From Thermotogaceae bacterium (GTDB lineage Bacteria; Thermotogota; Thermotogae; Thermotogales; Thermotogaceae), in assembly GCA_027077795.1 (NCBI GenBank), contig JALWTT010000006.1, positions 248,001-312,000 of the forward strand: a stretch of 64,000 nucleotides of DNA. Reading direction: 5' to 3'. The notes below the pieces were generated by a model. It had not been told where the DNA came from. It saw only the letters and a program-made list of their open reading frames with translations, and did not search any database. Shown in pieces: positions 1-64,000 of the stretch. Every line of letters begins with the position of its first letter. Positions within the stretch are counted from its first letter, which is position 1. The translations under genes and the position numbers were made by a program.

Positions 1-88
1 GAAGGTTAAGGGAAAATTAAGAAACTTTGATTGCAAAACCGATGAACCGCATGGGAGCCTTTGAGTCTAAACTGCAAGGGGGTTTTGC

Positions 89-119
89 TTGACACTGATG
101 TAAACTTTTGTGATAAAAT
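89..119 (+). promoter_or_regulatory. Promoter A of the lipoprotein gene
   Basis: TTGACA at 89-94 and TAAAAT at 114-119 preceded by TG at 111-112, which makes an extended -10. The spacer is 19 nt, longer than the usual 17, and the TGn may compensate. It has the same architecture as the second promoter 79 bp downstream. Nothing else is recognised in 1-255 apart from the two promoters and a short inverted repeat. Confidence 0.6.
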
Positions 120-167
120 CCCCGTTGAGAATTTTGAATCGAGTCTCATCATTTTCGGTTGGTGTCC

Positions 168-198
168 TTGACACATTTGAAATAAACTATGGTATAAT
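168..198 (+). promoter_or_regulatory. Promoter B of the lipoprotein gene
   Basis: Perfect TTGACA at 168-173 and perfect TATAAT at 193-198 with TGG at 190-192 (extended -10). The spacer is 19 nt, identical to promoter A. The expected start of transcription is near 205, giving a leader of about 50 nt with GGGAGGTG at 237-244 before the ATG at 256. An 8-bp inverted repeat (ATTTTCGG 151-158, CCGAAAAT 207-214) flanks it and could bind a regulator. Confidence 0.7.
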
Positions 199-255
199 CA
201 ACATTGCCGAAAATTAAAAGCAAAATTCCAAAAGAAGGGAGGTGTCCTGTAGCCC

Positions 256-3200
256 ATGAGGGTGAACAGGGTGAGTATGAGGTACTTTAAGTATGCAAGT
301 CTTGTCGCCGCCGTCGCAGTTGTTTTGATGATCGCACTCTCTGGATGTCAAGCCCCTGTCAACCAGCCTCCAACAGTTACGTTGAGCCTCAGCAACGGTG
401 AGGTTGAGCCAGAGGCTGAAGTTACGGCAAGCATAATAGCCAATGATCCAGAGAAAGGCCCGCTCACATATTCGTTGAGAGTTGGAGCGACAGAGGTGGC
501 GTCCGGAACTATTCCTGTGGATAAGCTGGGGAAAGCAGTTGAGGTGCCATTTAACGCTCCGAATACAGAGGGAAGCTATTCTGTAACGGTTATTGTCACA
601 GATGAGGGCGGACTTACAGCGAGCGATTCGAAAACCTTGACGGTTAAAAAGCCCAACACCGCTCCTGAAATCGAGGAAGCTAGCCTCGATAGGAGCACGG
701 CTACGCTTTCAGCTGATGAAAGCTCCACAGATGTAACACTTACGTTTAAAGCGGTCGATAAGGAAAGCAGCACGCTCTCTTACGCCGTCAAGCTGAACGG
801 GGCAGAGGTGGACACCGGAAGCGTTGCGAGTGGTGAAGAAAAATCCGTTTCGATTACCGTTACACAACTTGGAAAGAACTACATAAACCTCAAGGTATCT
901 GATGGAGCTCTCAGCGCGGAGAAAACGATGGTCTTCGAGCTCTACAAAAAAGGCAAAGTGACGATATACAACACAAGCGGATACGACATAATAGGGAACA
1001 AACATGATTCCATAACGTTCAAGATTTGGTATCAGTCATCTGGAGGTACAACACCGAAAGATATGTATTGGGCTATAAAAGATGAAAGCGGAACAGAGGT
1101 TGCCACCGGTACTGTTGATTACTCCGCTAATTTCGTAGACAATGTATACGATGGCTTCCAGGTAGCTTCTTCGACACTTGCAGGTCTTCCAGCTGGAAAA
1201 TACTCTCTGTGCGTGAAGCTTCTTGACGCGGTTGGGAATGTTATAGAGAACACTCAAGCCGCTTACAGCCCAATATACTACTACCCAGAGATAAGCCTCA
1301 GCGTTTCCTTGGTGCCGGATTCCACGAACAACGATTATGACAGCGATGTGTACGATGGGAACACCCCAATAGGATTCAAGGTAGTTATAAACGGTAATGC
1401 GACGACCACGTTGTTCAAAGGTGTTTCATTTGAGCTTGGTTCAAAAGCATACACAATCGATTGGGCGTTCACAAGTGATTCCACGGTAGAGGAACTTAGC
1501 GATGGAATCTACTATGTTGAACTCCCAGCCACGATAACATTCGATGTGACGGTGGGAGCCACCGAGATAGCAGCTCCATCGGCGGTAGCTACAGCCACAC
1601 TGGCAGACGAATCAGCTGAAGACGATTCCACCACGCTGAATAACATAGATGGACTGAACCCGGTGGTTTCCTTCAACCCAGAGATCATATCTAACGATAC
1701 GATAAGACTCGGATATGCGCTTTCTGATAGCAACTTCAAAGCTGCTACAATAACGTTCTATGATGAAGCAGGTGAGGAAGTTGCTTCTGCGACATTCAAC
1801 TCAGCTGGTTCTGGGTTTGAGAATCTGGTTATAAGTAAGAAAGTTGACAAGACATCTCTCACGTACTCTTACGAGGCAGAAGATTCGCTTGAGCATTCAA
1901 CGAGTGGCAGCTCGCCAGTGGAAGGATACATAGACACAGCGGTTGGAAGCGCTACGGTAGCATGGGAAAACTCCAGCTGGATAGAAAAAGACGGAATCAG
2001 GTTCTACAAAGCAGCTTCAGCCCTTACGTTTGACATAAAGGTTCTTGATAAAGCTGGGGTTTATGCGGATGGAATAAATGTGGATCTTTCCAGCTTGTCA
2101 GGAGTAACAGCTTCTACAAGCGTGTCCCTTGACTCCGAGCTTGTTTACACATGGGTGCTTTCGTTTGGTAGCCCAGCTGAAGTAGAAATTCCAGCTTCCT
2201 CGATAAAGATAACCATAAGCGATATCCATGGAAACAGCTACATCAACAACATAACCACTGATGGAGTGCTTAAAGCTGCGTCTGATCAGATATTCTTCCC
2301 GCAGGCCACAGTAGTTTACGACACGCAAGCTCCAGTTATAAACTCCGCTACCTTCACGAGCGATGGGCAGGTTACTCTTGGAATTACAGAAAATTACCTT
2401 GACACGATAACCGTCTATGCATCCGATAGCAGCGCAGCTACAAAGCTTGCGGATATACCAGAAGCTTCCTGGACAGTAAGTGGAAGCTATTACAGCTTTA
2501 CCGTAACCGATGAGATGTATGAAAATGCTGGATTGAGCGTACCAAACGGTGAAACCGCTAGCTTGAAGTTTGTCGCCACAGATAAAGCTGGAAATGTCAG
2601 CGCCGCTGCTTCGGTCACAGGAACACTTGACCTTGTGCCGCCAGCTCTCGCTGAAAATCTTGTTGATACCTACATCACAAGGACTTCCTCTGTTGTAACA
2701 ATACATATGCAGACAGACAGCAACACATCTAAGATAACGGATATGACCCTTACTGGAGCAGATATAGCCGGAATAGTTGCAGAGGTTGAATACACAGATG
2801 GAAGCACGCAGGACTTCCTTGGATCGGATGCTGTTTCCAACAACCTGATAATGGACATAACTGACGCAACAGAAGCAACGCTCAGCATAACGTTTGCAAA
2901 CGGAGCCACCATACAGAATGCAAGCACGCTGGAGCTCAAAGTCTATGCATCTGACCAGACATATGATCACAGGCTTGTTGGAGATGCAACGATCGATTAC
3001 AGCGATGTGCTGTTCAGTCAGAGCAGAGATCTCGATGTGAAAGCGGTTGTGTACAATGGCGATCACAATTATCTAGTCTTCTCAGATACATCCGCTGGAT
3101 TGACATTTGTTGACTTTGTCGGTGCAACTGCTGGTGCCACAAATAACAGTTATGGAGATGGTATATACGTTCTCAAGAGTGATCCTGAGGCTACTGTATC

Positions 3201-4101
3201 CGTTGACACCACAACTGGTGAAGCTTCAGTAGTAGGTAGCGCTAAGTACGCCCTTAGCTGGGGAGACGACGCAACATGGTACGTGATAGGCTCTGTTGAC
3301 CTTGAGGATCTCTCTGCTGTATCTCTTGATAGCTATGTTGGAGACATCTTCACTTCTGACAACATAACTGAGAATTCTGCAGCGGTCAAGCAGTATGGCG
3401 ATCTGTACTTCTGGAACCTCGCAGACGCGACGCAGATAGTGCTGCAGCTTCCGGTTAAAGATGGGCTGTACTGGGATATAAGTTCTCTTGCTACAGATAC
3501 TTATGCCAATGCAAGACTTGCTGTTAGCTCTGATGCAACCGATGCTACGGTTACATTTGATTACGAAGGAATAACCTTTAATAGCGATGCATATGGAGCT
3601 CTTGTCAATGAAGCCAGTGTGGATGCATACATGGCTGGGGATTCTGCTTCTACCGTTGAATTCTCCTTGCTCAACATCTATGCAAAAGATTTGATGGATG
3701 AGTATACGCCGGAGGTCTTAGGACTTGAGGCAACCGAGGATACTGCGAAAGCTACTGTAGTCTTGACGGTTAAGTTCAACAGCCTTACGGATGTAACGAA
3801 TATACTCCTTGATGCATCGATGGCTGGAGTTGACTACGCAACTGATACAAATACTGTTTCGAATATCTCTGGAGCAAATATAACATTAAGTTCAATAGCT
3901 TCTGATACTAACATAGCAACAGTCACGTTTGGAATCGACTTGAGTGCTGAGGGTGTTACCGGTGATACAGGTTCAGCGATAGCCACCCTAACTATTGCTC
4001 AAGACGAACTGATGTTCAAATGGAACAGGGACGGAGCGAACTTCTGGGTAACGAATTTTGGCGGAGGCGTAACGGTAGATGATGACAACCTTAACAATTA
4101 A
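256..4101 (+). CDS. Large Ig-like repeat lipoprotein
   Basis: A 1281-residue secreted lipoprotein of unknown specific function. The N-terminus has a basic stretch, a hydrophobic segment and a lipobox Leu-Ser-Gly-Cys with Cys31 as the predicted lipidated residue. The rest is beta-rich, Thr/Ser/Asp/Ala-rich and almost Cys-free; two Ig/cadherin-like units are visible at about residues 37-131 and 134-230, and further similar strand-rich units follow. Such proteins usually sit at the cell surface as adhesive or structural components; that role is inferred from architecture only. The ATG at 256 lies 13 nt after the GGAGG, which is long; ATG 277 is an alternative that still keeps the signal sequence. 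Two promoters, a strong ribosome site and a dedicated terminator suggest a monocistronic, abundant product. Confidence 0.75.
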   Translation: MRVNRVSMRYFKYASLVAAVAVVLMIALSGCQAPVNQPPTVTLSLSNGEVEPEAEVTASIIANDPEKGPLTYSLRVGATEVASGTIPVDKLGKAVEVPFNAPNTEGSYSVTVIVTDEGGLTASDSKTLTVKKPNTAPEIEEASLDRSTATLSADESSTDVTLTFKAVDKESSTLSYAVKLNGAEVDTGSVASGEEKSVSITVTQLGKNYINLKVSDGALSAEKTMVFELYKKGKVTIYNTSGYDIIGNKHDSITFKIWYQSSGGTTPKDMYWAIKDESGTEVATGTVDYSANFVDNVYDGFQVASSTLAGLPAGKYSLCVKLLDAVGNVIENTQAAYSPIYYYPEISLSVSLVPDSTNNDYDSDVYDGNTPIGFKVVINGNATTTLFKGVSFELGSKAYTIDWAFTSDSTVEELSDGIYYVELPATITFDVTVGATEIAAPSAVATATLADESAEDDSTTLNNIDGLNPVVSFNPEIISNDTIRLGYALSDSNFKAATITFYDEAGEEVASATFNSAGSGFENLVISKKVDKTSLTYSYEAEDSLEHSTSGSSPVEGYIDTAVGSATVAWENSSWIEKDGIRFYKAASALTFDIKVLDKAGVYADGINVDLSSLSGVTASTSVSLDSELVYTWVLSFGSPAEVEIPASSIKITISDIHGNSYINNITTDGVLKAASDQIFFPQATVVYDTQAPVINSATFTSDGQVTLGITENYLDTITVYASDSSAATKLADIPEASWTVSGSYYSFTVTDEMYENAGLSVPNGETASLKFVATDKAGNVSAAASVTGTLDLVPPALAENLVDTYITRTSSVVTIHMQTDSNTSKITDMTLTGADIAGIVAEVEYTDGSTQDFLGSDAVSNNLIMDITDATEATLSITFANGATIQNASTLELKVYASDQTYDHRLVGDATIDYSDVLFSQSRDLDVKAVVYNGDHNYLVFSDTSAGLTFVDFVGATAGATNNSYGDGIYVLKSDPEATVSVDTTTGEASVVGSAKYALSWGDDATWYVIGSVDLEDLSAVSLDSYVGDIFTSDNITENSAAVKQYGDLYFWNLADATQIVLQLPVKDGLYWDISSLATDTYANARLAVSSDATDATVTFDYEGITFNSDAYGALVNEASVDAYMAGDSASTVEFSLLNIYAKDLMDEYTPEVLGLEATEDTAKATVVLTVKFNSLTDVTNILLDASMAGVDYATDTNTVSNISGANITLSSIASDTNIATVTFGIDLSAEGVTGDTGSAIATLTIAQDELMFKWNRDGANFWVTNFGGGVTVDDDNLNN

Positions 4102-4115
4102 TCCTTCTTAACTCC

Positions 4116-4146
4116 AAAACCCCGCCTTCGGGCGGGGTTTTATTTT
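4116..4146 (+). terminator. Intrinsic terminator of the lipoprotein gene
   Basis: An 11-bp perfect stem (AAAACCCCGCC / GGCGGGGTTTT) closed by a TTCG tetraloop and followed by TTTTATTTT. It sits 15 nt after the stop codon and is the textbook rho-independent form. Confidence 0.95.
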
Positions 4147-4156
4147 GCCCCCATCC

Positions 4157-4165
4157 TGATATAAT
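4157..4165 (+). promoter_or_regulatory. Extended -10 of the prfB operon
   Basis: TGATATAAT directly downstream of the terminator, with no convincing -35. Transcription would start near 4172, so the GGAGGTGA at 4173-4180 would lie at the very 5' end of the message. Confidence 0.6.
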
Positions 4166-4185
4166 CCCCCTTGGAGGTGAAAGTC

Positions 4186-5295
4186 TTGATAAGCTACGAG
4201 ACAAGGCTCAAGATAGACGAGCTCAAAAAAAAGCTGAGCGATTCAATTCAGGTTTTCAAGCCTCAGGAAAAAGAGAAGCGCCTGAAAGAGCTTGAAGATC
4301 TCGCGTCAAGTCCTGACTTTTGGCAGGACGCAAAAAAAGCGCAAGAAGTTAACAAAGAAGCGCAGAAACTCAGAAAGCTCCTTGATGAGTACAAAGAAGT
4401 GAAATCACTTTTTGAAGACCTTGAAGTCGCTATAGAGCTCTCTGAAGAGGACCCTGAGATGCAAGATCACGCAAACGAGATATTAAAAGAGCTTGAAGAA
4501 AAGGTGAGAAAATTCGAGCTTGAGATGCTCCTATCTGGAAAATACGATCAGAGCAGCGCTTACCTTTCAGTCCACCCAGGAGCAGGCGGAACTGAGTCAC
4601 ACGACTGGGCTCAGATGCTCCTCAGGATGTACACGCGCTGGGCAGAGCGGCACGATTTTGATGTTGAAGTTGTGGATTACCAGCCAGGCGAGGAAGCTGG
4701 CGTTAAGAGCGCTACCATTCTGATAAAGGGCGAGTACGTTTATGGATATTTGAAGCACGAGCGAGGGGTCCATCGCCTTGTCAGGATCTCCCCATTTGAC
4801 GCAGCCAAAAGGCGGCACACGTCTTTTGCGTCTGTTAACGTGGTCCCTGAGATAGAAGGAGATGTTGACGTTCAGATAAACCCGGACGATATAAGGATAG
4901 ACACATTCCGGGCGTCTGGGCATGGCGGGCAGTACGTGAACAAAACAGAGTCAGCTGTCAGGATAACCCATATCCCAACTGGAATAGTCGTCTCGATACA
5001 GACAGAAAGGTCTCAGCACAAAAACAAAGAGATAGCTATGAAGATATTAAAAGCAAGGCTCCTTCAGCTTGAGATGGAAAAGAAAAGAAAAGAGCTTGAG
5101 AATATCCAGGGAGAGCTAAAGGATATCGCCTGGGGGAATCAGATAAGATCGTACGTTTTTCACCCTTACAAGATGGTCAAAGATCACAGAACACAGATCG
5201 AGACTGGAGATGTGGAAGCTGTCATGGATGGCGATATAGATATCTTCATAGAAGCGGAGCTTGTTTACTTTGCGAGAAAGGGTGTGGTTGAATGA
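4186..5295 (+). CDS. prfB: Peptide chain release factor 2
   Basis: RF2 recognises UGA and UAA stop codons on the ribosome and triggers peptidyl-tRNA hydrolysis. The translation carries the Ser-Pro-Phe anticodon-like motif in RISPFDAAKRRHTSF and the catalytic GGQ in GHGGQYVNKT; the N-terminal half is a helical, Lys/Glu-rich domain. The length of 369 residues is normal. The start is taken as TTG 4186, about 5 nt after GGAGGTGA, rather than the in-frame TTG at 4171, which precedes the Shine-Dalgarno. The reading frame is continuous, so the +1 programmed frameshift seen in many bacterial prfB genes is absent. The stop overlaps the next start as ATGA, so translation is probably coupled to the BamA-like gene. 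Confidence 0.95.
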   Translation: MISYETRLKIDELKKKLSDSIQVFKPQEKEKRLKELEDLASSPDFWQDAKKAQEVNKEAQKLRKLLDEYKEVKSLFEDLEVAIELSEEDPEMQDHANEILKELEEKVRKFELEMLLSGKYDQSSAYLSVHPGAGGTESHDWAQMLLRMYTRWAERHDFDVEVVDYQPGEEAGVKSATILIKGEYVYGYLKHERGVHRLVRISPFDAAKRRHTSFASVNVVPEIEGDVDVQINPDDIRIDTFRASGHGGQYVNKTESAVRITHIPTGIVVSIQTERSQHKNKEIAMKILKARLLQLEMEKKRKELENIQGELKDIAWGNQIRSYVFHPYKMVKDHRTQIETGDVEAVMDGDIDIFIEAELVYFARKGVVE

Positions 5296-7457
5296 AAAAA
5301 GTTGTGATCCTTTTCGTTATCATATCAGCCGCGGCGTTCTCGCTCGTTATATCGAAGGTTCAGTTCAAAGGTCTTGAGAATTTATCAAGTGATTTTGCCA
5401 AGAGTTTGGTAAGCTCCTACGTAGGCTCAAGTGCGAGCCTTGAGAGCGTAGACGCGATGAAAAAAGCGCTTCTTGAGAGCGGGTATTTTGAAAGCGTTGA
5501 CGCAAGGCTCGATACGGACGAGAATGGAAACATAGTCGTGATTTTCAATGTGAAAGAAAATCCCATTTTGAAAAAGTGGAATCTAGACATAGACGGCCCT
5601 AATCTTGTGTCAAAAGACGATTTGGCAAGCTCTGTGATTTTAAAAGATGGAACGGTTCTCAACATAAATGACCTTAAAGAGAGCATTCAAAACATAGCGA
5701 ATCTTTACAGAAGCAGCGGATATGTACTTATAGAGGCATATCCTGAGATAGGAGAAGGAACTCTTACGATTCACATAAAAGAATATGCCCTCTGGGATGT
5801 CAAGTTCAAAGATTTAGATGGAATAGATGAGAGTTCCATAAAGAAAGAGCTGAATATCAAAACCTTGAAAGATTATTACAACGCGCCTTTCTGGATGAAG
5901 TGGTTTGAGGATAAGAAGGATTGCTATCCAAGCCTTTCCGAGATTCAGAGGATGATAAGGATCCTACAGGATAAGGTTTATTTCTCCGAGGTCAGAGTTG
6001 GAGTTGAAAAGGTCAATCCTAAGGGCGTCAAAGAGAATGCGGCGGATCTCGTTTTCACCGTCAAGGTCAGAAAACTCTTCGATGGAAAGAAAGATCTCTA
6101 TTTAAAGGTGGAAGGAGCTTCGCTTTTAAAAGAAAGCGATATAAAAAAAGCGATAGGTTGGAATGGAAAGAGAAAGCTTGACAGCATGGAAGTTCTTTTG
6201 AAAGCTCAAAAGCTTTTAGATCTTTACAAAGATAAGGGCTATATGATGAGCTGGGTTGATGTTTCTGTTGAGAACGATACGGCGATTTTCAAAGTGTACG
6301 AGAAAAGAATCGGATCGGTTGAGTATGAATTTGAAAAAAACGGTGAGAGCTGCATCGTGAGAGATGAAAGGGATTCCTGCCCGTTCAGGCATACAAAGCT
6401 CATATTGGTAAAGGATCTGATATCTTTCAAAAAAGGAGATCCCTTAAAAAAGAGCTCGCTTGTTTCGAGCTACTCCGCTCTATCAAGATCTCGCTATTTT
6501 GACAAGGTTGATATCCTGCCGCTCGGGGATAGAGAGTCAACGGGCGTTACCATTCGCGTCAAGCTCACGGAAAAGGAAAAGAAGTTCCAGTTCATGGGAG
6601 GAGCCGGCTGGGGGCCACCTGGCAAGGGAAGAAAGTGGTGGGAAGGCCTTATGGGACAGCTTCAGCTTTCAACGATAAATCCACTTGGATATGGGCAGAG
6701 CGTCTCGCTTTCTTTGAACCTCGGACTTGATAAGAAGGTCGTCCAAATTGGATATTCGATTCCAAGGCCCTTTGACGCTCCTCTAACCTTGGGAAGTGGC
6801 TTTGGATACACATACACTTCTGATGCGACTTCTGCCACCTCGAGCGTGTACTTGAAAGGATCTCTGCAAACTCTGCCGATATTTGACAATGTCTTCGGAG
6901 TGTCTTCCAAATACTCCTATGATTTTGAAAATGGTGATAAGGATCTTGAAGTTGATCTATCTCATGATTACGATACGAGAAACGCTCCTTTCCTTCCAAC
7001 TTCTGGATTCAGAACCAAGGAGATATTCACCATCGATGGAATCTTGAAGAGTGATCAATCATACACGCTGATGCAGTCTGGTGAGGTTCACTTTCCACTT
7101 TACTGGAAGCTTCATGTGGCGCTCAGGGAATTCTACGGGAAGGTTCTGAAAGGTGAAGGTGAGATCACGCCATCGCCAAGGGATTCCGTGAGAGGGGAGA
7201 CGCTCTCTGGGAGCGAGGTCATCAGGGGAGCTTTGGAGCTACGCTTCAGAATATACGATCAAGAAATACCGGCGGATTTGGTTTTATTTTACGATGCCGG
7301 AAAGGCTAAAGATTTCGTTTGGAGTTCTGGACTTGGCATAGGTATTGCCGCGCCGGTGTTTGGCGAGATAGAGTTTGGATACGCTTACAGGCATCCGCAG
7401 GATTCTTTTGACCTTTACTTTGTCCTCGGGATGGATCTGCCGTGGACTTCGTTCTGA
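5292..7457 (+). CDS. bamA: BamA/Omp85 outer-membrane assembly protein
   Basis: A 721-residue Omp85-family protein expected to fold and insert beta-barrel proteins into the outer membrane (the toga). It has a signal peptide (residues 1-19), an N-terminal half with several POTRA-like units (for example 20-92 and 93-165), and a C-terminal half of alternating strands from about residue 420. Near residue 640 the DSVRG segment resembles the conserved VRGF-type loop-6 motif. The chain ends in Phe, as bacterial barrels usually do. It overlaps prfB by ATGA and is overlapped at its 3' end by the CheW-like gene, so the four genes are likely one transcript. TamA or another Omp85 relative is the main alternative; the presence of Skp elsewhere in the window favours BamA. 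Confidence 0.88.
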   Translation: MKKVVILFVIISAAAFSLVISKVQFKGLENLSSDFAKSLVSSYVGSSASLESVDAMKKALLESGYFESVDARLDTDENGNIVVIFNVKENPILKKWNLDIDGPNLVSKDDLASSVILKDGTVLNINDLKESIQNIANLYRSSGYVLIEAYPEIGEGTLTIHIKEYALWDVKFKDLDGIDESSIKKELNIKTLKDYYNAPFWMKWFEDKKDCYPSLSEIQRMIRILQDKVYFSEVRVGVEKVNPKGVKENAADLVFTVKVRKLFDGKKDLYLKVEGASLLKESDIKKAIGWNGKRKLDSMEVLLKAQKLLDLYKDKGYMMSWVDVSVENDTAIFKVYEKRIGSVEYEFEKNGESCIVRDERDSCPFRHTKLILVKDLISFKKGDPLKKSSLVSSYSALSRSRYFDKVDILPLGDRESTGVTIRVKLTEKEKKFQFMGGAGWGPPGKGRKWWEGLMGQLQLSTINPLGYGQSVSLSLNLGLDKKVVQIGYSIPRPFDAPLTLGSGFGYTYTSDATSATSSVYLKGSLQTLPIFDNVFGVSSKYSYDFENGDKDLEVDLSHDYDTRNAPFLPTSGFRTKEIFTIDGILKSDQSYTLMQSGEVHFPLYWKLHVALREFYGKVLKGEGEITPSPRDSVRGETLSGSEVIRGALELRFRIYDQEIPADLVLFYDAGKAKDFVWSSGLGIGIAAPVFGEIEFGYAYRHPQDSFDLYFVLGMDLPWTSF

Positions 7458-7759
7458 GAATTGGGGATAAGTTCATAGGGCTTAATGGCAAGTACATTAT
7501 AAGGGAAAAATTGGAATACAACCCGTTTTCTTTCGGGGAAGTTGTAGGTTTTTACCTTCGCGCTGATAAGATCCTTCCGGTTGTGAACATTCAAGAAGTG
7601 TTGAATTTGAAGAGATGCTCAAAGAGGGTGTTTCTCATATCAGATGAAGCGGTTTTTTTGGTCGAATACGATTCGCTTTCAAAATCACATGAGGGAGAAG
7701 AAATAGATCTTGATTTGGTTCTCAAGGAGGTAAGAAAGAAGCTCGATGGAAGGGCTTGA
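7442..7759 (+). CDS. Short CheW-like coupling protein
   Basis: A 105-residue protein starting at GTG 7442 inside the end of the BamA gene. The segment GFYLRADKILPVVNIQEVL matches the pattern of CheW domains, in which a glycine turn and a short strand are followed by Leu-Pro-Val-hydrophobic residues. It is shorter than ordinary CheW (about 150 residues), so only part of the double barrel may be present. It directly precedes and overlaps a CheA-like kinase by 14 bp, which supports a role as receptor-kinase coupler. The assignment rests on this short motif and context; an unrelated small protein is possible. Confidence 0.55.
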   Translation: MDFVLRIGDKFIGLNGKYIIREKLEYNPFSFGEVVGFYLRADKILPVVNIQEVLNLKRCSKRVFLISDEAVFLVEYDSLSKSHEGEEIDLDLVLKEVRKKLDGRA

Positions 7760-9089
7760 GGATATAATCGAGCTTTTCAAGCAGGAGGTTTCAGATAGAT
7801 TATCAAGGGTTGAAGAGGAGCTCGTTAAGAACTCCGGAAAGGATGTAGAGCTCATATACAGAGAGTTTCACACCATTAAAGGAACTTCCCAGATGCTCGG
7901 ATTTGAGAACTACGCGAAAGCGGCTCATATGGTTGAGGATGTCGTGAAACCGCTCTGGAAAGCGAGCGCCTCTCTTCCTTCGGAATTCATACCGCGTCTT
8001 CTTAGCGTCATAGATGTGCTGAGAAAAAAGGTAGGAGAAGATCTATCAAGTGGTGATATGGAAAAGATAGATTCGGTGCTCAAAGGGGAAAATTTGGAGA
8101 GGTCTGATGAGGTAGGCCTTGAAATAGTGAGCGAGATAGACAAAAAGCTTCTTGAGAAGGTGGTTGATGAGTCAGAGGATGTTCTTTTTCTCATATACAG
8201 GAGGTATTCAGATGATAACGAGCTTTCAAGAAAGGTGGGTTTTCTATCTGACAGCTTGAGGGAGCTTTACTGGCAGCTTGAGACAGTCTCGCTTCAGAAG
8301 GTAATAAAGGGCTTTGACAGGCTCGTTTACGATGAGGCGTCAAGGGGAGGAAAGATTGTTAGGTTTGAATCAGATGTGAAAGGTATCAGAGTCAAAAAAG
8401 AGATTGCCTCCTCTGTCAGAGATGCACTCGTTCACATAGTTAAGAATGCGGTGGTCCACGGGATAGAGAAGCCAAAAGAGAGAAAAAAGCTTGGAAAACC
8501 TCGGGAGGGTGTAGTTAAGATATCCGGGAAGGCTTCTGGAAAGAGGATAATCATAGAGGTTTCAGATGACGGGGGTGGAATAGATTTCGAGAAGATAAGG
8601 GAAAAGCTTGAAAAGCTTGGAAAGGAAGTGCCGAGTAATGAAAAAGGGCTTTTGAGCGTGATATTCGAGCCTTTCTTTTCAACGAAAGACATGGCGGATA
8701 TTGGGGGCGGGAGGGGAGTTGGGCTGTCCTCCGTGAAGACTTTCATAGAGTCGATAGGAGGATCGATATCGATAAGAACGAAGAAAGGTAAGGGGACGAC
8801 TTTCGTCATAGAGGTGCCGAGTGAGAGGGTCTGGGAGCGCGTTATGGTGGTAAAAAGCAAGGGAGCACTTTACGCACTGAAGATAAGTGATGTGGAGAAA
8901 GTAGAAGCTGGACTTGATGGTGAGTTTTCAGGGCCAGTAAGTGCGGTTTTAAGGAACGGGAAGGTCTACAGGTTTGATTCGAAAGTGCTCGAGGATGAGC
9001 TCGCGGTCATGGAGAATCCATTTCCATCTCTTGAGAACGTCGTTTTCTGGGTGGATTTTTTGGGAATTCCAGTACCGGTTCTCAGGTGA
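7746..9089 (+). CDS. Divergent CheA-like histidine kinase
   Basis: A 447-residue chemotaxis-type kinase, much shorter than typical CheA (about 650-700). An Hpt (P1) domain occupies roughly residues 1-100 with His42 in the FHTIKGTSQMLGF motif. The ATPase domain has an N-box (HIVKNAVVHGIE), G1 (DDGGGID), F-box (FEPFFSTK) and G2 (GGGRGVGLSSVK). The C-terminal 80 residues look like a reduced CheW-type regulatory domain. Between P1 and P4 there is room only for a P3-like helical segment, so the P2 domain that binds CheY appears absent. The ATG at 7746 lies 16 nt after GGAGGT, so initiation probably depends on coupling to the overlapping CheW-like gene. A PilJ-type receptor lies just downstream. 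No cheY, cheB or cheR is in the window. Confidence 0.8.
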   Translation: MEGLEDIIELFKQEVSDRLSRVEEELVKNSGKDVELIYREFHTIKGTSQMLGFENYAKAAHMVEDVVKPLWKASASLPSEFIPRLLSVIDVLRKKVGEDLSSGDMEKIDSVLKGENLERSDEVGLEIVSEIDKKLLEKVVDESEDVLFLIYRRYSDDNELSRKVGFLSDSLRELYWQLETVSLQKVIKGFDRLVYDEASRGGKIVRFESDVKGIRVKKEIASSVRDALVHIVKNAVVHGIEKPKERKKLGKPREGVVKISGKASGKRIIIEVSDDGGGIDFEKIREKLEKLGKEVPSNEKGLLSVIFEPFFSTKDMADIGGGRGVGLSSVKTFIESIGGSISIRTKKGKGTTFVIEVPSERVWERVMVVKSKGALYALKISDVEKVEAGLDGEFSGPVSAVLRNGKVYRFDSKVLEDELAVMENPFPSLENVVFWVDFLGIPVPVLR

Positions 9090-9357
9090 ATTTCGCTTTG
9101 TCGAAGTTTACCAGATCGATGTAGTCGCCTTTCATAGTCGCCGCGTATATTCCTTAAGCGATTATATCTTCCACAGCTGTGCCGAGCCTGTTGGTAAGTT
9201 CGCTCCATTTTTGTTGAGACCCTGATATTGTCCATTCCTTTAACTTCCTCATCTCTTCAGAGAGCTTCTTAAGCCCAAGCTGGGTTTCCTGATGCAAAAA
9301 CACAAAGTGTCTTATCATCCTTTCAAGATGGCCCATCTTCTCGGCTATCTTTGCCGT
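9082..9357 (-). pseudogene. Remnant of a small helical protein gene
   Basis: The minus strand reads as genome-like coding sequence for 91 sense codons, interrupted by one in-frame TAA at 9154-9156 and ending at TGA 9082-9084, which overlaps the CheA-like gene by 8 bp. The part before the TAA is a Lys/Glu-rich amphipathic helix region; after the TAA the frame continues as GIYAATMKGDYIDLVNFDKA. A Shine-Dalgarno-like AAGTGGTGAT lies where expected, but the codon at the start position is ACG (9355-9357) instead of ATG. It has an extended -10 upstream. I read this as a gene with two point lesions; alternatively a 60-residue protein from ATG 9336 to the TAA may still be made. I do not recognise the family. 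Confidence 0.6.
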
Positions 9358-9379
9358 GAAATCACCACTTGCAGGGTTA

Positions 9380-9388
9380 ATTATAACA
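9380..9388 (-). promoter_or_regulatory. Extended -10 of the minus-strand remnant
   Basis: TGTTATAAT on the minus strand, a perfect -10 with TGn. It is placed so that transcription would begin about 7 nt before the degenerate Shine-Dalgarno of the remnant gene. It is divergent from the chemoreceptor promoter at 9422-9430. Confidence 0.5.
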
Positions 9389-9421
9389 TTTCGACAGATG
9401 ATAGATATTTTTATTTCCGTT

Positions 9422-9430
9422 TGGTATAAT
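9422..9430 (+). promoter_or_regulatory. Extended -10 of the chemoreceptor gene
   Basis: TGGTATAAT, a perfect -10 with TGn and no convincing -35. It lies 40 nt before the ATG at 9470; the Shine-Dalgarno is the G-rich GGGGGGAGAT just before the start. The 9090-9470 interval holds no other gene than the minus-strand remnant. Confidence 0.6.
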
Positions 9431-9469
9431 CTCAGAAACCTGTTTGGAGAGCAAAAAAGGGGGGAGATC

Positions 9470-11158
9470 ATGAAATCTTTGAGAGCCAAGTTAGTGACTC
9501 CACTGGTGGTGATACTGGCTTTCATAGCTGCGATATACTTGTCAACTCTGTACATAACCAGCCTGCAGAAAGATGATGCAGTGGTCATAAATTTGGCGGG
9601 GCGCCAGAGAATGCTCACACAGAAAATGTCAAAAGAAGCCTTGGCTGTGGCTGCGGGTAGGGAGGAGTACATAAGCGTCATACCAAACACGATGAAGACT
9701 TTCGACGTGACTCTCAAGGCGCTCAGGGATGGTGGAAAGGCACCGCTTGATATAAACAATCCAAATGATCCGGGAAAACAGGTTGCCCTTCCACCGGCGA
9801 AATACAAAGACGTTTACGATCAGCTCACAAAGGTTATGAATTTATGGGTACCTTTCAGGCAGAATGTGGAGAAGATAATAGAGAGCAGTGGCAGGGATAA
9901 CGGTGCACTTGAATACATCCTCAACAACAATTTGACCCTTTTGAAAGAGATGAACAGCGCCGTGACACTTTTTCAGAACCATGCGGATGATAAAGTCACG
10001 CTTATGAAAAACTTGCAGCTGATTTTTTTGATAATAGGGGCGGGTATAGTCATTCTGTTTATATACTACTATTCTAGGAATGTTTTAAGGCCCGTTGAGA
10101 AAATACTCGCATCTGTTGAGAAGCTTGCCAGGGGTGAAGCCGATCTTTCTTACAGGCTCCCAATAGTGGCGAGAGATGAGATAGGGAAGATCTCGGAGAG
10201 TCTCAACACTTTCATGGGAAATCTGTCAACTTTGGTTGATAATTTGAAGGAGCAATCAGCGATATTGAACAGGTCGATTGGCGAGATATCGGAGGCTGTT
10301 TCCGGCATGGAGGATACATCGGGAAAAGTTAAAGAAGAGACGGATACTGTGACAGATGACTTGACAAAGACATCGGAGATACTGAATGAAGTTGATCAGA
10401 ATGTTCAAGAAGTTGCAAACTCCGCAGTCTCTGTTGCTGATTCCGCCACCGACTTGTCCGCTAACATGAACGACATACTTGATTCCTCCAGAGCTGGTAT
10501 GAAAACTATAGACACGATGGTTGAAAAAGTGAGTGAAGTCAGTGAACAGGCAATGACCATGAAGGAGAAAGCGGATCACCTTGAAAGATCCGTCGGGGCT
10601 ATAACTGAGATACTCGAGGTGATAACTGGAATAACCGAGCAGACAAACCTTCTGGCTTTGAATGCTGCGATAGAAGCTGCAAGGGCTGGTGAAGCTGGGA
10701 AGGGATTCGCGGTTGTTGCAGATGAGATAAGGAAGCTCGCAGTTGAAACTAGAAAATTCACAGATGAGATAGGAAGCAAGCTGGGTGAGATAACGACAAG
10801 CTCAAGAGACACTGTTGAATTCAGCAAAAGCCTAGCGGAATCAGTGGAAGGTTTGATAGCCGATATGGACAACGTCAAGGGTGCTTTGAACACGATCCAG
10901 GAAAAGGTTGAGAGCGCCACGAGGAGGTCAGAAGATCTCGCTGCGGTTGCACAGGAGCAGAGCGCTACAGCGGAAGAGATGGCGGCGAATGTTCAGGATA
11001 TAACCAAGCGGATAAACAAAGTTTCGGATAACATGGTGAGTGTGAACGACGATATAAACGGTGTTGCTAACTTCATAGTGGAAATAGGAGCGCAGCTTGA
11101 CGAATTGAGAAAGATAAGTGATAACCTTGAAATGACAGCCTCAAAGATAGGTGGTTGA
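9470..11158 (+). CDS. Methyl-accepting chemotaxis protein with PilJ-type sensor
   Basis: A 562-residue transmembrane chemoreceptor. TM1 is at about residues 12-34, followed by an extracytoplasmic domain whose start, [18 protein letters not shown], is the signature of PilJ/type IV pili-type sensor domains. TM2 lies at about 182-205, then a HAMP domain and a long coiled coil with the conserved hairpin tip [19 protein letters not shown]. The reading frame is open further upstream, but ATG 9470 follows a strong ribosome site and begins a normal N-terminus. It sits immediately downstream of the CheA-like kinase and has its own promoter. It probably feeds that kinase; the ligand cannot be read from sequence. 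Confidence 0.92.
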
Positions 11159-11160
11159 TT

Positions 11161-12195
11161 GTGAAAGGTCATGAGGGCGGCGCCCGCGGAAAGAGCGGGC
11201 GTGTTTTTGTGGCAGTCGTTTTGGGAGTGTCGACAGTTGTTTTACTTTCTTCTGTTGCAGGTGGAAAGGAAGTTCTCAGAAAGGTCCTTTCCGCAAATTC
11301 GCTCTGGATCTCACTCGCATTTTTGAACGCGCTTGGGATAATATCCGTCGATGCCCTGCGAATAGCTCTGCTATCGAGTGGATGTGATAAGAAGCTCTCT
11401 TTTTGGGATGGTATGAAAGCGTCGATATACGGCTTTTACACCTCGGCTATAACACCTTTCGCTTCAGGTGGACAGCCTTTCCAAATATACTACCTCACGA
11501 GAATAGGACTTAAGGTCGAGAGATCTTCCATGATAGTTGGGGTGAAGTTTATATCCTCTTTTACGATAAGCGTTATTTGGGGACTTTTCGCGATAGTCAA
11601 GTATGGTGAGAAGATAGCGTCCATCCATTACATCGGAAAACTGATGTACCTGGGAGTAGCCGCAACATTGGTGTTCTACGCGTTTTTCCTTTCTCTGGTA
11701 GTGAGTAGTAGGTTTGGGAGGTGGTTTTTATCCCTCCCCGTGGTTGTGATACCCTTGGCGTTCTTGCTGAAGAAGAACAAGGAGGATATATATTCCATTG
11801 TGAGGGACAAAGTGGACGCCTACAAACACATGCTGGTTTTCGTCTGGAGACATTCTAGAGTTAACCTCCTCTTGACATTCCTTCTATCCTTTTTGATGGT
11901 TACCATGATACTCTCAGGGCCTTACATAGCACTTCAAGCTGTTGGAGGGAATCTGCCGTTTTTCGAGGGTTTGAGCTTAACCGCAGCTATGAGCATGATT
12001 TTTTACTTCATACCAACCCCAGGGGCCAGTGGGGGAGTCGAAGGAGTTTTCTATTTGGTTTTCTCGAAGATGCTATCATCGAACTTGGCGGCTTCGTCTT
12101 TAATAGTATGGCGATTTTTCTCATATCACCTCTCGCTCCTTCTTGGAATTATCCTGGGGTCTGGATACATGATCAGGGGTGATACAGATGGTTGA
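11161..12195 (+). CDS. Flippase-like/UPF0104 integral membrane protein
   Basis: A 344-residue polytopic protein resembling the lysylphosphatidylglycerol synthase transmembrane (YbhN/UPF0104, flippase-like) family, with about eight hydrophobic segments. The family-typical regions FYTSAITPFASGGQPFQIYY and PTPGASGGVEG are present, the second being a conserved membrane re-entrant-like motif. No soluble transferase domain follows, so it is the membrane part alone and its substrate is unknown. The start is taken as GTG 11161, just after the receptor stop; TTG 11155 is also in frame. The first 16 residues (Gly/Lys/Arg-rich) are encoded by a terminator-like hairpin, so the true start may be further downstream, such as GTG 11209. 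Confidence 0.78.
   Translation: MKGHEGGARGKSGRVFVAVVLGVSTVVLLSSVAGGKEVLRKVLSANSLWISLAFLNALGIISVDALRIALLSSGCDKKLSFWDGMKASIYGFYTSAITPFASGGQPFQIYYLTRIGLKVERSSMIVGVKFISSFTISVIWGLFAIVKYGEKIASIHYIGKLMYLGVAATLVFYAFFLSLVVSSRFGRWFLSLPVVVIPLAFLLKKNKEDIYSIVRDKVDAYKHMLVFVWRHSRVNLLLTFLLSFLMVTMILSGPYIALQAVGGNLPFFEGLSLTAAMSMIFYFIPTPGASGGVEGVFYLVFSKMLSSNLAASSLIVWRFFSYHLSLLLGIILGSGYMIRGDTDG
11181..11208 (+). terminator. Terminator-like hairpin inside the start of the flippase gene
   Basis: A 7-bp all-GC stem CGCCCGC/GCGGGCG (11181-11187, 11195-11201) with a 7-nt loop, followed by TGTTTTT. It lies 23 nt after the receptor stop, where a terminator for that gene would be expected, but within the open frame of the next gene. 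Confidence 0.55.
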
Positions 12196-12604
12196 GATTT
12201 TCAACAATACGGATTTCTCGATAGGGAAGAACTTTGTGAAAAAAGTCTTGGAATTTGTGTTCAGCCACGAGGAGAAGAGCGGGGACGTTTCTGTGGCTTT
12301 CGTAAAGCCCGAGGAGATTGCAAAACTCAACGAGGAATACCGTGGAAAGGAAGGCCCAACTGACGTTCTGAGCTTTCCATATGGTGATGAAATGCTCGGG
12401 GAGATTGTCATATGCCCGGATGTGGTCAAGGAGAACTCTGAGCGCTTTCAAACAACTTTTGATGATGAGATGCTTCTGACTTTGGTTCACGCCGCACTTC
12501 ACCTTTGTGGATACGATCATGAAAGGAGCACGGAAAACGCGGAAGAGATGTTCAGAAGGCAAAAGGGGTATTTCAACGAGCTTAAAAGGATCTTAGGGGG
12601 ATAG
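12188..12604 (+). CDS. ybeY: Endoribonuclease YbeY
   Basis: A single-strand-specific metallo-endoribonuclease that takes part in 16S rRNA 3'-end maturation and ribosome quality control. The zinc motif is HAALHLCGYDH near the C-terminus: all three His ligands and the Asp are present, with the usual Gly after the first His replaced by Ala. At 138 residues it is of normal size. ATG 12188 follows GGGGTGAT; a GTG at 12179 is in frame but upstream of the Shine-Dalgarno. It overlaps the end of the flippase-like gene by 8 bp. Confidence 0.93.
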   Translation: MVEIFNNTDFSIGKNFVKKVLEFVFSHEEKSGDVSVAFVKPEEIAKLNEEYRGKEGPTDVLSFPYGDEMLGEIVICPDVVKENSERFQTTFDDEMLLTLVHAALHLCGYDHERSTENAEEMFRRQKGYFNELKRILGG

Positions 12605-12612
12605 CCAACTTG

Positions 12613-12621
12613 TGATAAAAT
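12613..12621 (+). promoter_or_regulatory. Extended -10 of the pfk gene
   Basis: TGATAAAAT in the 51-bp gap after ybeY, the same box as lipoprotein promoter A. The -35 region is poor. The Shine-Dalgarno GGAGGTG of pfk lies at 12642-12648. Confidence 0.5.
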
Positions 12622-12655
12622 ATAGCAAACAAGCTTACAATTGGAGGTGCGAGAA

Positions 12656-13678
12656 ATGCGGGTGGGTATACTCACAGGTGGTGGAGATTGCCCCGGTTTG
12701 AATGCGGTCATAAGGGGAATAGTGAAGTCTGCTCCTGATGACGTCGAAGTCATAGGGATAATGCACGGTTGGAAGGGTTTGATGGAACTCGAGTACACGA
12801 AATTGACTGAAGACGATGTCGAGGGGATACACATACTCGGTGGGACGATTCTCGGAACCAGCAGGACGAATCCGTTCAAAAGGGCAGAAGACAGGGACAA
12901 GGTTTTGGAGAACATAAAGAAGCTTCAGCTCGATGCCCTGATAGCCATAGGAGGAGATGATACGCTCTCTGTGGCGGCGAGATACAGTGCCATGGGAATC
13001 AAAGTTGTTGGGGTTCCAAAGACTATTGACAACGACATATCCAACACCGATTACACGTTTGGATTTCACACTGCTGTGAATGTTGGTGCGGATGCAATAG
13101 ACAGGCTCCATTCAACTGCAAAGTCACACGAGAGGATAATATTCGTTGAGCTGATGGGAAGGGATACGGGCTGGATAACGATAGAGGCCGGGCTCGCTGC
13201 CGGTGCACATTTGATACTCATACCGGAATTCCCCTTGACTATAGACGAGATAGCCCAGATCCTCGACAAAAGGATGAAAGCGAAAAAATACGCAGTCGTT
13301 GCCGTGGCTGAAGGGTTCAAGCCGACGGATTTCGATTCTTATGTGATGATTGACACCAAGACCGATGAATTTGGCCATATACAGCTAGGTGGAATAGCCC
13401 ACGTTCTGTCCAGAATAATCAGGGAAAAAACAGGGTATGAAACTAGAGCCGTTGTCCTTGGACACCTCCTCCGAGGAGGTACACCGACGGCGTTTGATAG
13501 GATACTGGGAACGAAGTACGGTGTTAAAGCTATGGAGCTAGTCTTAGCCGGGGATTTCGGCAGGATGGTGGCTCTCAAGGGAAATGACATCATTTCTATA
13601 CCCCTTGAATACGGAGTGAGTGTTAAGAAATTCGTGCCCTATGAATACTACAGGCTTGCTCAGATATTTTTTGGATGA
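12656..13678 (+). CDS. pfp: 6-phosphofructokinase, PPi-type signatures
   Basis: Phosphorylates fructose 6-phosphate at C1 in glycolysis. It is 340 residues long, with GGGDCPGLNAVIRG at residues 8-21 for phosphoryl-donor binding. Two specificity positions point to pyrophosphate as donor: GGDDT at 99-103 (ATP enzymes have GGDGS) and PKTIDND at 121-127 (ATP enzymes have PGTIDND). The Lys and second Asp are known hallmarks of PPi-dependent PFKs, whose reaction is reversible. The length fits the short PFK type rather than the long plant-type PPi enzymes. The start is ATG 12656, 7 nt after GGAGGTG. It is the first gene of a long plus-strand run. An ATP-using role cannot be excluded from sequence alone. 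Confidence 0.88.
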   Translation: MRVGILTGGGDCPGLNAVIRGIVKSAPDDVEVIGIMHGWKGLMELEYTKLTEDDVEGIHILGGTILGTSRTNPFKRAEDRDKVLENIKKLQLDALIAIGGDDTLSVAARYSAMGIKVVGVPKTIDNDISNTDYTFGFHTAVNVGADAIDRLHSTAKSHERIIFVELMGRDTGWITIEAGLAAGAHLILIPEFPLTIDEIAQILDKRMKAKKYAVVAVAEGFKPTDFDSYVMIDTKTDEFGHIQLGGIAHVLSRIIREKTGYETRAVVLGHLLRGGTPTAFDRILGTKYGVKAMELVLAGDFGRMVALKGNDIISIPLEYGVSVKKFVPYEYYRLAQIFFG

Positions 13679-13689
13679 GGTGAGTTTTT

Positions 13690-14217
13690 TTGAAGGGAGA
13701 ACACCCGTATGTCAAATGGGCCATTGAGGTTATAGAGAATTACATTTTAAACGGAAAGAGGATAGAACCACATGAGAATTTGCCCCGAGAGCTCTTCGAG
13801 AGAAGAGCAGGGGCTTTTGTGACACTTCACAAAGTGGATGGTTCTTTGAGAGGTTGTATAGGGACCTATCTTCCAACCCAGCCGAATTTGGCGCTTGAGA
13901 TAAGGGAAAATGCCATAGCAGCTGCAACCAGGGATCCCAGATTCGAACCCGTCAGGCCAGAGGAGTTCGATGAGATAGAGGTCTCCGTTGATATTCTCAG
14001 TGAGCCTGAGGAAACCCGCTCCACGAATGAGCTCGATCCGAAAAAATACGGGATAATCGTTGTCAGTGGGCCAAAAAGGGGATTGCTTTTGCCGGATATC
14101 GAGGGGGTTGACAGTGTCGAGGAGCAGATAAGGATAGCTTCACTGAAAGCTGGGATATTCTACCCTTATGAAAAACCAGAGGCGATTTTCAAGTTCACAG
14201 TTGAGAGATACCATTGA
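13690..14217 (+). CDS. amrA: AMMECR1 domain protein (AmmeMemoRadiSam A component)
   Basis: A 175-residue AMMECR1-family protein with the hallmark LRGCIGT motif at about residues 54-60. In many prokaryotes this family is encoded with a Memo-like protein and a radical-SAM enzyme (the AmmeMemoRadiSam system), whose chemical product is not established. Here the radical-SAM partner follows 9 bp downstream and no Memo homologue is in the window. The start is TTG 13690, preceded by GAGGTGAG that overlaps the pfk stop. Confidence 0.88.
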   Translation: MKGEHPYVKWAIEVIENYILNGKRIEPHENLPRELFERRAGAFVTLHKVDGSLRGCIGTYLPTQPNLALEIRENAIAAATRDPRFEPVRPEEFDEIEVSVDILSEPEETRSTNELDPKKYGIIVVSGPKRGLLLPDIEGVDSVEEQIRIASLKAGIFYPYEKPEAIFKFTVERYH

Positions 14218-14226
14218 GGTGAAATC

Positions 14227-15219
14227 ATGAAGAAAATGGCCCTGCATTTTGAAAACATCGAAGGTGATACGGTTAGATGTAACCTCTGTCCACACAGGTG
14301 CATCTTGAAACCCGGGCAGGTTGGGCTTTGTAGGGTCAGAAAGAACGAAAATGGGATACTGGTAACCCTGAACTACGGGGAGATAAGTGCGATATCGATG
14401 GATCCGATAGAGAAAAAACCGCTCTTTCACTTCAATCCAGGGGATAAGATACTCTCTGTGAGTACGATCGGTTGCAACCTCAGATGCCCTTTCTGTCAGA
14501 ATTGGGAGATAGCTCATGGCGATGCTCCAACGAGGCGTGTGACACCAGAACAGCTTGTCAGAATCGCCCTCGAGCGGGGATCTCGTGGGATAGCCTATAC
14601 GTACAACGAACCCGTGATTTGGTATGAATTCGTTCTTGATACGTCTAGGATAGCTTCAAAAGAGGGCTTGTACAACGTCCTTGTTACGAACGGCTACATA
14701 GAGGAAGAACCTTTGAAACTTCTGCTTCAGTCTATCCACGCGATGAACATAGACTTGAAAGGTTGGAACGATAAGTTCTACTTGAAAGAGATCGGTGGAA
14801 AGAAAGAGGTTGTGATGAAAACGATTGAAACCGTTTATAAAGCCGGAATTCATGTTGAAGTGACGACACTCGTCATACCGGGAAAGAACGACAACTTGGA
14901 AGAACTTGAAGAGGAATTCAAGTGGCTTGCATCTGTTGACAAGAACATACCACTTCATTTGAGCAGGTACTTCCCGAGCTACAAGTACACGATTCCTCCA
15001 ACCCCTCCTGAGAAGCTCGTGGAGATATACGAGCTCGCCAAGAAATATCTGAATTTCGTTTACATAGGAAACCTCTGGGATGAAAAGTACGAAACCACGG
15101 TTTGCCCAAGCTGTGGAAATGTTGTCATAAGGAGAAAAGGATACGATGTCGATGCATCTGGGATAGACGAAGAGGGAAGGTGCAAGGTGTGCGGGTTTCC
15201 GATCGCAAAGATCTTTTGA
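14227..15219 (+). CDS. amrS: AmmeMemoRadiSam-system radical SAM protein
   Basis: A 330-residue radical SAM enzyme. The SAM-cleaving [4Fe-4S] site is the CxxxCxxC in CNLRCPFC at about residues 83-90. Two further Cys pairs occur: CNLCPHRC near residue 18 and CPSCG...CKVCG at the C-terminus, the latter probably a zinc-ribbon. This arrangement and the neighbouring AMMECR1 gene match the radical-SAM member of the AmmeMemoRadiSam system (also called AmrS or PflA-like). It is not a pyruvate formate-lyase activase in the strict sense: no pflB is nearby. The start is ATG 14227 after GAGGTGAAATC. Confidence 0.9.
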   Translation: MKKMALHFENIEGDTVRCNLCPHRCILKPGQVGLCRVRKNENGILVTLNYGEISAISMDPIEKKPLFHFNPGDKILSVSTIGCNLRCPFCQNWEIAHGDAPTRRVTPEQLVRIALERGSRGIAYTYNEPVIWYEFVLDTSRIASKEGLYNVLVTNGYIEEEPLKLLLQSIHAMNIDLKGWNDKFYLKEIGGKKEVVMKTIETVYKAGIHVEVTTLVIPGKNDNLEELEEEFKWLASVDKNIPLHLSRYFPSYKYTIPPTPPEKLVEIYELAKKYLNFVYIGNLWDEKYETTVCPSCGNVVIRRKGYDVDASGIDEEGRCKVCGFPIAKIF

Positions 15220-16238
15220 AGACAAAGCGAATCCTCGTGATCTCTTCCATCTCTCTTCTTGTGACCGTTGGGATATTCCTCATAGTTTACTTCAGAAGGG
15301 TACCGGTGGTTTACCAGGAGGAAGAAGCCTTCTTGATGGGAACGAGGCTGAGAGTTGTTTTAGCCAGCAAGAGATTCTCGTCCAAAAGCCTTGCTGACAA
15401 TGTCATAAGTGAGTTCAGGAGGATAGATGCAAAGTTCGATCCTTACAGGGAGGACAGTGCCATTTACAAGTTGAACCATTCAAGTGGTTGGGTGAAGGTG
15501 GACAAGGAGACTTACAACCTCGTAGAGACCGCTGTGAGGTATTGCCAAACAACGGGTGGAGCGTTCGATCCAACACTGGGAAAGCTCATAACACTTTGGG
15601 GTTTTGACAAGTTCGATGAGAAAAAGAGTTTCAAAGTGCCTTCTGAGAGTGATATAAAACAGGCTTTGAAAAATTCCGGATGTGATAAAGTGGAATTTGA
15701 TGATAGGGATATGATGATAAAAACGAATGGTGTGTGGATAGATCTTGGTGGAATAGCTAAAGGATATGCACTTGAGAGGGCGTATGCTTTGGTGAAAGGA
15801 CTCGACCCAGATGCAACGGGTTTCATAGATATAGGTGGGGAGATAAGGATAATAGGCCCGAAATACGGGAGGGCTCCTTGGGTTATAGGAGTGAGAGATC
15901 CCAGGGGTTCAGATGTGATAGATTACCTCTACCTGAAGAAAGGTGCCGTATCGACTTCTGGGGATTACGAGAGGTATTTCATAGTGAACGGAAAGAGGTA
16001 CTGCCACATATTGGATCCGAAAACCGGATATCCAGCTGGTGGTGCTAGGAGCGTTACCGTGATAGCCGATGACGGGGTTACTGCGGATGTCTATTCAACC
16101 GCGGGCTTTGTGATGGCGAAGGATTGGAGGTATGTGCTCGTGCACTTTCCAGAGCTCGGTATGCAGGTGATGATGGTGCTGAGTGATGGAAAGATGGTGA
16201 AAAGCGATGGGTTTGAATACTACGAGAATCCTAGATGA
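15216..16238 (+). CDS. apbE: FAD:protein FMN transferase
   Basis: Transfers FMN from FAD to a Thr of flavoproteins such as RnfG/NqrC-type subunits, outside the cytoplasmic membrane. An N-terminal membrane anchor (about residues 5-25) is followed by the ApbE fold. GGAFDPTLGKL, WIDLGGIAKGYALERA, GFIDIGGEIRIIG and HILDPKTGYPAGG are family motifs, the last carrying metal/FAD-binding residues. At 340 residues it is full length. The start is uncertain: TTG 15216 overlaps the previous stop (TTGA) but has only a weak Shine-Dalgarno. Its target flavoprotein is not in this window. Confidence 0.92.
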   Translation: MKTKRILVISSISLLVTVGIFLIVYFRRVPVVYQEEEAFLMGTRLRVVLASKRFSSKSLADNVISEFRRIDAKFDPYREDSAIYKLNHSSGWVKVDKETYNLVETAVRYCQTTGGAFDPTLGKLITLWGFDKFDEKKSFKVPSESDIKQALKNSGCDKVEFDDRDMMIKTNGVWIDLGGIAKGYALERAYALVKGLDPDATGFIDIGGEIRIIGPKYGRAPWVIGVRDPRGSDVIDYLYLKKGAVSTSGDYERYFIVNGKRYCHILDPKTGYPAGGARSVTVIADDGVTADVYSTAGFVMAKDWRYVLVHFPELGMQVMMVLSDGKMVKSDGFEYYENPR

Positions 16239-17193
16239 TCTCACGAATTACGTGGTGTGGAGAGAGCGTGGGGTGTATCCGCAAGAAAGAGGTTTCAAGG
16301 AGATTCAATCTGAATTTTTGGAGAGAGCTCGTGCAAAAGCGAGGAGAATCTTTGAAGATCTATCGTCATTTGGTGCGAGCTTTTTCAATTTAGAATCTGA
16401 AGAATATCCAAGTCTTCTTCTGCAAGTTCAAAAGCCACCTTATGGGATATTCTGCATCGGAGACTGCGGGGTTTTGAAGCGGAAGATGATATCGATTGTG
16501 GGGACCAGAAGGTCCAGTGGATATGGGGAGAGCCTCGCGAGAAAGTTCGCTAGGGAACTTGCTCAAGATTTTGTCGTGGTCAGTGGGATGGCTTACGGAA
16601 TAGATTCAAAGGCACATGAAGGGGCCATGGAGACTGGGAAAACTGTGGCCGTTTTAGCAAGTGGAGTGGACATCCCAACGCCCAAGGGGAACACCCAGCT
16701 TTACAAAAGGATAATCGAGAATGGTTGTGTTATCAGCCCATATATGCTCGGTGAGAGGGCACTCAAACATAGGTTTGTTGAGAGAAACGCTTTAATTGCG
16801 GGAATGTCACTTGGAACGCTCGTCGTTGAGGCTCCTAGGAAAAGCGGCGCTCTGATAACCGCATCTTTAGCTGTGGAGTTTGGAAGAGATGTGTTTGCGA
16901 TCCCAGGTGATGTTGGAAAATACAGAAGTGAAGGAACGAATCGGTTGATAAAGTTCGGCGCCTTGGCCGTCACAGATCCAGAGGATATCTTGAGCTACTA
17001 CAAAATTGAGAGGGTGAAAGAAAAGGAACCTTCGGATCCGGTTTACGAGCTTGTGAAATCTGGCTTGGGCTATCCAGAGGATATTTCAAAAAAATTAGGC
17101 GTTCCGATAGAAAACGTCCTTTCAAGGTTAAGTGAGCTGGAGATAGAAGGGCTGGTGTACAGGGATGTGGATCAGCAGTACAGAATTCTTTGA
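16207..17193 (+). CDS. dprA: DNA-processing protein DprA
   Basis: Loads RecA on incoming single-stranded DNA during natural transformation. The Rossmann-like core runs from about residue 95 with GTRRSSGYG, the VVSGMAYGIDSKAH motif, and the RNALIAGMSLGTLVVEA and SGALITASLAVEFGRDVFAIPG segments. A C-terminal winged-helix domain (about 270-328) is present. There are 328 residues. The start ATG 16207 overlaps apbE by 32 bp and has only a modest Shine-Dalgarno. Other competence genes are not in the window. Confidence 0.93.
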   Translation: MGLNTTRILDDLTNYVVWRERGVYPQERGFKEIQSEFLERARAKARRIFEDLSSFGASFFNLESEEYPSLLLQVQKPPYGIFCIGDCGVLKRKMISIVGTRRSSGYGESLARKFARELAQDFVVVSGMAYGIDSKAHEGAMETGKTVAVLASGVDIPTPKGNTQLYKRIIENGCVISPYMLGERALKHRFVERNALIAGMSLGTLVVEAPRKSGALITASLAVEFGRDVFAIPGDVGKYRSEGTNRLIKFGALAVTDPEDILSYYKIERVKEKEPSDPVYELVKSGLGYPEDISKKLGVPIENVLSRLSELEIEGLVYRDVDQQYRIL

Positions 17194-17205
17194 GGAGGGA
17201 TGGTT

Positions 17206-18498
17206 GTGCTCTTTGGAACGGATGGAATAAGGGGAGTCGTTAACGAGGATTTGACCCCAGATTTGGCTTTCAGGGTTGGAAATGCCCTTGGAAGAGTTTT
17301 CGAAGGAGAGGCGGTTTTGGTCGGACGAGACACAAGAGCGAGTGGTGAGATGCTTGAAGCGGCTTTGGCGGCTGGACTGGCATCAGCTGGAAAGGATGTT
17401 ATGCTCTGCGGAATTCTTCCAACACCGGCTTTGGCACTTTTGAGTAGGAAGATGGAGACCGCTAGCGTTGTGATATCCGCATCTCATAACCCTCCTAACT
17501 TCAACGGAATCAAGATAATAGAGAGCGGTTTCAAGCTCCCTGACGAGGTTGAGAGAAAAATCGAAGATGTGGTGTCAAAACCCGGTTATGTTTCAAGTGG
17601 AAGAGTTGGAAGGATCAGGAGATTTGAAGGAGCTTTTGATATGTATGTTGGGGAGCTGATCTCGATGTTTCAAGATTTAAACCTTTCGGGTATGAGCCTG
17701 GCTGTTGATGTGGCAAATGGAGCTGCCTACAAGACGACGCCCACAGTGCTGGAGAAGCTAGGGGCAGATATCGAGGTGTTTTCCAACGAGCCGGATGGAT
17801 TCAACATAAACAGGGATTGTGGATCCACAAACATAGATTTTCTGAGGTCGGTTAAAAAGTCAGGGGTTATAGGTATAGCGCACGATGGGGATGCGGATAG
17901 GTGCATAATGGTTGATGAGATGGGAAAAGAGGTTCATGGAGATAAGATAATGGGAATCGCAGCCAAAGCGATGCTGGAAAGTGGCAGGCTCAAGGGCAGA
18001 AAAGTTGTAGCGACGATTCTATCGAATTTGGCCCTTGAAGAGTTCTTGAGAAAGCTCGGCGTGGAGCTCTTGAGAACGAGAGTTGGGGATAGATATGTGC
18101 TTGAGGGGATGCTAAAGAGTGGTGCCAACCTTGGTGGGGAAAGATCTGGACATGTGATATTCCTCGACCGATCGACAACTGGAGATGGTCTCATAACCGC
18201 TCTGGAAATCCTGAGAGTGGTGAGGAAAAGCGAAAAAAACCTATCGGAGCTCCAATCTGAGATAGAGGATTACCCGCAGGTCATGATAAACGTTCCAGTT
18301 TCAGATAAGAGAATAGCTGAAACTCGGGAGGTCTTGGAGGCGATTGAGAGGGAGAAGGATGAGGGATACAGGATAATAGTTAGACCGTCTGGAACAGAAC
18401 CTGTCATAAGGGTAATGGTTGAGGGGAAGGATCCTGTCAGAATCAGGGAGAAAGCTGAAAGAATAGCTCAGGTGGTGAAATCGTTTGACTTTGAGTGA
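17206..18498 (+). CDS. glmM: Phosphoglucosamine mutase
   Basis: Interconverts glucosamine 6-phosphate and 1-phosphate for UDP-GlcNAc and peptidoglycan synthesis. The N-terminus reads FGTDGIRG; the phosphoserine loop is SASHNPPNFNG with Ser93 as the phosphorylated residue, the metal loop is DGDADR, and the C-terminal RPSGTEPVIRVMVEG binds the substrate phosphate. It is 430 residues long. GTG 17206 is chosen because it lies 6 nt after GGAGGG, whereas ATG 17200 abuts the Shine-Dalgarno. The SASHNPP form and overall length favour GlmM over phosphomannomutase. Confidence 0.93.
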   Translation: MLFGTDGIRGVVNEDLTPDLAFRVGNALGRVFEGEAVLVGRDTRASGEMLEAALAAGLASAGKDVMLCGILPTPALALLSRKMETASVVISASHNPPNFNGIKIIESGFKLPDEVERKIEDVVSKPGYVSSGRVGRIRRFEGAFDMYVGELISMFQDLNLSGMSLAVDVANGAAYKTTPTVLEKLGADIEVFSNEPDGFNINRDCGSTNIDFLRSVKKSGVIGIAHDGDADRCIMVDEMGKEVHGDKIMGIAAKAMLESGRLKGRKVVATILSNLALEEFLRKLGVELLRTRVGDRYVLEGMLKSGANLGGERSGHVIFLDRSTTGDGLITALEILRVVRKSEKNLSELQSEIEDYPQVMINVPVSDKRIAETREVLEAIEREKDEGYRIIVRPSGTEPVIRVMVEGKDPVRIREKAERIAQVVKSFDFE

Positions 18499-19159
18499 TG
18501 TTCTGGAGGGGTATGGAATAGGGGTTGATAAAAGCAAGCTGCAAATTCTTGAAGAGTTCTCAAAGTTTTTGGTGTCATCCCCCGTAAACTTAACTTCGAT
18601 GAGTGAGGAGGAGATCTATCACAAAGGTATAGCTGAGGTCTTGTATCCTTTGAAAGAATTCCCGATATATGAGAAATTTATAGATATCGGAACTGGTGGT
18701 GGAATCCCGGGAGTCGTTTTGGAAATTTACTTTGATGTTGAAGGAGTTTTGGTGGATTCTAGAAGAAAAAAGACAGATCTTCTGAGGAATTTTGTTCTCG
18801 ATAGAGGTCTCAACCTTGATGTGGTATGGGCTAGGGCGGAAGAGCTCGCCAGAAGCAAGGATCACAGAGAAAAATACATGTACGCAACTTCAAAGGCTTT
18901 GGCGAAAACTCCCATCGCATTGGAGCTTTTGGCTCCCTTCACCATGGTTGGTGGCTACATACTGCTCTACAAAGGCCCTTCATGGAAGGAAGAGCTTGAA
19001 AAGAGCTGGGATTTTATGGAAGAGCTTGGAGTGGATCTGGGAGATGTGATCGAATACGATCTCAAGACCGGTGAAAAGAGAGCTCTACTGATTTTGGAGA
19101 AGTTCAAATCCACCCCGAGGAGGTTTCCGCGGAAGAATTTCAAAAGGCCTTCGAGGTGA
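18485..19159 (+). CDS. rsmG: 16S rRNA (guanine527-N7)-methyltransferase
   Basis: The RsmG (GidB) enzyme methylates G527 of 16S rRNA. The SAM-binding motif I is FIDIGTGGGIPGVVL at about residues 60-74, followed by VDSRRKKTDLLRNF, typical of the family. It is 224 residues long, with a basic tail that may contact rRNA. The start is TTG 18485 after AGGTGGTGAAATC, overlapping glmM by 14 bp. Confidence 0.93.
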   Translation: MTLSDVLEGYGIGVDKSKLQILEEFSKFLVSSPVNLTSMSEEEIYHKGIAEVLYPLKEFPIYEKFIDIGTGGGIPGVVLEIYFDVEGVLVDSRRKKTDLLRNFVLDRGLNLDVVWARAEELARSKDHREKYMYATSKALAKTPIALELLAPFTMVGGYILLYKGPSWKEELEKSWDFMEELGVDLGDVIEYDLKTGEKRALLILEKFKSTPRRFPRKNFKRPSR

Positions 19160-19163
19160 TCTG

Positions 19164-19922
19164 ATGCTACACGTGGAGACATTTTTCATACCCGGTGATG
19201 TTAACATGGCTTTTGATGTTAACATGGGATTCTTATCCAAAGAGTTAAAAGAACCGATTTTGAGAATCTACACCTGGGAACGGCCGACTCTTTCTCTTGG
19301 AAGGCATCAGAAGGTTGAAGATGTTGATTTTGAAAAGCTTGAAGAGCTCTCAGTTGATTGTGTGAGAAGACCCACCGGGGGTAGAGCCGTTCTTCACTGG
19401 GATGAGATTACATATTCTGTGGCGTTTCCTCGAGGATCTGAGGAGTTCTCACTCGGTGTTATGAAACTTTACGAACGTATCTCAGGGATCCTGTTTGAGG
19501 CGTTTGAAAGACTTGGGGTAAGGGTGAGTTTCAGTGGTGGAAAGAGCTGGGATCCCAAAAGCCCGTCATGCTTTTCCAGTGGAGCGAGGTACGAACTCAA
19601 GGTAGATGGGAAAAAGCTCGTTGGAAGTGCTCAGGTCAGGATGAAAGATTTTGTTTTGCAGCACGGGTCCATAATGATGAGGCCCAGTTGGGAAATATTA
19701 TCGGCAGTTCTGTCTTCTCATCCAACGGTTGAATTCTTATCCAGAAAAGCTGTGGGATTAAGGGAAGTTTTAGATGTCAGATTTAGAGATGTCGTGGACG
19801 CAATCCTTGAATCTTTTGATGAAAAGTACGGATTGAGGTGGATGGATCAAAGCGAAATTTTGAATCTTTTGAAAAAGTCAGAGAAGATGAGAGGTGGTTT
19901 TTCTTGTCAAAGCTCTACATAG
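19164..19922 (+). CDS. lipM: Octanoyltransferase/lipoate-ligase family protein, LipM-like
   Basis: A 252-residue member of the BPL/LplA/LipB superfamily. RRPTGGRAVLHWDEITYSV (about 68-86) and GSAQVRMKDFVLQHGSI (154-170) form the acyl-binding core. Cys136, in PSCFSSGARYEL, occupies the place of the LipM catalytic Cys that carries the octanoyl thioester, so I favour octanoyl transfer to GcvH/E2 lipoyl domains over an ATP-dependent lipoate ligase. The N-terminus is shorter and more divergent than in Firmicute LipM. The start is ATG 19164 after GAGGTGATCTG. Confidence 0.75.
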   Translation: MLHVETFFIPGDVNMAFDVNMGFLSKELKEPILRIYTWERPTLSLGRHQKVEDVDFEKLEELSVDCVRRPTGGRAVLHWDEITYSVAFPRGSEEFSLGVMKLYERISGILFEAFERLGVRVSFSGGKSWDPKSPSCFSSGARYELKVDGKKLVGSAQVRMKDFVLQHGSIMMRPSWEILSAVLSSHPTVEFLSRKAVGLREVLDVRFRDVVDAILESFDEKYGLRWMDQSEILNLLKKSEKMRGGFSCQSST

Positions 19923-20575
19923 TTGCAACTCCAATAGGGAACTTATCAGATATAACTTTCAGAGCTGTAGAAATTTTGAAAGAGTCGCAGCTTTTGGTTG
20001 TCGAAGATAAGAGGAGGACATCCATCCTTCTGAATCACTACGGTATAGGTAGAAAAGAAATGGTCGCTATAGCAGAGAGAAGTCCTAGATCGAAGATAGA
20101 GAAGATAGTCGATAGGTTAAAGATGGTGAATATAGCCGCTTTGCTGAGCGATGCTGGAACACCTGTGGTCTCAGATCCCGGTAGGATCGTCGTTGAAAGA
20201 TGCTGGCAAGAGGGAATAGAAGTGGATGTGGTTCCTGGCCCGAGCGCCGTTGTAGCGGCCTTGGCGGTGAGTGGTTTCCCAGCGAGTAGATTTTCTTTCC
20301 TGGGTTTTTTGCCAAAAGGGAGAAGGAGAAGAAGAACGCTGAAGGACGTGAGAAGTGGCCAGACTGTCGTTTTTTTCGAATCACCCCACAGATTTGTTGA
20401 GACTTTGAAAGAGATTTTGGATATATGGGGCGATGTGTATATATTCGTTGCCAGGGAAATGACAAAGCTTCATCAGGAATTCTTCAGAGGAAAGGTGAGT
20501 GAGGCTATAGAACATTTCAAGGGGGAGGTCAAGGGGGAGATAACCGTTGTTGTGAGGAAGGAGGAAAAAGCTTGA
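19904..20575 (+). CDS. rsmI: 16S rRNA (cytidine1402-2'-O)-methyltransferase
   Basis: RsmI methylates the 2'-OH of C1402 in the decoding centre. The family motifs KLYIVATPIGNLSDIT at the N-terminus, LLSDAGTPVVSDPG and VPGPSAVVAALAVSG (tetrapyrrole methylase fold), and VFFESPHRFVETL are all present. It is 223 residues long, slightly shorter than the Escherichia coli protein at the C-terminus. TTG 19904 follows AGAGGTGG and overlaps the LipM-like gene by 19 bp. Confidence 0.94.
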   Translation: MSKLYIVATPIGNLSDITFRAVEILKESQLLVVEDKRRTSILLNHYGIGRKEMVAIAERSPRSKIEKIVDRLKMVNIAALLSDAGTPVVSDPGRIVVERCWQEGIEVDVVPGPSAVVAALAVSGFPASRFSFLGFLPKGRRRRRTLKDVRSGQTVVFFESPHRFVETLKEILDIWGDVYIFVAREMTKLHQEFFRGKVSEAIEHFKGEVKGEITVVVRKEEKA

Positions 20576-22011
20576 AGTGGATTCTGCCACTTCTTTTTGT
20601 CAGTTTGGGTTTTTCCTTTACAGTGAAGGTTATCACGAACACCGATGGTGTTATTGCCTACTATGGGTCTGAAGGACAGGTAGTTCTGAAAAAAGGGGAG
20701 AATTTGATAGAGTTCAACAGACCAGTTCTCATGAAGTTCTCCGCGTTTTACGGAGAGGGGTGGGTTTCTCCCAGGAAAGTCTTGGTTGATTCAACAGGGA
20801 CAGTATACGTCATAGCCTCCCTGAAAACGGTGAATGTCTCGATAGACACCTCTCCTTCTGCGAAATTTTATATAACCTCTGAGCAGGGAAAGTTTTACAT
20901 CGGAGACACTCCGTTCAAGGGGAAGATTCCCCCCGGGAAGTGGAATTTTCTCTTTGAAGCTGATGGATATTATCCCTTGAAGAGGATTTTGAACATCGAA
21001 GAGGGAAAATCGTATTACTTCAAGTTGGAGCCAAAGAGCCTTTACACATTCGTCACAACGCCAGCAGCAAGTGCGTTTGTGGATGATGCTTTTTTGGGTG
21101 AGACCCCAGTCTCAACAATTTTGAAGAGTGGAACTCATACGGTTAGTTTTTTTGTGAAAGGAATACCGGCTAAGAGATTGGAAATTCATGTCGATAAGGA
21201 CTCCAAGCCCACGATTTTGAGAGTGGAACTCCCAAGGCTTGTTCATATCACGGTTACAACCGATCCTTATCCAGCTTTTGTGACGGTGGACGGGGAGGTT
21301 TTCAGAAGTCCTGTTGTCTTAAGAACTCTTGAGGGGGAGCACCACGTTGAGTGTTGGCTGGATGGATATGAAAAGGTCAAAAGGGATTTAAATATATCCT
21401 CAGATTTAAACATCTCATGCGATATGGATAGGATTTTTCACAGGTTGGTTTTCACTGATGAAGGGACGTTAACACTGGACGGTGAGTTGGTCGGATATGG
21501 CAGAGAGTTCAGGGTAGCGGATGGGTTTCATGTTCTTGAGTTTGAGTGGAGCAATGGGAAAAAGGGTTTTTGGGTCAAGGAGGTCAAATTCAACGAATTC
21601 ATAGCGCCAAGCAAGGATATCGGAACTGTTATAGTTCTATCCAAGAAGTTCATTGTAGATGGTGAGGAGTATGCAGGCCCGGTTGCTTTGAACCTGAGAG
21701 TGGGAAAGCACATGTTGTATTCAAACGGAGCTCTCATTTCGTTCGACGTGGCTGAAGGCGACGTGAAAGTTCTGCCAGGTGGTGGGGCTCTTTTCGTTCT
21801 ATCTGAACCTCAAGGTTTGAAGATGATCGTGAGAACTTCCAGTGGTTTGAAAGAAGTGGTTTCTCCCGAGATCATCGGTGCTGTTGGGAAGGTTTCGATC
21901 GTTCCAATTGAAGGATGTAAAATAGGGAAAATGTACAATGTGAATTTGAAAGATGGGGAATACAAGGTGATTCTTATAGATTCGAGGTGCCTTGGAGGGA
22001 GTAGCAAATGA
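20572..22011 (+). CDS. PEGA-domain envelope protein
   Basis: A 479-residue exported protein with a short signal peptide (about 1-16). It contains at least three PEGA-type beta units at roughly residues 90-150, 155-220 and 223-290, recognisable from repeated patterns of a short strand, a xxVDGxxxGxTP-like turn, and GxHxVxxxxxGYxxxxR endings (FEADGYYPLKR, WLDGYEKVKR). The remaining C-terminal part is also strand-rich. PEGA domains are commonly found in surface or cell-wall proteins; the function is unknown. The start is TTG 20572 (TTGA overlap with rsmI) after AGGAGG. It overlaps the Omp-alpha-like gene by ATGA, which suggests the two products work together in the envelope. Confidence 0.78.
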   Translation: MKWILPLLFVSLGFSFTVKVITNTDGVIAYYGSEGQVVLKKGENLIEFNRPVLMKFSAFYGEGWVSPRKVLVDSTGTVYVIASLKTVNVSIDTSPSAKFYITSEQGKFYIGDTPFKGKIPPGKWNFLFEADGYYPLKRILNIEEGKSYYFKLEPKSLYTFVTTPAASAFVDDAFLGETPVSTILKSGTHTVSFFVKGIPAKRLEIHVDKDSKPTILRVELPRLVHITVTTDPYPAFVTVDGEVFRSPVVLRTLEGEHHVECWLDGYEKVKRDLNISSDLNISCDMDRIFHRLVFTDEGTLTLDGELVGYGREFRVADGFHVLEFEWSNGKKGFWVKEVKFNEFIAPSKDIGTVIVLSKKFIVDGEEYAGPVALNLRVGKHMLYSNGALISFDVAEGDVKVLPGGGALFVLSEPQGLKMIVRTSSGLKEVVSPEIIGAVGKVSIVPIEGCKIGKMYNVNLKDGEYKVILIDSRCLGGSSK

Positions 22012-23264
22012 GAAGAGTTTGGGTTATCGTGCTATTTTTGATCTCTTCGTTGCTAGTCGCGGAGGAGTTTCCAAAGGATGTTTCTCCAAATGTCCCAGAG
22101 TACGGAATGATAGTTTTCCTCGTGAACCACGGGATAATGGAGCTGAAAAACGGGAAGTTTTCCGGTAGTGAATACGTATCCAGATTTGAAATAGCCAGAT
22201 ACCTTTACAACCTCGTAAGATATGTGGGCGTTGTTAGAGTTTCGGGGATGGAGTCTGGAAGCTCCTCAAAGGAGATCAGAAAGATAGACGATCTTTTGGG
22301 GTACGACCCGAAGCGAAAAGATTTTCTAAGGTTGCAGAGCTTGGAGAGTAAGCTAAGCAAGCTTGAGTACATAGTTTACGGGCACGATAATAAGCTGAAA
22401 AGCCAATCTTCCAAGATCGACTCGCTCAGTACTGGCCTTGGAAATCTTTCATCCAGGCTGGAAGAACTTGAAAACAATGTTAGCAAGGAGCTTGATAGAA
22501 TCAACGGGAACATTGCCGATTTGAACAATGCTTTCGACAGCAAGCTTGTGTCTTTGAAGAAGAGTATTTTTGACGAGATTCAGGTGGTGAAAAGCGTTCA
22601 AAAGGTGAACAACAAGCGTATGAAAGATCTAGAGGATGAGATGGCAAAGCTCGAGGATAATATGAACTTTCTCCGTGGGATTTTGGAGAGCACCTCTGCC
22701 AGTAGAAACTACTTCGATAGCTTGCAGGCTGATCTGTCAGAGCTCAAAAATGAGGTGTACAGTATGAAAGCTGATCTAAAGCTCATAAAAGAAGCTTTAA
22801 GGGAACCATCGGGAGTTCTGAGTGAATCGACTCCACAGCTTTTGGTGATAACCGGCACGAGTAGTCCTGCGGTATTTAGGGCTTCTCCTTCAAGCCACAG
22901 AGAAGTCGTTGTAGAGGTTGCATCGAGTGCCACTTTGAGCGTTGATGAAATGGTTGATAAAGTGGCGAGTATCGTCAGCAAGAAACTTAAGATGGATATT
23001 CGTAGCCTTTCCAGTAGTGTGCTAACTCTTGAGACTGAGGTCAGCTCGAAAATCCCCAAAGATATAGCGGATTTGAGAAGCAGTATAGGTGAGCTTGAGA
23101 AATTCAAGAAGGATGTGTCAAGCAAGATGTCCTCCTATGATAAGAATTTTGAGGAGTTAAGATCTATGATGGAAGAGGAGGACAAAAAGTTGACTAATTG
23201 GATGATAGCCATGGGTTTGGCTTTGGGAGCATTGCTGATTTTGGTCTTGCTTTCGTCAAAGTGA
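22008..23264 (+). CDS. Omp-alpha-like SLH/coiled-coil protein
   Basis: A 418-residue protein with the architecture of Thermotoga Omp-alpha, the rod-like spacer tethering the outer sheath to the cell body. A signal peptide (1-18) is followed by one SLH domain (about 21-75: FPKDVSPNVPEYGMIVFLV...SRFEIARYLYNLV). Heptad-like coiled coil extends over about 95-260 and 320-395, separated by a Ser/Val/Thr-rich linker. The C-terminal hydrophobic segment at about 397-415 acts as membrane anchor. The SLH domain is known to bind peptidoglycan or its secondary polymers. The order PEGA protein then Omp-alpha suggests a small envelope unit. Confidence 0.85.
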   Translation: MRRVWVIVLFLISSLLVAEEFPKDVSPNVPEYGMIVFLVNHGIMELKNGKFSGSEYVSRFEIARYLYNLVRYVGVVRVSGMESGSSSKEIRKIDDLLGYDPKRKDFLRLQSLESKLSKLEYIVYGHDNKLKSQSSKIDSLSTGLGNLSSRLEELENNVSKELDRINGNIADLNNAFDSKLVSLKKSIFDEIQVVKSVQKVNNKRMKDLEDEMAKLEDNMNFLRGILESTSASRNYFDSLQADLSELKNEVYSMKADLKLIKEALREPSGVLSESTPQLLVITGTSSPAVFRASPSSHREVVVEVASSATLSVDEMVDKVASIVSKKLKMDIRSLSSSVLTLETEVSSKIPKDIADLRSSIGELEKFKKDVSSKMSSYDKNFEELRSMMEEEDKKLTNWMIAMGLALGALLILVLLSSK

Positions 23265-23279
23265 AAGGGGGGAAGAGAA

Positions 23280-24455
23280 ATGAGGGTTATAACCATAGTC
23301 TTGGATAGCGTTGGTATAGGAGAAATGCCAGATGCTGAGGAATATGGGGATAAGGGTAGTAACACAATTGTTAATACAGCTAAAGCCGTCGGTGGGTTGA
23401 GTTTACCGAACATGGCGAAACTTGGTCTCGGAAACCTCGCGGATATTCCGGGAGTGCCGAGGGTTGAAAACGCCGATGGAGTCTATGGAATAATGATGGA
23501 GAGGAGCCCTGGAAAAGACAGCACGACTGGCCATTGGGAGATGATGGGAATAATTCTAGAAAAACCTTTTGATCTCTTTCCAGATGGTTTCCCAGAGGGT
23601 CTCATAAGGGAATTCGAAAAAAGAACGGGTAGAAAAGTCATAGGGAACAAGGCGGCTTCTGGAACGGAGATAATAAAAGAGATGGGACCTGAGCATGAGA
23701 AAACAGGAGCTTTGATAGTTTACACATCCGCCGATAGCGTGTTTCAGATAGCAGCACACAAGGATGTAGTACCACTTGAGGAGCTTTACAGATATTGTGA
23801 GATAGCCAGGAAGCTTCTGGACGAGATGGGATATAAAGTTGCACGTGTCATAGCGAGACCGTTTATAGGAGAGTGGCCAAACTATGTCAGAACTCCTGAG
23901 AGGCACGATTATTCCCTCCCACCAGAGGATGAGACACTCTTGGATGTACTGAAGGAAGAGGGAATACCTACATATGGAATCGGGAAAATATACGACCTTT
24001 TTGCTGGAAGGGGAGTAGCGGAGAGATGGAAGACAAAAGACAACATGGATGGTGTGGACAAGACGATAATGGTGATGAGGGAGAAGAAGCATGACTCTTT
24101 CATATTCACCAATTTGGTGGATTTCGACACGAAATATGGACACAGAAACAACGTAGAAGGCTACGCCAGAGCTTTGGAGGAGTTTGATGCCAGGCTACCA
24201 GAGATAATAAATGCTATGGATGAAGAGGACATCCTATTTTTAACGGCGGACCATGGTTGTGATCCCACAACTCCATCAACTGATCATTCCAGAGAGAAGG
24301 TCCCTTTGCTGGGATATGGTGCTCCCTTGAAGAAAAATGTATACATAGGGGTTAGGGACACTTTTGCGGACCTCGGTCAAACCATTGGGGATATCTTCAA
24401 GGTTAGGTCACTTAAAAATGGCACTTCTTTCAAAAAGTTGATAATGAGAAGATGA
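23280..24455 (+). CDS. deoB: Phosphopentomutase
   Basis: Converts ribose or deoxyribose 1-phosphate to the 5-phosphate in nucleoside salvage. It belongs to the alkaline phosphatase superfamily: VLDSVGIGEMPDA (first metal Asp), SPGKDSTTGHWEMMG (phosphorylated Thr region), TNLVDFDTKYGHRN, and LTADHGCDPTTPSTDHSRE provide the two-metal site. The length of 391 residues is normal. ATG 23280 follows GGGGGAAGAG. The pyrimidine-nucleoside phosphorylase at 52885-54189 would generate its substrate, although the two genes are far apart. Confidence 0.96.
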   Translation: MRVITIVLDSVGIGEMPDAEEYGDKGSNTIVNTAKAVGGLSLPNMAKLGLGNLADIPGVPRVENADGVYGIMMERSPGKDSTTGHWEMMGIILEKPFDLFPDGFPEGLIREFEKRTGRKVIGNKAASGTEIIKEMGPEHEKTGALIVYTSADSVFQIAAHKDVVPLEELYRYCEIARKLLDEMGYKVARVIARPFIGEWPNYVRTPERHDYSLPPEDETLLDVLKEEGIPTYGIGKIYDLFAGRGVAERWKTKDNMDGVDKTIMVMREKKHDSFIFTNLVDFDTKYGHRNNVEGYARALEEFDARLPEIINAMDEEDILFLTADHGCDPTTPSTDHSREKVPLLGYGAPLKKNVYIGVRDTFADLGQTIGDIFKVRSLKNGTSFKKLIMRR

Positions 24456-24476
24456 GCGGGGATTTCTCCCCGCTCA
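24453..24476. terminator. Bidirectional terminator between deoB and the alcohol dehydrogenase
   Basis: A 10-bp perfect stem TGAGCGGGGA/TCCCCGCTCA with a TTTC loop, located exactly between the convergent stops; its first three bases are the deoB stop codon. The flanking U-tract is weak on both sides, but position and stem strength support termination in both directions. Confidence 0.8.
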
Positions 24477-24477
24477 T

Positions 24478-25623
24478 TCATCTAGCCAAACTCAATATTT
24501 CCAATATATCCTTTTTGTAGAGCTTTTTCAATTTTCCAAATGGAGCTCTCATTGCGGCGTTTTGAGCTATTTTCTCTATGTCGTCTTCTGGTATTCCAGC
24601 ATCTTTCAAGCTGACGGGAGCTCCTACGCTCTTGAGCCAGTTTTTGAAAGCTTCTATTCCTTCTTCCGCCTTGTCTTTTTTGAAGATTTCCCTTGCAAAC
24701 CTGCTGAACTTATCTCTATCTTCCTCCATAACATATTGCATCCAAGCAGGCGTTATTATCGCCAGCCCAGCACCGTGTGGTATGTCATAGAGAGCACTTA
24801 AGGAGTGTTCTATGACGTGACTAGACCAGTCGCCGCCGAAGGATCCAGTGGACGTTAAACCGTTGAGCGCCAACGTGGCAGCCCACGCTAAATTCGATCT
24901 AGCCACGTAATTTCTTGGATCGTCCACCAAAATTTCGACACTTTCCATGATAGTTTTTACTATCGATTCCATGATCCTATCCATCAGAATCCTTTCTTTG
25001 CTCCCGTCGAAATAGTATTCGAGTACATGAACAATCGCATCCACTCCTCCGTAAACCGTCTGCTCCCTCGGGAGAGAAAATTGAATTGTGGGATCTATCA
25101 CGGATACCTTTGGATAAGATGTGAACGACCAAAAGGAGTACTTCTGCGATGTTTTCTCGTTGGTTATTACCGCTCCTCCGTTCATCTCCGATCCAGTTGC
25201 GGATATCGTCAGAACCACGAATATGGGTAGAGACCTTTCAACTTTGTGTTTCCCCGTGAAGGCGTCCCATATATCTCCGTCGTAATAAAACCCAGCTGCT
25301 ATGGTTTTTGCGCTGTCTATCACACTCCCTCCACCGACTGCGAGCACTCCTTCAACGCTTTCCTTTCTGGCAGTTTCTATAGCCTCGTGAACCTTTGAGA
25401 GAACTGGGTTGGGTTTCACTCCAGAAACTTCCACCCAATCTATCCCGTTTCTCTTCAAAGATTCTGTGACCGCATCGTACACGCCGTTTCTCTTTATGGA
25501 ACCTCTGCCATATAGAAAAAGGACCTTTTTCAAACCGAGATTTTTAATCTCCTCTCCTATCTGTTCAACCTTGCCTTCTCCAAACACAATCTTCGTGGGA
25601 TTGTGAAATACGAAATCTCTCAC
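24478..25623 (-). CDS. Iron-containing alcohol dehydrogenase
   Basis: A 381-residue group III alcohol dehydrogenase of the BdhA/YqhD type, expected to interconvert alcohols and aldehydes with NAD(P)H. The nucleotide motif is GGGSVIDSAK at about residues 93-102. Metal ligands are the Asp and His of VDAIVHVLEYY and the two His in SSHVIEHSLSALYDIPHGAG. The start is GTG 25623 after GGAGGTGAT; an ATG 15 nt upstream precedes the Shine-Dalgarno. It is the last gene of the leuS-rex operon, next to nadE, which fits a role in redox balance. Confidence 0.92.
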   Translation of the reverse strand: MRDFVFHNPTKIVFGEGKVEQIGEEIKNLGLKKVLFLYGRGSIKRNGVYDAVTESLKRNGIDWVEVSGVKPNPVLSKVHEAIETARKESVEGVLAVGGGSVIDSAKTIAAGFYYDGDIWDAFTGKHKVERSLPIFVVLTISATGSEMNGGAVITNEKTSQKYSFWSFTSYPKVSVIDPTIQFSLPREQTVYGGVDAIVHVLEYYFDGSKERILMDRIMESIVKTIMESVEILVDDPRNYVARSNLAWAATLALNGLTSTGSFGGDWSSHVIEHSLSALYDIPHGAGLAIITPAWMQYVMEEDRDKFSRFAREIFKKDKAEEGIEAFKNWLKSVGAPVSLKDAGIPEDDIEKIAQNAAMRAPFGKLKKLYKKDILEILSLAR

Positions 25624-25627
25624 AACA

Positions 25628-26509
25628 TCACCTCCCATCCCTTAACAAGCTAGTCATCCTGATGTTTCTTTTGTTTCCAAGATCCAGGAGCTTTCTCACT
25701 TTTTCTACTTTTTCGCTCTCGAATTTCGAGAGATTTTCTTTTCTCTCGAAAGCTTTAAGCATTTCGTCTAGCTCTTCATAGCTCATACCAAGTGCCATCT
25801 CATCGGTTACACCTGGTATCAGATCTGGGGATGGAGGTTTCTTCAAAATGATCTCTGGAACTTCGAGCTCTTTCGCTAGATCGAAAACTTCCGTTTTGTA
25901 AAGATGAAGCAGCGGCTCCACATCGGTTGCGTCATCTCCCCATTTCACGTAGAAACCCGTGAGCCACTCGGTCCTGTTCGTCGTCCCGACAACGGCGTAT
26001 CCCAGTAGTTCTGCTTCCATGTAAAGTGAACACATTCTAACTCTGTGTTTAGCCCTGTAGTACGCAACACCCTTTCTGAATTCTTCGTTTTCACTTCCCG
26101 CTATATCGAGCTCGTATGCGAGATTCCCTCCGAGTTCCTGCCAGCGCTTCAAAGCGTATTTTTTCTTAGCGGAATATGGAACCAAAATGGCCGGAGGTTG
26201 TAAAGAATATATTCCAAGCTTTTTCAGAATTGGGGTTATATCTTTAACCTTGCAGCTTATATCAAACTTTTCGCAGACAGCTTTCGCGTGGCTAACAGAA
26301 TCTGGACTGGAATCCCTCTCTGGGAGAATCAGGGCTTTTATTTTATCTTTTGGCAGTGTCCTGGATAAAATTCCGGCGACGACAGCCGAGTCAACACCGC
26401 CGCTAACCCCCAGGACAGCTCCTCGGTATCCGTTCTCATCGAGGAAGACTTTCAAAAACTTGGAAATCCTTTGAATTTCCTCCTCAGGTTCCGTTATCCC
26501 ACCTCCCAC
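25628..26509 (-). CDS. nadE: NAD+ synthetase (ammonia-dependent type)
   Basis: Amidates nicotinic acid adenine dinucleotide to NAD+. It has the PP-loop SGGVDS in LGVSGGVDSAVV, VGTTNRTEWLTGFYVKWGDDATDVEPLLHLYKTEVF, and KPPSPDL(I)PGVTDE, all typical of NadE. There is no glutaminase domain, so ammonia is the likely nitrogen donor. The start is unclear: GTG 26509 overlaps the helicase gene by 16 bp and has little Shine-Dalgarno, while the strong GGAGGTGG is followed by ATA and ACG codons rather than a standard start. From GTG 26509 the protein has 293 residues. Confidence 0.92.
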   Translation of the reverse strand: MGGGITEPEEEIQRISKFLKVFLDENGYRGAVLGVSGGVDSAVVAGILSRTLPKDKIKALILPERDSSPDSVSHAKAVCEKFDISCKVKDITPILKKLGIYSLQPPAILVPYSAKKKYALKRWQELGGNLAYELDIAGSENEEFRKGVAYYRAKHRVRMCSLYMEAELLGYAVVGTTNRTEWLTGFYVKWGDDATDVEPLLHLYKTEVFDLAKELEVPEIILKKPPSPDLIPGVTDEMALGMSYEELDEMLKAFERKENLSKFESEKVEKVRKLLDLGNKRNIRMTSLLRDGR

Positions 26510-28440
26510 ACTTCGACAAGATCTTCTGGGATCTTGTCGACAAAACTCTCTCCTCTCGACCAAGCTATTCTGTTACCGATGTAAGGCCTTCTGGATCCCA
26601 GCGTTTGATGAACTATGTAAAGCTCATCTTTTGCCCGAGTTATGGCAACGTAGAAAAGCCTTTCCTCTTCATCTGAGTTTCCTTCACTTATAGCTAAATA
26701 GTTTGGAAAATCTCCAGGGTTCACCGATATCACGAAAACAACCTTCCACTCCAATCCCTTGGCCTGATGAACAGTTGAGAGTGTAACCTTGTCCTTGTCA
26801 TCTTCAAAGGGTCTCGGACCGACATCTTCTGAGGTTGTTATATCGGATAGAAATCTCTCCAGAGAATCGTATCTAGAGGCGATCTCAGCGAGCATTCTTA
26901 CGTCTTCTTTCCTCTCCCTGGCATTCTCGTAGGTGTAGTCCAGATAATCTGAGTAAAACTCGTCCATGAGCAGTTCAATGATTTCAGACGGATTTTCTGA
27001 TTTTCTGAGAGTTGTGATAACCTCAGACAGCTTTTCAAGTCCTTTTTTAGATTTTCCACCGAAAGATTTAAGGGCCTCTGTGTAATCTTTTCCACCATCC
27101 ACCGCTTTTGCCACACTTATCGCCACCTTGGAAGCCGTCACATCACCTACACCATCGAAAAGTTTCGTTGCCCTCACCCACGAGACCAGATCCAGCGGAT
27201 TCTGGAGTATCTTCAAAAACGCTAGAACATCTTTAACATGAGCAGTTTCCGTGAATTTTAAACCTGAGAGCACCTTGTGTGGAATTCTTCTAAAAGTGAG
27301 CTCCATTTCGAGCCTCATCGAGTGGCTGTGTGATCTGTAAAGAACGGCTATGTCGTCAGGTGAGATTCCGTTGGAAATCAGTTCTTCTATTCTTTGGACC
27401 ACGAACAGCGCTTGTTCTTCATCGTCGAATGTTTCCACCACTATGGGTTTTTTATCACCTTTTCTAACAGATCGGAGTTCTTTTTTAACCGCTCTTTTTG
27501 GTATCATTCGGTTGATCAAATCGACTATCTTGTCGGTGCTTCTGTAGTTTGTTTGTATCCTGAAGACCAAAGTTTCACCAGAGTTTATGAAATCCTCTAC
27601 GTTCTCAAACCTGGCTCCCCTGAAGGAGTATATACTCTGAGCATCATCCCCAACGACGAATATGTTCCCATGAACCTTCGCAAGCCTTTCGGCTATCAGG
27701 TATTGGACGACGTTCGTGTCCTGGAACTCATCCACCAGTATCCATTTGAATCTTCTCGATAGTGATTTCTCAACATCTGGGTTCTCCTCGAGAAGGCGCA
27801 AAAGATTTACCAGGAGGTCGTCGTAATCCATAACATTTTGTTTCACCTTTTCCTCTGTATACGTCTGGAACACCTCTTTGATGATGTCCAGCGCCTCCAT
27901 GAACCTCGGATTTTTCGCTCTAACGGCCTCTTCCAAAGAGCATAGGGTGTTCATCATATAAGAGTGGATGGAGAAGAGCACACCTTTTTTCGGGAGCGCT
28001 CTTTTGAGGTCCAAGGGGAGCCTCTCAGAGACTATAGATCGTGCGTGTCCCATGAGGGTTTCAGCATCATGCCGATCGAGGATAGTGTAGTTGTTTTCAT
28101 ATCCCACGAGTTTGGCGTATTTCCGCAGCAGGTGATTTGAAACGCTGTGAAAAGTTCCAGCTATCATCTCTTTGAGATCTCTTCCCGTGACGTTTCTAGC
28201 TCTGTCTATCATTTCCTTAGCCGCAGCTCTTGTGAAGGTCATCAGGAGTATTTCAGATGGGGAAACCCCTTGTGATATCAAATGAACTATCTTGTAAGTT
28301 ATGACTCTGGTTTTTCCAGAGCCGGGTCCGGCTATAACTATGGACCTTCCCTTAGAGTTCAGAACGGCGTTTTTCTGTTCTTCATCCAGATCTTTGAAAA
28401 TCCTCTCTGGCACCGGTTTTGGTTTCAAAATATATTTCAC
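26494..28440 (-). CDS. UvrD/PcrA-type superfamily 1 DNA helicase
   Basis: A 648-residue ATP-dependent 3'-5' DNA helicase used in repair and replication restart. Motif I is AGPGSGKTRVITYK (about 37-50), Ia is LLMTFTRAAAKEM, II is ILVDEFQDTN, III is VGDDAQSIYSFRGA, IV-V include LSTVHQAKGLEWKVVF, and VI is RLFYVAITRAKDELYI. It is shorter than Escherichia coli UvrD (720). It overlaps the double-HAD gene upstream by ATGA and nadE downstream. Rep and PcrA cannot be separated from UvrD by sequence here. Confidence 0.94.
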   Translation of the reverse strand: MKYILKPKPVPERIFKDLDEEQKNAVLNSKGRSIVIAGPGSGKTRVITYKIVHLISQGVSPSEILLMTFTRAAAKEMIDRARNVTGRDLKEMIAGTFHSVSNHLLRKYAKLVGYENNYTILDRHDAETLMGHARSIVSERLPLDLKRALPKKGVLFSIHSYMMNTLCSLEEAVRAKNPRFMEALDIIKEVFQTYTEEKVKQNVMDYDDLLVNLLRLLEENPDVEKSLSRRFKWILVDEFQDTNVVQYLIAERLAKVHGNIFVVGDDAQSIYSFRGARFENVEDFINSGETLVFRIQTNYRSTDKIVDLINRMIPKRAVKKELRSVRKGDKKPIVVETFDDEEQALFVVQRIEELISNGISPDDIAVLYRSHSHSMRLEMELTFRRIPHKVLSGLKFTETAHVKDVLAFLKILQNPLDLVSWVRATKLFDGVGDVTASKVAISVAKAVDGGKDYTEALKSFGGKSKKGLEKLSEVITTLRKSENPSEIIELLMDEFYSDYLDYTYENARERKEDVRMLAEIASRYDSLERFLSDITTSEDVGPRPFEDDKDKVTLSTVHQAKGLEWKVVFVISVNPGDFPNYLAISEGNSDEEERLFYVAITRAKDELYIVHQTLGSRRPYIGNRIAWSRGESFVDKIPEDLVEVWEVG

Positions 28441-29462
28441 GTCCGATCATTCCCCTCCTTGGATACGCACGGCTTTTTGACTATCAGCTTTGAGAATATC
28501 TTTTCCACAAGCCGGTTAATCTTTGTAATTGGAGCTTCCTCTTTCTTGATCGGTTCAACCTTTATGGTGTATGCTCCCATGCTGTTCCCAAAGACCACAT
28601 CAGTGAGAAGTTGATCTCCTATGACGACCGTTTTCCTGGGATCAAACTCCATTTCCTTTAGAATCTTTTTCACCTTCAAAGCCAACGGCTTATAAGATTT
28701 CCAAATTATCTCGACATCTGTTTTCACATTTCTCGGCTTCCCATTGGAGACGATCAAAATTGTGGCTTTCTTCCTCAGATCTTCGAGTAGCCTTTCATTC
28801 TCTTCAAGCATCTCATCGCTTCTCCAAGGTGCAAGCGTGTTGTCGAAATCGAATATAAAGACTTTGAAACCGTGTTTCAAAAGTCCGTTGAAATCTATGT
28901 CTGATATGGACTTTTTCCATTCATTTGGAGACATGAGAGTACCCATCCTGAAAACCCACCCTACTGTGAAAAAGAAAATGCCATATAAGATCATGCTTAG
29001 GAAAGCGATGACCTTCTTGTAAGCTCTGAGTGTTTTCCACAGAAGTGGCTGCACCATTATCGTATACATTCCAAGGCGATTTCCAACTAAAACATCTGTT
29101 AGGAAAAGGTCACCTATTATCACGCTCTTTTTCTCGTTTATTCCCTTATCTTCTATTATCTCCTTTAATTTCTTGATAGAAGGTTTTCCAACACTCCAGT
29201 ATATCTCAATCCATGGGAGCTTGCTTTTCAGATGATCGACTCTCTCCTTCTTGGCATTTGTCACTATAAAAACCCTGGCCCCTCTCTCTTTTAAGTATCG
29301 GAATATCTCAACCACTTCCTCCCTTATTCTCAGTTCTCCCCAAGGGGCCAAAGTGAAGTCATAGTCGAAGAAGAAATTTTCAAATCCAGATTTCAGGAGC
29401 CGATCGTAGTCGACATCCTCTATACTTTTGACGTGCTCAACTGGAAAGAGTTTACCCAGCAC
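28437..29462 (-). CDS. Tandem YqeG-type HAD phosphatase protein
   Basis: A 341-residue protein made of two HAD class IIIA domains. Domain 1 (about 20-145) has DYDFTLAPW, a TN motif and GDLFLTDV; domain 2 (about 195-320) has DFDNTLAPW, SNGK and GDQLLTDV. Both keep the DxDxT nucleophile/acid pair, Lys and GDxxxTD metal motif, so both may be active. A hydrophobic stretch at about 157-177 separates them and could anchor the protein to the membrane. The YqeG/mitochondrial PGP phosphatase family dephosphorylates phosphatidylglycerophosphate in some organisms; that role is only suggested here. It starts at GTG 29462 within the end of the DUF4911 gene. Confidence 0.82.
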   Translation of the reverse strand: MLGKLFPVEHVKSIEDVDYDRLLKSGFENFFFDYDFTLAPWGELRIREEVVEIFRYLKERGARVFIVTNAKKERVDHLKSKLPWIEIYWSVGKPSIKKLKEIIEDKGINEKKSVIIGDLFLTDVLVGNRLGMYTIMVQPLLWKTLRAYKKVIAFLSMILYGIFFFTVGWVFRMGTLMSPNEWKKSISDIDFNGLLKHGFKVFIFDFDNTLAPWRSDEMLEENERLLEDLRKKATILIVSNGKPRNVKTDVEIIWKSYKPLALKVKKILKEMEFDPRKTVVIGDQLLTDVVFGNSMGAYTIKVEPIKKEEAPITKINRLVEKIFSKLIVKKPCVSKEGNDRT

Positions 29463-29685
29463 TTCCTGGGTTCACCTCTATGCTGGCGATTTCAAAAGGG
29501 ACAACCTCCCGAACCCCTTCCAGGAGTTCGAGAAGGTCATCCTTCAGGTCGGAAGGTACGATCAGTCTCAGCAAACCGTTTTCGTACTTTCTTATGTTCA
29601 CCAGATTGTCCTCAACTTCCACGATATAGCTCAAATCGTGGATTTTCTCCCTCTCTATTTTTAGGTATACGTCGAATTCCTTCAC
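29452..29685 (-). CDS. Small DUF4911-like protein
   Basis: A 77-residue acidic cytoplasmic protein, probably DUF4911, of unknown function. It begins with alternating strand residues (FDVYLKIEREKI) and continues with two further strand-helix units, which could form a small ferredoxin-like fold. It overlaps rex by ATGA at its start and the double-HAD gene at its end. These overlaps make it a credible gene despite its size. Confidence 0.65.
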   Translation of the reverse strand: MKEFDVYLKIEREKIHDLSYIVEVEDNLVNIRKYENGLLRLIVPSDLKDDLLELLEGVREVVPFEIASIEVNPGSAG

Positions 29686-30308
29686 GCCTTTCCCTTCCTC
29701 TTGATTATCTGGAACGCCAGGGATTTGAGAGAAGCTGTGAAATCCACATTTTCGACGGGAATAGACACCTTTATGACTCTCGCTGAGAAGTTCAGAATTC
29801 CTCCTACTCCCGCTTCCTCCACGGCCTTGGCGGCATCTTGTGCAGAATCAGCTGGCACGCACAGTATCGCTATCTTCACGTCATTTTCTTCCACGAATTT
29901 TTTCAGGTCACTCATATGCATTATCTCTAGGTTTCCAAACTTTTTTCCGATCTTTCTTCCATCTGTGTCGAACATTCCGACGATTTCAAAGCCTTGTTGT
30001 TGGAGGGGCTTGTGCCCTGCTATAGCTTTTCCCAGGTTCCCAGCTCCTATCACCACTGCTCTCCACTTCTGGCCTATTCCGAGGATTTCTTCCAGCCTTT
30101 CTCTCAGGTTTTCCACCTTGTAGCCAACGCCACGCTTCCCGAATCCTCCGAAGTAAGAGAGGTCTTTCCTAATTTGGCAAGCCTTTATTCCCAACCTCCT
30201 TGCGAGTTCTTTACTCGATGTGTACTCTTTTCCTTCTCCTTTCATCCTCTCGAGACATCTGTAATAAACCACCAGGCGCCTTATAACTGGCCTTGGGATT
30301 TTCTCCAC
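29682..30308 (-). CDS. rex: Redox-sensing transcriptional repressor Rex
   Basis: A 208-residue NADH/NAD+-responsive repressor. The N-terminal winged helix (about 1-80) includes SSKELARRLGIKACQIRKDLSYFGGFGKRGVGY, the recognition region conserved in Rex. The Rossmann domain starts with VVIGAGNLGKAIAGH (about 87-101). The C-terminal helix that swaps between subunits is present. The start is GTG 30308 after GGTGATATC. It is co-transcribed with leuS upstream and with nadE and an alcohol dehydrogenase downstream. An imperfect Rex-like palindrome lies in front of leuS. Confidence 0.96.
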   Translation of the reverse strand: MEKIPRPVIRRLVVYYRCLERMKGEGKEYTSSKELARRLGIKACQIRKDLSYFGGFGKRGVGYKVENLRERLEEILGIGQKWRAVVIGAGNLGKAIAGHKPLQQQGFEIVGMFDTDGRKIGKKFGNLEIMHMSDLKKFVEENDVKIAILCVPADSAQDAAKAVEEAGVGGILNFSARVIKVSIPVENVDFTASLKSLAFQIIKRKGKA

Positions 30309-30317
30309 GATATCACC

Positions 30318-32798
30318 TCACATGACTATATTTGCTATTCTTCCCTTTATGTAAACAACCTTCTTGGGTTTCTTTCCGTTGAGGATGTTTCTGATCTTCT
30401 CCCTGCTTAGAACAATCTCTTTTACCTCCTCTTCTGAGGCGTCGGCCGGCATCGTGACTCTATCCCTGACCTTCCCATTCACAAGGATCGCTATCTCCAC
30501 TTCTTCTACCTTCAGCGCTTCCTCATCCCAGCTTGGCCATTCTTTGAGCATGACGCTCCCTTCGTATCCCAAATCGGCGTTTAGCTCGTCCGCCATGTGT
30601 GGTGCGAATGGTGAAAGTATGAGCACCAAATTCTCCACGATCTCTCTCAGAAGTTCCAGATTCCATTCCTCTTCTGAAACACTGTCAAGGTATTCCCTGG
30701 TGGAATTCACCAGTTCCATCAGACCACTGATAGCAGTGTTGAACTTAAATCCGCCCTCTATATCCTCTGTGATCTTCTTTATCATCTGATGGAGTTTCCT
30801 TCTAAGATTTCTTTCCTTTTTGCCTTTTAACTTTGGCCTCCCGCTGATCTTTACGTCTCTGACCTTCTCTATGATCCTTTGAGAAGTGTTCCAGAGCCTC
30901 TTCACGAATCTATGAACTCCTTCAATTCCTGCATCACTCCATTCGGCATCTTTTTCCGGCGGAGCCATGAACAGGATGTACATTCTGAGTGTATCCGCAC
31001 CGTACTTCTCTATCATCTCATCTGGTGACACAATGTTACCCTTGGATTTACTCATCTTCGCACCATCTTTGTATATCATACCCTGTGTGAACAAGTTCTC
31101 GAAAGGCTCGTCCACGGCGACATAGCCTATGTCGTGCAGGAACTTGTTTATGAACCTCGAGTACATGAGATGAAGAACAGCATGCTCCACACCGCCTATA
31201 TATTGATCAACTGGCATCCACGCCTCAGCATCCTTCACGTCAAAAGGTTTACCATCCTCGTGAGGATTTATGTACCTCAGGTAGTACCATGAGGAATCGA
31301 CGAATGTATCCATGGTGTCCACTTCTCTTTTTGCCGGACCCCCGCACCTTGGACAAGTGGTGTTCAAGAACCCTTCATGGTACGTGAGCGGCGATTGACC
31401 TGTCGGTTTGAATTCCACGTCGAACGGAAGTTTCACCGGGAGCTGATCCTCAGGGACCGGAACAATTCCACACTTTTCACAGTAGACCACCGGTATGGGA
31501 GCACCCCAGTACCTCTGTCTTGATATCAGCCAATCCCTGAGCTTGTACTGAACGGATCTCTTTCCAATGCCTTCTCTTTCAAGCCACTCCACGATCTTCG
31601 GAATGGCTTCCTCAGAGGAGAGGCCACTGAACTTTCCGGAATCCACCAGTATTCCCTTTTCCGTGAATGCTTTTTCCATCTCCTCCACATTTAAGTTCGA
31701 CCCGTCTTTTGGCTTTATCACGATTTTTATAGGCAAGTTGTATTTTTGGGCGAATTCAAAGTCTCTTTGATCATGTGCTGGAACCGCCATTATGGCACCT
31801 GTTCCATATTCCATCAAGATATAGTTAGCAGTATATATGGGAACTTTTTCACCATTTACGGGGTTTATCGCATATCTCCCCAGGAAGAAACCTTCCTTCT
31901 CGGCGTTCTCTGCAACCCTTATGAACCTGTCCTGTTGGCTGACTTTGGAAAGGAACTCCTTGAGACCCTGCCTTCGTTCTTCTGCGACTATCTGTTCCAC
32001 GAGTGGAGATTCTGGAGCGATACCCATGAATGTAACACCCCAGAGTGTATCAGGCCTTGTTGTGAATATCCTTATTTTTACATCTGTGCCTTCCACTGGA
32101 AAATCCACTTCAGCTCCTTCGCTCTTTCCGATCCAGTTTCTCTGCATCGTTTTTACATGTTCTGGCCACCCATTCAATTTATCCAAGCCCTCGAGAAGTT
32201 TTTCGGCGTAGTCGGTTATCTTGAAGAACCACTGATCAAGATATTTTATGGTGACTGGTGTTCCACACCTTTCGCATTTTCCATCCTTGACTTGCTCGTT
32301 GGCTAAAACGGTTTTGCAGTTTGGACACCAGTTAACTGCTGCTTTCTTCTTATACGCAAGGCCGTGCTCGTAAAGTTTTAAGAAGAGCCATTGAGTCCAT
32401 TTGTAGTACTCATCCGTGTGAGTGGCAATTTCTCTGTCCCAATCATAGCTTATTCCAAGCTTTTTAATCTGATTTTTGATGGTTTCTATGTTCTTCTCTG
32501 TCCATATTTTGGGGTGGATGTTGTGCTTTATCGCGGCGTTCTCCGCGGGGAGCCCAAAAGAATCATAACCAAACGGATGTAGAACATTGAACCCTCTCAT
32601 TCTCTTGTACCTCGCGACTATATCACCCATGACGTAGTTTTTGACATGTCCAACGTGTATCGTTCCTGAAGGATAGGGGAACATAACCAGAACATAATAT
32701 TTCGGTTTGTCCGATTTCTGAGGAGTTTTGAATAAACCCTTCTCCTCCCAGTATCGCTGCCATTTGGGTTCTATGAGATCCGGCCTGTATTCTTTCAC
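30318..32798 (-). CDS. leuS: Leucyl-tRNA synthetase
   Basis: Class I synthetase charging tRNA-Leu, 826 residues, bacterial form. The HIGH motif appears in PYPSGTIHVGH (about 42-52) and KMSKS in GAKMSKSKGNIVSP (about 574). A zinc-knuckle region CPNC...CERCG lies at about 157-179, and the CP1 editing domain includes the TTRPDTLWGVTFMG stretch. GTG 32798 follows GGAGGTGATC. It is the first gene of the minus-strand operon that continues through rex. Confidence 0.97.
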   Translation of the reverse strand: MKEYRPDLIEPKWQRYWEEKGLFKTPQKSDKPKYYVLVMFPYPSGTIHVGHVKNYVMGDIVARYKRMRGFNVLHPFGYDSFGLPAENAAIKHNIHPKIWTEKNIETIKNQIKKLGISYDWDREIATHTDEYYKWTQWLFLKLYEHGLAYKKKAAVNWCPNCKTVLANEQVKDGKCERCGTPVTIKYLDQWFFKITDYAEKLLEGLDKLNGWPEHVKTMQRNWIGKSEGAEVDFPVEGTDVKIRIFTTRPDTLWGVTFMGIAPESPLVEQIVAEERRQGLKEFLSKVSQQDRFIRVAENAEKEGFFLGRYAINPVNGEKVPIYTANYILMEYGTGAIMAVPAHDQRDFEFAQKYNLPIKIVIKPKDGSNLNVEEMEKAFTEKGILVDSGKFSGLSSEEAIPKIVEWLEREGIGKRSVQYKLRDWLISRQRYWGAPIPVVYCEKCGIVPVPEDQLPVKLPFDVEFKPTGQSPLTYHEGFLNTTCPRCGGPAKREVDTMDTFVDSSWYYLRYINPHEDGKPFDVKDAEAWMPVDQYIGGVEHAVLHLMYSRFINKFLHDIGYVAVDEPFENLFTQGMIYKDGAKMSKSKGNIVSPDEMIEKYGADTLRMYILFMAPPEKDAEWSDAGIEGVHRFVKRLWNTSQRIIEKVRDVKISGRPKLKGKKERNLRRKLHQMIKKITEDIEGGFKFNTAISGLMELVNSTREYLDSVSEEEWNLELLREIVENLVLILSPFAPHMADELNADLGYEGSVMLKEWPSWDEEALKVEEVEIAILVNGKVRDRVTMPADASEEEVKEIVLSREKIRNILNGKKPKKVVYIKGRIANIVM

Positions 32799-32827
32799 TC
32801 TGAGATCACCTCCAGATTGACATCGAA

Positions 32828-32836
32828 ATTATATCA
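32828..32836 (-). promoter_or_regulatory. Extended -10 of the leuS-rex operon
   Basis: TGATATAAT on the minus strand, a perfect -10 with TGn, 30 nt before the leuS start. TTGTGA at 32854-32859 could serve as a weak -35 (20-nt spacer) and is also the proximal arm of a Rex-like palindrome. Confidence 0.65.
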
Positions 32837-32840
32837 GAAC

Positions 32841-32859
32841 TTGGGAATTAATTTCACAA
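32841..32859. promoter_or_regulatory. Candidate Rex operator
   Basis: On the minus strand the sequence is TTGTGAAATTAATTCCCAA. The arms TTGTGAA and TTCCCAA differ at one pair from the Rex-type inverted repeat TTGTGAA-N-TTCACAA, and the spacer is 5 instead of 4. It overlaps the -35 region of the leuS-rex promoter, as expected for autorepression. This is an inference from the motif. Confidence 0.4.
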
Positions 32860-32889
32860 TCTTTTTAAGTATATTGTTTCATTGAAAGG

Positions 32890-33450
32890 TTAAATCCTAT
32901 GTGCATATCGTTTTGACATTCTATCACCTTTTTTCATCTGAAAAACCCCAAGAGCGTTCACAAGTGAATGAAAAACGATAGCTGGGAGGATAGACCCACT
33001 TTGAAGTGTCACAACTCCCATTATCCATCCCACCATGAACCTGGCGAAAAACGGATACACGGAAAATTTTTCGGCCCCGGATATTACGTTGGTTATGTGA
33101 GCCGCGGAGAAAAGAATGGCGGATATCGAGATGCCAAGATCTTTCAGGAGGCACCATCTGAACAGTATTTCCTCAGAGACTGGTAACAAGAATACAGCTA
33201 CTATGGTGAATGACAGGTTATGGGGAAAGTGGTACTCCTCTCCCTCTGACATCAAAAATGGAACGGCCATGAGCATCAGACTCAAAGAGAACGGAGAAGG
33301 TCTTAAAGACATGTTGGCCATCTTCCCCATGATCACCATGGATCCGAAGAGTGCTAAACCCTCCACCAATATCTGAGTGGAAGGTTGAAGCCTTTTCGTC
33401 ATATAGGCAACCACCACCATCACTATGAAATAAATCGCAAGGCATAGCAT
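32890..33450 (-). CDS. CPBP-family intramembrane metalloprotease
   Basis: A 186-residue polytopic membrane protein of the CAAX-protease/bacteriocin-processing (Abi) family. The first motif is SEEILFRW (the Glu-Glu-xxx-Arg pair), followed by FSAAHITN and HSLVNALG, which supply the His residues of the active site. About five or six membrane segments are visible. ATG 33450 is chosen because AAAGGAG precedes it by 7 nt; an ATG at 33471 has no Shine-Dalgarno. It is divergent from the ABC importer. Substrate unknown. Confidence 0.85.
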   Translation of the reverse strand: MLCLAIYFIVMVVVAYMTKRLQPSTQILVEGLALFGSMVIMGKMANMSLRPSPFSLSLMLMAVPFLMSEGEEYHFPHNLSFTIVAVFLLPVSEEILFRWCLLKDLGISISAILFSAAHITNVISGAEKFSVYPFFARFMVGWIMGVVTLQSGSILPAIVFHSLVNALGVFQMKKGDRMSKRYAHRI

Positions 33451-33485
33451 ACGAGTTCTCCTTTCAACCATAGTGAAAGTAAAGC

Positions 33486-33514
33486 TTCACATTATCACCT
33501 GTTCATTCTATAAT
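33486..33514 (+). promoter_or_regulatory. Promoter of the Opp/Dpp importer operon
   Basis: TTCACA at 33486-33491, 17-nt spacer, perfect TATAAT at 33509-33514. The TTCAC also forms an inverted repeat with GTGAA at 33473-33477, a possible operator half. Confidence 0.65.
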
Positions 33515-33517
33515 AAA

Positions 33518-33530
33518 CCCCCGAAGGGGG
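33518..33530. repeat. GC-rich palindrome at the importer transcription start
   Basis: CCCCCGAAGGGGG, a perfect 5-bp inverted repeat. The right arm doubles as the Shine-Dalgarno of the first importer gene. With the predicted start near 33521 only part of it would be in the mRNA, so it would act as DNA rather than as an RNA hairpin unless transcription begins upstream. Confidence 0.5.
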
Positions 33531-33537
33531 TATGGGC

Positions 33538-34416
33538 TTGCCTGAGCTGGAGAAGTTCGTGTCCTACAGAATAGGAAGAATCCTCAAAGAGCTCTTTGGA
33601 AGTAGTACCGGTTGGATAACATTCCTTGGTCTCATGATCCTCCTGTTCTATACTGTGCTAGCCGTCTTTGCGCCTTATATAGCACCTTATAATCCCGTGA
33701 AAAGGGTTGGCAGAGCGCTCCATTCTCCATCAAGTGCCTATAAATTCGGCACAGACAACCTGGGCAGAGATGTTTTAAGTCGGGTTATATACGGTGCCAG
33801 GATAGCACTCATAATAGCGTTTTTATCCGTTGTGATAGCTTCCGCTATAGGGATCCCTCTCGGTTTGATATCCGGTTACATTGGCGGGATATTCGACAGG
33901 TTCATGACTCTCGTTATGGATGCGATGTATTCATTCCCGGGTCTCATATTGGCCATAGCAATTGCAGCACTCCTTGGCCCTGGAATCTTCAACATAGCCA
34001 TATCCATAGCGGTTGTCTATGCTCCGACCTATTTCAAAGTGATAAGGAACCAGGTTACATCTGTTAAAAACGAGCTCTATGTGGAAGCGGCTCGTGCTAT
34101 CGGTGCGAAGAGGTGGGAGATACTCCTCAAGTACATACTCCCAAATGTGTTTCCTTCCGTTGTTGTCGTCCTGTCGATGAACCTTGCAGATGCCATCATG
34201 ACAGAGGCAGGCTTGAGTTTTCTGGGACTTGGAATAGCTCCTCCAACTCCAGATTGGGGGTTTGACTTGTCAAACGGGAGAAGATTCATACTGAGCAGAG
34301 CTTGGTGGGCGCTTTTGTATCCTGGCTTGGCGATAATAACAGTCGTTCTCGGATTTTCCATGTTCAGTGAAGGATTGAACGAGTTTCTGAATCCTAATGT
34401 GAGAGAGAAGAGGTGA
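33538..34416 (+). CDS. dppC: Opp/Dpp-type ABC transporter permease (C subunit)
   Basis: A 292-residue inner-membrane permease. It has an N-terminal cytoplasmic stretch, one membrane segment, the DppC-type GTDNLGRDVLSRVIYGARIAL segment, and the EAA loop (EAARAIGAKRWEILLKYILPNV) that contacts the ATPase subunits. The C-terminal AGLSFLGLGIAPPTPDWGFDL is diagnostic for OppC/DppC. TTG 33538 has better spacing from GGGGG than ATG 33532, which abuts it; both are possible. It is first of five genes in the order permease C, ATPase D, ATPase F, binding protein, permease B. Confidence 0.92.
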   Translation: MPELEKFVSYRIGRILKELFGSSTGWITFLGLMILLFYTVLAVFAPYIAPYNPVKRVGRALHSPSSAYKFGTDNLGRDVLSRVIYGARIALIIAFLSVVIASAIGIPLGLISGYIGGIFDRFMTLVMDAMYSFPGLILAIAIAALLGPGIFNIAISIAVVYAPTYFKVIRNQVTSVKNELYVEAARAIGAKRWEILLKYILPNVFPSVVVVLSMNLADAIMTEAGLSFLGLGIAPPTPDWGFDLSNGRRFILSRAWWALLYPGLAIITVVLGFSMFSEGLNEFLNPNVREKR

Positions 34417-34420
34417 TCTT

Positions 34421-35389
34421 GTGGTCCTGGAGCTAAAGGATGTGACTATTCATTATAGAACCAGCCGGGGAATGGTGAAAGCCGTTGATATGGTTTCTTT
34501 CAACGTTGAAAAGAAGGAAACAGTGGGGCTCGTTGGAGAGTCTGGATCTGGGAAGTCAACACTTGGATTTGGAATTATGAAACTCCTGCCAAGAACCGCT
34601 GAGGTCGGAGGGAGGATACTGCTCAGTGGTGAGAATTTAGCGGAAAAGGATGAAAGTGAGATGCAGAAAATAAGAGGGACGAGAATCGCCATGATATTCC
34701 AGGACCCCATGACATCTCTCAATCCAGTTATGAAGGTTAGAGATCACTTCGTTGAAATGATAAAAACTCACAAGCCGGAGATCTCTGAGGAGAAAGCCGA
34801 GGAAATGGCAGCAAGGGCTTTAGAAGCGGTTGGAATAGACCCGATAAGGATGAAGGACTATCCATTCCAGTTCTCCGGTGGAATGAGACAAAGGGTGATG
34901 ATAGCTCTGGGACTCGTTTTGAATCCTGAAGTTGTGATTGCAGACGAGCCCACGACTTCACTTGATGTCATAGTCCAAGCGCAGATTTTGGAACTCCTCA
35001 AGGATCTCAAAGAGAAATACGACATGTCCATGATATTGATTACCCATGACCTTGGCGTTGTCGCGGAGATGGCGGACAAGATAGCCGTTATGTACGCAGG
35101 ACACCTTGTTGAATTTGCGGACAGCGAGAAGATATACTATGAACCCAAGCATCCATACACGAAGGCTCTTTTAGAGTCTATACCAAACACGGACATAAAC
35201 GACTTAAAGCTCAGATATATTCCAGGTTCTCCGCCAGATTTGGTGGATCCTCCAAAGGGTTGCAGATTTGCTCCCAGGTGCCCTGTGGCAAGGGAAATAT
35301 GCTTTAAAAAAGAGCCGCCAACTTTTGAAGTGGATGGGGTCAAGGTGAAATGCTGGCTTTATGAAGGTGAAAATGATGGCGATGGTTGA
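34421..35389 (+). CDS. oppD: Opp/Dpp-type ABC transporter ATPase (D subunit)
   Basis: A 322-residue ATP-binding subunit. Walker A is GESGSGKST (about 40-48), Q-loop MIFQDPMTSLNP, signature FSGGMRQRV, Walker B VVIADEPTTSLD, and H-loop LITHDLG. The C-terminal oligopeptide-transporter extension (PGSPPDLVDPPKGCRFAPRC) has the Cys cluster known to bind an Fe-S centre in several family members. GTG 34421 follows AGAGGTGATCTT. It overlaps the next ATPase gene by a few bases. Confidence 0.94.
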   Translation: MVLELKDVTIHYRTSRGMVKAVDMVSFNVEKKETVGLVGESGSGKSTLGFGIMKLLPRTAEVGGRILLSGENLAEKDESEMQKIRGTRIAMIFQDPMTSLNPVMKVRDHFVEMIKTHKPEISEEKAEEMAARALEAVGIDPIRMKDYPFQFSGGMRQRVMIALGLVLNPEVVIADEPTTSLDVIVQAQILELLKDLKEKYDMSMILITHDLGVVAEMADKIAVMYAGHLVEFADSEKIYYEPKHPYTKALLESIPNTDINDLKLRYIPGSPPDLVDPPKGCRFAPRCPVAREICFKKEPPTFEVDGVKVKCWLYEGENDGDG

Positions 35390-36353
35390 GGTTGAAGGTC
35401 TTAAGAAGCATTTTCCAGTTAGGAGAACATTTATAGATGCCATGATGGGGAAACCCCAACTCTATGTCAAAGCAGTTGATGGAGTATCGTTTAGCATTGA
35501 AGAAGGGGAAGTGCTCGGACTCGTTGGAGAGTCTGGATCTGGAAAGACGACAACTGGAAGATTGATACTGAGGTTGATAGAACCCACCGAAGGGAACATT
35601 AGGATAGCCGGAAACGATATAACGAGAATGGAAATGGAGGAGCTCAGGAAGTTCAGGAGAAACATACAGCTCATATTCCAGGATCCAATGGCCTCCTTAA
35701 ATCCATACATGAAAATAGGAGAAGCCGTCAAACATCCTCTTGATATACACGATATAGGGTCACCCAAAGAGAGGAAGAAAATGGTTTACGAGATGCTCGA
35801 GAGGGTCAACTTAACACCTCCAGATGAGTTTTATAGAAGATATCCAAAAGAGCTCTCAGGGGGTCAGCGTCAAAGGGTGGTTATAGCTAGAGCTCTCATA
35901 ACCAAGCCGAGTTTCGTTGTAGCGGATGAAGCCGTTGCGATGCTGGATGTCTCAATCAGATCACAACTTTTGAAGCTCCTGGCTGATCTAAAGAGAGATT
36001 TCAACCTCACGATGCTGTTCATCACTCACGATCTCGCTACGACGAAGTACGTGTGTGACAGGATAGCTGTGATGTACCTGGGGAAGATAGTGGAAATCGG
36101 ATCTTTTGAGCAGATCTACAGGAATCCAAAACATCCTTACACGAAAGCTCTCATATCAGCGGTTCCAGAACCGGATCCGAGGAGAAAGAAGGAGAGATTC
36201 ATTCCGCAAGGTGAAGTTCCGAATCCAATAAATCCACCAACAGGTTGTAGGTTTCATCCACGATGTCCATTCGCAAAAGACATATGTAAAGTTGAGGAGC
36301 CCCCTTTGAAAGACACTGGAGGTGGACAACTGGTAGCATGTCATCTCTATTGA
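35376..36353 (+). CDS. oppF: Opp/Dpp-type ABC transporter ATPase (F subunit)
   Basis: A 325-residue ATP-binding subunit. Walker A is GESGSGKTT, Q-loop LIFQDPMASLNP, signature LSGGQRQRV, Walker B FVVADEAVAMLD, and H-loop FITHDLA. The Walker B neighbourhood has Ala where most OppF proteins have Pro after the catalytic Glu. The C-terminal NPINPPTGCRFHPRCPFA is the family-typical extension with Cys residues. Candidate starts are ATG 35373, 35376 and 35382, all after GAAGGTGA; 35376 has the best spacing. Confidence 0.93.
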   Translation: MAMVEVEGLKKHFPVRRTFIDAMMGKPQLYVKAVDGVSFSIEEGEVLGLVGESGSGKTTTGRLILRLIEPTEGNIRIAGNDITRMEMEELRKFRRNIQLIFQDPMASLNPYMKIGEAVKHPLDIHDIGSPKERKKMVYEMLERVNLTPPDEFYRRYPKELSGGQRQRVVIARALITKPSFVVADEAVAMLDVSIRSQLLKLLADLKRDFNLTMLFITHDLATTKYVCDRIAVMYLGKIVEIGSFEQIYRNPKHPYTKALISAVPEPDPRRKKERFIPQGEVPNPINPPTGCRFHPRCPFAKDICKVEEPPLKDTGGGQLVACHLY

Positions 36354-36427
36354 GACTTCAAGTTGAAAATGGAAGTAGGGGTGTTTTGAAATAGAAATCC
36401 AAATTCTAAAGGAGGAGGTGTGGTGGT

Positions 36428-37936
36428 ATGAAGAGGTACTTAGTTATTCTTTTCGCTGTATTAGCTCTGCTGTCTTTCGCTACGAAGAGTACAGTTGTTG
36501 TGGGAACCACAGACAAGATAGTCATACTCGATCCGGCAAAAGCTTACGATTATCTCTCCGATAACATTCTTCAGAATATCTTGGTGGGACTTGTGGATTA
36601 CAAGATAGGAACCAGTGAGATAGTCCCGAAGCTGGCTACAAGCTGGGAGATCAGCAAGGACGGCCTGGTTTACACATTCCACATAAGGAAGGATGCGAAG
36701 TTCGAGGACGGAACGCCAATAGATGCAAAGGTCATCGCTTGGTCGCTCAACAGGTTCATGAAACTTAAAGGGGATCCCGCATTCCTTCTCACGGATGTTG
36801 TGAAATCCGTTGAAGCTGTTGGCGATTACACGCTCAAAGTTACCTTGAAGCAACCGGATGTTACATTCATTTCAAGGCTTGCTTTTACAGGCACCTATCC
36901 GGTGAACCCCAAGGAGTACCCGGATGACAAGTTCTTCCACGGAATGCCACAAAAGAGCGCTTCCGGACCTTACAAGATAGCCCAGTGGGTTAGAGATGTC
37001 AAAATAGTCCTTGAAGCCAACCCGTATTATTTCGGTGAGAAGCCGAAAACTAAAAGAATAGTTATCATGTTCTACGACGATGCGGCTACGCTCAGAATGG
37101 CGCTTGAGACCGGTGAAGTGGATGTAGCCTACAGAAGTCTCAATCCAAGGGACTTCCTCGATCTCAAGAAATCTTCATTTGTCAAGACATATGAGAGCAA
37201 TAACCCACAGATCCGCTACATTGTCTTCAACGTCAAAAAAGCGCCGTTTGACAACGTCCTTGTGAGAAGAGCTATAGCCTACGCCGTTAATAGGCAGGAA
37301 ATAGTCAACGATGTCTTTGTCGGGCTCGCAAGGCCACTCTACTCAATGATACCGATGGGAATGTGGGGACACGAGGACGTCTTCCCAAAGAGAGATCTCG
37401 CGAAGGCTAAAGAGCTTCTTCAGAAGGCTGGATACAGCGCTTCCAATCCTCTCAAGATCGACCTTTGGTACACTCCAACTCACTACGGACTCACCGAAGC
37501 TGACGTCGCTCAGGTCTTGAAGGAATCCCTTGAACAGACAGGAATGATAAAAGTCAACATAAAGTACGCGGAGTGGTCTACCTACATTGATTACTTCCTC
37601 AATGGACAAATGGGTATGTTCCTCCTTGGATGGTATCCAGACTATCTTGATCCTGACGACTACATCTCACCGTTCCTCGGAACGGAAGGTGCCAAGTCGC
37701 TTGGGAGTTTCTACAGCGACCCGCAGATGGACAAATGGATAATCGAGGCGAGGAGCTATGTCGATATAAACAAGAGAAAAGCGGTTTATCACGAAATCCA
37801 GCTCAAGCTTGCAAACGATGCTCCATACGTACCACTGTGGCAGGGGGTTGCAACGGCGGCATCGCTCACCAATGTGAAAGGGATCCTTCTCGAACCCACA
37901 CAAGTATTCCGTTACTACATAATTTACGCTGAGTGA
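36428..37936 (+). CDS. Family 5 extracellular solute-binding protein
   Basis: A 502-residue periplasmic binding protein of the oligopeptide/nickel family (SBP_bac_5). The signal peptide (1-18) lacks a lipobox Cys. Family landmarks are LATSWEISKDGLVYTFHIR (about 68-86), GPYKI, and RRAIAYAVNRQEIV. Members bind di/oligopeptides or, in Thermotogota, often oligosaccharides; the ligand cannot be deduced. AAGGAGGAGGTG gives a very strong ribosome site, and the GC-rich hairpin just after the stop may raise its transcript level above that of the transporter subunits. Confidence 0.94.
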   Translation: MKRYLVILFAVLALLSFATKSTVVVGTTDKIVILDPAKAYDYLSDNILQNILVGLVDYKIGTSEIVPKLATSWEISKDGLVYTFHIRKDAKFEDGTPIDAKVIAWSLNRFMKLKGDPAFLLTDVVKSVEAVGDYTLKVTLKQPDVTFISRLAFTGTYPVNPKEYPDDKFFHGMPQKSASGPYKIAQWVRDVKIVLEANPYYFGEKPKTKRIVIMFYDDAATLRMALETGEVDVAYRSLNPRDFLDLKKSSFVKTYESNNPQIRYIVFNVKKAPFDNVLVRRAIAYAVNRQEIVNDVFVGLARPLYSMIPMGMWGHEDVFPKRDLAKAKELLQKAGYSASNPLKIDLWYTPTHYGLTEADVAQVLKESLEQTGMIKVNIKYAEWSTYIDYFLNGQMGMFLLGWYPDYLDPDDYISPFLGTEGAKSLGSFYSDPQMDKWIIEARSYVDINKRKAVYHEIQLKLANDAPYVPLWQGVATAASLTNVKGILLEPTQVFRYYIIYAE

Positions 37937-37942
37937 TCTGTT

Positions 37943-37962
37943 CCCGCCCCGTCAGGGGCGGG
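37943..37962 (+). terminator. Hairpin between binding protein and permease B
   Basis: An 8-bp perfect GC stem CCCGCCCC/GGGGCGGG with a GTCA loop, 6 nt after the stop codon. It is followed by only TTT, so it is better read as a partial terminator or an mRNA-stabilising 3' hairpin than as a full terminator. Confidence 0.6.
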
Positions 37963-37980
37963 TTTCAAGGGGTGATGGAT

Positions 37981-38988
37981 TTGTCGCTCAAGCAGTACAT
38001 AATAGTTAGAACCATTCTTGCGATACCAATGCTTTTCATACTTCTGGCGGTTATATTCTTTGTTCTTAGAATTATGCCAGGAGACCCTGTTTTGGCAATC
38101 TTGGGTGGAAAGGCTCCAAAGACTGTTATAGACAGGTTAAGGCATGAGCTTGGACTTGATAAACCCATTATCGTTCAGTTTGGAGATTACCTTGCAAATC
38201 TCATGAAGGGGGATCTTGGAAAATCAACCTTTACAGAAAGACCCGTGTGGGATGAACTCATGGAACGCTTCCCAGCGACACTTGAGTTGACAGCTTTTGC
38301 TTTTGTGGTTGCGATTTTGATAGGAGTGTTTTGGGGTGCGGAAGCCGCGAGAAGGAAAGATGGGCCTGTGGATGTATCTGCCCGTATTTTCGCTATATTG
38401 TTGTACGCCATACCTGTTTTTTGGCTGGGTCTCATGATGCAGATGATATTCGGATCATACTTGAGGTGGCTTCCCATAGGATCGAGACTCTCACCAGCCA
38501 TCAACTTGAGGGTAATCACAGGTTTCTATCTCATAGACTCAATTATCACCCTGAATTGGGCAGCCTTTAAGGATACCTTGGCACATCTGGTTCTTCCCGG
38601 AACCACCCTTGGCCTAGTGATATCAAGCATTTTCTTGAGAATGGTCAGAAACAACGCTGTCCTGATGTACTCGATGGATTTTGTGAAGGCCGCTAGAGCG
38701 AGAGGAATAAAAGAAAGAGTTATCCTCTACAGGCATGTCCTTAAGAATGCTTTTGTTCCCATAATGACCATGATGGGGCTCCAATTCGCTCTCCTTCTGG
38801 GAGGAGCTGTCCTCACTGAAACCACATTTTCCTGGCCTGGAATGGGTAGTTATCTCGTTTTGAGGATAAAATACAGAGACTTTCCCGCCGTTCAGGGAAC
38901 GGTAGTTTTCTTCGCTCTGATTGTCATAGTCATAAGCATAATAGTTGATATAATAAACGCACTCGTGGATCCCAGGGTCAGGTACTAA
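37981..38988 (+). CDS. dppB: Opp/Dpp-type ABC transporter permease (B subunit)
   Basis: A 335-residue inner-membrane permease. The N-terminus IPMLFILLAVIFFVLRIMPGDP is typical of DppB/OppB, and the EAA loop is KAARARGIKERVILYRHVLKNA. About six membrane segments are visible. Starts possible are GTG 37972, ATG 37975 and TTG 37981; the TTG has the best distance from AAGGGGTGAT. It is separated from the other permease gene by three genes, an unusual order for this operon type. Confidence 0.92.
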   Translation: MSLKQYIIVRTILAIPMLFILLAVIFFVLRIMPGDPVLAILGGKAPKTVIDRLRHELGLDKPIIVQFGDYLANLMKGDLGKSTFTERPVWDELMERFPATLELTAFAFVVAILIGVFWGAEAARRKDGPVDVSARIFAILLYAIPVFWLGLMMQMIFGSYLRWLPIGSRLSPAINLRVITGFYLIDSIITLNWAAFKDTLAHLVLPGTTLGLVISSIFLRMVRNNAVLMYSMDFVKAARARGIKERVILYRHVLKNAFVPIMTMMGLQFALLLGGAVLTETTFSWPGMGSYLVLRIKYRDFPAVQGTVVFFALIVIVISIIVDIINALVDPRVRY

Positions 38989-38999
38989 GCTCAGCTCCA

Positions 39000-40448
39000 T
39001 TAAAGTGGCTTTATCAGCCCTATTATTATCCCGGTTATTCCCTCGCCTCCTAAAAGCCCAGATGCGGATATATTCCATGCATCGAGTTTTTTGGGGGAGA
39101 GTTTTTCAATCAGCAATCTGAGTACCCCTCCAAGTGCTACTGGAAGTGTTATGAAAAGCGGTAGGTAAAGCCCTATTCCGAATGTCAAAGCGGGGAGCTT
39201 TGCGAGTTGAAATGCAAAGGAGATTATCATGCCAATTATGGTGGCTTTTGTCAAAGCACTTCCTCCTAAAAATTTTGACACAGCAGCTGCTTGGGGAACG
39301 GGAAAGTAACTCCCAAAAGCGCTGCTCCCGTACTTTGAGTGGAGGGCGAATATCAGTATGGAAGCTATGACAGCCCCAACAGCTGCACCAAAAGCCTCTG
39401 AAATCAGTTGTGCTTTTGGATCACTTCCCAGAAGCTTTCCAGTTTTCATGTCTTGAAGGGAATCCCCAGCTAATCCCGTTGCTACGGCCACTGTTGCGGC
39501 AATCATCACGGCGTTGCTCATACTCAACCTGTGGACAAACCCCACAACGGATATAATGATTATGGCGAAGATTTCCATTGGATCAATCCCGGTGGTTCCA
39601 TCCACAACTCCAGCCATGTGAACCACAAGTACAGCTAAAACGGCGAAGATCGATGCTGAGACAGCATCTACTCCAGATGCGAGGATTACCAAAAATGCCA
39701 CCACAGCCACGAGTACATCTGTTCTTTCAATTTCCAACCTGCTCTTTTTGCTCCCAAGCAATGCCATTGCCAGCCCGCCACCTATCATCATCCCAAGCCC
39801 GAGATCCTTCACCCAGCTGAGTTTGAGGAACATCTGAGTTATTCCCCCAGCTAGCCAGCTCAGCGTTGGGGAAACTCCTATCATGAACCCAATTCCAACG
39901 GCCATGGGAAACATTCCGAAACTTTTGTACACAACTGGCACTAACCCCAAACCATCTCTGAGATATGTGAAGATTGCACTCGCTCCCATTGAAATGAACA
40001 AAATTCTAGCCTTTTTTCCCCCTTCATCTCCAGCTTTTATCGTATCGTATGCTGCTATTCCCATGGGAAATGTCAAATTCATCTCTTCAACATACCTCTT
40101 TCTAGTTGAAATTGTCATCCAAACGCCTATTAACGTACCAACGCTTGCTGCGAATACCACTCTCCAAAATGAGATGTTCCCTCCCCTTATCCACACAGCG
40201 GGGATGGTGAATGCCAATCCTCCAGCTACGAGGCCTCCTGCGGAAACTCCGGTATGTGCTACATTGATATCATGCAGGCTTCCTTTCAACGGTTTGAGAA
40301 TGAACATGGAAAAGAGAGCGGCAAAGACGGTAGGCCAAGGAAGCGCTCCCATTCTCAGGGCTACATAGATCGAACTCATCGTTACTAGGGCAGATCCAAC
40401 AGTCGCAACGATGAGGGAAGAGACTCTGAGTTGCTTCAACCAACTCAC
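39000..40448 (-). CDS. OPT-family oligopeptide transporter
   Basis: A 482-residue secondary transporter with about fourteen hydrophobic segments. The N-terminal half contains PLKGSLHDINVAHTGVSAGG, and the C-terminal half SFAFQLAKLPALTFGIGLYLPLF, consistent with the prokaryotic OPT/YSL family, which imports peptides or metal chelates using an ion gradient. It converges with the ABC importer, 11 bp stop to stop, so peptide uptake is a plausible shared theme. GTG 40448 and TTG 40439 are both possible starts; the latter lies better behind AGAGGTGAG. Confidence 0.85.
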   Translation of the reverse strand: MSWLKQLRVSSLIVATVGSALVTMSSIYVALRMGALPWPTVFAALFSMFILKPLKGSLHDINVAHTGVSAGGLVAGGLAFTIPAVWIRGGNISFWRVVFAASVGTLIGVWMTISTRKRYVEEMNLTFPMGIAAYDTIKAGDEGGKKARILFISMGASAIFTYLRDGLGLVPVVYKSFGMFPMAVGIGFMIGVSPTLSWLAGGITQMFLKLSWVKDLGLGMMIGGGLAMALLGSKKSRLEIERTDVLVAVVAFLVILASGVDAVSASIFAVLAVLVVHMAGVVDGTTGIDPMEIFAIIIISVVGFVHRLSMSNAVMIAATVAVATGLAGDSLQDMKTGKLLGSDPKAQLISEAFGAAVGAVIASILIFALHSKYGSSAFGSYFPVPQAAAVSKFLGGSALTKATIIGMIISFAFQLAKLPALTFGIGLYLPLFITLPVALGGVLRLLIEKLSPKKLDAWNISASGLLGGEGITGIIIGLIKPL

Positions 40449-40457
40449 CTCTCTTTC

Positions 40458-41315
40458 TCATATCATCACTTCGACATCTTCCCCTTCCCCCTTTACAGAA
40501 GCTTTGAGAGCCTCTATGGCGACCTCTATCATGCCTTCATCCGGTTCCTTAGTTGTAACCAGCTGAAGGAGCTTCCCAGGTGAGTTGAAGAGAAGAGATA
40601 CCGTTCTGGATTTGGAGGATAGAGCGAGAAGCTCATAAGCTATGGGTATGAGAACGGGAATTGCTACCGCTCGTGATATGAGCCTGTATTCCAAAGTTGG
40701 CTTAAAGAATATCGCTAGGATACTGTAGACTACCACGGACGTGATCAGAAAGATCATCAAAAAATTAGTTCCACACCTTTCGTGTATCCTACTGTATTTC
40801 TTAACTGAACTCGCTTTCAGATCTTCACCGGCTTCGTAAGCGTTGATGGTTTTGTGCTCCGCACCATGGTACATGAACATTCTTTTGACATCCTTCATGA
40901 GGGAAATAAACCACACATATAGGACAAATATGAAAACTCTGATAGTCCCCTCGACCAGTGAAAACAAGAATTCATTTCCCCTGAGTGGCCTGAGTATGTA
41001 CGTTATTCCCATTGGAAGGTAGAAAAATAATCCTATTGCCAGGAGAACGGCCAGGAGTATCGAGAAGAACTTTTCACTGCTTTTCATCTTCTGGCCTTCG
41101 AGAATCTCGACAGACCTGTTGAGTGCGTTTATCCCAAATTTGAGCGTGTAGTACAGGTTGTAAAATCCACGAACAAGCGGAACTTTTGATAAATTTGCTC
41201 TGTTTAAAGCTCCCATATCTTCCACTATTATTTGCTCTCCTTTTCTCACCGCTATAGCAGCCCTTTTTCCTATCATGAGAACACCTTCTACGACGGCCAT
41301 CCCACCAACTCGCAA
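40458..41315 (-). CDS. DUF1385 membrane protein
   Basis: A 285-residue integral membrane protein of the DUF1385 (YqhQ) family. The N-terminal VGGMAVVEGVLMIG and the central MYHGAEHKTINAYEAG motif are the conserved family landmarks. About four or five membrane segments are visible between residues 90 and 240. Function unknown; the conserved His/Glu in the central motif suggest an enzymatic or metal site. TTG 41315 is chosen as start because AGGAGG precedes it by 8 nt. An intrinsic terminator lies immediately before the Shine-Dalgarno. Confidence 0.85.
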   Translation of the reverse strand: MRVGGMAVVEGVLMIGKRAAIAVRKGEQIIVEDMGALNRANLSKVPLVRGFYNLYYTLKFGINALNRSVEILEGQKMKSSEKFFSILLAVLLAIGLFFYLPMGITYILRPLRGNEFLFSLVEGTIRVFIFVLYVWFISLMKDVKRMFMYHGAEHKTINAYEAGEDLKASSVKKYSRIHERCGTNFLMIFLITSVVVYSILAIFFKPTLEYRLISRAVAIPVLIPIAYELLALSSKSRTVSLLFNSPGKLLQLVTTKEPDEGMIEVAIEALKASVKGEGEDVEVMI

Positions 41316-41329
41316 CGGAAGCACCTCCT

Positions 41330-41350
41330 AAAAATGGCGCCGAAGGCGCC
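41330..41350 (-). terminator. Terminator after the second chemoreceptor gene
   Basis: On the minus strand a 6-bp all-GC stem GGCGCC/GGCGCC with a TTC loop is followed by ATTTTT. The run of T is directly followed by the AGGAGG of the DUF1385 gene. Confidence 0.8.
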
Positions 41351-41354
41351 TTGA

Positions 41355-42998
41355 TCACTCCAGTTTGTAGCTAGTTACGATATCCCTCAAGTTTTCTAAT
41401 TTCTCTTTCACCGTCTTGACGGAGGATGCGACCTCTTCTGTTGAAGCTGTCACATTCTGTATGGAAGCGTTGATCTCTTGCAGGGATGCTGTTATATCCG
41501 CAACGGTGTTCGCGTTCATAGTCATAGCCTGCGATATCTCGTCTATTGATCCCGCTTGTTCTTCCACAGAGGAAGTTATCTCTCTCAACATATCGACAAT
41601 TTTTTGCACACCCTCTATTATCTCATCGAGTTTTTGAGAGGCCACATCTGCTAGCCGTGAACCCTCTTCAATCTGGTTGTGAATCCTCTCTGCAACGTTT
41701 TCCGCTTCCTTGGAAACCCCACTTATCTCACCAACGACGTCTTTTATCCTGTCCGCAGCAGCTCGGCTCTCCTCTGCGAGTTTTCTTATCTCATCTGCAA
41801 CTACCGCGAATCCCTTCCCAGCTTCACCAGCCCTTGCAGCTTCTATCGCGGCGTTCAAGGCCAAGAGGTTTGTCTGCTCGGCTATGGACGTTATCGTTTC
41901 CACAAAATCTGTAATATCCTTCGCACCTTTGCTGAAGCTATCAACAACTTTGTTTATCTCGTCTGACACCGCGGTTATCTGTTTCATCTGTTCTATGACG
42001 TTCCCTATGACACCTCCACTTTCTCTTGCCTTTTGAGCCATATTTTCGGCATTCTCTCTGGCTGTTTCGGCGTTGCTGGCAATCGTTTTTGATGCGGCAG
42101 ATAGCTCTTGAGTCCCGGCAGTAGTCTGTTCGATCGAAGCGGATATGTCTTCCGTTTTATGAGCTATGGAGTCAACATTTTGGGCTATGGATGTCATGTT
42201 GCTTGAAACCTCTTCCATGGCATCCGATATCTGATCCATCTCATTTGATATATCTTCTGCGTTATCCTTAAGGTTCAGTAAACTGTTTCTCAGATGCTCC
42301 ATAGAGGATCGAAAAACATTCACGAGTTGGGATATCTCATCGCTTCCTCTATCCTCCTCTATGGCGACACTGAGGTCATCGTTTTTCATCCTGTTAGCCA
42401 CTTCCATCAGTTTGCTGAGGTGCCTCAGTATCCTATCAAGAACGAAGTATATGAGTGCTGCAAAAACTAGCATTATGATAAGTGGTACCACAATGGAAAG
42501 CTTTTTTGCCGTTTTCTCAAACGACTTGAGTTCACTCTCAGATTTATCCAGGTTGTTTTGAACGTTGGTATATATACCTTTTAAGCCGGACATGTAATCA
42601 CTTATGAGGCTGTCTATCTCTTCGAAGTCCTTCGTGTTTACCTTCCCAGATCCGAGCGCTTTAAGTATCTTAGCTTCAAAACCTTCTATATCCTTTCTTG
42701 AGACATTAGTTCCGAGATTTTTCTCAAGCTTATCCAATATGCTGTTGATCTCGTTCATGGTACTCTTAATCTCGTTCATTTGGCCACCACTCATGGCTCT
42801 TTTGAGCACCAGATATCTGAGTTCGTTCACTTTGGCTTCGAGTTTGCTCACTTGATGAATTTTTTCAACATCCACGCTGAGGACTTTGTCTATCTTCTTT
42901 GATATGCTTGATATCCCCCCAACCACGAAAAGTGAAACCAGCCACATGAGTATCATTGGAACAAGAGCTGTTGTTAGGAGCTTTGCACGCATCTTCAT
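41355..42998 (-). CDS. Methyl-accepting chemotaxis protein
   Basis: A 547-residue transmembrane chemoreceptor. TM1 spans about residues 8-29, an extracytoplasmic helical domain of about 135 residues follows (four-helix-bundle size), TM2 lies at about 166-188, then a HAMP domain and the cytoplasmic coiled coil with the tip [19 protein letters not shown]. The sensor domain is different from the PilJ-type one in the 9470-11158 receptor. ATG 42998 follows GGAGGTGAAATT. It lies 4 bp after a LOG-like gene in the skp-lptB operon. The signal sensed is unknown. Confidence 0.93.
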
Positions 42999-43002
42999 AA
43001 TT

Positions 43003-43521
43003 TCACCTCCATTTCAAAAGATTGATCACTTCATCCACGCTTTCCGCTTGGAGCACTGCAGCTGTCTTTCTGTTGTCTAGGAACTTTCCATCTATCAAAA
43101 CAGAGGTGAAACGATCAGTCCACCCCCCTGTTCCTTTCAAAAAAATCAGTTTCTTCCCAGACGCATAAGCCAGCAGTATCTCGACAGCGGTTCCTATCTC
43201 CCCTCCGATGGAAACCACGGCTTCTGCGGAGTGAACGAGAATATGTGACCTCATCTGGAAATCCATCGAGGTGTATACGGGGACGTCTAGATACGGGTTC
43301 ACATACCCTTCTCCTTCTCTTTTTGGAAGAATCCCAATTACCAATCCTCCAGCCATTTTCGCCGCTTTGGAGACGAGTTCCATAACACCATCTCTCCCAC
43401 CTGTGATCACGATGTGCCCTTCCTCAGCGAGCTTCCTTCCAAGCTCCTTTGAAACTTCAGCCACTTCTGAAACAGGTGGTTCGTTCACGGGTCCTGAATA
43501 TCCCACAACTGCCACTCTCAT
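43003..43521 (-). CDS. LOG-like Rossmann-fold protein (TIGR00725 type)
   Basis: A 172-residue protein of the lysine-decarboxylase-like/LOG superfamily. The nucleotide-binding VVGYSGPV at the N-terminus, [15 protein letters not shown] (about 41-55) and [15 protein letters not shown] (about 105-119; the usual PGGxGTxxE pattern with Ser-Ile in place of Leu-Pro) are visible. Plant-like LOG enzymes cleave nucleotide monophosphates, but the role of the short TIGR00725 type is not established. The start overlaps the lptB stop by 4 bp. Confidence 0.8.
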
Positions 43522-44219
43522 TCCCCCAGATACACCTCCTTGACCACTTCAGAAGACAACACTTCCTCCGGTGAGCCACTCGCTATGATTTTTCCTTTGT
43601 GCATGACATAAAGTCTATCAACCACTTCGGCCAACTCATCCACGTTATGATCGGTTATTATTATCCCCAAATTCCTCCTTTTCAATTCCCTAACCATGCT
43701 TTGTATATCCTTGACGGTCTTCGGATCTATACCAACAAATGGTTCATCGAGTAGAAGAAAAGACGGCTTAAGGGTCATCATTCTGGCGAGTTCCAGTCTT
43801 CTTTTTTCCCCACCCGATAAATCGTCTGCAAGTTGGTCTTTAAGGTGTAATATTCCAAACTCTTTCAGTATACTTTCGGCCTTTTCCTTGACGTTTTTCT
43901 TCTCCCCTGAGAATGTCAGAACGATCTTCAGATTCTCTATTACGCTCAACCCGGAAAAAACAGATGTTTCCTGTTGAAGATATGTTATTCCAAGCCTAGC
44001 TCGCTCATGGACGGGAAGATATGTTATATCCACATCATCCAAAAAGATTCGTCCAGAGGACGGTGAAACTATTCCGAGTATCATATTGAAAGTAGTTGTT
44101 TTTCCAGCACCATTTGGTCCCAGAAGGCCTGCAACTTCACCTCTTTTCACCTCTATATCTACTCCTCTTACAACTTCTTTTCTTCCAAAGCGCTTTCTGA
44201 GTCCAACAGCCTTGATCAT
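43518..44219 (-). CDS. lptB: LptB-like ABC transporter ATPase
   Basis: A 233-residue ATPase. Walker A is GPNGAGKTT (about 35-43), Q-loop YLQQE, signature LSGGEKRR, Walker B LLLDEPFVGID. The segment GLLGPNGAGKTTTFNMILG and QQETSVFSGLSVIENL are characteristic of LptB, which powers lipopolysaccharide export together with LptFG. Thermotogota are generally reported to lack the lipid A pathway, so the substrate here is open. It overlaps the Skp-like gene by 4 bp. Relatives such as LivF are less similar at the QETSVF segment. Confidence 0.85.
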   Translation of the reverse strand: MIKAVGLRKRFGRKEVVRGVDIEVKRGEVAGLLGPNGAGKTTTFNMILGIVSPSSGRIFLDDVDITYLPVHERARLGITYLQQETSVFSGLSVIENLKIVLTFSGEKKNVKEKAESILKEFGILHLKDQLADDLSGGEKRRLELARMMTLKPSFLLLDEPFVGIDPKTVKDIQSMVRELKRRNLGIIITDHNVDELAEVVDRLYVMHKGKIIASGSPEEVLSSEVVKEVYLGE

Positions 44220-44683
44220 TTTTCAGAGTTCAAGTACTCGACGAACTCATTTGTTAGGTCGAAGTCCTCTTTTGCGTATATCACTCCCTGACCTATGAGT
44301 ATATCCACTCCCTTTTCTTTTGCGAACTCTTTCGCTTTCTCAACTACCTCGTTCAAGATATCCTGAATCTTGGGATTGTATTCCTGCTGAAGCATTCCCT
44401 CAAAAAGCTGCTTTTTCTGAAGGTACTCCTGCTGCTTTCTTGTTATTTCATCCTGCGAAGCACCTTTGAGTTTTAACGTCTCTATCTCTTTTTGAATCTC
44501 ATCGAGTTTTTCTTTGTAAAACTGGTAATCCTTTTTGTACTTGGCGTTTAGATCTTTCATCTTTTTGTACTGCTGAGCCGCTTTAGCAACATCGACAACC
44601 GCTATCCTTGGGGTCGCTCTTTCAGCTGCTACCAAGGCGATAACACCTGCCGCGATGACCAAAATCGCTATGAATCTTTTCAA
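44216..44683 (-). CDS. skp: Skp/OmpH-family periplasmic chaperone
   Basis: A 155-residue exported chaperone that escorts unfolded outer-membrane proteins to BamA. The signal peptide (about 1-20) is followed by IAVVDVAKAAQQYKKMKDL, the typical first strand and helix, then a long charged coiled-coil hairpin (about 40-115) and a C-terminal strand with GVIYAKEDFDLTNEFVEYL. TTG 44683 follows GGAGGTGAT; the in-frame GTG 44692 abuts the Shine-Dalgarno. It partners functionally with the BamA-like protein at 5292-7457. Confidence 0.88.
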   Translation of the reverse strand: MKRFIAILVIAAGVIALVAAERATPRIAVVDVAKAAQQYKKMKDLNAKYKKDYQFYKEKLDEIQKEIETLKLKGASQDEITRKQQEYLQKKQLFEGMLQQEYNPKIQDILNEVVEKAKEFAKEKGVDILIGQGVIYAKEDFDLTNEFVEYLNSEK

Positions 44684-44705
44684 CGATATCACCTCCGCTT
44701 TTCGT

Positions 44706-44714
44706 ATTTTATCA
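44706..44714 (-). promoter_or_regulatory. Extended -10 of the skp-lptB operon
   Basis: TGATAAAAT on the minus strand; its TGA is the stop codon of the DUF2905 gene. The -35 region is poor. The resulting leader is about 10 nt before GGAGGTGAT. Confidence 0.5.
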
Positions 44715-44930
44715 TTTAATCTTGGATATTAAGTACAGAATTAAGCTTAGGATGACGCTTATCAAAATGGATGTTGTTAAAGGGAAGTAGAACGCGAAAT
44801 GATCCTTTTTAACGACTATGTCACCAGGAAGCTTCCCGAGAAATGGGATCTTTCCCCAGAAAGTCAAGGTGATTCCTATCCCTGCTATTATAATCCCCAG
44901 AATGATCAGAGTCTTCCCGAGCTCCGCCAC
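44712..44930 (-). CDS. DUF2905 small membrane protein
   Basis: A 72-residue protein with two membrane segments (about 6-27 and 48-68) separated by GKLPGDIVVKKDHFAFYFPL, which is the hallmark of DUF2905. Function unknown; the family is widespread next to unrelated housekeeping genes. The start is GTG 44930 after GGAGGTGA. It is divergent from csrA and shares a palindromic promoter with it. Confidence 0.85.
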   Translation of the reverse strand: MAELGKTLIILGIIIAGIGITLTFWGKIPFLGKLPGDIVVKKDHFAFYFPLTTSILISVILSLILYLISKIK

Positions 44931-44946
44931 AGCCTCACCTCCAGTT

Positions 44947-44961
44947 GTGATATCATATCAC
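44947..44961. promoter_or_regulatory. Palindromic two-way promoter of csrA and DUF2905
   Basis: GTGATATCATATCAC is a perfect 7-bp inverted repeat around one base. Read on the plus strand it holds TGATATCAT, and on the minus strand TGATATGAT: each is a TGn extended -10 with five of six consensus bases. Predicted leaders are 10-15 nt to csrA and to DUF2905. It may also bind a regulator. Confidence 0.55.
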
Positions 44962-44975
44962 TTGGGGGTGTATAC

Positions 44976-45260
44976 GTGCTCGTCCTTTCAAGAAGAGCTG
45001 GTGAGAGTATTCTAATAGGTGGAAGCATAGAGGTGAAGGTCTTGAAGGTTGAAAAAAATTCCGTGAAATTAGGTATAGAAGCTCCAAGGGAGTTCAAGGT
45101 GTATAGAAAAGAGCTTTATGAAAGGATAATGCTTGAGAATCTCCAGGCTGCCAGGAGTGTTGTTAAAGAGTTGAGGGGAGTGATGAGGTTTGGTGAAGGT
45201 GACAAAAGATCTGATAAGGAAGTTAGAGAACCTAGCGAGAATGGGACTGACGGAGAGTGA
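44976..45260 (+). CDS. csrA: Carbon storage regulator CsrA
   Basis: A 94-residue RNA-binding protein that blocks translation by covering GGA motifs in mRNA leaders. The N-terminal VLVLSRRAGESILIGG and the central VKLGIEAPREFKVYRKELYERI are the conserved strands. The C-terminal tail after about residue 70 is charged and longer than usual. GTG 44976 follows GGGGGTG and gives the canonical MLVLSRRAGES beginning; the frame is open upstream but has no matching residues. The last 68 bp overlap gatC. No fliW antagonist is nearby. Confidence 0.95.
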   Translation: MLVLSRRAGESILIGGSIEVKVLKVEKNSVKLGIEAPREFKVYRKELYERIMLENLQAARSVVKELRGVMRFGEGDKRSDKEVREPSENGTDGE

Positions 45261-45477
45261 GGAGGAAAAGCTAGCAAGCGACCTTCAGGAGATACTCGAC
45301 TACATGAGAATGCTAGATGAAGTGAATGTTGAGAACGTGAAGCCTATGTACACACCTGTTGAATGGAGAGCACCGATGAGAAGTGGTGAGGTGGGAGCAT
45401 TCGATTCAGAAAAGATAAGGGAAAATTTCCCAGAAAAGGAAGGAAGGCATTTGGTAGTTCCGCCGATCCTAGGGTGA
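45193..45477 (+). CDS. gatC: Asp/Glu-tRNA amidotransferase subunit C
   Basis: A 94-residue subunit that stabilises GatAB, which converts Asp-tRNA(Asn) or Glu-tRNA(Gln) to the amidated forms. The N-terminal KVTKDLIRKLENLARMGLTE and C-terminal REDFPEKEGRHLVVPPIL-like end are typical. GTG 45193 is preferred (normal N-terminus); TTG 45190 and GTG 45199 are in frame. The gene begins inside csrA in another frame. gatA and gatB are not in this window. Confidence 0.92.
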   Translation: MKVTKDLIRKLENLARMGLTESEEEKLASDLQEILDYMRMLDEVNVENVKPMYTPVEWRAPMRSGEVGAFDSEKIRENFPEKEGRHLVVPPILG

Positions 45478-45782
45478 AAGGGAAATGGGCTGAAGATGTG
45501 GCAGCTGGGTATCTTAAAAGTAACGGATACAAGATACTCGATAGGAATTTTCGGACGAGGTTTGGAGAGATAGACATCATCGCGTTCAAGCAGGGTACGC
45601 TGATTTTTGTGGAAGTCAAGTATGGTGAAGGTGGAAGATTCAGGGTTGATAGGAGGAAAATGAATAGAATAAAGATGGCGGCGAATTTCTATCTCAAGGA
45701 TTTCGAATATGACGAGGTGCGGCTGGATGTTATAGAGGTGACAGAAGAAGAAGTGCTTCACATAAAGGGAGTGGGAGATTGA
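45474..45782 (+). CDS. yraN: UPF0102/YraN nuclease-like protein
   Basis: A 102-residue protein of the restriction-endonuclease-like fold. The putative active site is the Glu/Asp pair in RFGEIDIIA and the EVK in LIFVEVKYG (about 31-49). The family is widely conserved but its substrate is not established. The start GTG 45474 overlaps gatC by 4 bp and the stop overlaps smpB by 4 bp. Confidence 0.9.
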
Positions 45783-46231
45783 GGATAGCGGCGGTGAACA
45801 AGAAAGCCTTGAGAGATTTCGAAATTTTGGAGAGAATAGAAGCGGGAATATCATTGAAAGGAACAGAAGTGAAATCCCTGAGAGAAGGGAGGGTTTCTTT
45901 CAAGGATTCATTTTGCAGAATTAAAGATGGCGAACTGTGGCTTTTGAACCTACATATAGCCCCGTACGATCATGCTTCAAGGGTTTTCAACCACGATCCA
46001 GAGCGACCTAGAAAACTGCTACTTCATAAAAGGGAAATCAAACGCTTGATTGGAAAATTGCAGGAGAGAGGGCTTACGTTGATACCAACCAAGATCTATT
46101 TCAACAAGAGAGGGATTGCGAAGGTGGAAATAGCATTAGCGCGTGGCCGAAGGAAGTATGATAAGAGGGAAGAGATAAAGAAAAGGGAGATGGAAAGAAA
46201 AATGAGGGAATATATGAAATACTCTCGCTAG
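45779..46231 (+). CDS. smpB: SsrA-binding protein SmpB
   Basis: A 150-residue partner of tmRNA in rescue of stalled ribosomes. The oligonucleotide-binding barrel includes [19 protein letters not shown], and the C-terminal tail is the usual basic helix ([18 protein letters not shown]) that enters the decoding channel. TTG 45779 overlaps the yraN stop. No ssrA gene is seen next to it. Confidence 0.96.
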
Positions 46232-46241
46232 GAGGGATAGC

Positions 46242-47063
46242 ATGAGTTTGAAGATATTTTTGATTTCAATCCTACTGGTTGCTGTCCTCATTGCAGCTCA
46301 ACCCAAATTGGCGGTTTATGGTTTCAGATCTCAAACTTTTTCTTCGAATGACATAGCTTCTCTCAACTCCATTCTTGAAAGTGCCCTGATAGATTTGGGA
46401 TATTTCAAGGTTTTAACCAGGGAAGACATAAAGCTGATTCTAAAAGAGAGAAAGCTTTCCAGCACGGGATTGGTGGAACCAGAGGACTTTGGAAAGATGA
46501 TAGGTGCTAAGTATGTTGTGTTTGGAAATGTGGATAGATCTTTCGGGAAGGCCGGTTATGCCACCGCCAGTGTGAAGATCATCGATATAGACAGTGGAGA
46601 GATAGTTTTCGCTGAGGTGGCCAGTGTTCCAATGGCCGAGGTGGGACAGGCCATAAAGGAGATGGTCTCGAAGATAGGATATGGAAAGGGAGGGGTGTAC
46701 AAGAAGAAATCTGAAGCGCTACTTGAAAAGGTCAAACCTGAAAAGGTGAAGGAGACGAAGAAAGAGGAAGGGACATTCTTTTCTGTGGGGGCTTATTACA
46801 TTTATTACGAGGATGAGTATGGGGATCAAGTAGAAGGAATCATTCCGATGCTAAGACTGGGGGCTAGAAAAGGTGGTACGGCGTATGGAGTCAACCTCTA
46901 CCTCGGGGGTTTCTACAGAAGGTATCTCGGGGTATTCTACGGCGAGGTTGGGACAATTCTTCTTCTCATTCCCTACATAGAAGGTGGGATAAAGCTCGGT
47001 CCGCTTGAGTTATCGGTTTTCGATGTGGTTTTTCCTGGCGTTTCCTTAACTTTCACCTTCTGA
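46242..47063 (+). CDS. CsgG-like outer-membrane protein
   Basis: A 273-residue exported protein. The signal peptide (1-19) is followed by a CsgG/LpoB-like domain (about 22-155): LAVYGFRS, LESALIDLGYFKVLTRED, GAKYVVFGNVDRS and KIIDIDSGEIV match the fold. A Lys/Glu-rich linker (160-185) leads to a beta-rich C-terminal part ending in TFTF, as outer-membrane beta proteins do. A role in secretion or lipoprotein assembly is conjectural. ATG 46242 follows GGAGGGATAGC. The stop overlaps that of the convergent degV gene by 11 bp. Confidence 0.7.
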   Translation: MSLKIFLISILLVAVLIAAQPKLAVYGFRSQTFSSNDIASLNSILESALIDLGYFKVLTREDIKLILKERKLSSTGLVEPEDFGKMIGAKYVVFGNVDRSFGKAGYATASVKIIDIDSGEIVFAEVASVPMAEVGQAIKEMVSKIGYGKGGVYKKKSEALLEKVKPEKVKETKKEEGTFFSVGAYYIYYEDEYGDQVEGIIPMLRLGARKGGTAYGVNLYLGGFYRRYLGVFYGEVGTILLLIPYIEGGIKLGPLELSVFDVVFPGVSLTFTF

Positions 47064-47844
47064 CGACGATTCCATAGCTACCTGGTCCGAGATGGACTGA
47101 CAAGGTGCACGATTTAACGGGAACGATCTCGCTCGGTATTTCCAACTTTGACGCATGTTCCCAGAGTTTTTCTGCGATCTCGGGATTGAGTATGTGGCCT
47201 ATCACCACCTCTCTCGCATTTTCCATGAGCTTTTTCATCTCTTTTAGAACTTTCGTGTTGCTTCTGTAAACCTTTTTTGTCCTCAATGCCCCATCCACGA
47301 CCTCGATAAGTGGCCTGAGTTTCAGTATAGATCCAATTAGGGACTCAGCTCTGCTGAGTCTTCCGCTCCTTTTCAGAAACTCTAAGTTGTCAACTGTGAG
47401 GTAAAGCTCGATACTCTCTCGGACCTTTTTGAGCTCTTTAATAACCTCTTCAGGTTTTTCATCTTTCATCTTTAAAGCTGTCTTGACCAAAGGCTGGGCC
47501 ACGATAGATGCGGAACCACTGTCAAGGACGAAAACTCTACCTCTGAATTTTTCAGCTGCCATTTTCGCACTGTTGATCGTCCCACTGAGCTTCCTAGATA
47601 TGTGGATGGACAGAATCCAATCGGTTTCTTCTAGAAGCCTTGAATAAACTCTTTCGAAATCCATTGGAGCAGGTTGACTCGTCTTTGCGAAAGAATTAGT
47701 TCTTCTCATGAGGTCAAAAACCTCTTCAAGTGGTCGGCCGTCTTTGAAAGTGTTTCCTGCTATATCGACACTCAGAGGAACTACAGTGAGTTCCTTTCGA
47801 AGATCCTCAGAGACGTCCAAGGTGCTATCAACCACTATTCTCAT
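47053..47844 (-). CDS. DegV-family fatty-acid-binding protein
   Basis: A 263-residue DegV protein; family members bind a fatty acid in a deep pocket and, with fatty acid kinase, can feed exogenous fatty acids into lipid synthesis. The N-terminal IVVDSTLDVSEDL and TSQPAP, and the LSGTINSA and EVVDGALR segments are typical, as is the LGPGSYGIV end. ATG 47844 is chosen: it follows GGAGG by 7 nt and overlaps the MATE stop as ATGA. An in-frame ATG lies 18 nt upstream of the Shine-Dalgarno. Confidence 0.92.
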   Translation of the reverse strand: MRIVVDSTLDVSEDLRKELTVVPLSVDIAGNTFKDGRPLEEVFDLMRRTNSFAKTSQPAPMDFERVYSRLLEETDWILSIHISRKLSGTINSAKMAAEKFRGRVFVLDSGSASIVAQPLVKTALKMKDEKPEEVIKELKKVRESIELYLTVDNLEFLKRSGRLSRAESLIGSILKLRPLIEVVDGALRTKKVYRSNTKVLKEMKKLMENAREVVIGHILNPEIAEKLWEHASKLEIPSEIVPVKSCTLSVHLGPGSYGIVVRR

Positions 47845-49184
47845 ATCACGGCCTCCTTCCACTTTACCAGCTTGAGCATGCCGTAACCCAGTATCAGAGC
47901 CAAAGTGTTGCTTATCGCCATGGCATAGAAGATGCCTTCAAATCCGAACAAATTCGACATCCAAAAGACCAGGGGAACTCTCACTCCCCAAAGCCTTGCT
48001 ATATTGACCGTGGCAACTAAGGCGGTCTTCCCTGCTCCGTTGAACGCTCCCATAATGATTGATACTCCTGCAAACAGAGGCATTGAAAGCGCCACAAGAT
48101 GAAAGTATATCTCACCAAGTTTGATGACTTCAGGATCGTTTATGAAGAATCCGGTGACGAGGTCTCCAAATGAAAAGAGGAATACTGCTAGGATTCCAAC
48201 TATCGCAAAAGTTTCTATGAATCCCCACCTGATGGTCTCGTCCACTTTTTTCAAATCCCTCGCTCCCAAAAATTGCCCTACCATTGTGGTGACAGCGTTG
48301 GAAATCGCAATTCCTATCATGGAGAGGGCAGAGGACACCCTGTTTCCCACTCCATAGGCGCTTACAACAGCCGGTCCGAATCTCGATATGACTCCCATAA
48401 CTACGGCAAAACCACTGGCCGTCACAGCTTGTCCCAGTGCCCCCGGTATTCCTATTTTGAATATCTTGCCTATTAGTTTGAAATCCGGTCTGACATCTTC
48501 AAAGTGCACTTTGAAGCCAAGTCTTCCACTGTGCATGACATAAAGACTATAAATAGCTGCGATGGCTCTCGAGAGGACCGTCGCGACTGCCGCACCTTTA
48601 ACTTCCATTCTAGGAAAACCCATTCCAAATATCAAGAGAGGATCAAGTGCTATATTCACAAAGACCGATATTGCAGTTACCTTCATGGTGAAAATGGTGT
48701 CCCCCCAACCCCTGACGATGGCTTGTGAGGAGAACATCAGAAATGTGAAGGGTAGTCCCAGAAAGATGATCTTTAGATAGTCTTCTGCAAACGACTTTAT
48801 GGGATCACCTATTCCAGCCAGTGATAGGAGCCAACCTGCGGTGAAAAAACCGAATAGTCCCAGAAATACAGAGAGCATGATACTCGACAGGATGGTCTGC
48901 ATGGCACTCTTTTCAGCCATTCTCTGCTTTTTGGCACCTATGTATTGGGAAACCAGAGCGGTTCCGGCAGAGGACAAGCCGATCGCGAATGACATGAAGA
49001 CAAAACTTATCGGGAAAGAGACCGTGGGGGCACCGAACTTCACCTTTCCGAGCTTACCGAGCCAAAAGGCATCTGTCATGTTGTAAGCGGTCTGAAAAAT
49101 CTGGGTTATCATTATCGGCCACGCCAAATTTAAGAGAGCCTTCGGTACTGATGTGTTCAGCACATCGACTCTTGTTCGAGCCAT
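47841..49184 (-). CDS. MATE-family efflux transporter
   Basis: A 447-residue Na+- or H+-driven multidrug exporter with about twelve membrane segments. The NorM/DinF-type landmarks LAWPIMITQIFQTAYNMTDAFWLGKLG (about 18-44) and the second-half repeat beginning around residue 240 (GIPGALGQAVTASGFAVVMG) are visible. ATG 49184 follows AGGAGGGATCC. Its leader has a GTTGA-N5-TCAAC repeat and a weak promoter. It is translationally coupled to degV. Substrates unknown. Confidence 0.93.
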   Translation of the reverse strand: MARTRVDVLNTSVPKALLNLAWPIMITQIFQTAYNMTDAFWLGKLGKVKFGAPTVSFPISFVFMSFAIGLSSAGTALVSQYIGAKKQRMAEKSAMQTILSSIMLSVFLGLFGFFTAGWLLSLAGIGDPIKSFAEDYLKIIFLGLPFTFLMFSSQAIVRGWGDTIFTMKVTAISVFVNIALDPLLIFGMGFPRMEVKGAAVATVLSRAIAAIYSLYVMHSGRLGFKVHFEDVRPDFKLIGKIFKIGIPGALGQAVTASGFAVVMGVISRFGPAVVSAYGVGNRVSSALSMIGIAISNAVTTMVGQFLGARDLKKVDETIRWGFIETFAIVGILAVFLFSFGDLVTGFFINDPEVIKLGEIYFHLVALSMPLFAGVSIIMGAFNGAGKTALVATVNIARLWGVRVPLVFWMSNLFGFEGIFYAMAISNTLALILGYGMLKLVKWKEAVI

Positions 49185-49199
49185 GTGGATCCCTCCTAC

Positions 49200-49224
49200 G
49201 TTGAATTTCTCAACAACTGTTATA
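49200..49224 (-). promoter_or_regulatory. Leader of the MATE gene: -10 and inverted repeat
   Basis: A TATAAC box at 49219-49224 (minus strand) and a GTTGA-N5-TCAAC inverted repeat at 49200-49214 between it and the ribosome site. The -35 candidate TTCACA is only 15 nt away. Possible operator; weak evidence. Confidence 0.3.
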
Positions 49225-49256
49225 CCCGCACTCGGACCCTGTGAATATGGAGTATC

Positions 49257-51242
49257 TCAACTTTGCTTTACTTTTTCTCTAACCTTGTAAAGCTCATCTC
49301 TCAGTCTAGCAGCATCTTCATATCGGAGTTCTGACGCAGCTTTGTACATCTCTTCTTCTAGGACAGCTGTGTAATCCTCCACGGATAGGCTTTCCTTGAG
49401 AGACAGTACGGATTTCACCACCTCTGAATACTCCTCTTCCTTTTTCCTCATAAACTCTTCGAACACTTTGAGTTCAAACGGTTTCACGATACTCTTTGGA
49501 ACGATCCCATGAAGCTTGTTGTATTCAATCTGCATTTTCCTTCTTCTGTTCGTTTCATCTATCGCTCTTTTCATGGATGGTGTGAGTCTGTCCGCAAACA
49601 TCATTACTTTTCCGTTAACGTTCCTGGCGACCCTACCGATTATCTGTATCAGTGTCGTTTCAGATCTCAGAAATCCTTCCACATCTGCATCCATTATCGC
49701 AACCAGGGAAACTTCAGGTAGGTCAAGTCCTTCCCTGAGGAGGTTTACCCCCACAACGACATCGACATCGCCCCTTCGAAGCTTCTTAAGAACTTCCACG
49801 CGCTTTATCGCATCGAGTTCCGAGTGCAAGTATATAGCTCTTATTCCCATATCTACGAGGTACTCAGAAAGTCTTTCTGCCATCTTCTTTGTTAAAACGA
49901 TGACAAGAGCTCTTTCACCATGATCTTTTACATTTTTGATCTCCATTAGGAGCCGATCGATTTGCCCCTTCGTTGGATACACCACCACCTCTGGATCGAC
50001 AAGCCCGGTGGGTCTTATGATTTGCTCCACTATCTGCTTGGATACTTCTCTTTCGAAATCCCCGGGTGTTGCCGATACAAAGATGGCTTGTTTTATCCTG
50101 GAGAGGAACTCTTCGAACTTCAACGGTCTGTTATCAAGAGCGGATGGAAGGCGAAATCCATATTCGACGAGTGTTTTTTTTCTTGATCTGTCACCGTTGT
50201 ACATTGCACGGAGCTGCGGAATCGTGAGGTGAGATTCATCGATGAAAACTAGGAAATCATCCTCAAAGTAATCTAGAAGTGTATATGGAGGCTCTCCAGG
50301 TGCTCTTCCATCGAAGTGCCTCGAATAGTTCTCTATACCGGGACAATAGCCCATCGTTTGAAGGAGTTCCACATCCGCTCGAGTCCTTTGTTCAAGCCTT
50401 TGGGCTTCTAGAGTTTTCCCTTGAGCTTTAAACTGCTTGAGTCTCTCTTCGAGTTCGGCTTCTATGGATTCGATCGCGATTCGTATCTTCTCTTCCGTTG
50501 TTATAAACTCTTTAGCTGGATAAATAGTGACTTTGTCGAGATCTTCTTGCACTGTTTTGTTCATCCTGTCTATTCTCTGAATCAGATCTATTTCGTCTCC
50601 GAAGAATTCTATTCTGAGCGCATCGTCCATGTATGTGGGATATATTTCGAGAACATCTCCTTTTAACTTGAACGATCCTTCTGCTCCCACGGCATCTGTT
50701 CTTCTGTACCCTATCCTCACGAGCTTCCTGGATACATCCACAGGGTCTATTTCCATATCAACGTATAGTTTTATGTTCAGTGTATCGAAATCCTCAGGAT
50801 CTCCACAGTTGTAAATCGCGGAAACTGAGGCTACCACTACAACGTCTTTCCTGGTCCTGAGAGCCTCAAATGTGGACATCCGCATTCTGGCTATTATGTC
50901 GTTTATCTTGGCGTCTTTCTCTATGTAAAGATCCTTTTGGGGAATGTAAGCTTCCGGTTGATAATAATCGTAGTAACTTATGAAATACTCAACTCTGTTT
51001 TCTGGAAAAAATCTCTTGAATTCGCTGTAAAGCTGAGCTGCAAGGGTCTTGTTCGGGGAGATTATCAGGGCAGGCTTTCCCATCTCTTTTATTATGTTCG
51101 CCATGGTGAAAGTTTTGCCGCTTCCAGTTACACCTAGAAGTGTTTGGAACCTGTAGCCATTTCTCAAGCCCTGAATGAGTTTTTCTATAGCCTGAGGCTG
51201 ATCGCCAGTAGGTTTAAAATCACTCACGAGTTTGAATTTCAA
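49257..51242 (-). CDS. uvrB: Excinuclease ABC subunit B
   Basis: Damage-verifying helicase of nucleotide excision repair, 661 residues. Walker A is GVTGSGKT (about 38-45). The damage-probing beta-hairpin region is [21 protein letters not shown], with [12 protein letters not shown] as the DE-box. Motif V/VI appear in [14 protein letters not shown] and [12 protein letters not shown]. The C-terminal UVR domain (about 620-655) binds UvrC. TTG 51242 follows GGAGGTGATCAACC. uvrA and uvrC are not in the window. Confidence 0.97.
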
Positions 51243-51248
51243 GGTTGA

Positions 51249-52883
51249 TCACCTCCTTGGAAAAACAAGGAGGCCAGTTGCTACATATCTTTCTTTACCG
51301 TTTCCAGTGAATACCATGTCCTTTACAACCATGGTTGAAGAGCTTCCACCATCGAGAAACATTGCGCTGACAAAGCCACGGCTGGTTAAATAGTTCACCA
51401 TGTCGTCGTACGTCACCTTTCCTTCGGTCATCATGAGCACAACTGTATGAGAGTCCTTCAGCGCGATGAGAGTTCTAGTAGCTTTGTAGAACGCCAATCT
51501 ACCACCGTATCTGTGCTTTTCGCTCTCTTGGTCTTTGGGAGGATTGCCATTCAAAAGTATCAACGGCCCTGCTTCAACAGCCTGTTTTATCGGAATGTCA
51601 AATGTCGTGACAACTCTCACCCTGAAAATGTCGTTGACCTTTAAACCGGTAAGGTATTCAGAATACTTCGGATCAACTGATACCAGATACTCACCAGCAT
51701 CTAAAAATTTTCTGTACCCAAAGCTGGTTATTCTCCCATCTTTTCCGACTATGTAAATTCTTCCCTCTATTTTTGGGATGGCTTTTGCATATTCGTCTGT
51801 GAATAGTATGACATCCCCTTTTGCAATGGTATTTATCCCTTTCACGAGGAATAGGGTTTTACCTATCAAAGCGTGCACCTCTACAAAGAATTTACCGATC
51901 ATTGCCTCATTGCTATCGGTTACGACAAATATAGGTCTACCTCCAAAAGCTGTCGAAAGAGGTTTACCGTTCCTCACGAGTAATCCAACTATGAGGGATG
52001 TCTTCGGGTCGAAATAGTTCGCGTTCACGCCAGCTAAAGCGCCCGTTCTATCAACCATACTCTTTATGGTTTCAAGGCTTCCGACCCCCGCTGCGGAAAT
52101 CTCTGGAACTACAGAAGCCTTTCTGAGGTCAACATATATCGAATCCACTGTCATGGTGTCTCCGTCTATCTTGACCTTTTCCCTCTTGAACAGCACCCCA
52201 TCCGATAAGTTCATTTCTCCGAAGAATTCCTCTGACTGGGGAATTAACCTTATCTCTACGATGTTGTCTCGGAAGTAAAGAACAGGCCTCATGTATTGCC
52301 CAACATTTACCGTCATTCGAAATTCTCCGTCTTCGAATTTCCAGTTTAGACTATCGGAGATGTTCAGAACCTTCTTGACAGGATACGAATCCAGTTCCAA
52401 CACACCATTTTCCAAGCTAGTTGATACCATTTCGCTCGGCACAGGAGCGTTGAACTTCAGAAAAATGCTTTGAGAGGTCCTTTCAACTGATACTATACTT
52501 CTGTCTTTCAAGAAAATGGCCTTGCCACCTCCTGGAAGATTTTGCCACTTCAGTTTGGTGATATCCTCAACAATGGATGCGGAGATGTAGACCACACTCC
52601 CTGAAAACAGGCATCCTCTCTCGCTCAAGGTCTCAACGAAATCCATGGTGACCTTTCCGCTCTGGCGAAGCGTCGCTATGTGATCGCCATAAAACAGGTA
52701 CACTGAACCACTCAACGGATCCCCAACGAGCTCAAAGCCAAGAGGTGAAAGGTCACTCACCAGAAGGAAGGTATCTCCTCTATCGACTGTTCCTGACACC
52801 TTCCATACCCTGTTGGAGACTATGTAGTAGTTCGAGAAAGCAAATGTTCCCAGAATCAGGAGTGTTGCTAAGAAATTCTTCAC
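51249..52883 (-). CDS. Exported phosphodiester glycosidase-domain protein
   Basis: A 544-residue protein with a signal peptide (1-17), a strand-rich N-terminal half (about 20-255), and a C-terminal NAGPA/phosphodiester glycosidase domain (about 262-544). The latter is recognised by AGVNANYFDPKTSLIVGLL, GRLAFYKATRTLIAL and FLDGGSSSTMVVKD. The family hydrolyses GlcNAc-1-phosphodiester-type bonds in some proteins; in bacteria the substrates are probably wall or exopolysaccharide polymers. GTG 52883 follows GAGGTGATC. It lies between pdp and uvrB in one transcription unit. Confidence 0.82.
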   Translation of the reverse strand: MKNFLATLLILGTFAFSNYYIVSNRVWKVSGTVDRGDTFLLVSDLSPLGFELVGDPLSGSVYLFYGDHIATLRQSGKVTMDFVETLSERGCLFSGSVVYISASIVEDITKLKWQNLPGGGKAIFLKDRSIVSVERTSQSIFLKFNAPVPSEMVSTSLENGVLELDSYPVKKVLNISDSLNWKFEDGEFRMTVNVGQYMRPVLYFRDNIVEIRLIPQSEEFFGEMNLSDGVLFKREKVKIDGDTMTVDSIYVDLRKASVVPEISAAGVGSLETIKSMVDRTGALAGVNANYFDPKTSLIVGLLVRNGKPLSTAFGGRPIFVVTDSNEAMIGKFFVEVHALIGKTLFLVKGINTIAKGDVILFTDEYAKAIPKIEGRIYIVGKDGRITSFGYRKFLDAGEYLVSVDPKYSEYLTGLKVNDIFRVRVVTTFDIPIKQAVEAGPLILLNGNPPKDQESEKHRYGGRLAFYKATRTLIALKDSHTVVLMMTEGKVTYDDMVNYLTSRGFVSAMFLDGGSSSTMVVKDMVFTGNGKERYVATGLLVFPRR

Positions 52884-52884
52884 C

Positions 52885-54189
52885 TTAGCGGATCACCTCG
52901 TGGATCATCGGCATCTTCATGACTTTTTCATCGCTGATTTCATAAGCACTGGCTACTTTCTCCATTGCTTCTTCTAGCTTTGAGTTTTCCGAGTAGTACA
53001 ATATCGCCAAGGGTTCACCGTTTTCCACTTCGTCTCCCACCTTCTTCAGCACCTCTATTCCAACCGAGTGATCTATGTTTTCACCTTTTTTTGTTCTTCC
53101 AGCACCGAGGAGAATGGATGCCACCCCTATATCTTCCGTGTTTACACTCTTGATGAACCCCTTTTTCTTGGATTTGACTTCTATGGTTTCTGCGGATATT
53201 GGAAGGACTTCTCTTGGATTTTCTACAACCCTTTCATCTCCTCCCTGTGCCTTCACCAGATCTGCAAATTTCTGCAAAGCTTTCCCATTTTTGATATTTT
53301 CCAATAGCTGCCTTTTAGCTTCTTTCCTGTCCATCCTCCCGGAAAGTTCCACCATGTAGGAAGAAAGCTCCAGACAGAGTTCAAAAAATTTTTCGTTGTA
53401 GTTTCCTTTAAGAGTCTCTATGGCTTCTAGAACTTCTAGGGAATTTCCCACAAATCTTCCAAGTGGTTCATCCATGTTGGTCACCAGAGCTACCGTCTCT
53501 TTGCCGTGGGCTTTTCCTATGCTCACCATGGCTTTTGCGAGTTTCACCGCATCTTCCACTGTCTTCATGAATGCACCACTTCCAGCTTTTACATCCAAAA
53601 CGAAGGCATCCGCGCCTCCAGCTAACTTTTTACTCATAATGCTGGCTGATATCAGCGATATTTCATCCACCGTTGCCGTTGTATCCCTCAGGGCATACAT
53701 CTTTTTATCAGCCGGCGCCAAATTCGCTGTCTGACCAACTATGGCTATTCCATACCTCTTAACGTTGCTCTTGAACTCTTCGAGGGTAAGGGATGTTTTG
53801 AACCCTGGAATTGATTCTAGCTTGTCTATGGTTCCCCCGGTGTGTCCCAGCGCTCTTCCAGACATCTTGGCTATTGGAATACCGAGTGATGCAACCATAG
53901 GAGCCACAACGAGAGTTGTCTTGTCTCCAACTCCACCACTGGAGTGCTTGTCAACGATCTTTTCCCCTATGTCCGAGAGATCTATCATGTCCCCTGATCT
54001 GGCCATTATTTCCGTCAGTGAAGCCCTCTCCTCGTCATCCAGGTGTTGAAAGAATATCGCCATGAGAAACGCCGCCATTTGGTAATCTGGAATTTCACCT
54101 TTCACGTATCCCATTACCATGAATTCCATTTCCTCTTTGGTTAATTTATTCCCATCTCTCTTCTTCTTTATCACTTCATAAGGAATCAC
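52885..54189 (-). CDS. pdp: Pyrimidine-nucleoside phosphorylase
   Basis: Cleaves uridine, thymidine or deoxyuridine with phosphate to base and (deoxy)ribose 1-phosphate. The diagnostic DKHSSGGVGDKTTL (about 80-93), AKMSGRALGHTGGTIDKLESI and KKLAGGADAFVLDVKAGSGAFM motifs are present. It is 434 residues long. GTG 54189 follows GGAGGGAGAAA and gives the normal VIPYEVIKKKRDG N-terminus; the frame is open 27 bp further upstream. It overlaps the response-regulator gene by 14 bp. Its product is the substrate of the phosphopentomutase at 23280-24455. Confidence 0.94.
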   Translation of the reverse strand: MIPYEVIKKKRDGNKLTKEEMEFMVMGYVKGEIPDYQMAAFLMAIFFQHLDDEERASLTEIMARSGDMIDLSDIGEKIVDKHSSGGVGDKTTLVVAPMVASLGIPIAKMSGRALGHTGGTIDKLESIPGFKTSLTLEEFKSNVKRYGIAIVGQTANLAPADKKMYALRDTTATVDEISLISASIMSKKLAGGADAFVLDVKAGSGAFMKTVEDAVKLAKAMVSIGKAHGKETVALVTNMDEPLGRFVGNSLEVLEAIETLKGNYNEKFFELCLELSSYMVELSGRMDRKEAKRQLLENIKNGKALQKFADLVKAQGGDERVVENPREVLPISAETIEVKSKKKGFIKSVNTEDIGVASILLGAGRTKKGENIDHSVGIEVLKKVGDEVENGEPLAILYYSENSKLEEAMEKVASAYEISDEKVMKMPMIHEVIR

Positions 54190-54895
54190 TTTCTCCCTCC
54201 TTTTCTGGGTCAACAAATTTATAACCCTTGCCTCTCACTGTGACTATGTATTTGGGTTTCGATGGATTCTCCTCTATCTTAGTCCTGAGTCTTCTTATGT
54301 GAACATCGACGGTTCGTGTATCCACAAAATAATCATATCCCCATAATCTGTCAAGCAAAGTCTCTCTGGAGAAAACCTTTCCTTTGTTCTCCGCTAGAAA
54401 GCATAGCAAGTCGAACTCGAGTGGTGTCAGATGTATTGACCTCCCATTTTTTCTCACCTCGTAGCTCTCCTTATCTATCTCCAGGTTTCCAAACGAGATC
54501 TTGGGAGGTTTGTTTTCCTCCTTTTTCGTGTCCCACTCGATCCTTCTGAATATCGCCTTGATCTTAGATGCAAGTTCTTTTGTATTGAAAGGCCTCACGA
54601 TATAATCATCCGCTCCCATTTCCAGAACTATTATTCTGTCTATCTCGTTCCCCTTTCCAACGAATACCACCGGAACCGTTTCATGTTGCTTCATGGTTCT
54701 TATCCTCCTGAGGAGATCTCTCGCCCCAGTGCCGTCATCGATCAATATGAGGTCGAAGCTCTCCTTTCTCAGAGCCTCGACAGCCTCTCTCTGTGAGAAA
54801 GTCGATACAACGTCAAACGCTTCTGATTTCAAAGCGCTGGTTATCATGCTGTTCATCTCTTTATCATCTTCCACAACGAGGATTTTCTGATTCAA
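54176..54895 (-). CDS. OmpR-family regulator with an atypical receiver
   Basis: A 239-residue two-domain regulator. The receiver (1-120) keeps the acidic pair D10/D11 and a phosphoacceptor position D53, but the loop after D53 is about three residues short, the conserved Thr/Ser is replaced by Gly (about residue 80), and the invariant Lys is Arg101 (YIVRPF). The C-terminal winged helix (about 130-232) is a normal PhoB/OmpR type with TPLEFDLLCFLAENKGKVFS and DVHIRRLRTKIE. TTG 54895 follows GGAGGGGATTC. No histidine kinase is adjacent, so it may work without classical phosphorylation. Confidence 0.88.
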   Translation of the reverse strand: MNQKILVVEDDKEMNSMITSALKSEAFDVVSTFSQREAVEALRKESFDLILIDDGTGARDLLRRIRTMKQHETVPVVFVGKGNEIDRIIVLEMGADDYIVRPFNTKELASKIKAIFRRIEWDTKKEENKPPKISFGNLEIDKESYEVRKNGRSIHLTPLEFDLLCFLAENKGKVFSRETLLDRLWGYDYFVDTRTVDVHIRRLRTKIEENPSKPKYIVTVRGKGYKFVDPEKEGESDSL

Positions 54896-54914
54896 ATCGA
54901 ATCCCCTCCTGGAA

Positions 54915-55958
54915 TTATTTAAGGGCTCTCTCGATGTTCCTACTCCTGATCCTGAGCTGACCGCAAGCAGCGTCTATGTCTGTTCCCTTTTCTTTCCTTA
55001 TTTCGACTTCCAACCCATTCTTCTCTAAAATTCTTTTGAAAGCTTCTATCCGCTTCTTAGATGGTCTTTGAAAATCCCCAACAACTGGATTGACCGGGAT
55101 AAGATTGACAAATACCCTGAGCCCTCTCAAAACCTGAACGAGTTTTTCAGCATCTGAATCAAAGTCGTTGATCCCCCTTATCATTATATACTCTATAGAC
55201 ACTCTACTGCCCGTTATTTTTTGGTACTCTTTTGCAGCCTGGATGACTTCTTCGATGGGGTATCTAACATTTATCGGAACAAGAAAATCTCTTTTGTGAT
55301 TATAAGATGCATGGAGGGAAATCGCCAGCCTTGCTTTCATTCCATCCTTTGCAAAAGAGATGATTTTTTCTGGTATCCCAACAGTTGAAACAGTGATGTG
55401 CCTTATTCCCACGCCAAGCATCTTCGGATGGTTGAGTATCTTCATACTCTTTATGACGTTCTTGTAGTTCAAAAAAGGCTCTCCCATTCCCATGTAAACT
55501 ATGTTTCCTATCTTCAACTTGGAATCCTTCTCCATGTGGATTATCTGACTCACGATTTCGCCAGTCGACAGATTTCTGACAAATCCACTTAAACCAGTTG
55601 CACAGAATCTGCAACCAACAGGACATCCAACTTGTGTGGATATGCAAGCCGTAACTCTGTTGGGATAGAATATGAGGACAGACTCTATTGTATTCCCATC
55701 CTGGAGCTTCCAAAGATACTTCGTCGTTCCGTCAATTTTCGAAACTTGCTTGCCGAGCATCTCCAACCTGTCCAAGGTGTAGCTTTCCGAGAGTTTTTTT
55801 CTTTGCTCCTTGGAAAGGTTGGTCATCTCCGAAAAATCGAGTACGTGCTTATCGTACACCCAACTTGCTATCTGGTCTGCTCTGTACCTCTCCCATCCCA
55901 GAGTTTCCACAATTTCACTTTTTAATTCCTCGTAGTCCATACCTGTAATGCTCTTCAA
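54915..55958 (-). CDS. rlmN: Dual-specificity RNA methyltransferase RlmN
   Basis: A radical SAM enzyme that makes m2A2503 in 23S rRNA and m2A37 in some tRNAs, 347 residues. The [4Fe-4S] motif is CPVGCRFCATG (about residues 113-123). The resolving and acceptor Cys pair includes the C-terminal AACGQLR. MGMGEPFLNYKNV is family-typical. TTG 55958 follows GGAGGTGAT; an ATG 21 nt upstream precedes the Shine-Dalgarno. Confidence 0.95.
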   Translation of the reverse strand: MKSITGMDYEELKSEIVETLGWERYRADQIASWVYDKHVLDFSEMTNLSKEQRKKLSESYTLDRLEMLGKQVSKIDGTTKYLWKLQDGNTIESVLIFYPNRVTACISTQVGCPVGCRFCATGLSGFVRNLSTGEIVSQIIHMEKDSKLKIGNIVYMGMGEPFLNYKNVIKSMKILNHPKMLGVGIRHITVSTVGIPEKIISFAKDGMKARLAISLHASYNHKRDFLVPINVRYPIEEVIQAAKEYQKITGSRVSIEYIMIRGINDFDSDAEKLVQVLRGLRVFVNLIPVNPVVGDFQRPSKKRIEAFKRILEKNGLEVEIRKEKGTDIDAACGQLRIRSRNIERALK

Positions 55959-55978
55959 CGAGTCATCACCTCCGAGCA

Positions 55979-55987
55979 TTTATAACA
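55979..55987 (-). promoter_or_regulatory. Extended -10 of rlmN
   Basis: TGTTATAAA on the minus strand, TGn plus five of six -10 bases. The transcript would start about 14 nt before the TTG, close to the Shine-Dalgarno. Confidence 0.45.
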
Positions 55988-56010
55988 CACGGGCGGATTT
56001 GATAAAAGAT

Positions 56011-56625
56011 TTAGTAACAAGGTACTTGAAAAATCACGAGATCCTCAATTCTGATGGCGGTTAGTTTTCCCCCATACACGCAGCCTGTATCTATACCGAT
56101 TTTATCGCTCGTTATCAGAGGTTTTTCCAACGGGGTATGTCCAAACACCACCACTTTTCCGGGTAAAGGATTCACAGAATATATGAATTCATCCCTTATC
56201 CATAGAATATCAAATTCATCCTGTTTCTCAAATGGAATACCAGGCCTAATTCCGCCATGAACCATGAGAAATCTGCCCTTCTCGTGGTAAAGCTTTAAGG
56301 ATTCAAAAAAATTCCCGTATTTTCTGATACTTTCCATACTGCCAAAACTTCTAACAGTCGCGGTGGCCCCGTTGAATTGCCAGGTGAGACAGTCGCCTTT
56401 GTTTAGACATCTGAGCATCATGTCCTCATGGTTGCCCTTTATGAACACGGTTTTATAACTTTTGGAAAGTGAAATCAAAAAATCCACGACTTCCTTTGAA
56501 GCTGGCCCCCTGTCTATGTAGTCCCCTAAAAACACCATCTCATCATTTTCACTCAAGGGGAGCTTTTTTATCAGCTCAGCAAGCGGCCTGTACATTCCAT
56601 GGATATCCCCGACAACATATGTCAT
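56011..56625 (-). CDS. PPP-type serine/threonine phosphatase
   Basis: A 204-residue metallophosphoesterase of the PrpA/ApaH-like group. The motifs GDIHGMYRPLAEL (residues 7-19), GDYIDRGPASKEV, GNHEDMML, and MVHGGIRPG provide the two-metal site in the usual order; a later FGHTPLEKP supplies another His. Substrates are probably phosphoproteins or dinucleoside polyphosphates. ATG 56625 follows AGGTGATAGC. Confidence 0.88.
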   Translation of the reverse strand: MTYVVGDIHGMYRPLAELIKKLPLSENDEMVFLGDYIDRGPASKEVVDFLISLSKSYKTVFIKGNHEDMMLRCLNKGDCLTWQFNGATATVRSFGSMESIRKYGNFFESLKLYHEKGRFLMVHGGIRPGIPFEKQDEFDILWIRDEFIYSVNPLPGKVVVFGHTPLEKPLITSDKIGIDTGCVYGGKLTAIRIEDLVIFQVPCY

Positions 56626-56629
56626 GCTA

Positions 56630-57265
56630 TCACCTGTAGAGGGTGAATTTCCAGAGATATGAAATGACGATGCCCAGCACCGGGCTCATCCACCAAACGG
56701 GGTTGCGTCTCCTGAATCTAAGGAGACGGTAGAGAAAACCAAGTGCAAGTGATAGATAGGCAAATTCCACTTTTCCAGCTAGCAGAAATATGAAGAAGGC
56801 CAGTCTCTCGGATATTCCCTCTATGTCTGACATACTTTCAGGCCCTGGGTAGAAATTTCGGAACAGGTAAGTAACTCCGGTGGAAACAATGGACATTCCC
56901 ATCAGGTAGTAGACAAATTCTGATGAGAGAAAAGAGCTTGAGAATTCCCTTGAAACCAACCAATTGGCTAAAATTGCGCCTGAAAGAAGAATCAGTTCCA
57001 GGAGATCTATTTCTCTTCTCTTCCCCTTTTCGTATAACTTCACCCTTTGATAGTCCCCCCAAATGTGAAAAGCCACGAGAGTCGCTAGAACAACCAAACC
57101 TCTTGTGTTGTGCAGAAGTGTGTCAAATGTGAACGCCAGTATTGCAAAGATGGACCACAACATATGTCCAAAAAGTCTTGCCCCTCTGTATTTCCTTATC
57201 TTGTAGTTGTTGGTAAAGGAGTGGTCCGCAACTACGTGTCCCAGTACTAGGTGCATGTTTATCAA
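56630..57265 (-). CDS. DUF3307-like membrane protein
   Basis: A 211-residue polytopic protein with about six or seven hydrophobic segments. The N-terminal LGHVVADHSFTNNYKIRKYRGARLFGHMLWS resembles DUF3307, with spaced His/Asp residues near the membrane that could bind a metal. Function unknown. It begins at TTG 57265, overlapping the RND gene by 4 bp, and follows a strong Shine-Dalgarno GGAGGG. Confidence 0.65.
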   Translation of the reverse strand: MINMHLVLGHVVADHSFTNNYKIRKYRGARLFGHMLWSIFAILAFTFDTLLHNTRGLVVLATLVAFHIWGDYQRVKLYEKGKRREIDLLELILLSGAILANWLVSREFSSSFLSSEFVYYLMGMSIVSTGVTYLFRNFYPGPESMSDIEGISERLAFFIFLLAGKVEFAYLSLALGFLYRLLRFRRRNPVWWMSPVLGIVISYLWKFTLYR

Positions 57266-59595
57266 GGTTCATCCCTCCTTTTACTGATCATCGGCAGAAA
57301 CACAAAGATAGTCAACAGAAAACTCATTACCAGGGCTGTAGCTACTGAGATGCCAAATTCTCTTAGAAGTCTACCTCTTGAAAAGGCCAAACTTCCGAAA
57401 GCTATTGCAGTGGTCAGGATTGATACTGAGACTGCCTTTTCTGTCTTTATCAGACTTTCTCTGGGGTGTCCCATCATGTGATTAATGTGTATCATACCAT
57501 CCACGCCTATTCCAAACATCACCGGTATGACAAGTAGGGTCATGAAAGAAGCCCGTATTCCCATGAAGTACAGTATTCCAAATGTTGACACGGTGAACAG
57601 GGTTATGACAAATCCCATCTTCAATGTAGTACTGAGTGAAAATGTGCTGAGCAAGATTATGGAGATTATCATAATTCCTATGAAAATTATGACCTTCGAT
57701 ATCACGTTTCTCATGTCTCCCATGAGTTTGTAAAGGAGAGCTGGGTACCCGAGAAATTCGTATCCTTTGAAGTTTTTTTCAAGGTAATCGTAGACCCTCT
57801 TCAGGTTGTTGTTTGAGTACAGATCTACACCGGATTTCGCATATGCCAAAAAGTAGAGCGTGTTTCTGAACTTTATGAAAAACATCGGTAAGTCTTTTTT
57901 CATCTCGTTTATTATCATGCTGAAGTTGTTTGCCTCTTTGACTAACTTCAGCATTTCCAAGGTTTGTTTGTAAATTCCAATTCTCCTTAGGATGGTTATT
58001 AGGAAAGGATTTCTGACGACTTCACTTAAGGGGCTGTAATATTTCGAAACTTCCTTCGCAGATTTCTCGGAAAATCCCTCTAAAACTGTTGTTAAGGATG
58101 TCACGGACGATATGTAAGGACTGCTTTTAAGCTTCTCAGTGAGCTTTTCCAGATTGTTGAAGTTCCTTGTGCCCAGGGCTATTTCACCAACCCCAAACCC
58201 TGGAAATTCTTTTTCGAGAAACCCCCAGGTTCTGTAAGACTCGGAATTCGTCGGTACAAGTCCGGGTGGTGTGTACCAAAAATTGCTTATGTTTAGATAA
58301 CCGAAATAGCTCAAGATCAGGGATACAACTAAAAAACCAACAAAAGCGGGCCTTTTCTTCCTCATGAAATCTAGAAATCGAATACTCAGATCGTACAGTT
58401 TGAATTCGTGTACCCTCCCATGTTTCATCAGAAGGAGTGAGGGAAGAAATATGTACATAACGATAAAGTACACAGCAATTCCCATTGAAGCCATTGCCCC
58501 CATTTGTTCAAACGCTGGAGATTTACTCATCAGCATGGTTAGGAAAGCGCTCACAGTGGTCAGAGCTGAGAAGAAGGAAGGTTTCAAGGTCTCTTTCATG
58601 GCTCCCTTGAGGGCTTTCACGGATTCCGTTCCCTTCAACAAAAAATGATTGAACTTAGTCATTATGTGAACCCCAAAATCTATACCGAGACCTAATATCA
58701 TGGCATTTATGAAAGAAGTGATTATGTTTATCTCTTTGAAAACCAGAAAGAACATCCCCATTGAGATCGACATAGCTATGACCATGGATATGAACAGATA
58801 GGCTACACCGCTCATGTTCCCGAGTGTTATGTAAAGAAGGAATGATATGGCAATCAGGGAAAAAATCGTGGTAAACACGAAATCTCGTTTAACAGCCTTC
58901 GTGGACTCGTACGTAACCATAGGGGATCCTGTGAAATCTATCTCTTGACCAGCTTCTTTTTCAATTCTGTCGGATATCGATTTCAAAGTCTCAACAGCTT
59001 GGGATGTTACGTTGACGTCGGTGATATCAATCCTCAATGCAAAATTCATCACGATCGCATTTTTGTCTGGAGATACAAGGATGTACTCGTTGAAACCACT
59101 CCTCTTTTCGTAGTTTTCAACGTACCTGGTGATTTTCCCGAGAGCGATCCCAACATCCTTCCACATTCTGAAATCAGTCGGACTCATGCTGGAAAAACCA
59201 TTTTTGATGGCGTTTATCAGTGGGGATATCTCCCCAGCGTTTCCTGAAAAAACGCCGTATTTTATAAAGAGTTCTGGATTGTCAAACCTCATGACCTTTT
59301 TCACATACCCTGTCTTTATAAACTCATTCATGAGTTTTTTCAGGGTCTCCTTACCTTTTTCAAGCTTCCCGCCTGTGTGAAGAACAACAGTCAATATGTT
59401 GTTCGAAGACTTCTCGGTTAAGAATTGAATCAACTTTCTGTAACTTGGGGAGTTTTTGGACACCAATCCCGTTAAATCCGGGTTCACTTTCATGTACGTG
59501 AACCCCAGAAATCCCATTGCCGCAGCGATGATTGTGAACAGGATTATATTGAATCTCATCTTGCTATGTATGAAATCAACAAATCTCTCAACCAC
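57262..59595 (-). CDS. RND/MMPL-superfamily exporter
   Basis: A 777-residue proton-driven exporter with two similar halves: TM1 (about 12-32), a large extracytoplasmic loop, a five-helix block with GLGIDFGVHIMTKFNHF, then the same order again with GIGVDGMIHINHMMG. The Asp of GxxxDF/GxxxDG lies in the proton-relay helix. Size and arrangement match the predicted-exporter/HpnN-like branch, which moves lipids in some bacteria. GTG 59595 follows GGGGG by 8 nt; TTG 59610 is also open. It overlaps the upstream unknown gene by 40 bp. Confidence 0.9.
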   Translation of the reverse strand: MVERFVDFIHSKMRFNIILFTIIAAAMGFLGFTYMKVNPDLTGLVSKNSPSYRKLIQFLTEKSSNNILTVVLHTGGKLEKGKETLKKLMNEFIKTGYVKKVMRFDNPELFIKYGVFSGNAGEISPLINAIKNGFSSMSPTDFRMWKDVGIALGKITRYVENYEKRSGFNEYILVSPDKNAIVMNFALRIDITDVNVTSQAVETLKSISDRIEKEAGQEIDFTGSPMVTYESTKAVKRDFVFTTIFSLIAISFLLYITLGNMSGVAYLFISMVIAMSISMGMFFLVFKEINIITSFINAMILGLGIDFGVHIMTKFNHFLLKGTESVKALKGAMKETLKPSFFSALTTVSAFLTMLMSKSPAFEQMGAMASMGIAVYFIVMYIFLPSLLLMKHGRVHEFKLYDLSIRFLDFMRKKRPAFVGFLVVSLILSYFGYLNISNFWYTPPGLVPTNSESYRTWGFLEKEFPGFGVGEIALGTRNFNNLEKLTEKLKSSPYISSVTSLTTVLEGFSEKSAKEVSKYYSPLSEVVRNPFLITILRRIGIYKQTLEMLKLVKEANNFSMIINEMKKDLPMFFIKFRNTLYFLAYAKSGVDLYSNNNLKRVYDYLEKNFKGYEFLGYPALLYKLMGDMRNVISKVIIFIGIMIISIILLSTFSLSTTLKMGFVITLFTVSTFGILYFMGIRASFMTLLVIPVMFGIGVDGMIHINHMMGHPRESLIKTEKAVSVSILTTAIAFGSLAFSRGRLLREFGISVATALVMSFLLTIFVFLPMISKRRDEP

Positions 59596-59966
59596 TCTTT
59601 CAGCCCCCAAAATGCGAAGAAAGTTGCAACGGATCTCAGTATGAACACCACAAGCGAGAAATCCTTGAAGACCGAATATTCAACGAGAACCGTTGTCAGA
59701 AAGATGATCAAAATTCCTACTCCGATGTTTCCAATTATTCCAAACGATAAGTTCATGGTAACCGGTAAAAAAACCCATGGTAAAAAGACTAGCATGAACT
59801 TCTCTCTCTTTCCACTGAGTGTGGATAACCCAAACATGTAGAAATTAATCATTATTACGCAGAAAGTGGATAGTCTTGGATCTAGATGGGCTCCCATACT
59901 CGCAAACATCACTAAATTTGTCCCTGCTACTACAGTTGGAATGGTGTAATAGCTCCAACCATTCAT
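59556..59966 (-). CDS. Unknown four-helix membrane protein
   Basis: A 136-residue protein of unknown family with about four hydrophobic segments. It is rich in Phe, Ile and Val. The ATGA overlap with the gene upstream and the 40-bp overlap with the RND exporter downstream argue that it is translated and acts with the exporter. No recognisable motif. Confidence 0.65.
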   Translation of the reverse strand: MNGWSYYTIPTVVAGTNLVMFASMGAHLDPRLSTFCVIMINFYMFGLSTLSGKREKFMLVFLPWVFLPVTMNLSFGIIGNIGVGILIIFLTTVLVEYSVFKDFSLVVFILRSVATFFAFWGLKEWLRDLLISYIAR

Positions 59967-60322
59967 TTCAGAATCACCACTATCCCGAAATTTTTCACCC
60001 TTATTGTCTTGTCATCCGTGAATTCATACTCAACACCGAACTTCGTCATCTTCAGCAAGACCTCATCTTTGTTTGCTTTCTCAACCACGGCCCCGGATTT
60101 TGAGAGAAACCCTCCCATCTTGACCAGCTCGTAGATCATCCTGGTTCTTTCGAAGTCCCCTGCTATGTTTCTGATGACGTTCCAACATGGGTTTGAGATC
60201 TCCACTTTGGGCCTTTCCAGCCTCATTTCTACACTTTCTCTTCCAGGGCTGAAGAGGATCGAAAAGAAGGCCATAAATAGTGCTACAAAGAAGAGCAAAA
60301 GTTCGAATCCATGCTTGGTCAT
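59963..60322 (-). CDS. Unknown membrane-anchored protein
   Basis: A 119-residue protein with one N-terminal hydrophobic segment (about 8-26) and a soluble C-terminal region with mixed strands and helices. The single Cys (about residue 47) lies in an SNPCWNV context. It overlaps the protease gene upstream and the unknown gene downstream by 4 bp each. I do not recognise it. Confidence 0.6.
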   Translation of the reverse strand: MTKHGFELLLFFVALFMAFFSILFSPGRESVEMRLERPKVEISNPCWNVIRNIAGDFERTRMIYELVKMGGFLSKSGAVVEKANKDEVLLKMTKFGVEYEFTDDKTIRVKNFGIVVILK

Positions 60323-61599
60323 TTCCCCTTAAGTAGAACTTCCATTGCCTTTTTTATGTAGGGATCACTGACATCGACTTTTATCGTGTTCTTGGTGTAT
60401 TCGAGAACCTCCTTCTCCTCGGATTCACGTTTCTCCTCCTCCGTCACCTTTACATCCGGTTCTATACCCCTGCCATGTATGTCCTTTCCAGAAGGAGTTA
60501 TGTAATGCGCTGTTGTTAAGTACAGAATCCCACCGTTACTCAACGTGAGGCCACTCTGAACGGATCCCTTTCCAAATGTCTTTTGGCCGACTACAACAGC
60601 TCTCTTGTTGTCCTTCAATGCCCCTATGAGTATCTCGGAACCGGAAGCAGATCCCCTGTTTGCCAAAACCACGACATCGATGTTTTTAGGAACTGTGAAA
60701 TCTTTTCTGAAGACTATTCGTGATCCGTACTTGTTGACCTTCACGATTTCGTTTTCGCTGACCTTGTAAACTTCTTCCTCGCCGGCGTAGTCTCTCACAC
60801 TCACTATGACACCTTTGTTCAAGAAGAGCCCAGCCGTGTCTATGGCCTGATTGAGATATCCTCCAGGGTTATCGCGTAAATCGATTATCAACGCTTGAAC
60901 ACCTTTATCCAGCAAATCTTTCACCACATCTCTAAGTTCCGAGTAGGTTTTGTCCATGAATTTGGTTATCTTTACATAACCTATCTTCGCTCCACCTTGG
61001 TCAATCATACCTTCTCTTACCGCGACTATCGTTATCTTTTCCCTAGTCACTTCAAATGTGAGCAGGTCTTTGACTCCCTTTCTGTAGACTTTCAGAACGA
61101 CCTTCGTACCAGGCTTTCCACGAAGCATTTTGACGGCTCCCATGAATGTCATATCGGACACTGCTTTTCCGTCTATCTCCACTATCCTGTCTCCAGACTT
61201 CAAGCCGGCTCTCCAAGCAGGAGTACCGTACATCGGGGCGACAATTTCTACCGCTTTCATCTCTCCATCCCACGCAACTTCCATCCCGAGACCACCATAT
61301 TCTCCTGACATTTCTATTTCCTCATCCTCTAGCATCTCCGGGCTCACGTAGTGAGTGAACTTATCTGGCAGTCCATTTAGCATGCCATCTATGGCTCGGT
61401 TCACCAACTTTTCGTAATCCACCTTGTCCTTTTCGTAGTAATAGTTATTTATCGCATTCAGGGACTCATAAATGGGAGTGATGTACTTTATGAGCTTGTC
61501 CTCGGAAACTTTCCCAGCGGCGGATAGAGTCCATCCCAATGCCATGGAAATCAATGCGACCACTAAGAATTTGATGAAGTTCTTTCTGTCCTTTTTCAT
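60319..61599 (-). CDS. ctpA: S41-family C-terminal processing protease
   Basis: A 426-residue envelope protease. It has an N-terminal membrane anchor (about 8-27), a PDZ domain (about 110-190), and the S41 domain with the Ser nucleophile in NRGSASGSEIL and the Lys in GQKTFGKGSVQ, which form the Ser-Lys dyad. The DLRDNPGG motif is typical of CtpA/Prc. It cleaves C-terminal tails of exported proteins. It overlaps YfcE upstream and the unknown anchored protein downstream by 4 bp each. Confidence 0.95.
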   Translation of the reverse strand: MKKDRKNFIKFLVVALISMALGWTLSAAGKVSEDKLIKYITPIYESLNAINNYYYEKDKVDYEKLVNRAIDGMLNGLPDKFTHYVSPEMLEDEEIEMSGEYGGLGMEVAWDGEMKAVEIVAPMYGTPAWRAGLKSGDRIVEIDGKAVSDMTFMGAVKMLRGKPGTKVVLKVYRKGVKDLLTFEVTREKITIVAVREGMIDQGGAKIGYVKITKFMDKTYSELRDVVKDLLDKGVQALIIDLRDNPGGYLNQAIDTAGLFLNKGVIVSVRDYAGEEEVYKVSENEIVKVNKYGSRIVFRKDFTVPKNIDVVVLANRGSASGSEILIGALKDNKRAVVVGQKTFGKGSVQSGLTLSNGGILYLTTAHYITPSGKDIHGRGIEPDVKVTEEEKRESEEKEVLEYTKNTIKVDVSDPYIKKAMEVLLKGK

Positions 61600-62144
61600 T
61601 TTCTGAACACCTCCTCCATTAACTTTAAGCCGTTGAGGTCGAGTATCTCCACCCTCAGGGTATCGGAGAAATCCAAGATAGCAAAACTCGGTGGAAATCC
61701 ACCTTTTGGAAGGCTGGGACTTCCGGGATTTATCACGATAACCTCATCATGTTTTTCGATTTTTGGTATGTGAGTGTGACCTCGAAGTAGAACATCGACG
61801 TTGTGACCTTTGGCAATAGCTCTCTCATCTTCTAAGTCTTCTCCGTGTGTCATCAGAACTTTCCAGTTTCCGAAGGTCTCTTCGGCTATCTCTGGGATCT
61901 CTGGAAGGCCCAGCACCATCGCATCTACATCTGCATCACAATTTCCCCTAACGAAATCTATTCGGTAATTCTTTAGCTCTTCAGCCAGCGATTTTGGATC
62001 GTATCCATCCGGCAATGGATTCCTAGGCCCATGGTAAAGGATATCTCCCAGATGTAAAAACAAGTGATCCCTTCCGACGAGATTCACGATACTTCTCCAC
62101 GCCGTGATAGATCCGTGCGTGTCGGAGACAACCACGACTTTCAT
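61596..62144 (-). CDS. YfcE/MJ0936-type metallophosphodiesterase
   Basis: A 182-residue metallophosphoesterase. The motifs VVSDTHGS, LHLGDILYHG, VRGNCDAD, MTHGED, and LRGHTHIP form the complete two-metal site. The YfcE family cleaves model phosphodiesters in vitro; the physiological substrate is unknown. The start overlaps the thioesterase stop by 4 bp. Confidence 0.9.
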   Translation of the reverse strand: MKVVVVSDTHGSITAWRSIVNLVGRDHLFLHLGDILYHGPRNPLPDGYDPKSLAEELKNYRIDFVRGNCDADVDAMVLGLPEIPEIAEETFGNWKVLMTHGEDLEDERAIAKGHNVDVLLRGHTHIPKIEKHDEVIVINPGSPSLPKGGFPPSFAILDFSDTLRVEILDLNGLKLMEEVFRK

Positions 62145-62545
62145 ATATTCACCTCTTTCAGAAGGACGTATATTCCTTTCCCTTCAGCATGTGTAACATT
62201 CCCTTTCTTTATCCATCCTTTAACGACCGCTTTCCTTCTGTTGAATTCTATCACCTCAGCTGCTAGCTCGTATTCCTCCCCCACCTTTACTGGCTTTTTG
62301 AATCTCACCGTTAGTTCCGCCGTTACCCCCACGCTCCTGCTGATGGATCCTATAGCGTACGCCATAACCTCGTCGATTGCGGCGGATATAACTCCACCAT
62401 GCACGATTCCTCTCCATCCTTGATGTACTTCCTTGAAGATGACTTCTGAGCGAGCTTTACCACTGCTGAAAGATATGTTCAGCATTAATCCGCACTCATT
62501 CTTTTTGCCACATCCGAAGCACATATCCGTGAACTCGAGCTTCAC
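62141..62545 (-). CDS. PaaI-family hotdog thioesterase
   Basis: A 134-residue acyl-CoA-type thioesterase. HGGVISAAIDEVM is the signature helix with the catalytic Asp. The N-terminal CFGCGKKNECGL is the CxxC-like variant often seen in this subgroup. Substrate not predictable. GTG 62545 follows AGGAGGTGG; the ATG 21 nt upstream precedes the Shine-Dalgarno. Confidence 0.9.
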   Translation of the reverse strand: MKLEFTDMCFGCGKKNECGLMLNISFSSGKARSEVIFKEVHQGWRGIVHGGVISAAIDEVMAYAIGSISRSVGVTAELTVRFKKPVKVGEEYELAAEVIEFNRRKAVVKGWIKKGNVTHAEGKGIYVLLKEVNI

Positions 62546-62546
62546 T

Positions 62547-63749
62547 TCACCACCTCCTGAAAGCATATCTTCCGCTGAGCACCGCTGAGGTGAAAAACCC
62601 CAGGCTCCAAAGCAGTGTTATTACCATCTCCCGAGAGATTTTCACCCCAAGAAAGAGTAGTTCTTTCCTGAAAATCATGTTGGCGTTGTATATAGGACTT
62701 GCTGTTATTAATCCTCTGGAGATCTTGGGCATTTGACTAACGGCGACGAAATTACCACTGGCCAGTATGGATATGGTTAGGAAAAATATCATGAGTAGGT
62801 TTGCGGTCGATCTGTTGGGAGAGAAAACTGAGATCAAGAACCCCAGCGAAGCGTATGTGAGGGATATCATTGCTATGACGGGAATCCTAATGACTGGGTC
62901 TATCACCGTTCTGCTCATGTAGAACGCTATTACATAGGATATCGAAGATGCCAGGATACCTATCGTGGTATAGACGAGAATGTTTGAGATAGCATAGAAA
63001 TACGGGCTTATTTTACCCATTTTGTACATTTCCATTATATTTCTCTCCTCGTCATCTATGACCGAATGAATTGAAAGTGTCAAGATTGCCAGGACTCCGG
63101 AGAGAAGAATAACCGCCGGAGAGAGGAGGACATCGAAATTCAACTCTTTTGATTTTTGAGGTTCCCATAGGTAAGCTACAGATGGCGGGGAAAAGGATCT
63201 CTCCGTCGCCGGTTTTTTCGAAACGAAAGCAGGTGAAGGGTAACTCTTGTAGCTGAAAAGCATTCTCCTTATACATGATCCTCCCATGGACTTCGTGGCG
63301 CCGAGGTCTACGAATATCCCACCTGCCAGATCTTCGAAAAGCGATTTCAGTATAGAGTATGCTCCTATGGACAACTGCAGATCATGAGGGCTGGGTATGT
63401 ACCAAACCTCTGACTTCTTTCTCGAGTACACCTTTTCCATAAATCCATTCGGTATCACTAAAACTGCTTCGATATCGCCGTTTATTAACTTCTGCAAGTA
63501 ATTTGACTTGGTTACTTTTTCCAGATAAGCGCCTCTGAAAAACCTCATGAGAAAGGTTACCGTTATAACACTTCTCTCGTCTCTGTCTAGATTGAGTATC
63601 CCTATGTTCATACTTTGAATGTTTAAATTTATGTAAAAAAGTATTGCAAGTGCGGAAATAGCAAATGGAGATATTAAAAGTACTATGAGAACAGAGGATC
63701 TTTTTAAAAGTCTGGAAATCTCCTTAGACATTATCGCGATCAATTCCAT
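62547..63749 (-). CDS. ABC-2-type transporter permease
   Basis: A 400-residue permease of the ABC-2/YhgE-Pip-like group. The layout is TM1 (about 20-42), an extracytoplasmic domain of about 160 residues, then five or six membrane segments from about residue 210. No ATPase gene is adjacent within the window, so its partner must lie elsewhere. The ATG 63749 abuts the GGAGGTGA; TTG 63743 has better spacing. It overlaps the kinase gene by 26 bp. Confidence 0.85.
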   Translation of the reverse strand: MELIAIMSKEISRLLKRSSVLIVLLISPFAISALAILFYINLNIQSMNIGILNLDRDERSVITVTFLMRFFRGAYLEKVTKSNYLQKLINGDIEAVLVIPNGFMEKVYSRKKSEVWYIPSPHDLQLSIGAYSILKSLFEDLAGGIFVDLGATKSMGGSCIRRMLFSYKSYPSPAFVSKKPATERSFSPPSVAYLWEPQKSKELNFDVLLSPAVILLSGVLAILTLSIHSVIDDEERNIMEMYKMGKISPYFYAISNILVYTTIGILASSISYVIAFYMSRTVIDPVIRIPVIAMISLTYASLGFLISVFSPNRSTANLLMIFFLTISILASGNFVAVSQMPKISRGLITASPIYNANMIFRKELLFLGVKISREMVITLLWSLGFFTSAVLSGRYAFRRW

Positions 63750-64000
63750 TCACCTCCAACATCTTGGAGAAAAAGCCCTTGATATCATCCCAAATTTCTT
63801 CCACACTTTTCCTACCGTCTATGGGTATATATCCATGCTCCTTGGAAAGTTTGAGATACCCTTCTCTAACTTTCTTCAAAAAGCTTTCTTTCTCCATTCT
63901 GTCCGAATAACTCTTTCTCCTCATAGCTAGCTCCACAGGTATATCTATGTAGAAAATCACATCGGGTTTTAGCCCTTTTGTTGCTACATTGTTCCCGTAT
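63724..64000 (-). CDS. tmk: Thymidylate kinase, C-terminal part (truncated by the window edge)
   Basis: The last 91 residues of dTMP kinase, which phosphorylates dTMP to dTDP. The frame is open to the edge at 64000 and reads N-V-A-T-K-G-LKPDVIFYIDIP, matching the conserved region where the substrate-binding loop ends (A...GL.PD....LD.P). It then continues as a helical C-terminus with the RRK lid-type arginines. The 5' end is outside the window. Confidence 0.85.
   Translation of the reverse strand, partial: YGNNVATKGLKPDVIFYIDIPVELAMRRKSYSDRMEKESFLKKVREGYLKLSKEHGYIPIDGRKSVEEIWDDIKGFFSKMLEVNGIDRDNV

Follow-up and report, generated by a model that had tools for sequence, protein, structure and literature searches.

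An orphan DrrA-type response regulator in Thermotogota with a broken receiver pocket and a probable phosphorylation-independent mode of action

How does an OmpR/PhoB-type response regulator work when it has neither a neighboring kinase nor an intact receiver pocket? The question is raised by a gene in a 64,000-nucleotide stretch of a Thermotogaceae genome (the window), which a preliminary description had called an orphan OmpR-type regulator with a degenerate receiver. The open reading frame is complete and coincides exactly with the coordinates in Table 1, in a genome (G000) of 1.72 Mb with 12 receiver domains. Pfam finds a Response_reg domain (PF00072; 61.1 bits, cut-off 30.2) and a Trans_reg_C winged-helix output domain (114.4 bits, cut-off 26.2). 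The protein falls below the NCBIfam equivalog cut-offs for YycF (216 of 340 bits), MtrA (206 of 300), and PhoB (205 of 296). MtrA (2gwr) is the closest structural match to its AF2 model (Z 27.8, rmsd 2.0, 219 residues aligned), and its DNA-binding domain is 50 to 53% identical to WalR/VicR domains. Judging from sequence and gene order, we consider it probable that this is a DrrA-type regulator after the loss of its kinase, HpkA, with a pseudo-receiver that would be active as a dimer, without phosphorylation, on the old DrrA sites. DrrA and HpkA are the names of the regulator and its partner kinase in Thermotoga maritima.

Table 1. Positions of the features discussed (window numbering unless a locus is given)
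Feature	Position	Strand	Details and basis
Putative pseudo-receiver OmpR/PhoB-type response regulator, DrrA orthologue	54176..54895	(-)	239 aa, TTG start; ORF list, Pfam, orthologue search
Degenerate receiver domain, residues 1-118	54542..54895	(-)	Pfam, alignment, AF2 model
Winged-helix DNA-binding domain, residues 131-228, conserved	54212..54505	(-)	Pfam
D53, phospho-acceptor position	54737..54739	(-)	Asp retained in window species; alignment
Junction of 3-residue deletion, beta3-alpha3 loop (D53/D54)	54734..54739	(-)	alignment
G80, in place of conserved Ala	54656..54658	(-)	switch Ser/Thr immediately before is deleted; alignment
R101, instead of catalytic Lys	54593..54595	(-)	alignment
Ribosome-binding site aggagggg	54903-54910	(-)	7 nt ahead of regulator TTG; read from sequence
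Presumed rlmN-type radical SAM gene	54915-55979	(-)	directly upstream of regulator, 19 nt gap; ORF list
Presumed pdp (pyrimidine-nucleoside phosphorylase)	52885..54189	(-)	occupies relatives' kinase position; ORF list, gene order
NAGPA-type phosphodiester glycosidase	51249..52883	(-)	after pdp in ancestral cluster; PF09992
Kinase remnants, about 220 aa	L134:8049-8693, L135:1667-2326, L136:5086-5745	(-)	HpkA slot of sister genera

Outside g1, the genus of the window species, each of the 97 complete receivers has its catalytic positions (D/E-D, D, S/T, and K) intact (G035, which is incomplete, was left out). In all three g1 receivers the pocket is broken, and each of them lacks both the Ser/Thr and the Lys, which bears out the degenerate receiver of the preliminary description. 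The orthologue alignment likewise confirms the replacement of Lys by Arg at 101 and the shortened loop after D53, from which the I-M-L of "DIMLPG" is gone. That description also had the switch residue near position 80 changed from Thr/Ser to Gly. The residue is indeed lost, with the same effect, but the Ser/Thr that stood at the end of beta4 was deleted, not substituted, and the Gly replaces the next residue, an Ala. The deletions, the absent Ser/Thr, and the Lys-to-Arg change are common to the window species and the two other g1 species. Since the loop is short in three species, this is neither chance nor sequencing error, and a frameshift or assembly error is ruled out. The window species retains the acidic pair, E9-D10, and with D53 in place it does not class as an aspartate-less receiver (ALR). 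The two other species additionally carry Glu at 53 and Asn at the second acidic position. Structure prediction, one of the checks first proposed, gave a model in which the receiver fold is retained (pLDDT 88). We infer that phosphorylation no longer drives the activation of the window regulator.

The lack of an adjacent kinase was also correctly noted: the ORF list of the window has no kinase gene between the rlmN-type gene and pdp, two labels assigned from family features and from the sequence, respectively. The pdp start codon (GTG, 54187-54189) gives a 14-nt overlap with the regulator stop. Downstream lie the glycosidase (PF09992, 84 bits) and also uvrB, and the rlmN-type gene adjoins the regulator in the rest of g1 and in G002 and G003 as well. 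In the two other g1 species (L140:11406-12164, L141:2462-3220), the regulator has a longer, charged C-terminal tail, whose overlap with the start of pdp is 53 nt. To place the gene within Thermotogota, we compared the stretch around the regulator for each of the 100 other orthologues. An orthologue, the single best match per genome, is present in 101 of 103 genomes (the misses are G067 and G069); of the 101, 92 have an HpkA-type kinase as the next gene downstream. In many families the kinase is followed by pdp and then the glycosidase. The neighbors named in the preliminary description are therefore real, but they are not a new arrangement, since pdp and the glycosidase are ancient partners across much of the phylum. 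The window gene is the single best match in its genome and keeps the gene order to pdp and the glycosidase, as expected of a DrrA orthologue; the adjacent HpkA-type kinase is absent in all three g1 genomes. Gene order thus points to a missing kinase that once belonged to an ancestral cluster of regulator, HpkA, pdp, and glycosidase genes. There is no support for horizontal replacement of the regulator, as the gene order and the single match in each genome favor vertical descent.

Nine genomes lack an adjacent full kinase: the three of g1, three of the sister genera g2 (G001, G002) and g3 (G003), and three of family f7 (G018 to G020; loci L230, L231, and L246). In f7 the regulator adjoins neither a kinase nor pdp, its pocket is intact, and the best HpkA matches elsewhere in the genome have 29 to 41% identity. 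A relocated HpkA orthologue was not found in the window genome, where the best matches are a kinase of about 500 aa and kinds that are also present in HpkA-bearing genomes. Across g1 to g3 the best matches are 34 to 38% identical kinases of about 500 aa, a type that likewise occurs alongside HpkA in other genomes; orthologues of HpkA at 70% identity or more are found in G004 to G011 only.

The kinase slot of g2 and g3 holds an ORF of 216 to 228 aa next to an intact receiver, in 3 of the 103 genomes. Profile comparison relates residues 85 to 212 of this ORF to the catalytic portion of HpkA (probability 97.8, E 1.3e-12), and HATPase_c exceeds the Pfam cut-off in one of the three. An alignment of the three remnants shows in all of them an invariant His-Asp, the Asn box, and the late Gly pair; the stretch that starts at the DxGxG box and takes in the ATP lid is missing. 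The AF2 model (pLDDT 84.5) has a two-helix hairpin and a kinase-like core, which resembles histidine-kinase cores (4kp4, Z 18.6, rmsd 2.8, 164 residues aligned). Ordinary histidine-kinase cores appear among the matches listed in the fold searches; Spo0B and ChpT do not. The remnant could transfer phosphoryl groups as Spo0B and ChpT do, act as a phosphatase, or serve as an allosteric partner. A pdp tree groups the genera as (g3,(g2,g1)), with supports of 99 and 100, and the remnant is therefore best read as ancestral to g1 to g3 and lost in g1. This topology, which comes from one gene, pdp, implies a probable order of events in which the kinase was first truncated and then lost. In the same tree, pdp of g1 to g3 clusters with family f3, away from g4 and g5 of its own family; transfer of the whole cluster, or tree error, may lie behind this. 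Since all the evidence comes from one clade, kinase loss and receiver decay count as one historical event.

Is the regulator still in use? The window protein and a T. maritima-like orthologue are 39% identical in the receiver and 73% in the DNA-binding domain. Among the 97 sequences outside g1, we defined near-invariant columns as those with conservation of 97% or more, and called a column changed if it differs in two or more g1 species. By this measure 14 of 38 receiver columns are changed, a good many of them near the pocket and its loops, whereas the DNA-binding domain has 1 changed column of 54, a Lys-to-Arg replacement (Fisher p 8e-6). Residues L91, E92, G94, D96, D97, Y98, P102, F103, and E107 are retained in g1 receivers and correspond to positions at or near the dimer interface in PhoB-family structures. 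Within g1, pN is 0.12 to 0.21 for the receiver and 0.06 to 0.09 for the DNA-binding domain, against a pS of 0.77 to 0.87, which is saturated and so yields no exact dN/dS. In each domain pN is much lower than pS, so the regulator is under purifying selection and neutral decay is ruled out; this is indirect evidence that the protein still acts in the cell. Evolution of the receiver was nonetheless fast relative to pdp. The receiver/pdp distance ratio is 1.86 in g1 and 0.29 in g2; across g2 and g3 it is 0.70, and no group without g1 to g3 exceeds 0.74. At pdp distances of 0.1 to 0.2, receiver distances are 0.228 to 0.342 in g1, while 71 pairs from outside average 0.051 (maximum 0.102). The DNA-binding domain of g1 is faster as well, 0.064 to 0.096 against a maximum of 0.043 at similar pdp distance.

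These observations suggest the following course. In the ancestor of g1, g2, and g3, HpkA would have been cut down to the remnant of about 220 aa. In g1 the remnant is gone as well, and comparison shows that the receiver has lost residues that accept and read the phosphoryl group. The receiver is predicted to fold still, and it keeps most of its alpha4-beta5-alpha5 dimerization face, next to a DNA-binding half that is nearly unaltered. Given the predicted fold, the largely kept dimer face, and the DNA-binding half, dimerization and DNA binding independent of phosphate are the most likely outcome. The regulator would thus dimerize and bind the old DrrA sites, with its activity presumably governed by how much protein is present or by a partner.

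Some observations count against a pseudo-receiver. A conserved Arg of the dimer face is Lys at 111 (R111K), the DNA-binding domain has sped up, and the receiver had already changed strongly on the stem that g1 shares with g2 and g3, both of which keep the pocket. D53 and the acidic pair leave room for some phosphorylation in the window species. A non-adjacent kinase or acetyl phosphate could still modify the protein if R101 and the rebuilt loop substitute for the Lys and the Thr; the genome has other HisKA-type kinases, and f7 shows that a pocket can persist where no kinase adjoins. We nevertheless regard continued phosphorylation as quite unlikely, given that the acceptor is Glu and the acidic pair contains Asn in the sister species, that all three species lack the Ser/Thr and the Lys, and that, measured against pdp, the receiver has diverged about five times as much as in the relatives. 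The faster evolution of both domains might also be taken to mean that the gene has no role and is on its way out under relaxed selection. This is very improbable: pN is well below pS in both domains, the ORF in the window is intact and preceded by a strong ribosome-binding site, 53 of the 54 near-invariant columns of the DNA-binding domain are retained, and the two other species have intact genes that are 74 to 77% identical.

Another alternative is that the receiver has become a sensor: its empty pocket and new loops would recognize a ligand, either a small molecule or a partner protein, and that ligand would control the dimer. Purifying selection on a receiver predicted to keep its fold would suit such a role, and a 2025 review keeps both direct and partner control of pseudo-receivers as options (PMC12632262). 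The receivers of the window species and its two congeners are only 66 to 68% identical, however, and the window receiver has no Cys and is therefore not a redox switch of the kind outlined for RitR. We consider the sensor unlikely and favor a regulator that dimerizes on its own. The same review names intrinsic dimerization (ChxR, GlnR, HP1043, and others) and Glu in place of the Asp as possible origins of constant activity in pseudo-receivers, and it describes the means by which they are turned on and off as a major unknown (PMC12632262). Glu is at the acceptor position in both sister species and not in the window species, and it therefore is not a shared cause of constant activity.

We also looked for DNA sites. 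The window shows no enrichment of direct repeats of the PhoB type (3 matches, 4.6 expected) or the WalR type (7 matches, 6.1 expected). In family f2, the element TGTTATAATGTTAACA precedes the regulator in 10 of 10 loci (L170 to L175, L180, L192, L195, and L196), roughly 60 to 85 bases ahead of the start, where it overlaps a -10-like TATAAT. Repeats of this kind occur in 11 of 49 loci in all, against at most 2 in shuffles; this count leaves out 51 of the 100 loci, in which the start motif was absent or less than 150 bases lay upstream. The element may be a promoter only or an autoregulatory site. Elsewhere in the window (7746-9089, plus strand), a 447-aa CheA-like protein is encoded, flanked by a 105-aa ORF and the gene for a methyl-accepting-like protein; Pfam finds Hpt and HATPase_c only, with no dimerization or CheW domain at E<=1.

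Among known systems, T. maritima DrrA is orthologous to the window regulator, with the same gene order and the 73% identical DNA-binding domain, but its pocket is intact and HpkA is adjacent, and the receivers share just 39% identity. In PMC7598275, HpkA and DrrA appear as an assayed pair. ChxR of Chlamydia trachomatis is described in PMC3960148 as an OmpR/PhoB regulator that dimerizes and binds DNA without phosphorylation, which is the activity that sequence predicts for the window protein. The closest precedent appears to be CosR/CosS in Campylobacter. CosR (Campylobacter jejuni) and HP1043 (Helicobacter pylori) are, as outlined in PMC3938529, orphan OmpR-type regulators with a conserved DNA-binding half and a variable receiver, like the window protein; they differ from it in phylum and origin. 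The same source places a cosS kinase gene downstream of cosR in some Campylobacter and notes its absence where the acceptor Asp is replaced. The state of the sister genera, a kinase remnant beside an intact receiver, does not figure in the available part of this account. Among the open-access papers searched, we found no report of kinase loss from a DrrA-type regulator in Thermotogota.

Pseudo-receiver regulators are thus already known, and what stands out here is an unusually clear stepwise history with a kinase-remnant intermediate. More tentatively, one family may hold three living stages of a single dismantled system: a full kinase with a full receiver, a remnant with a full receiver, and a pseudo-receiver that runs the old regulon alone with no kinase. 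The middle stage would then be a kinase converted in place into a non-kinase partner (a phosphotransferase like Spo0B or ChpT, a phosphatase, or an allosteric partner), and this conversion might have enabled both the loss of the kinase and the decay of the receiver. The ancestral, intermediate, and end states of one regulator are open to comparison, with proteins that should be heat-stable and easily purified. The case also reveals which parts of a receiver, the dimer face and the fold, are still selected once its phosphate chemistry is lost.
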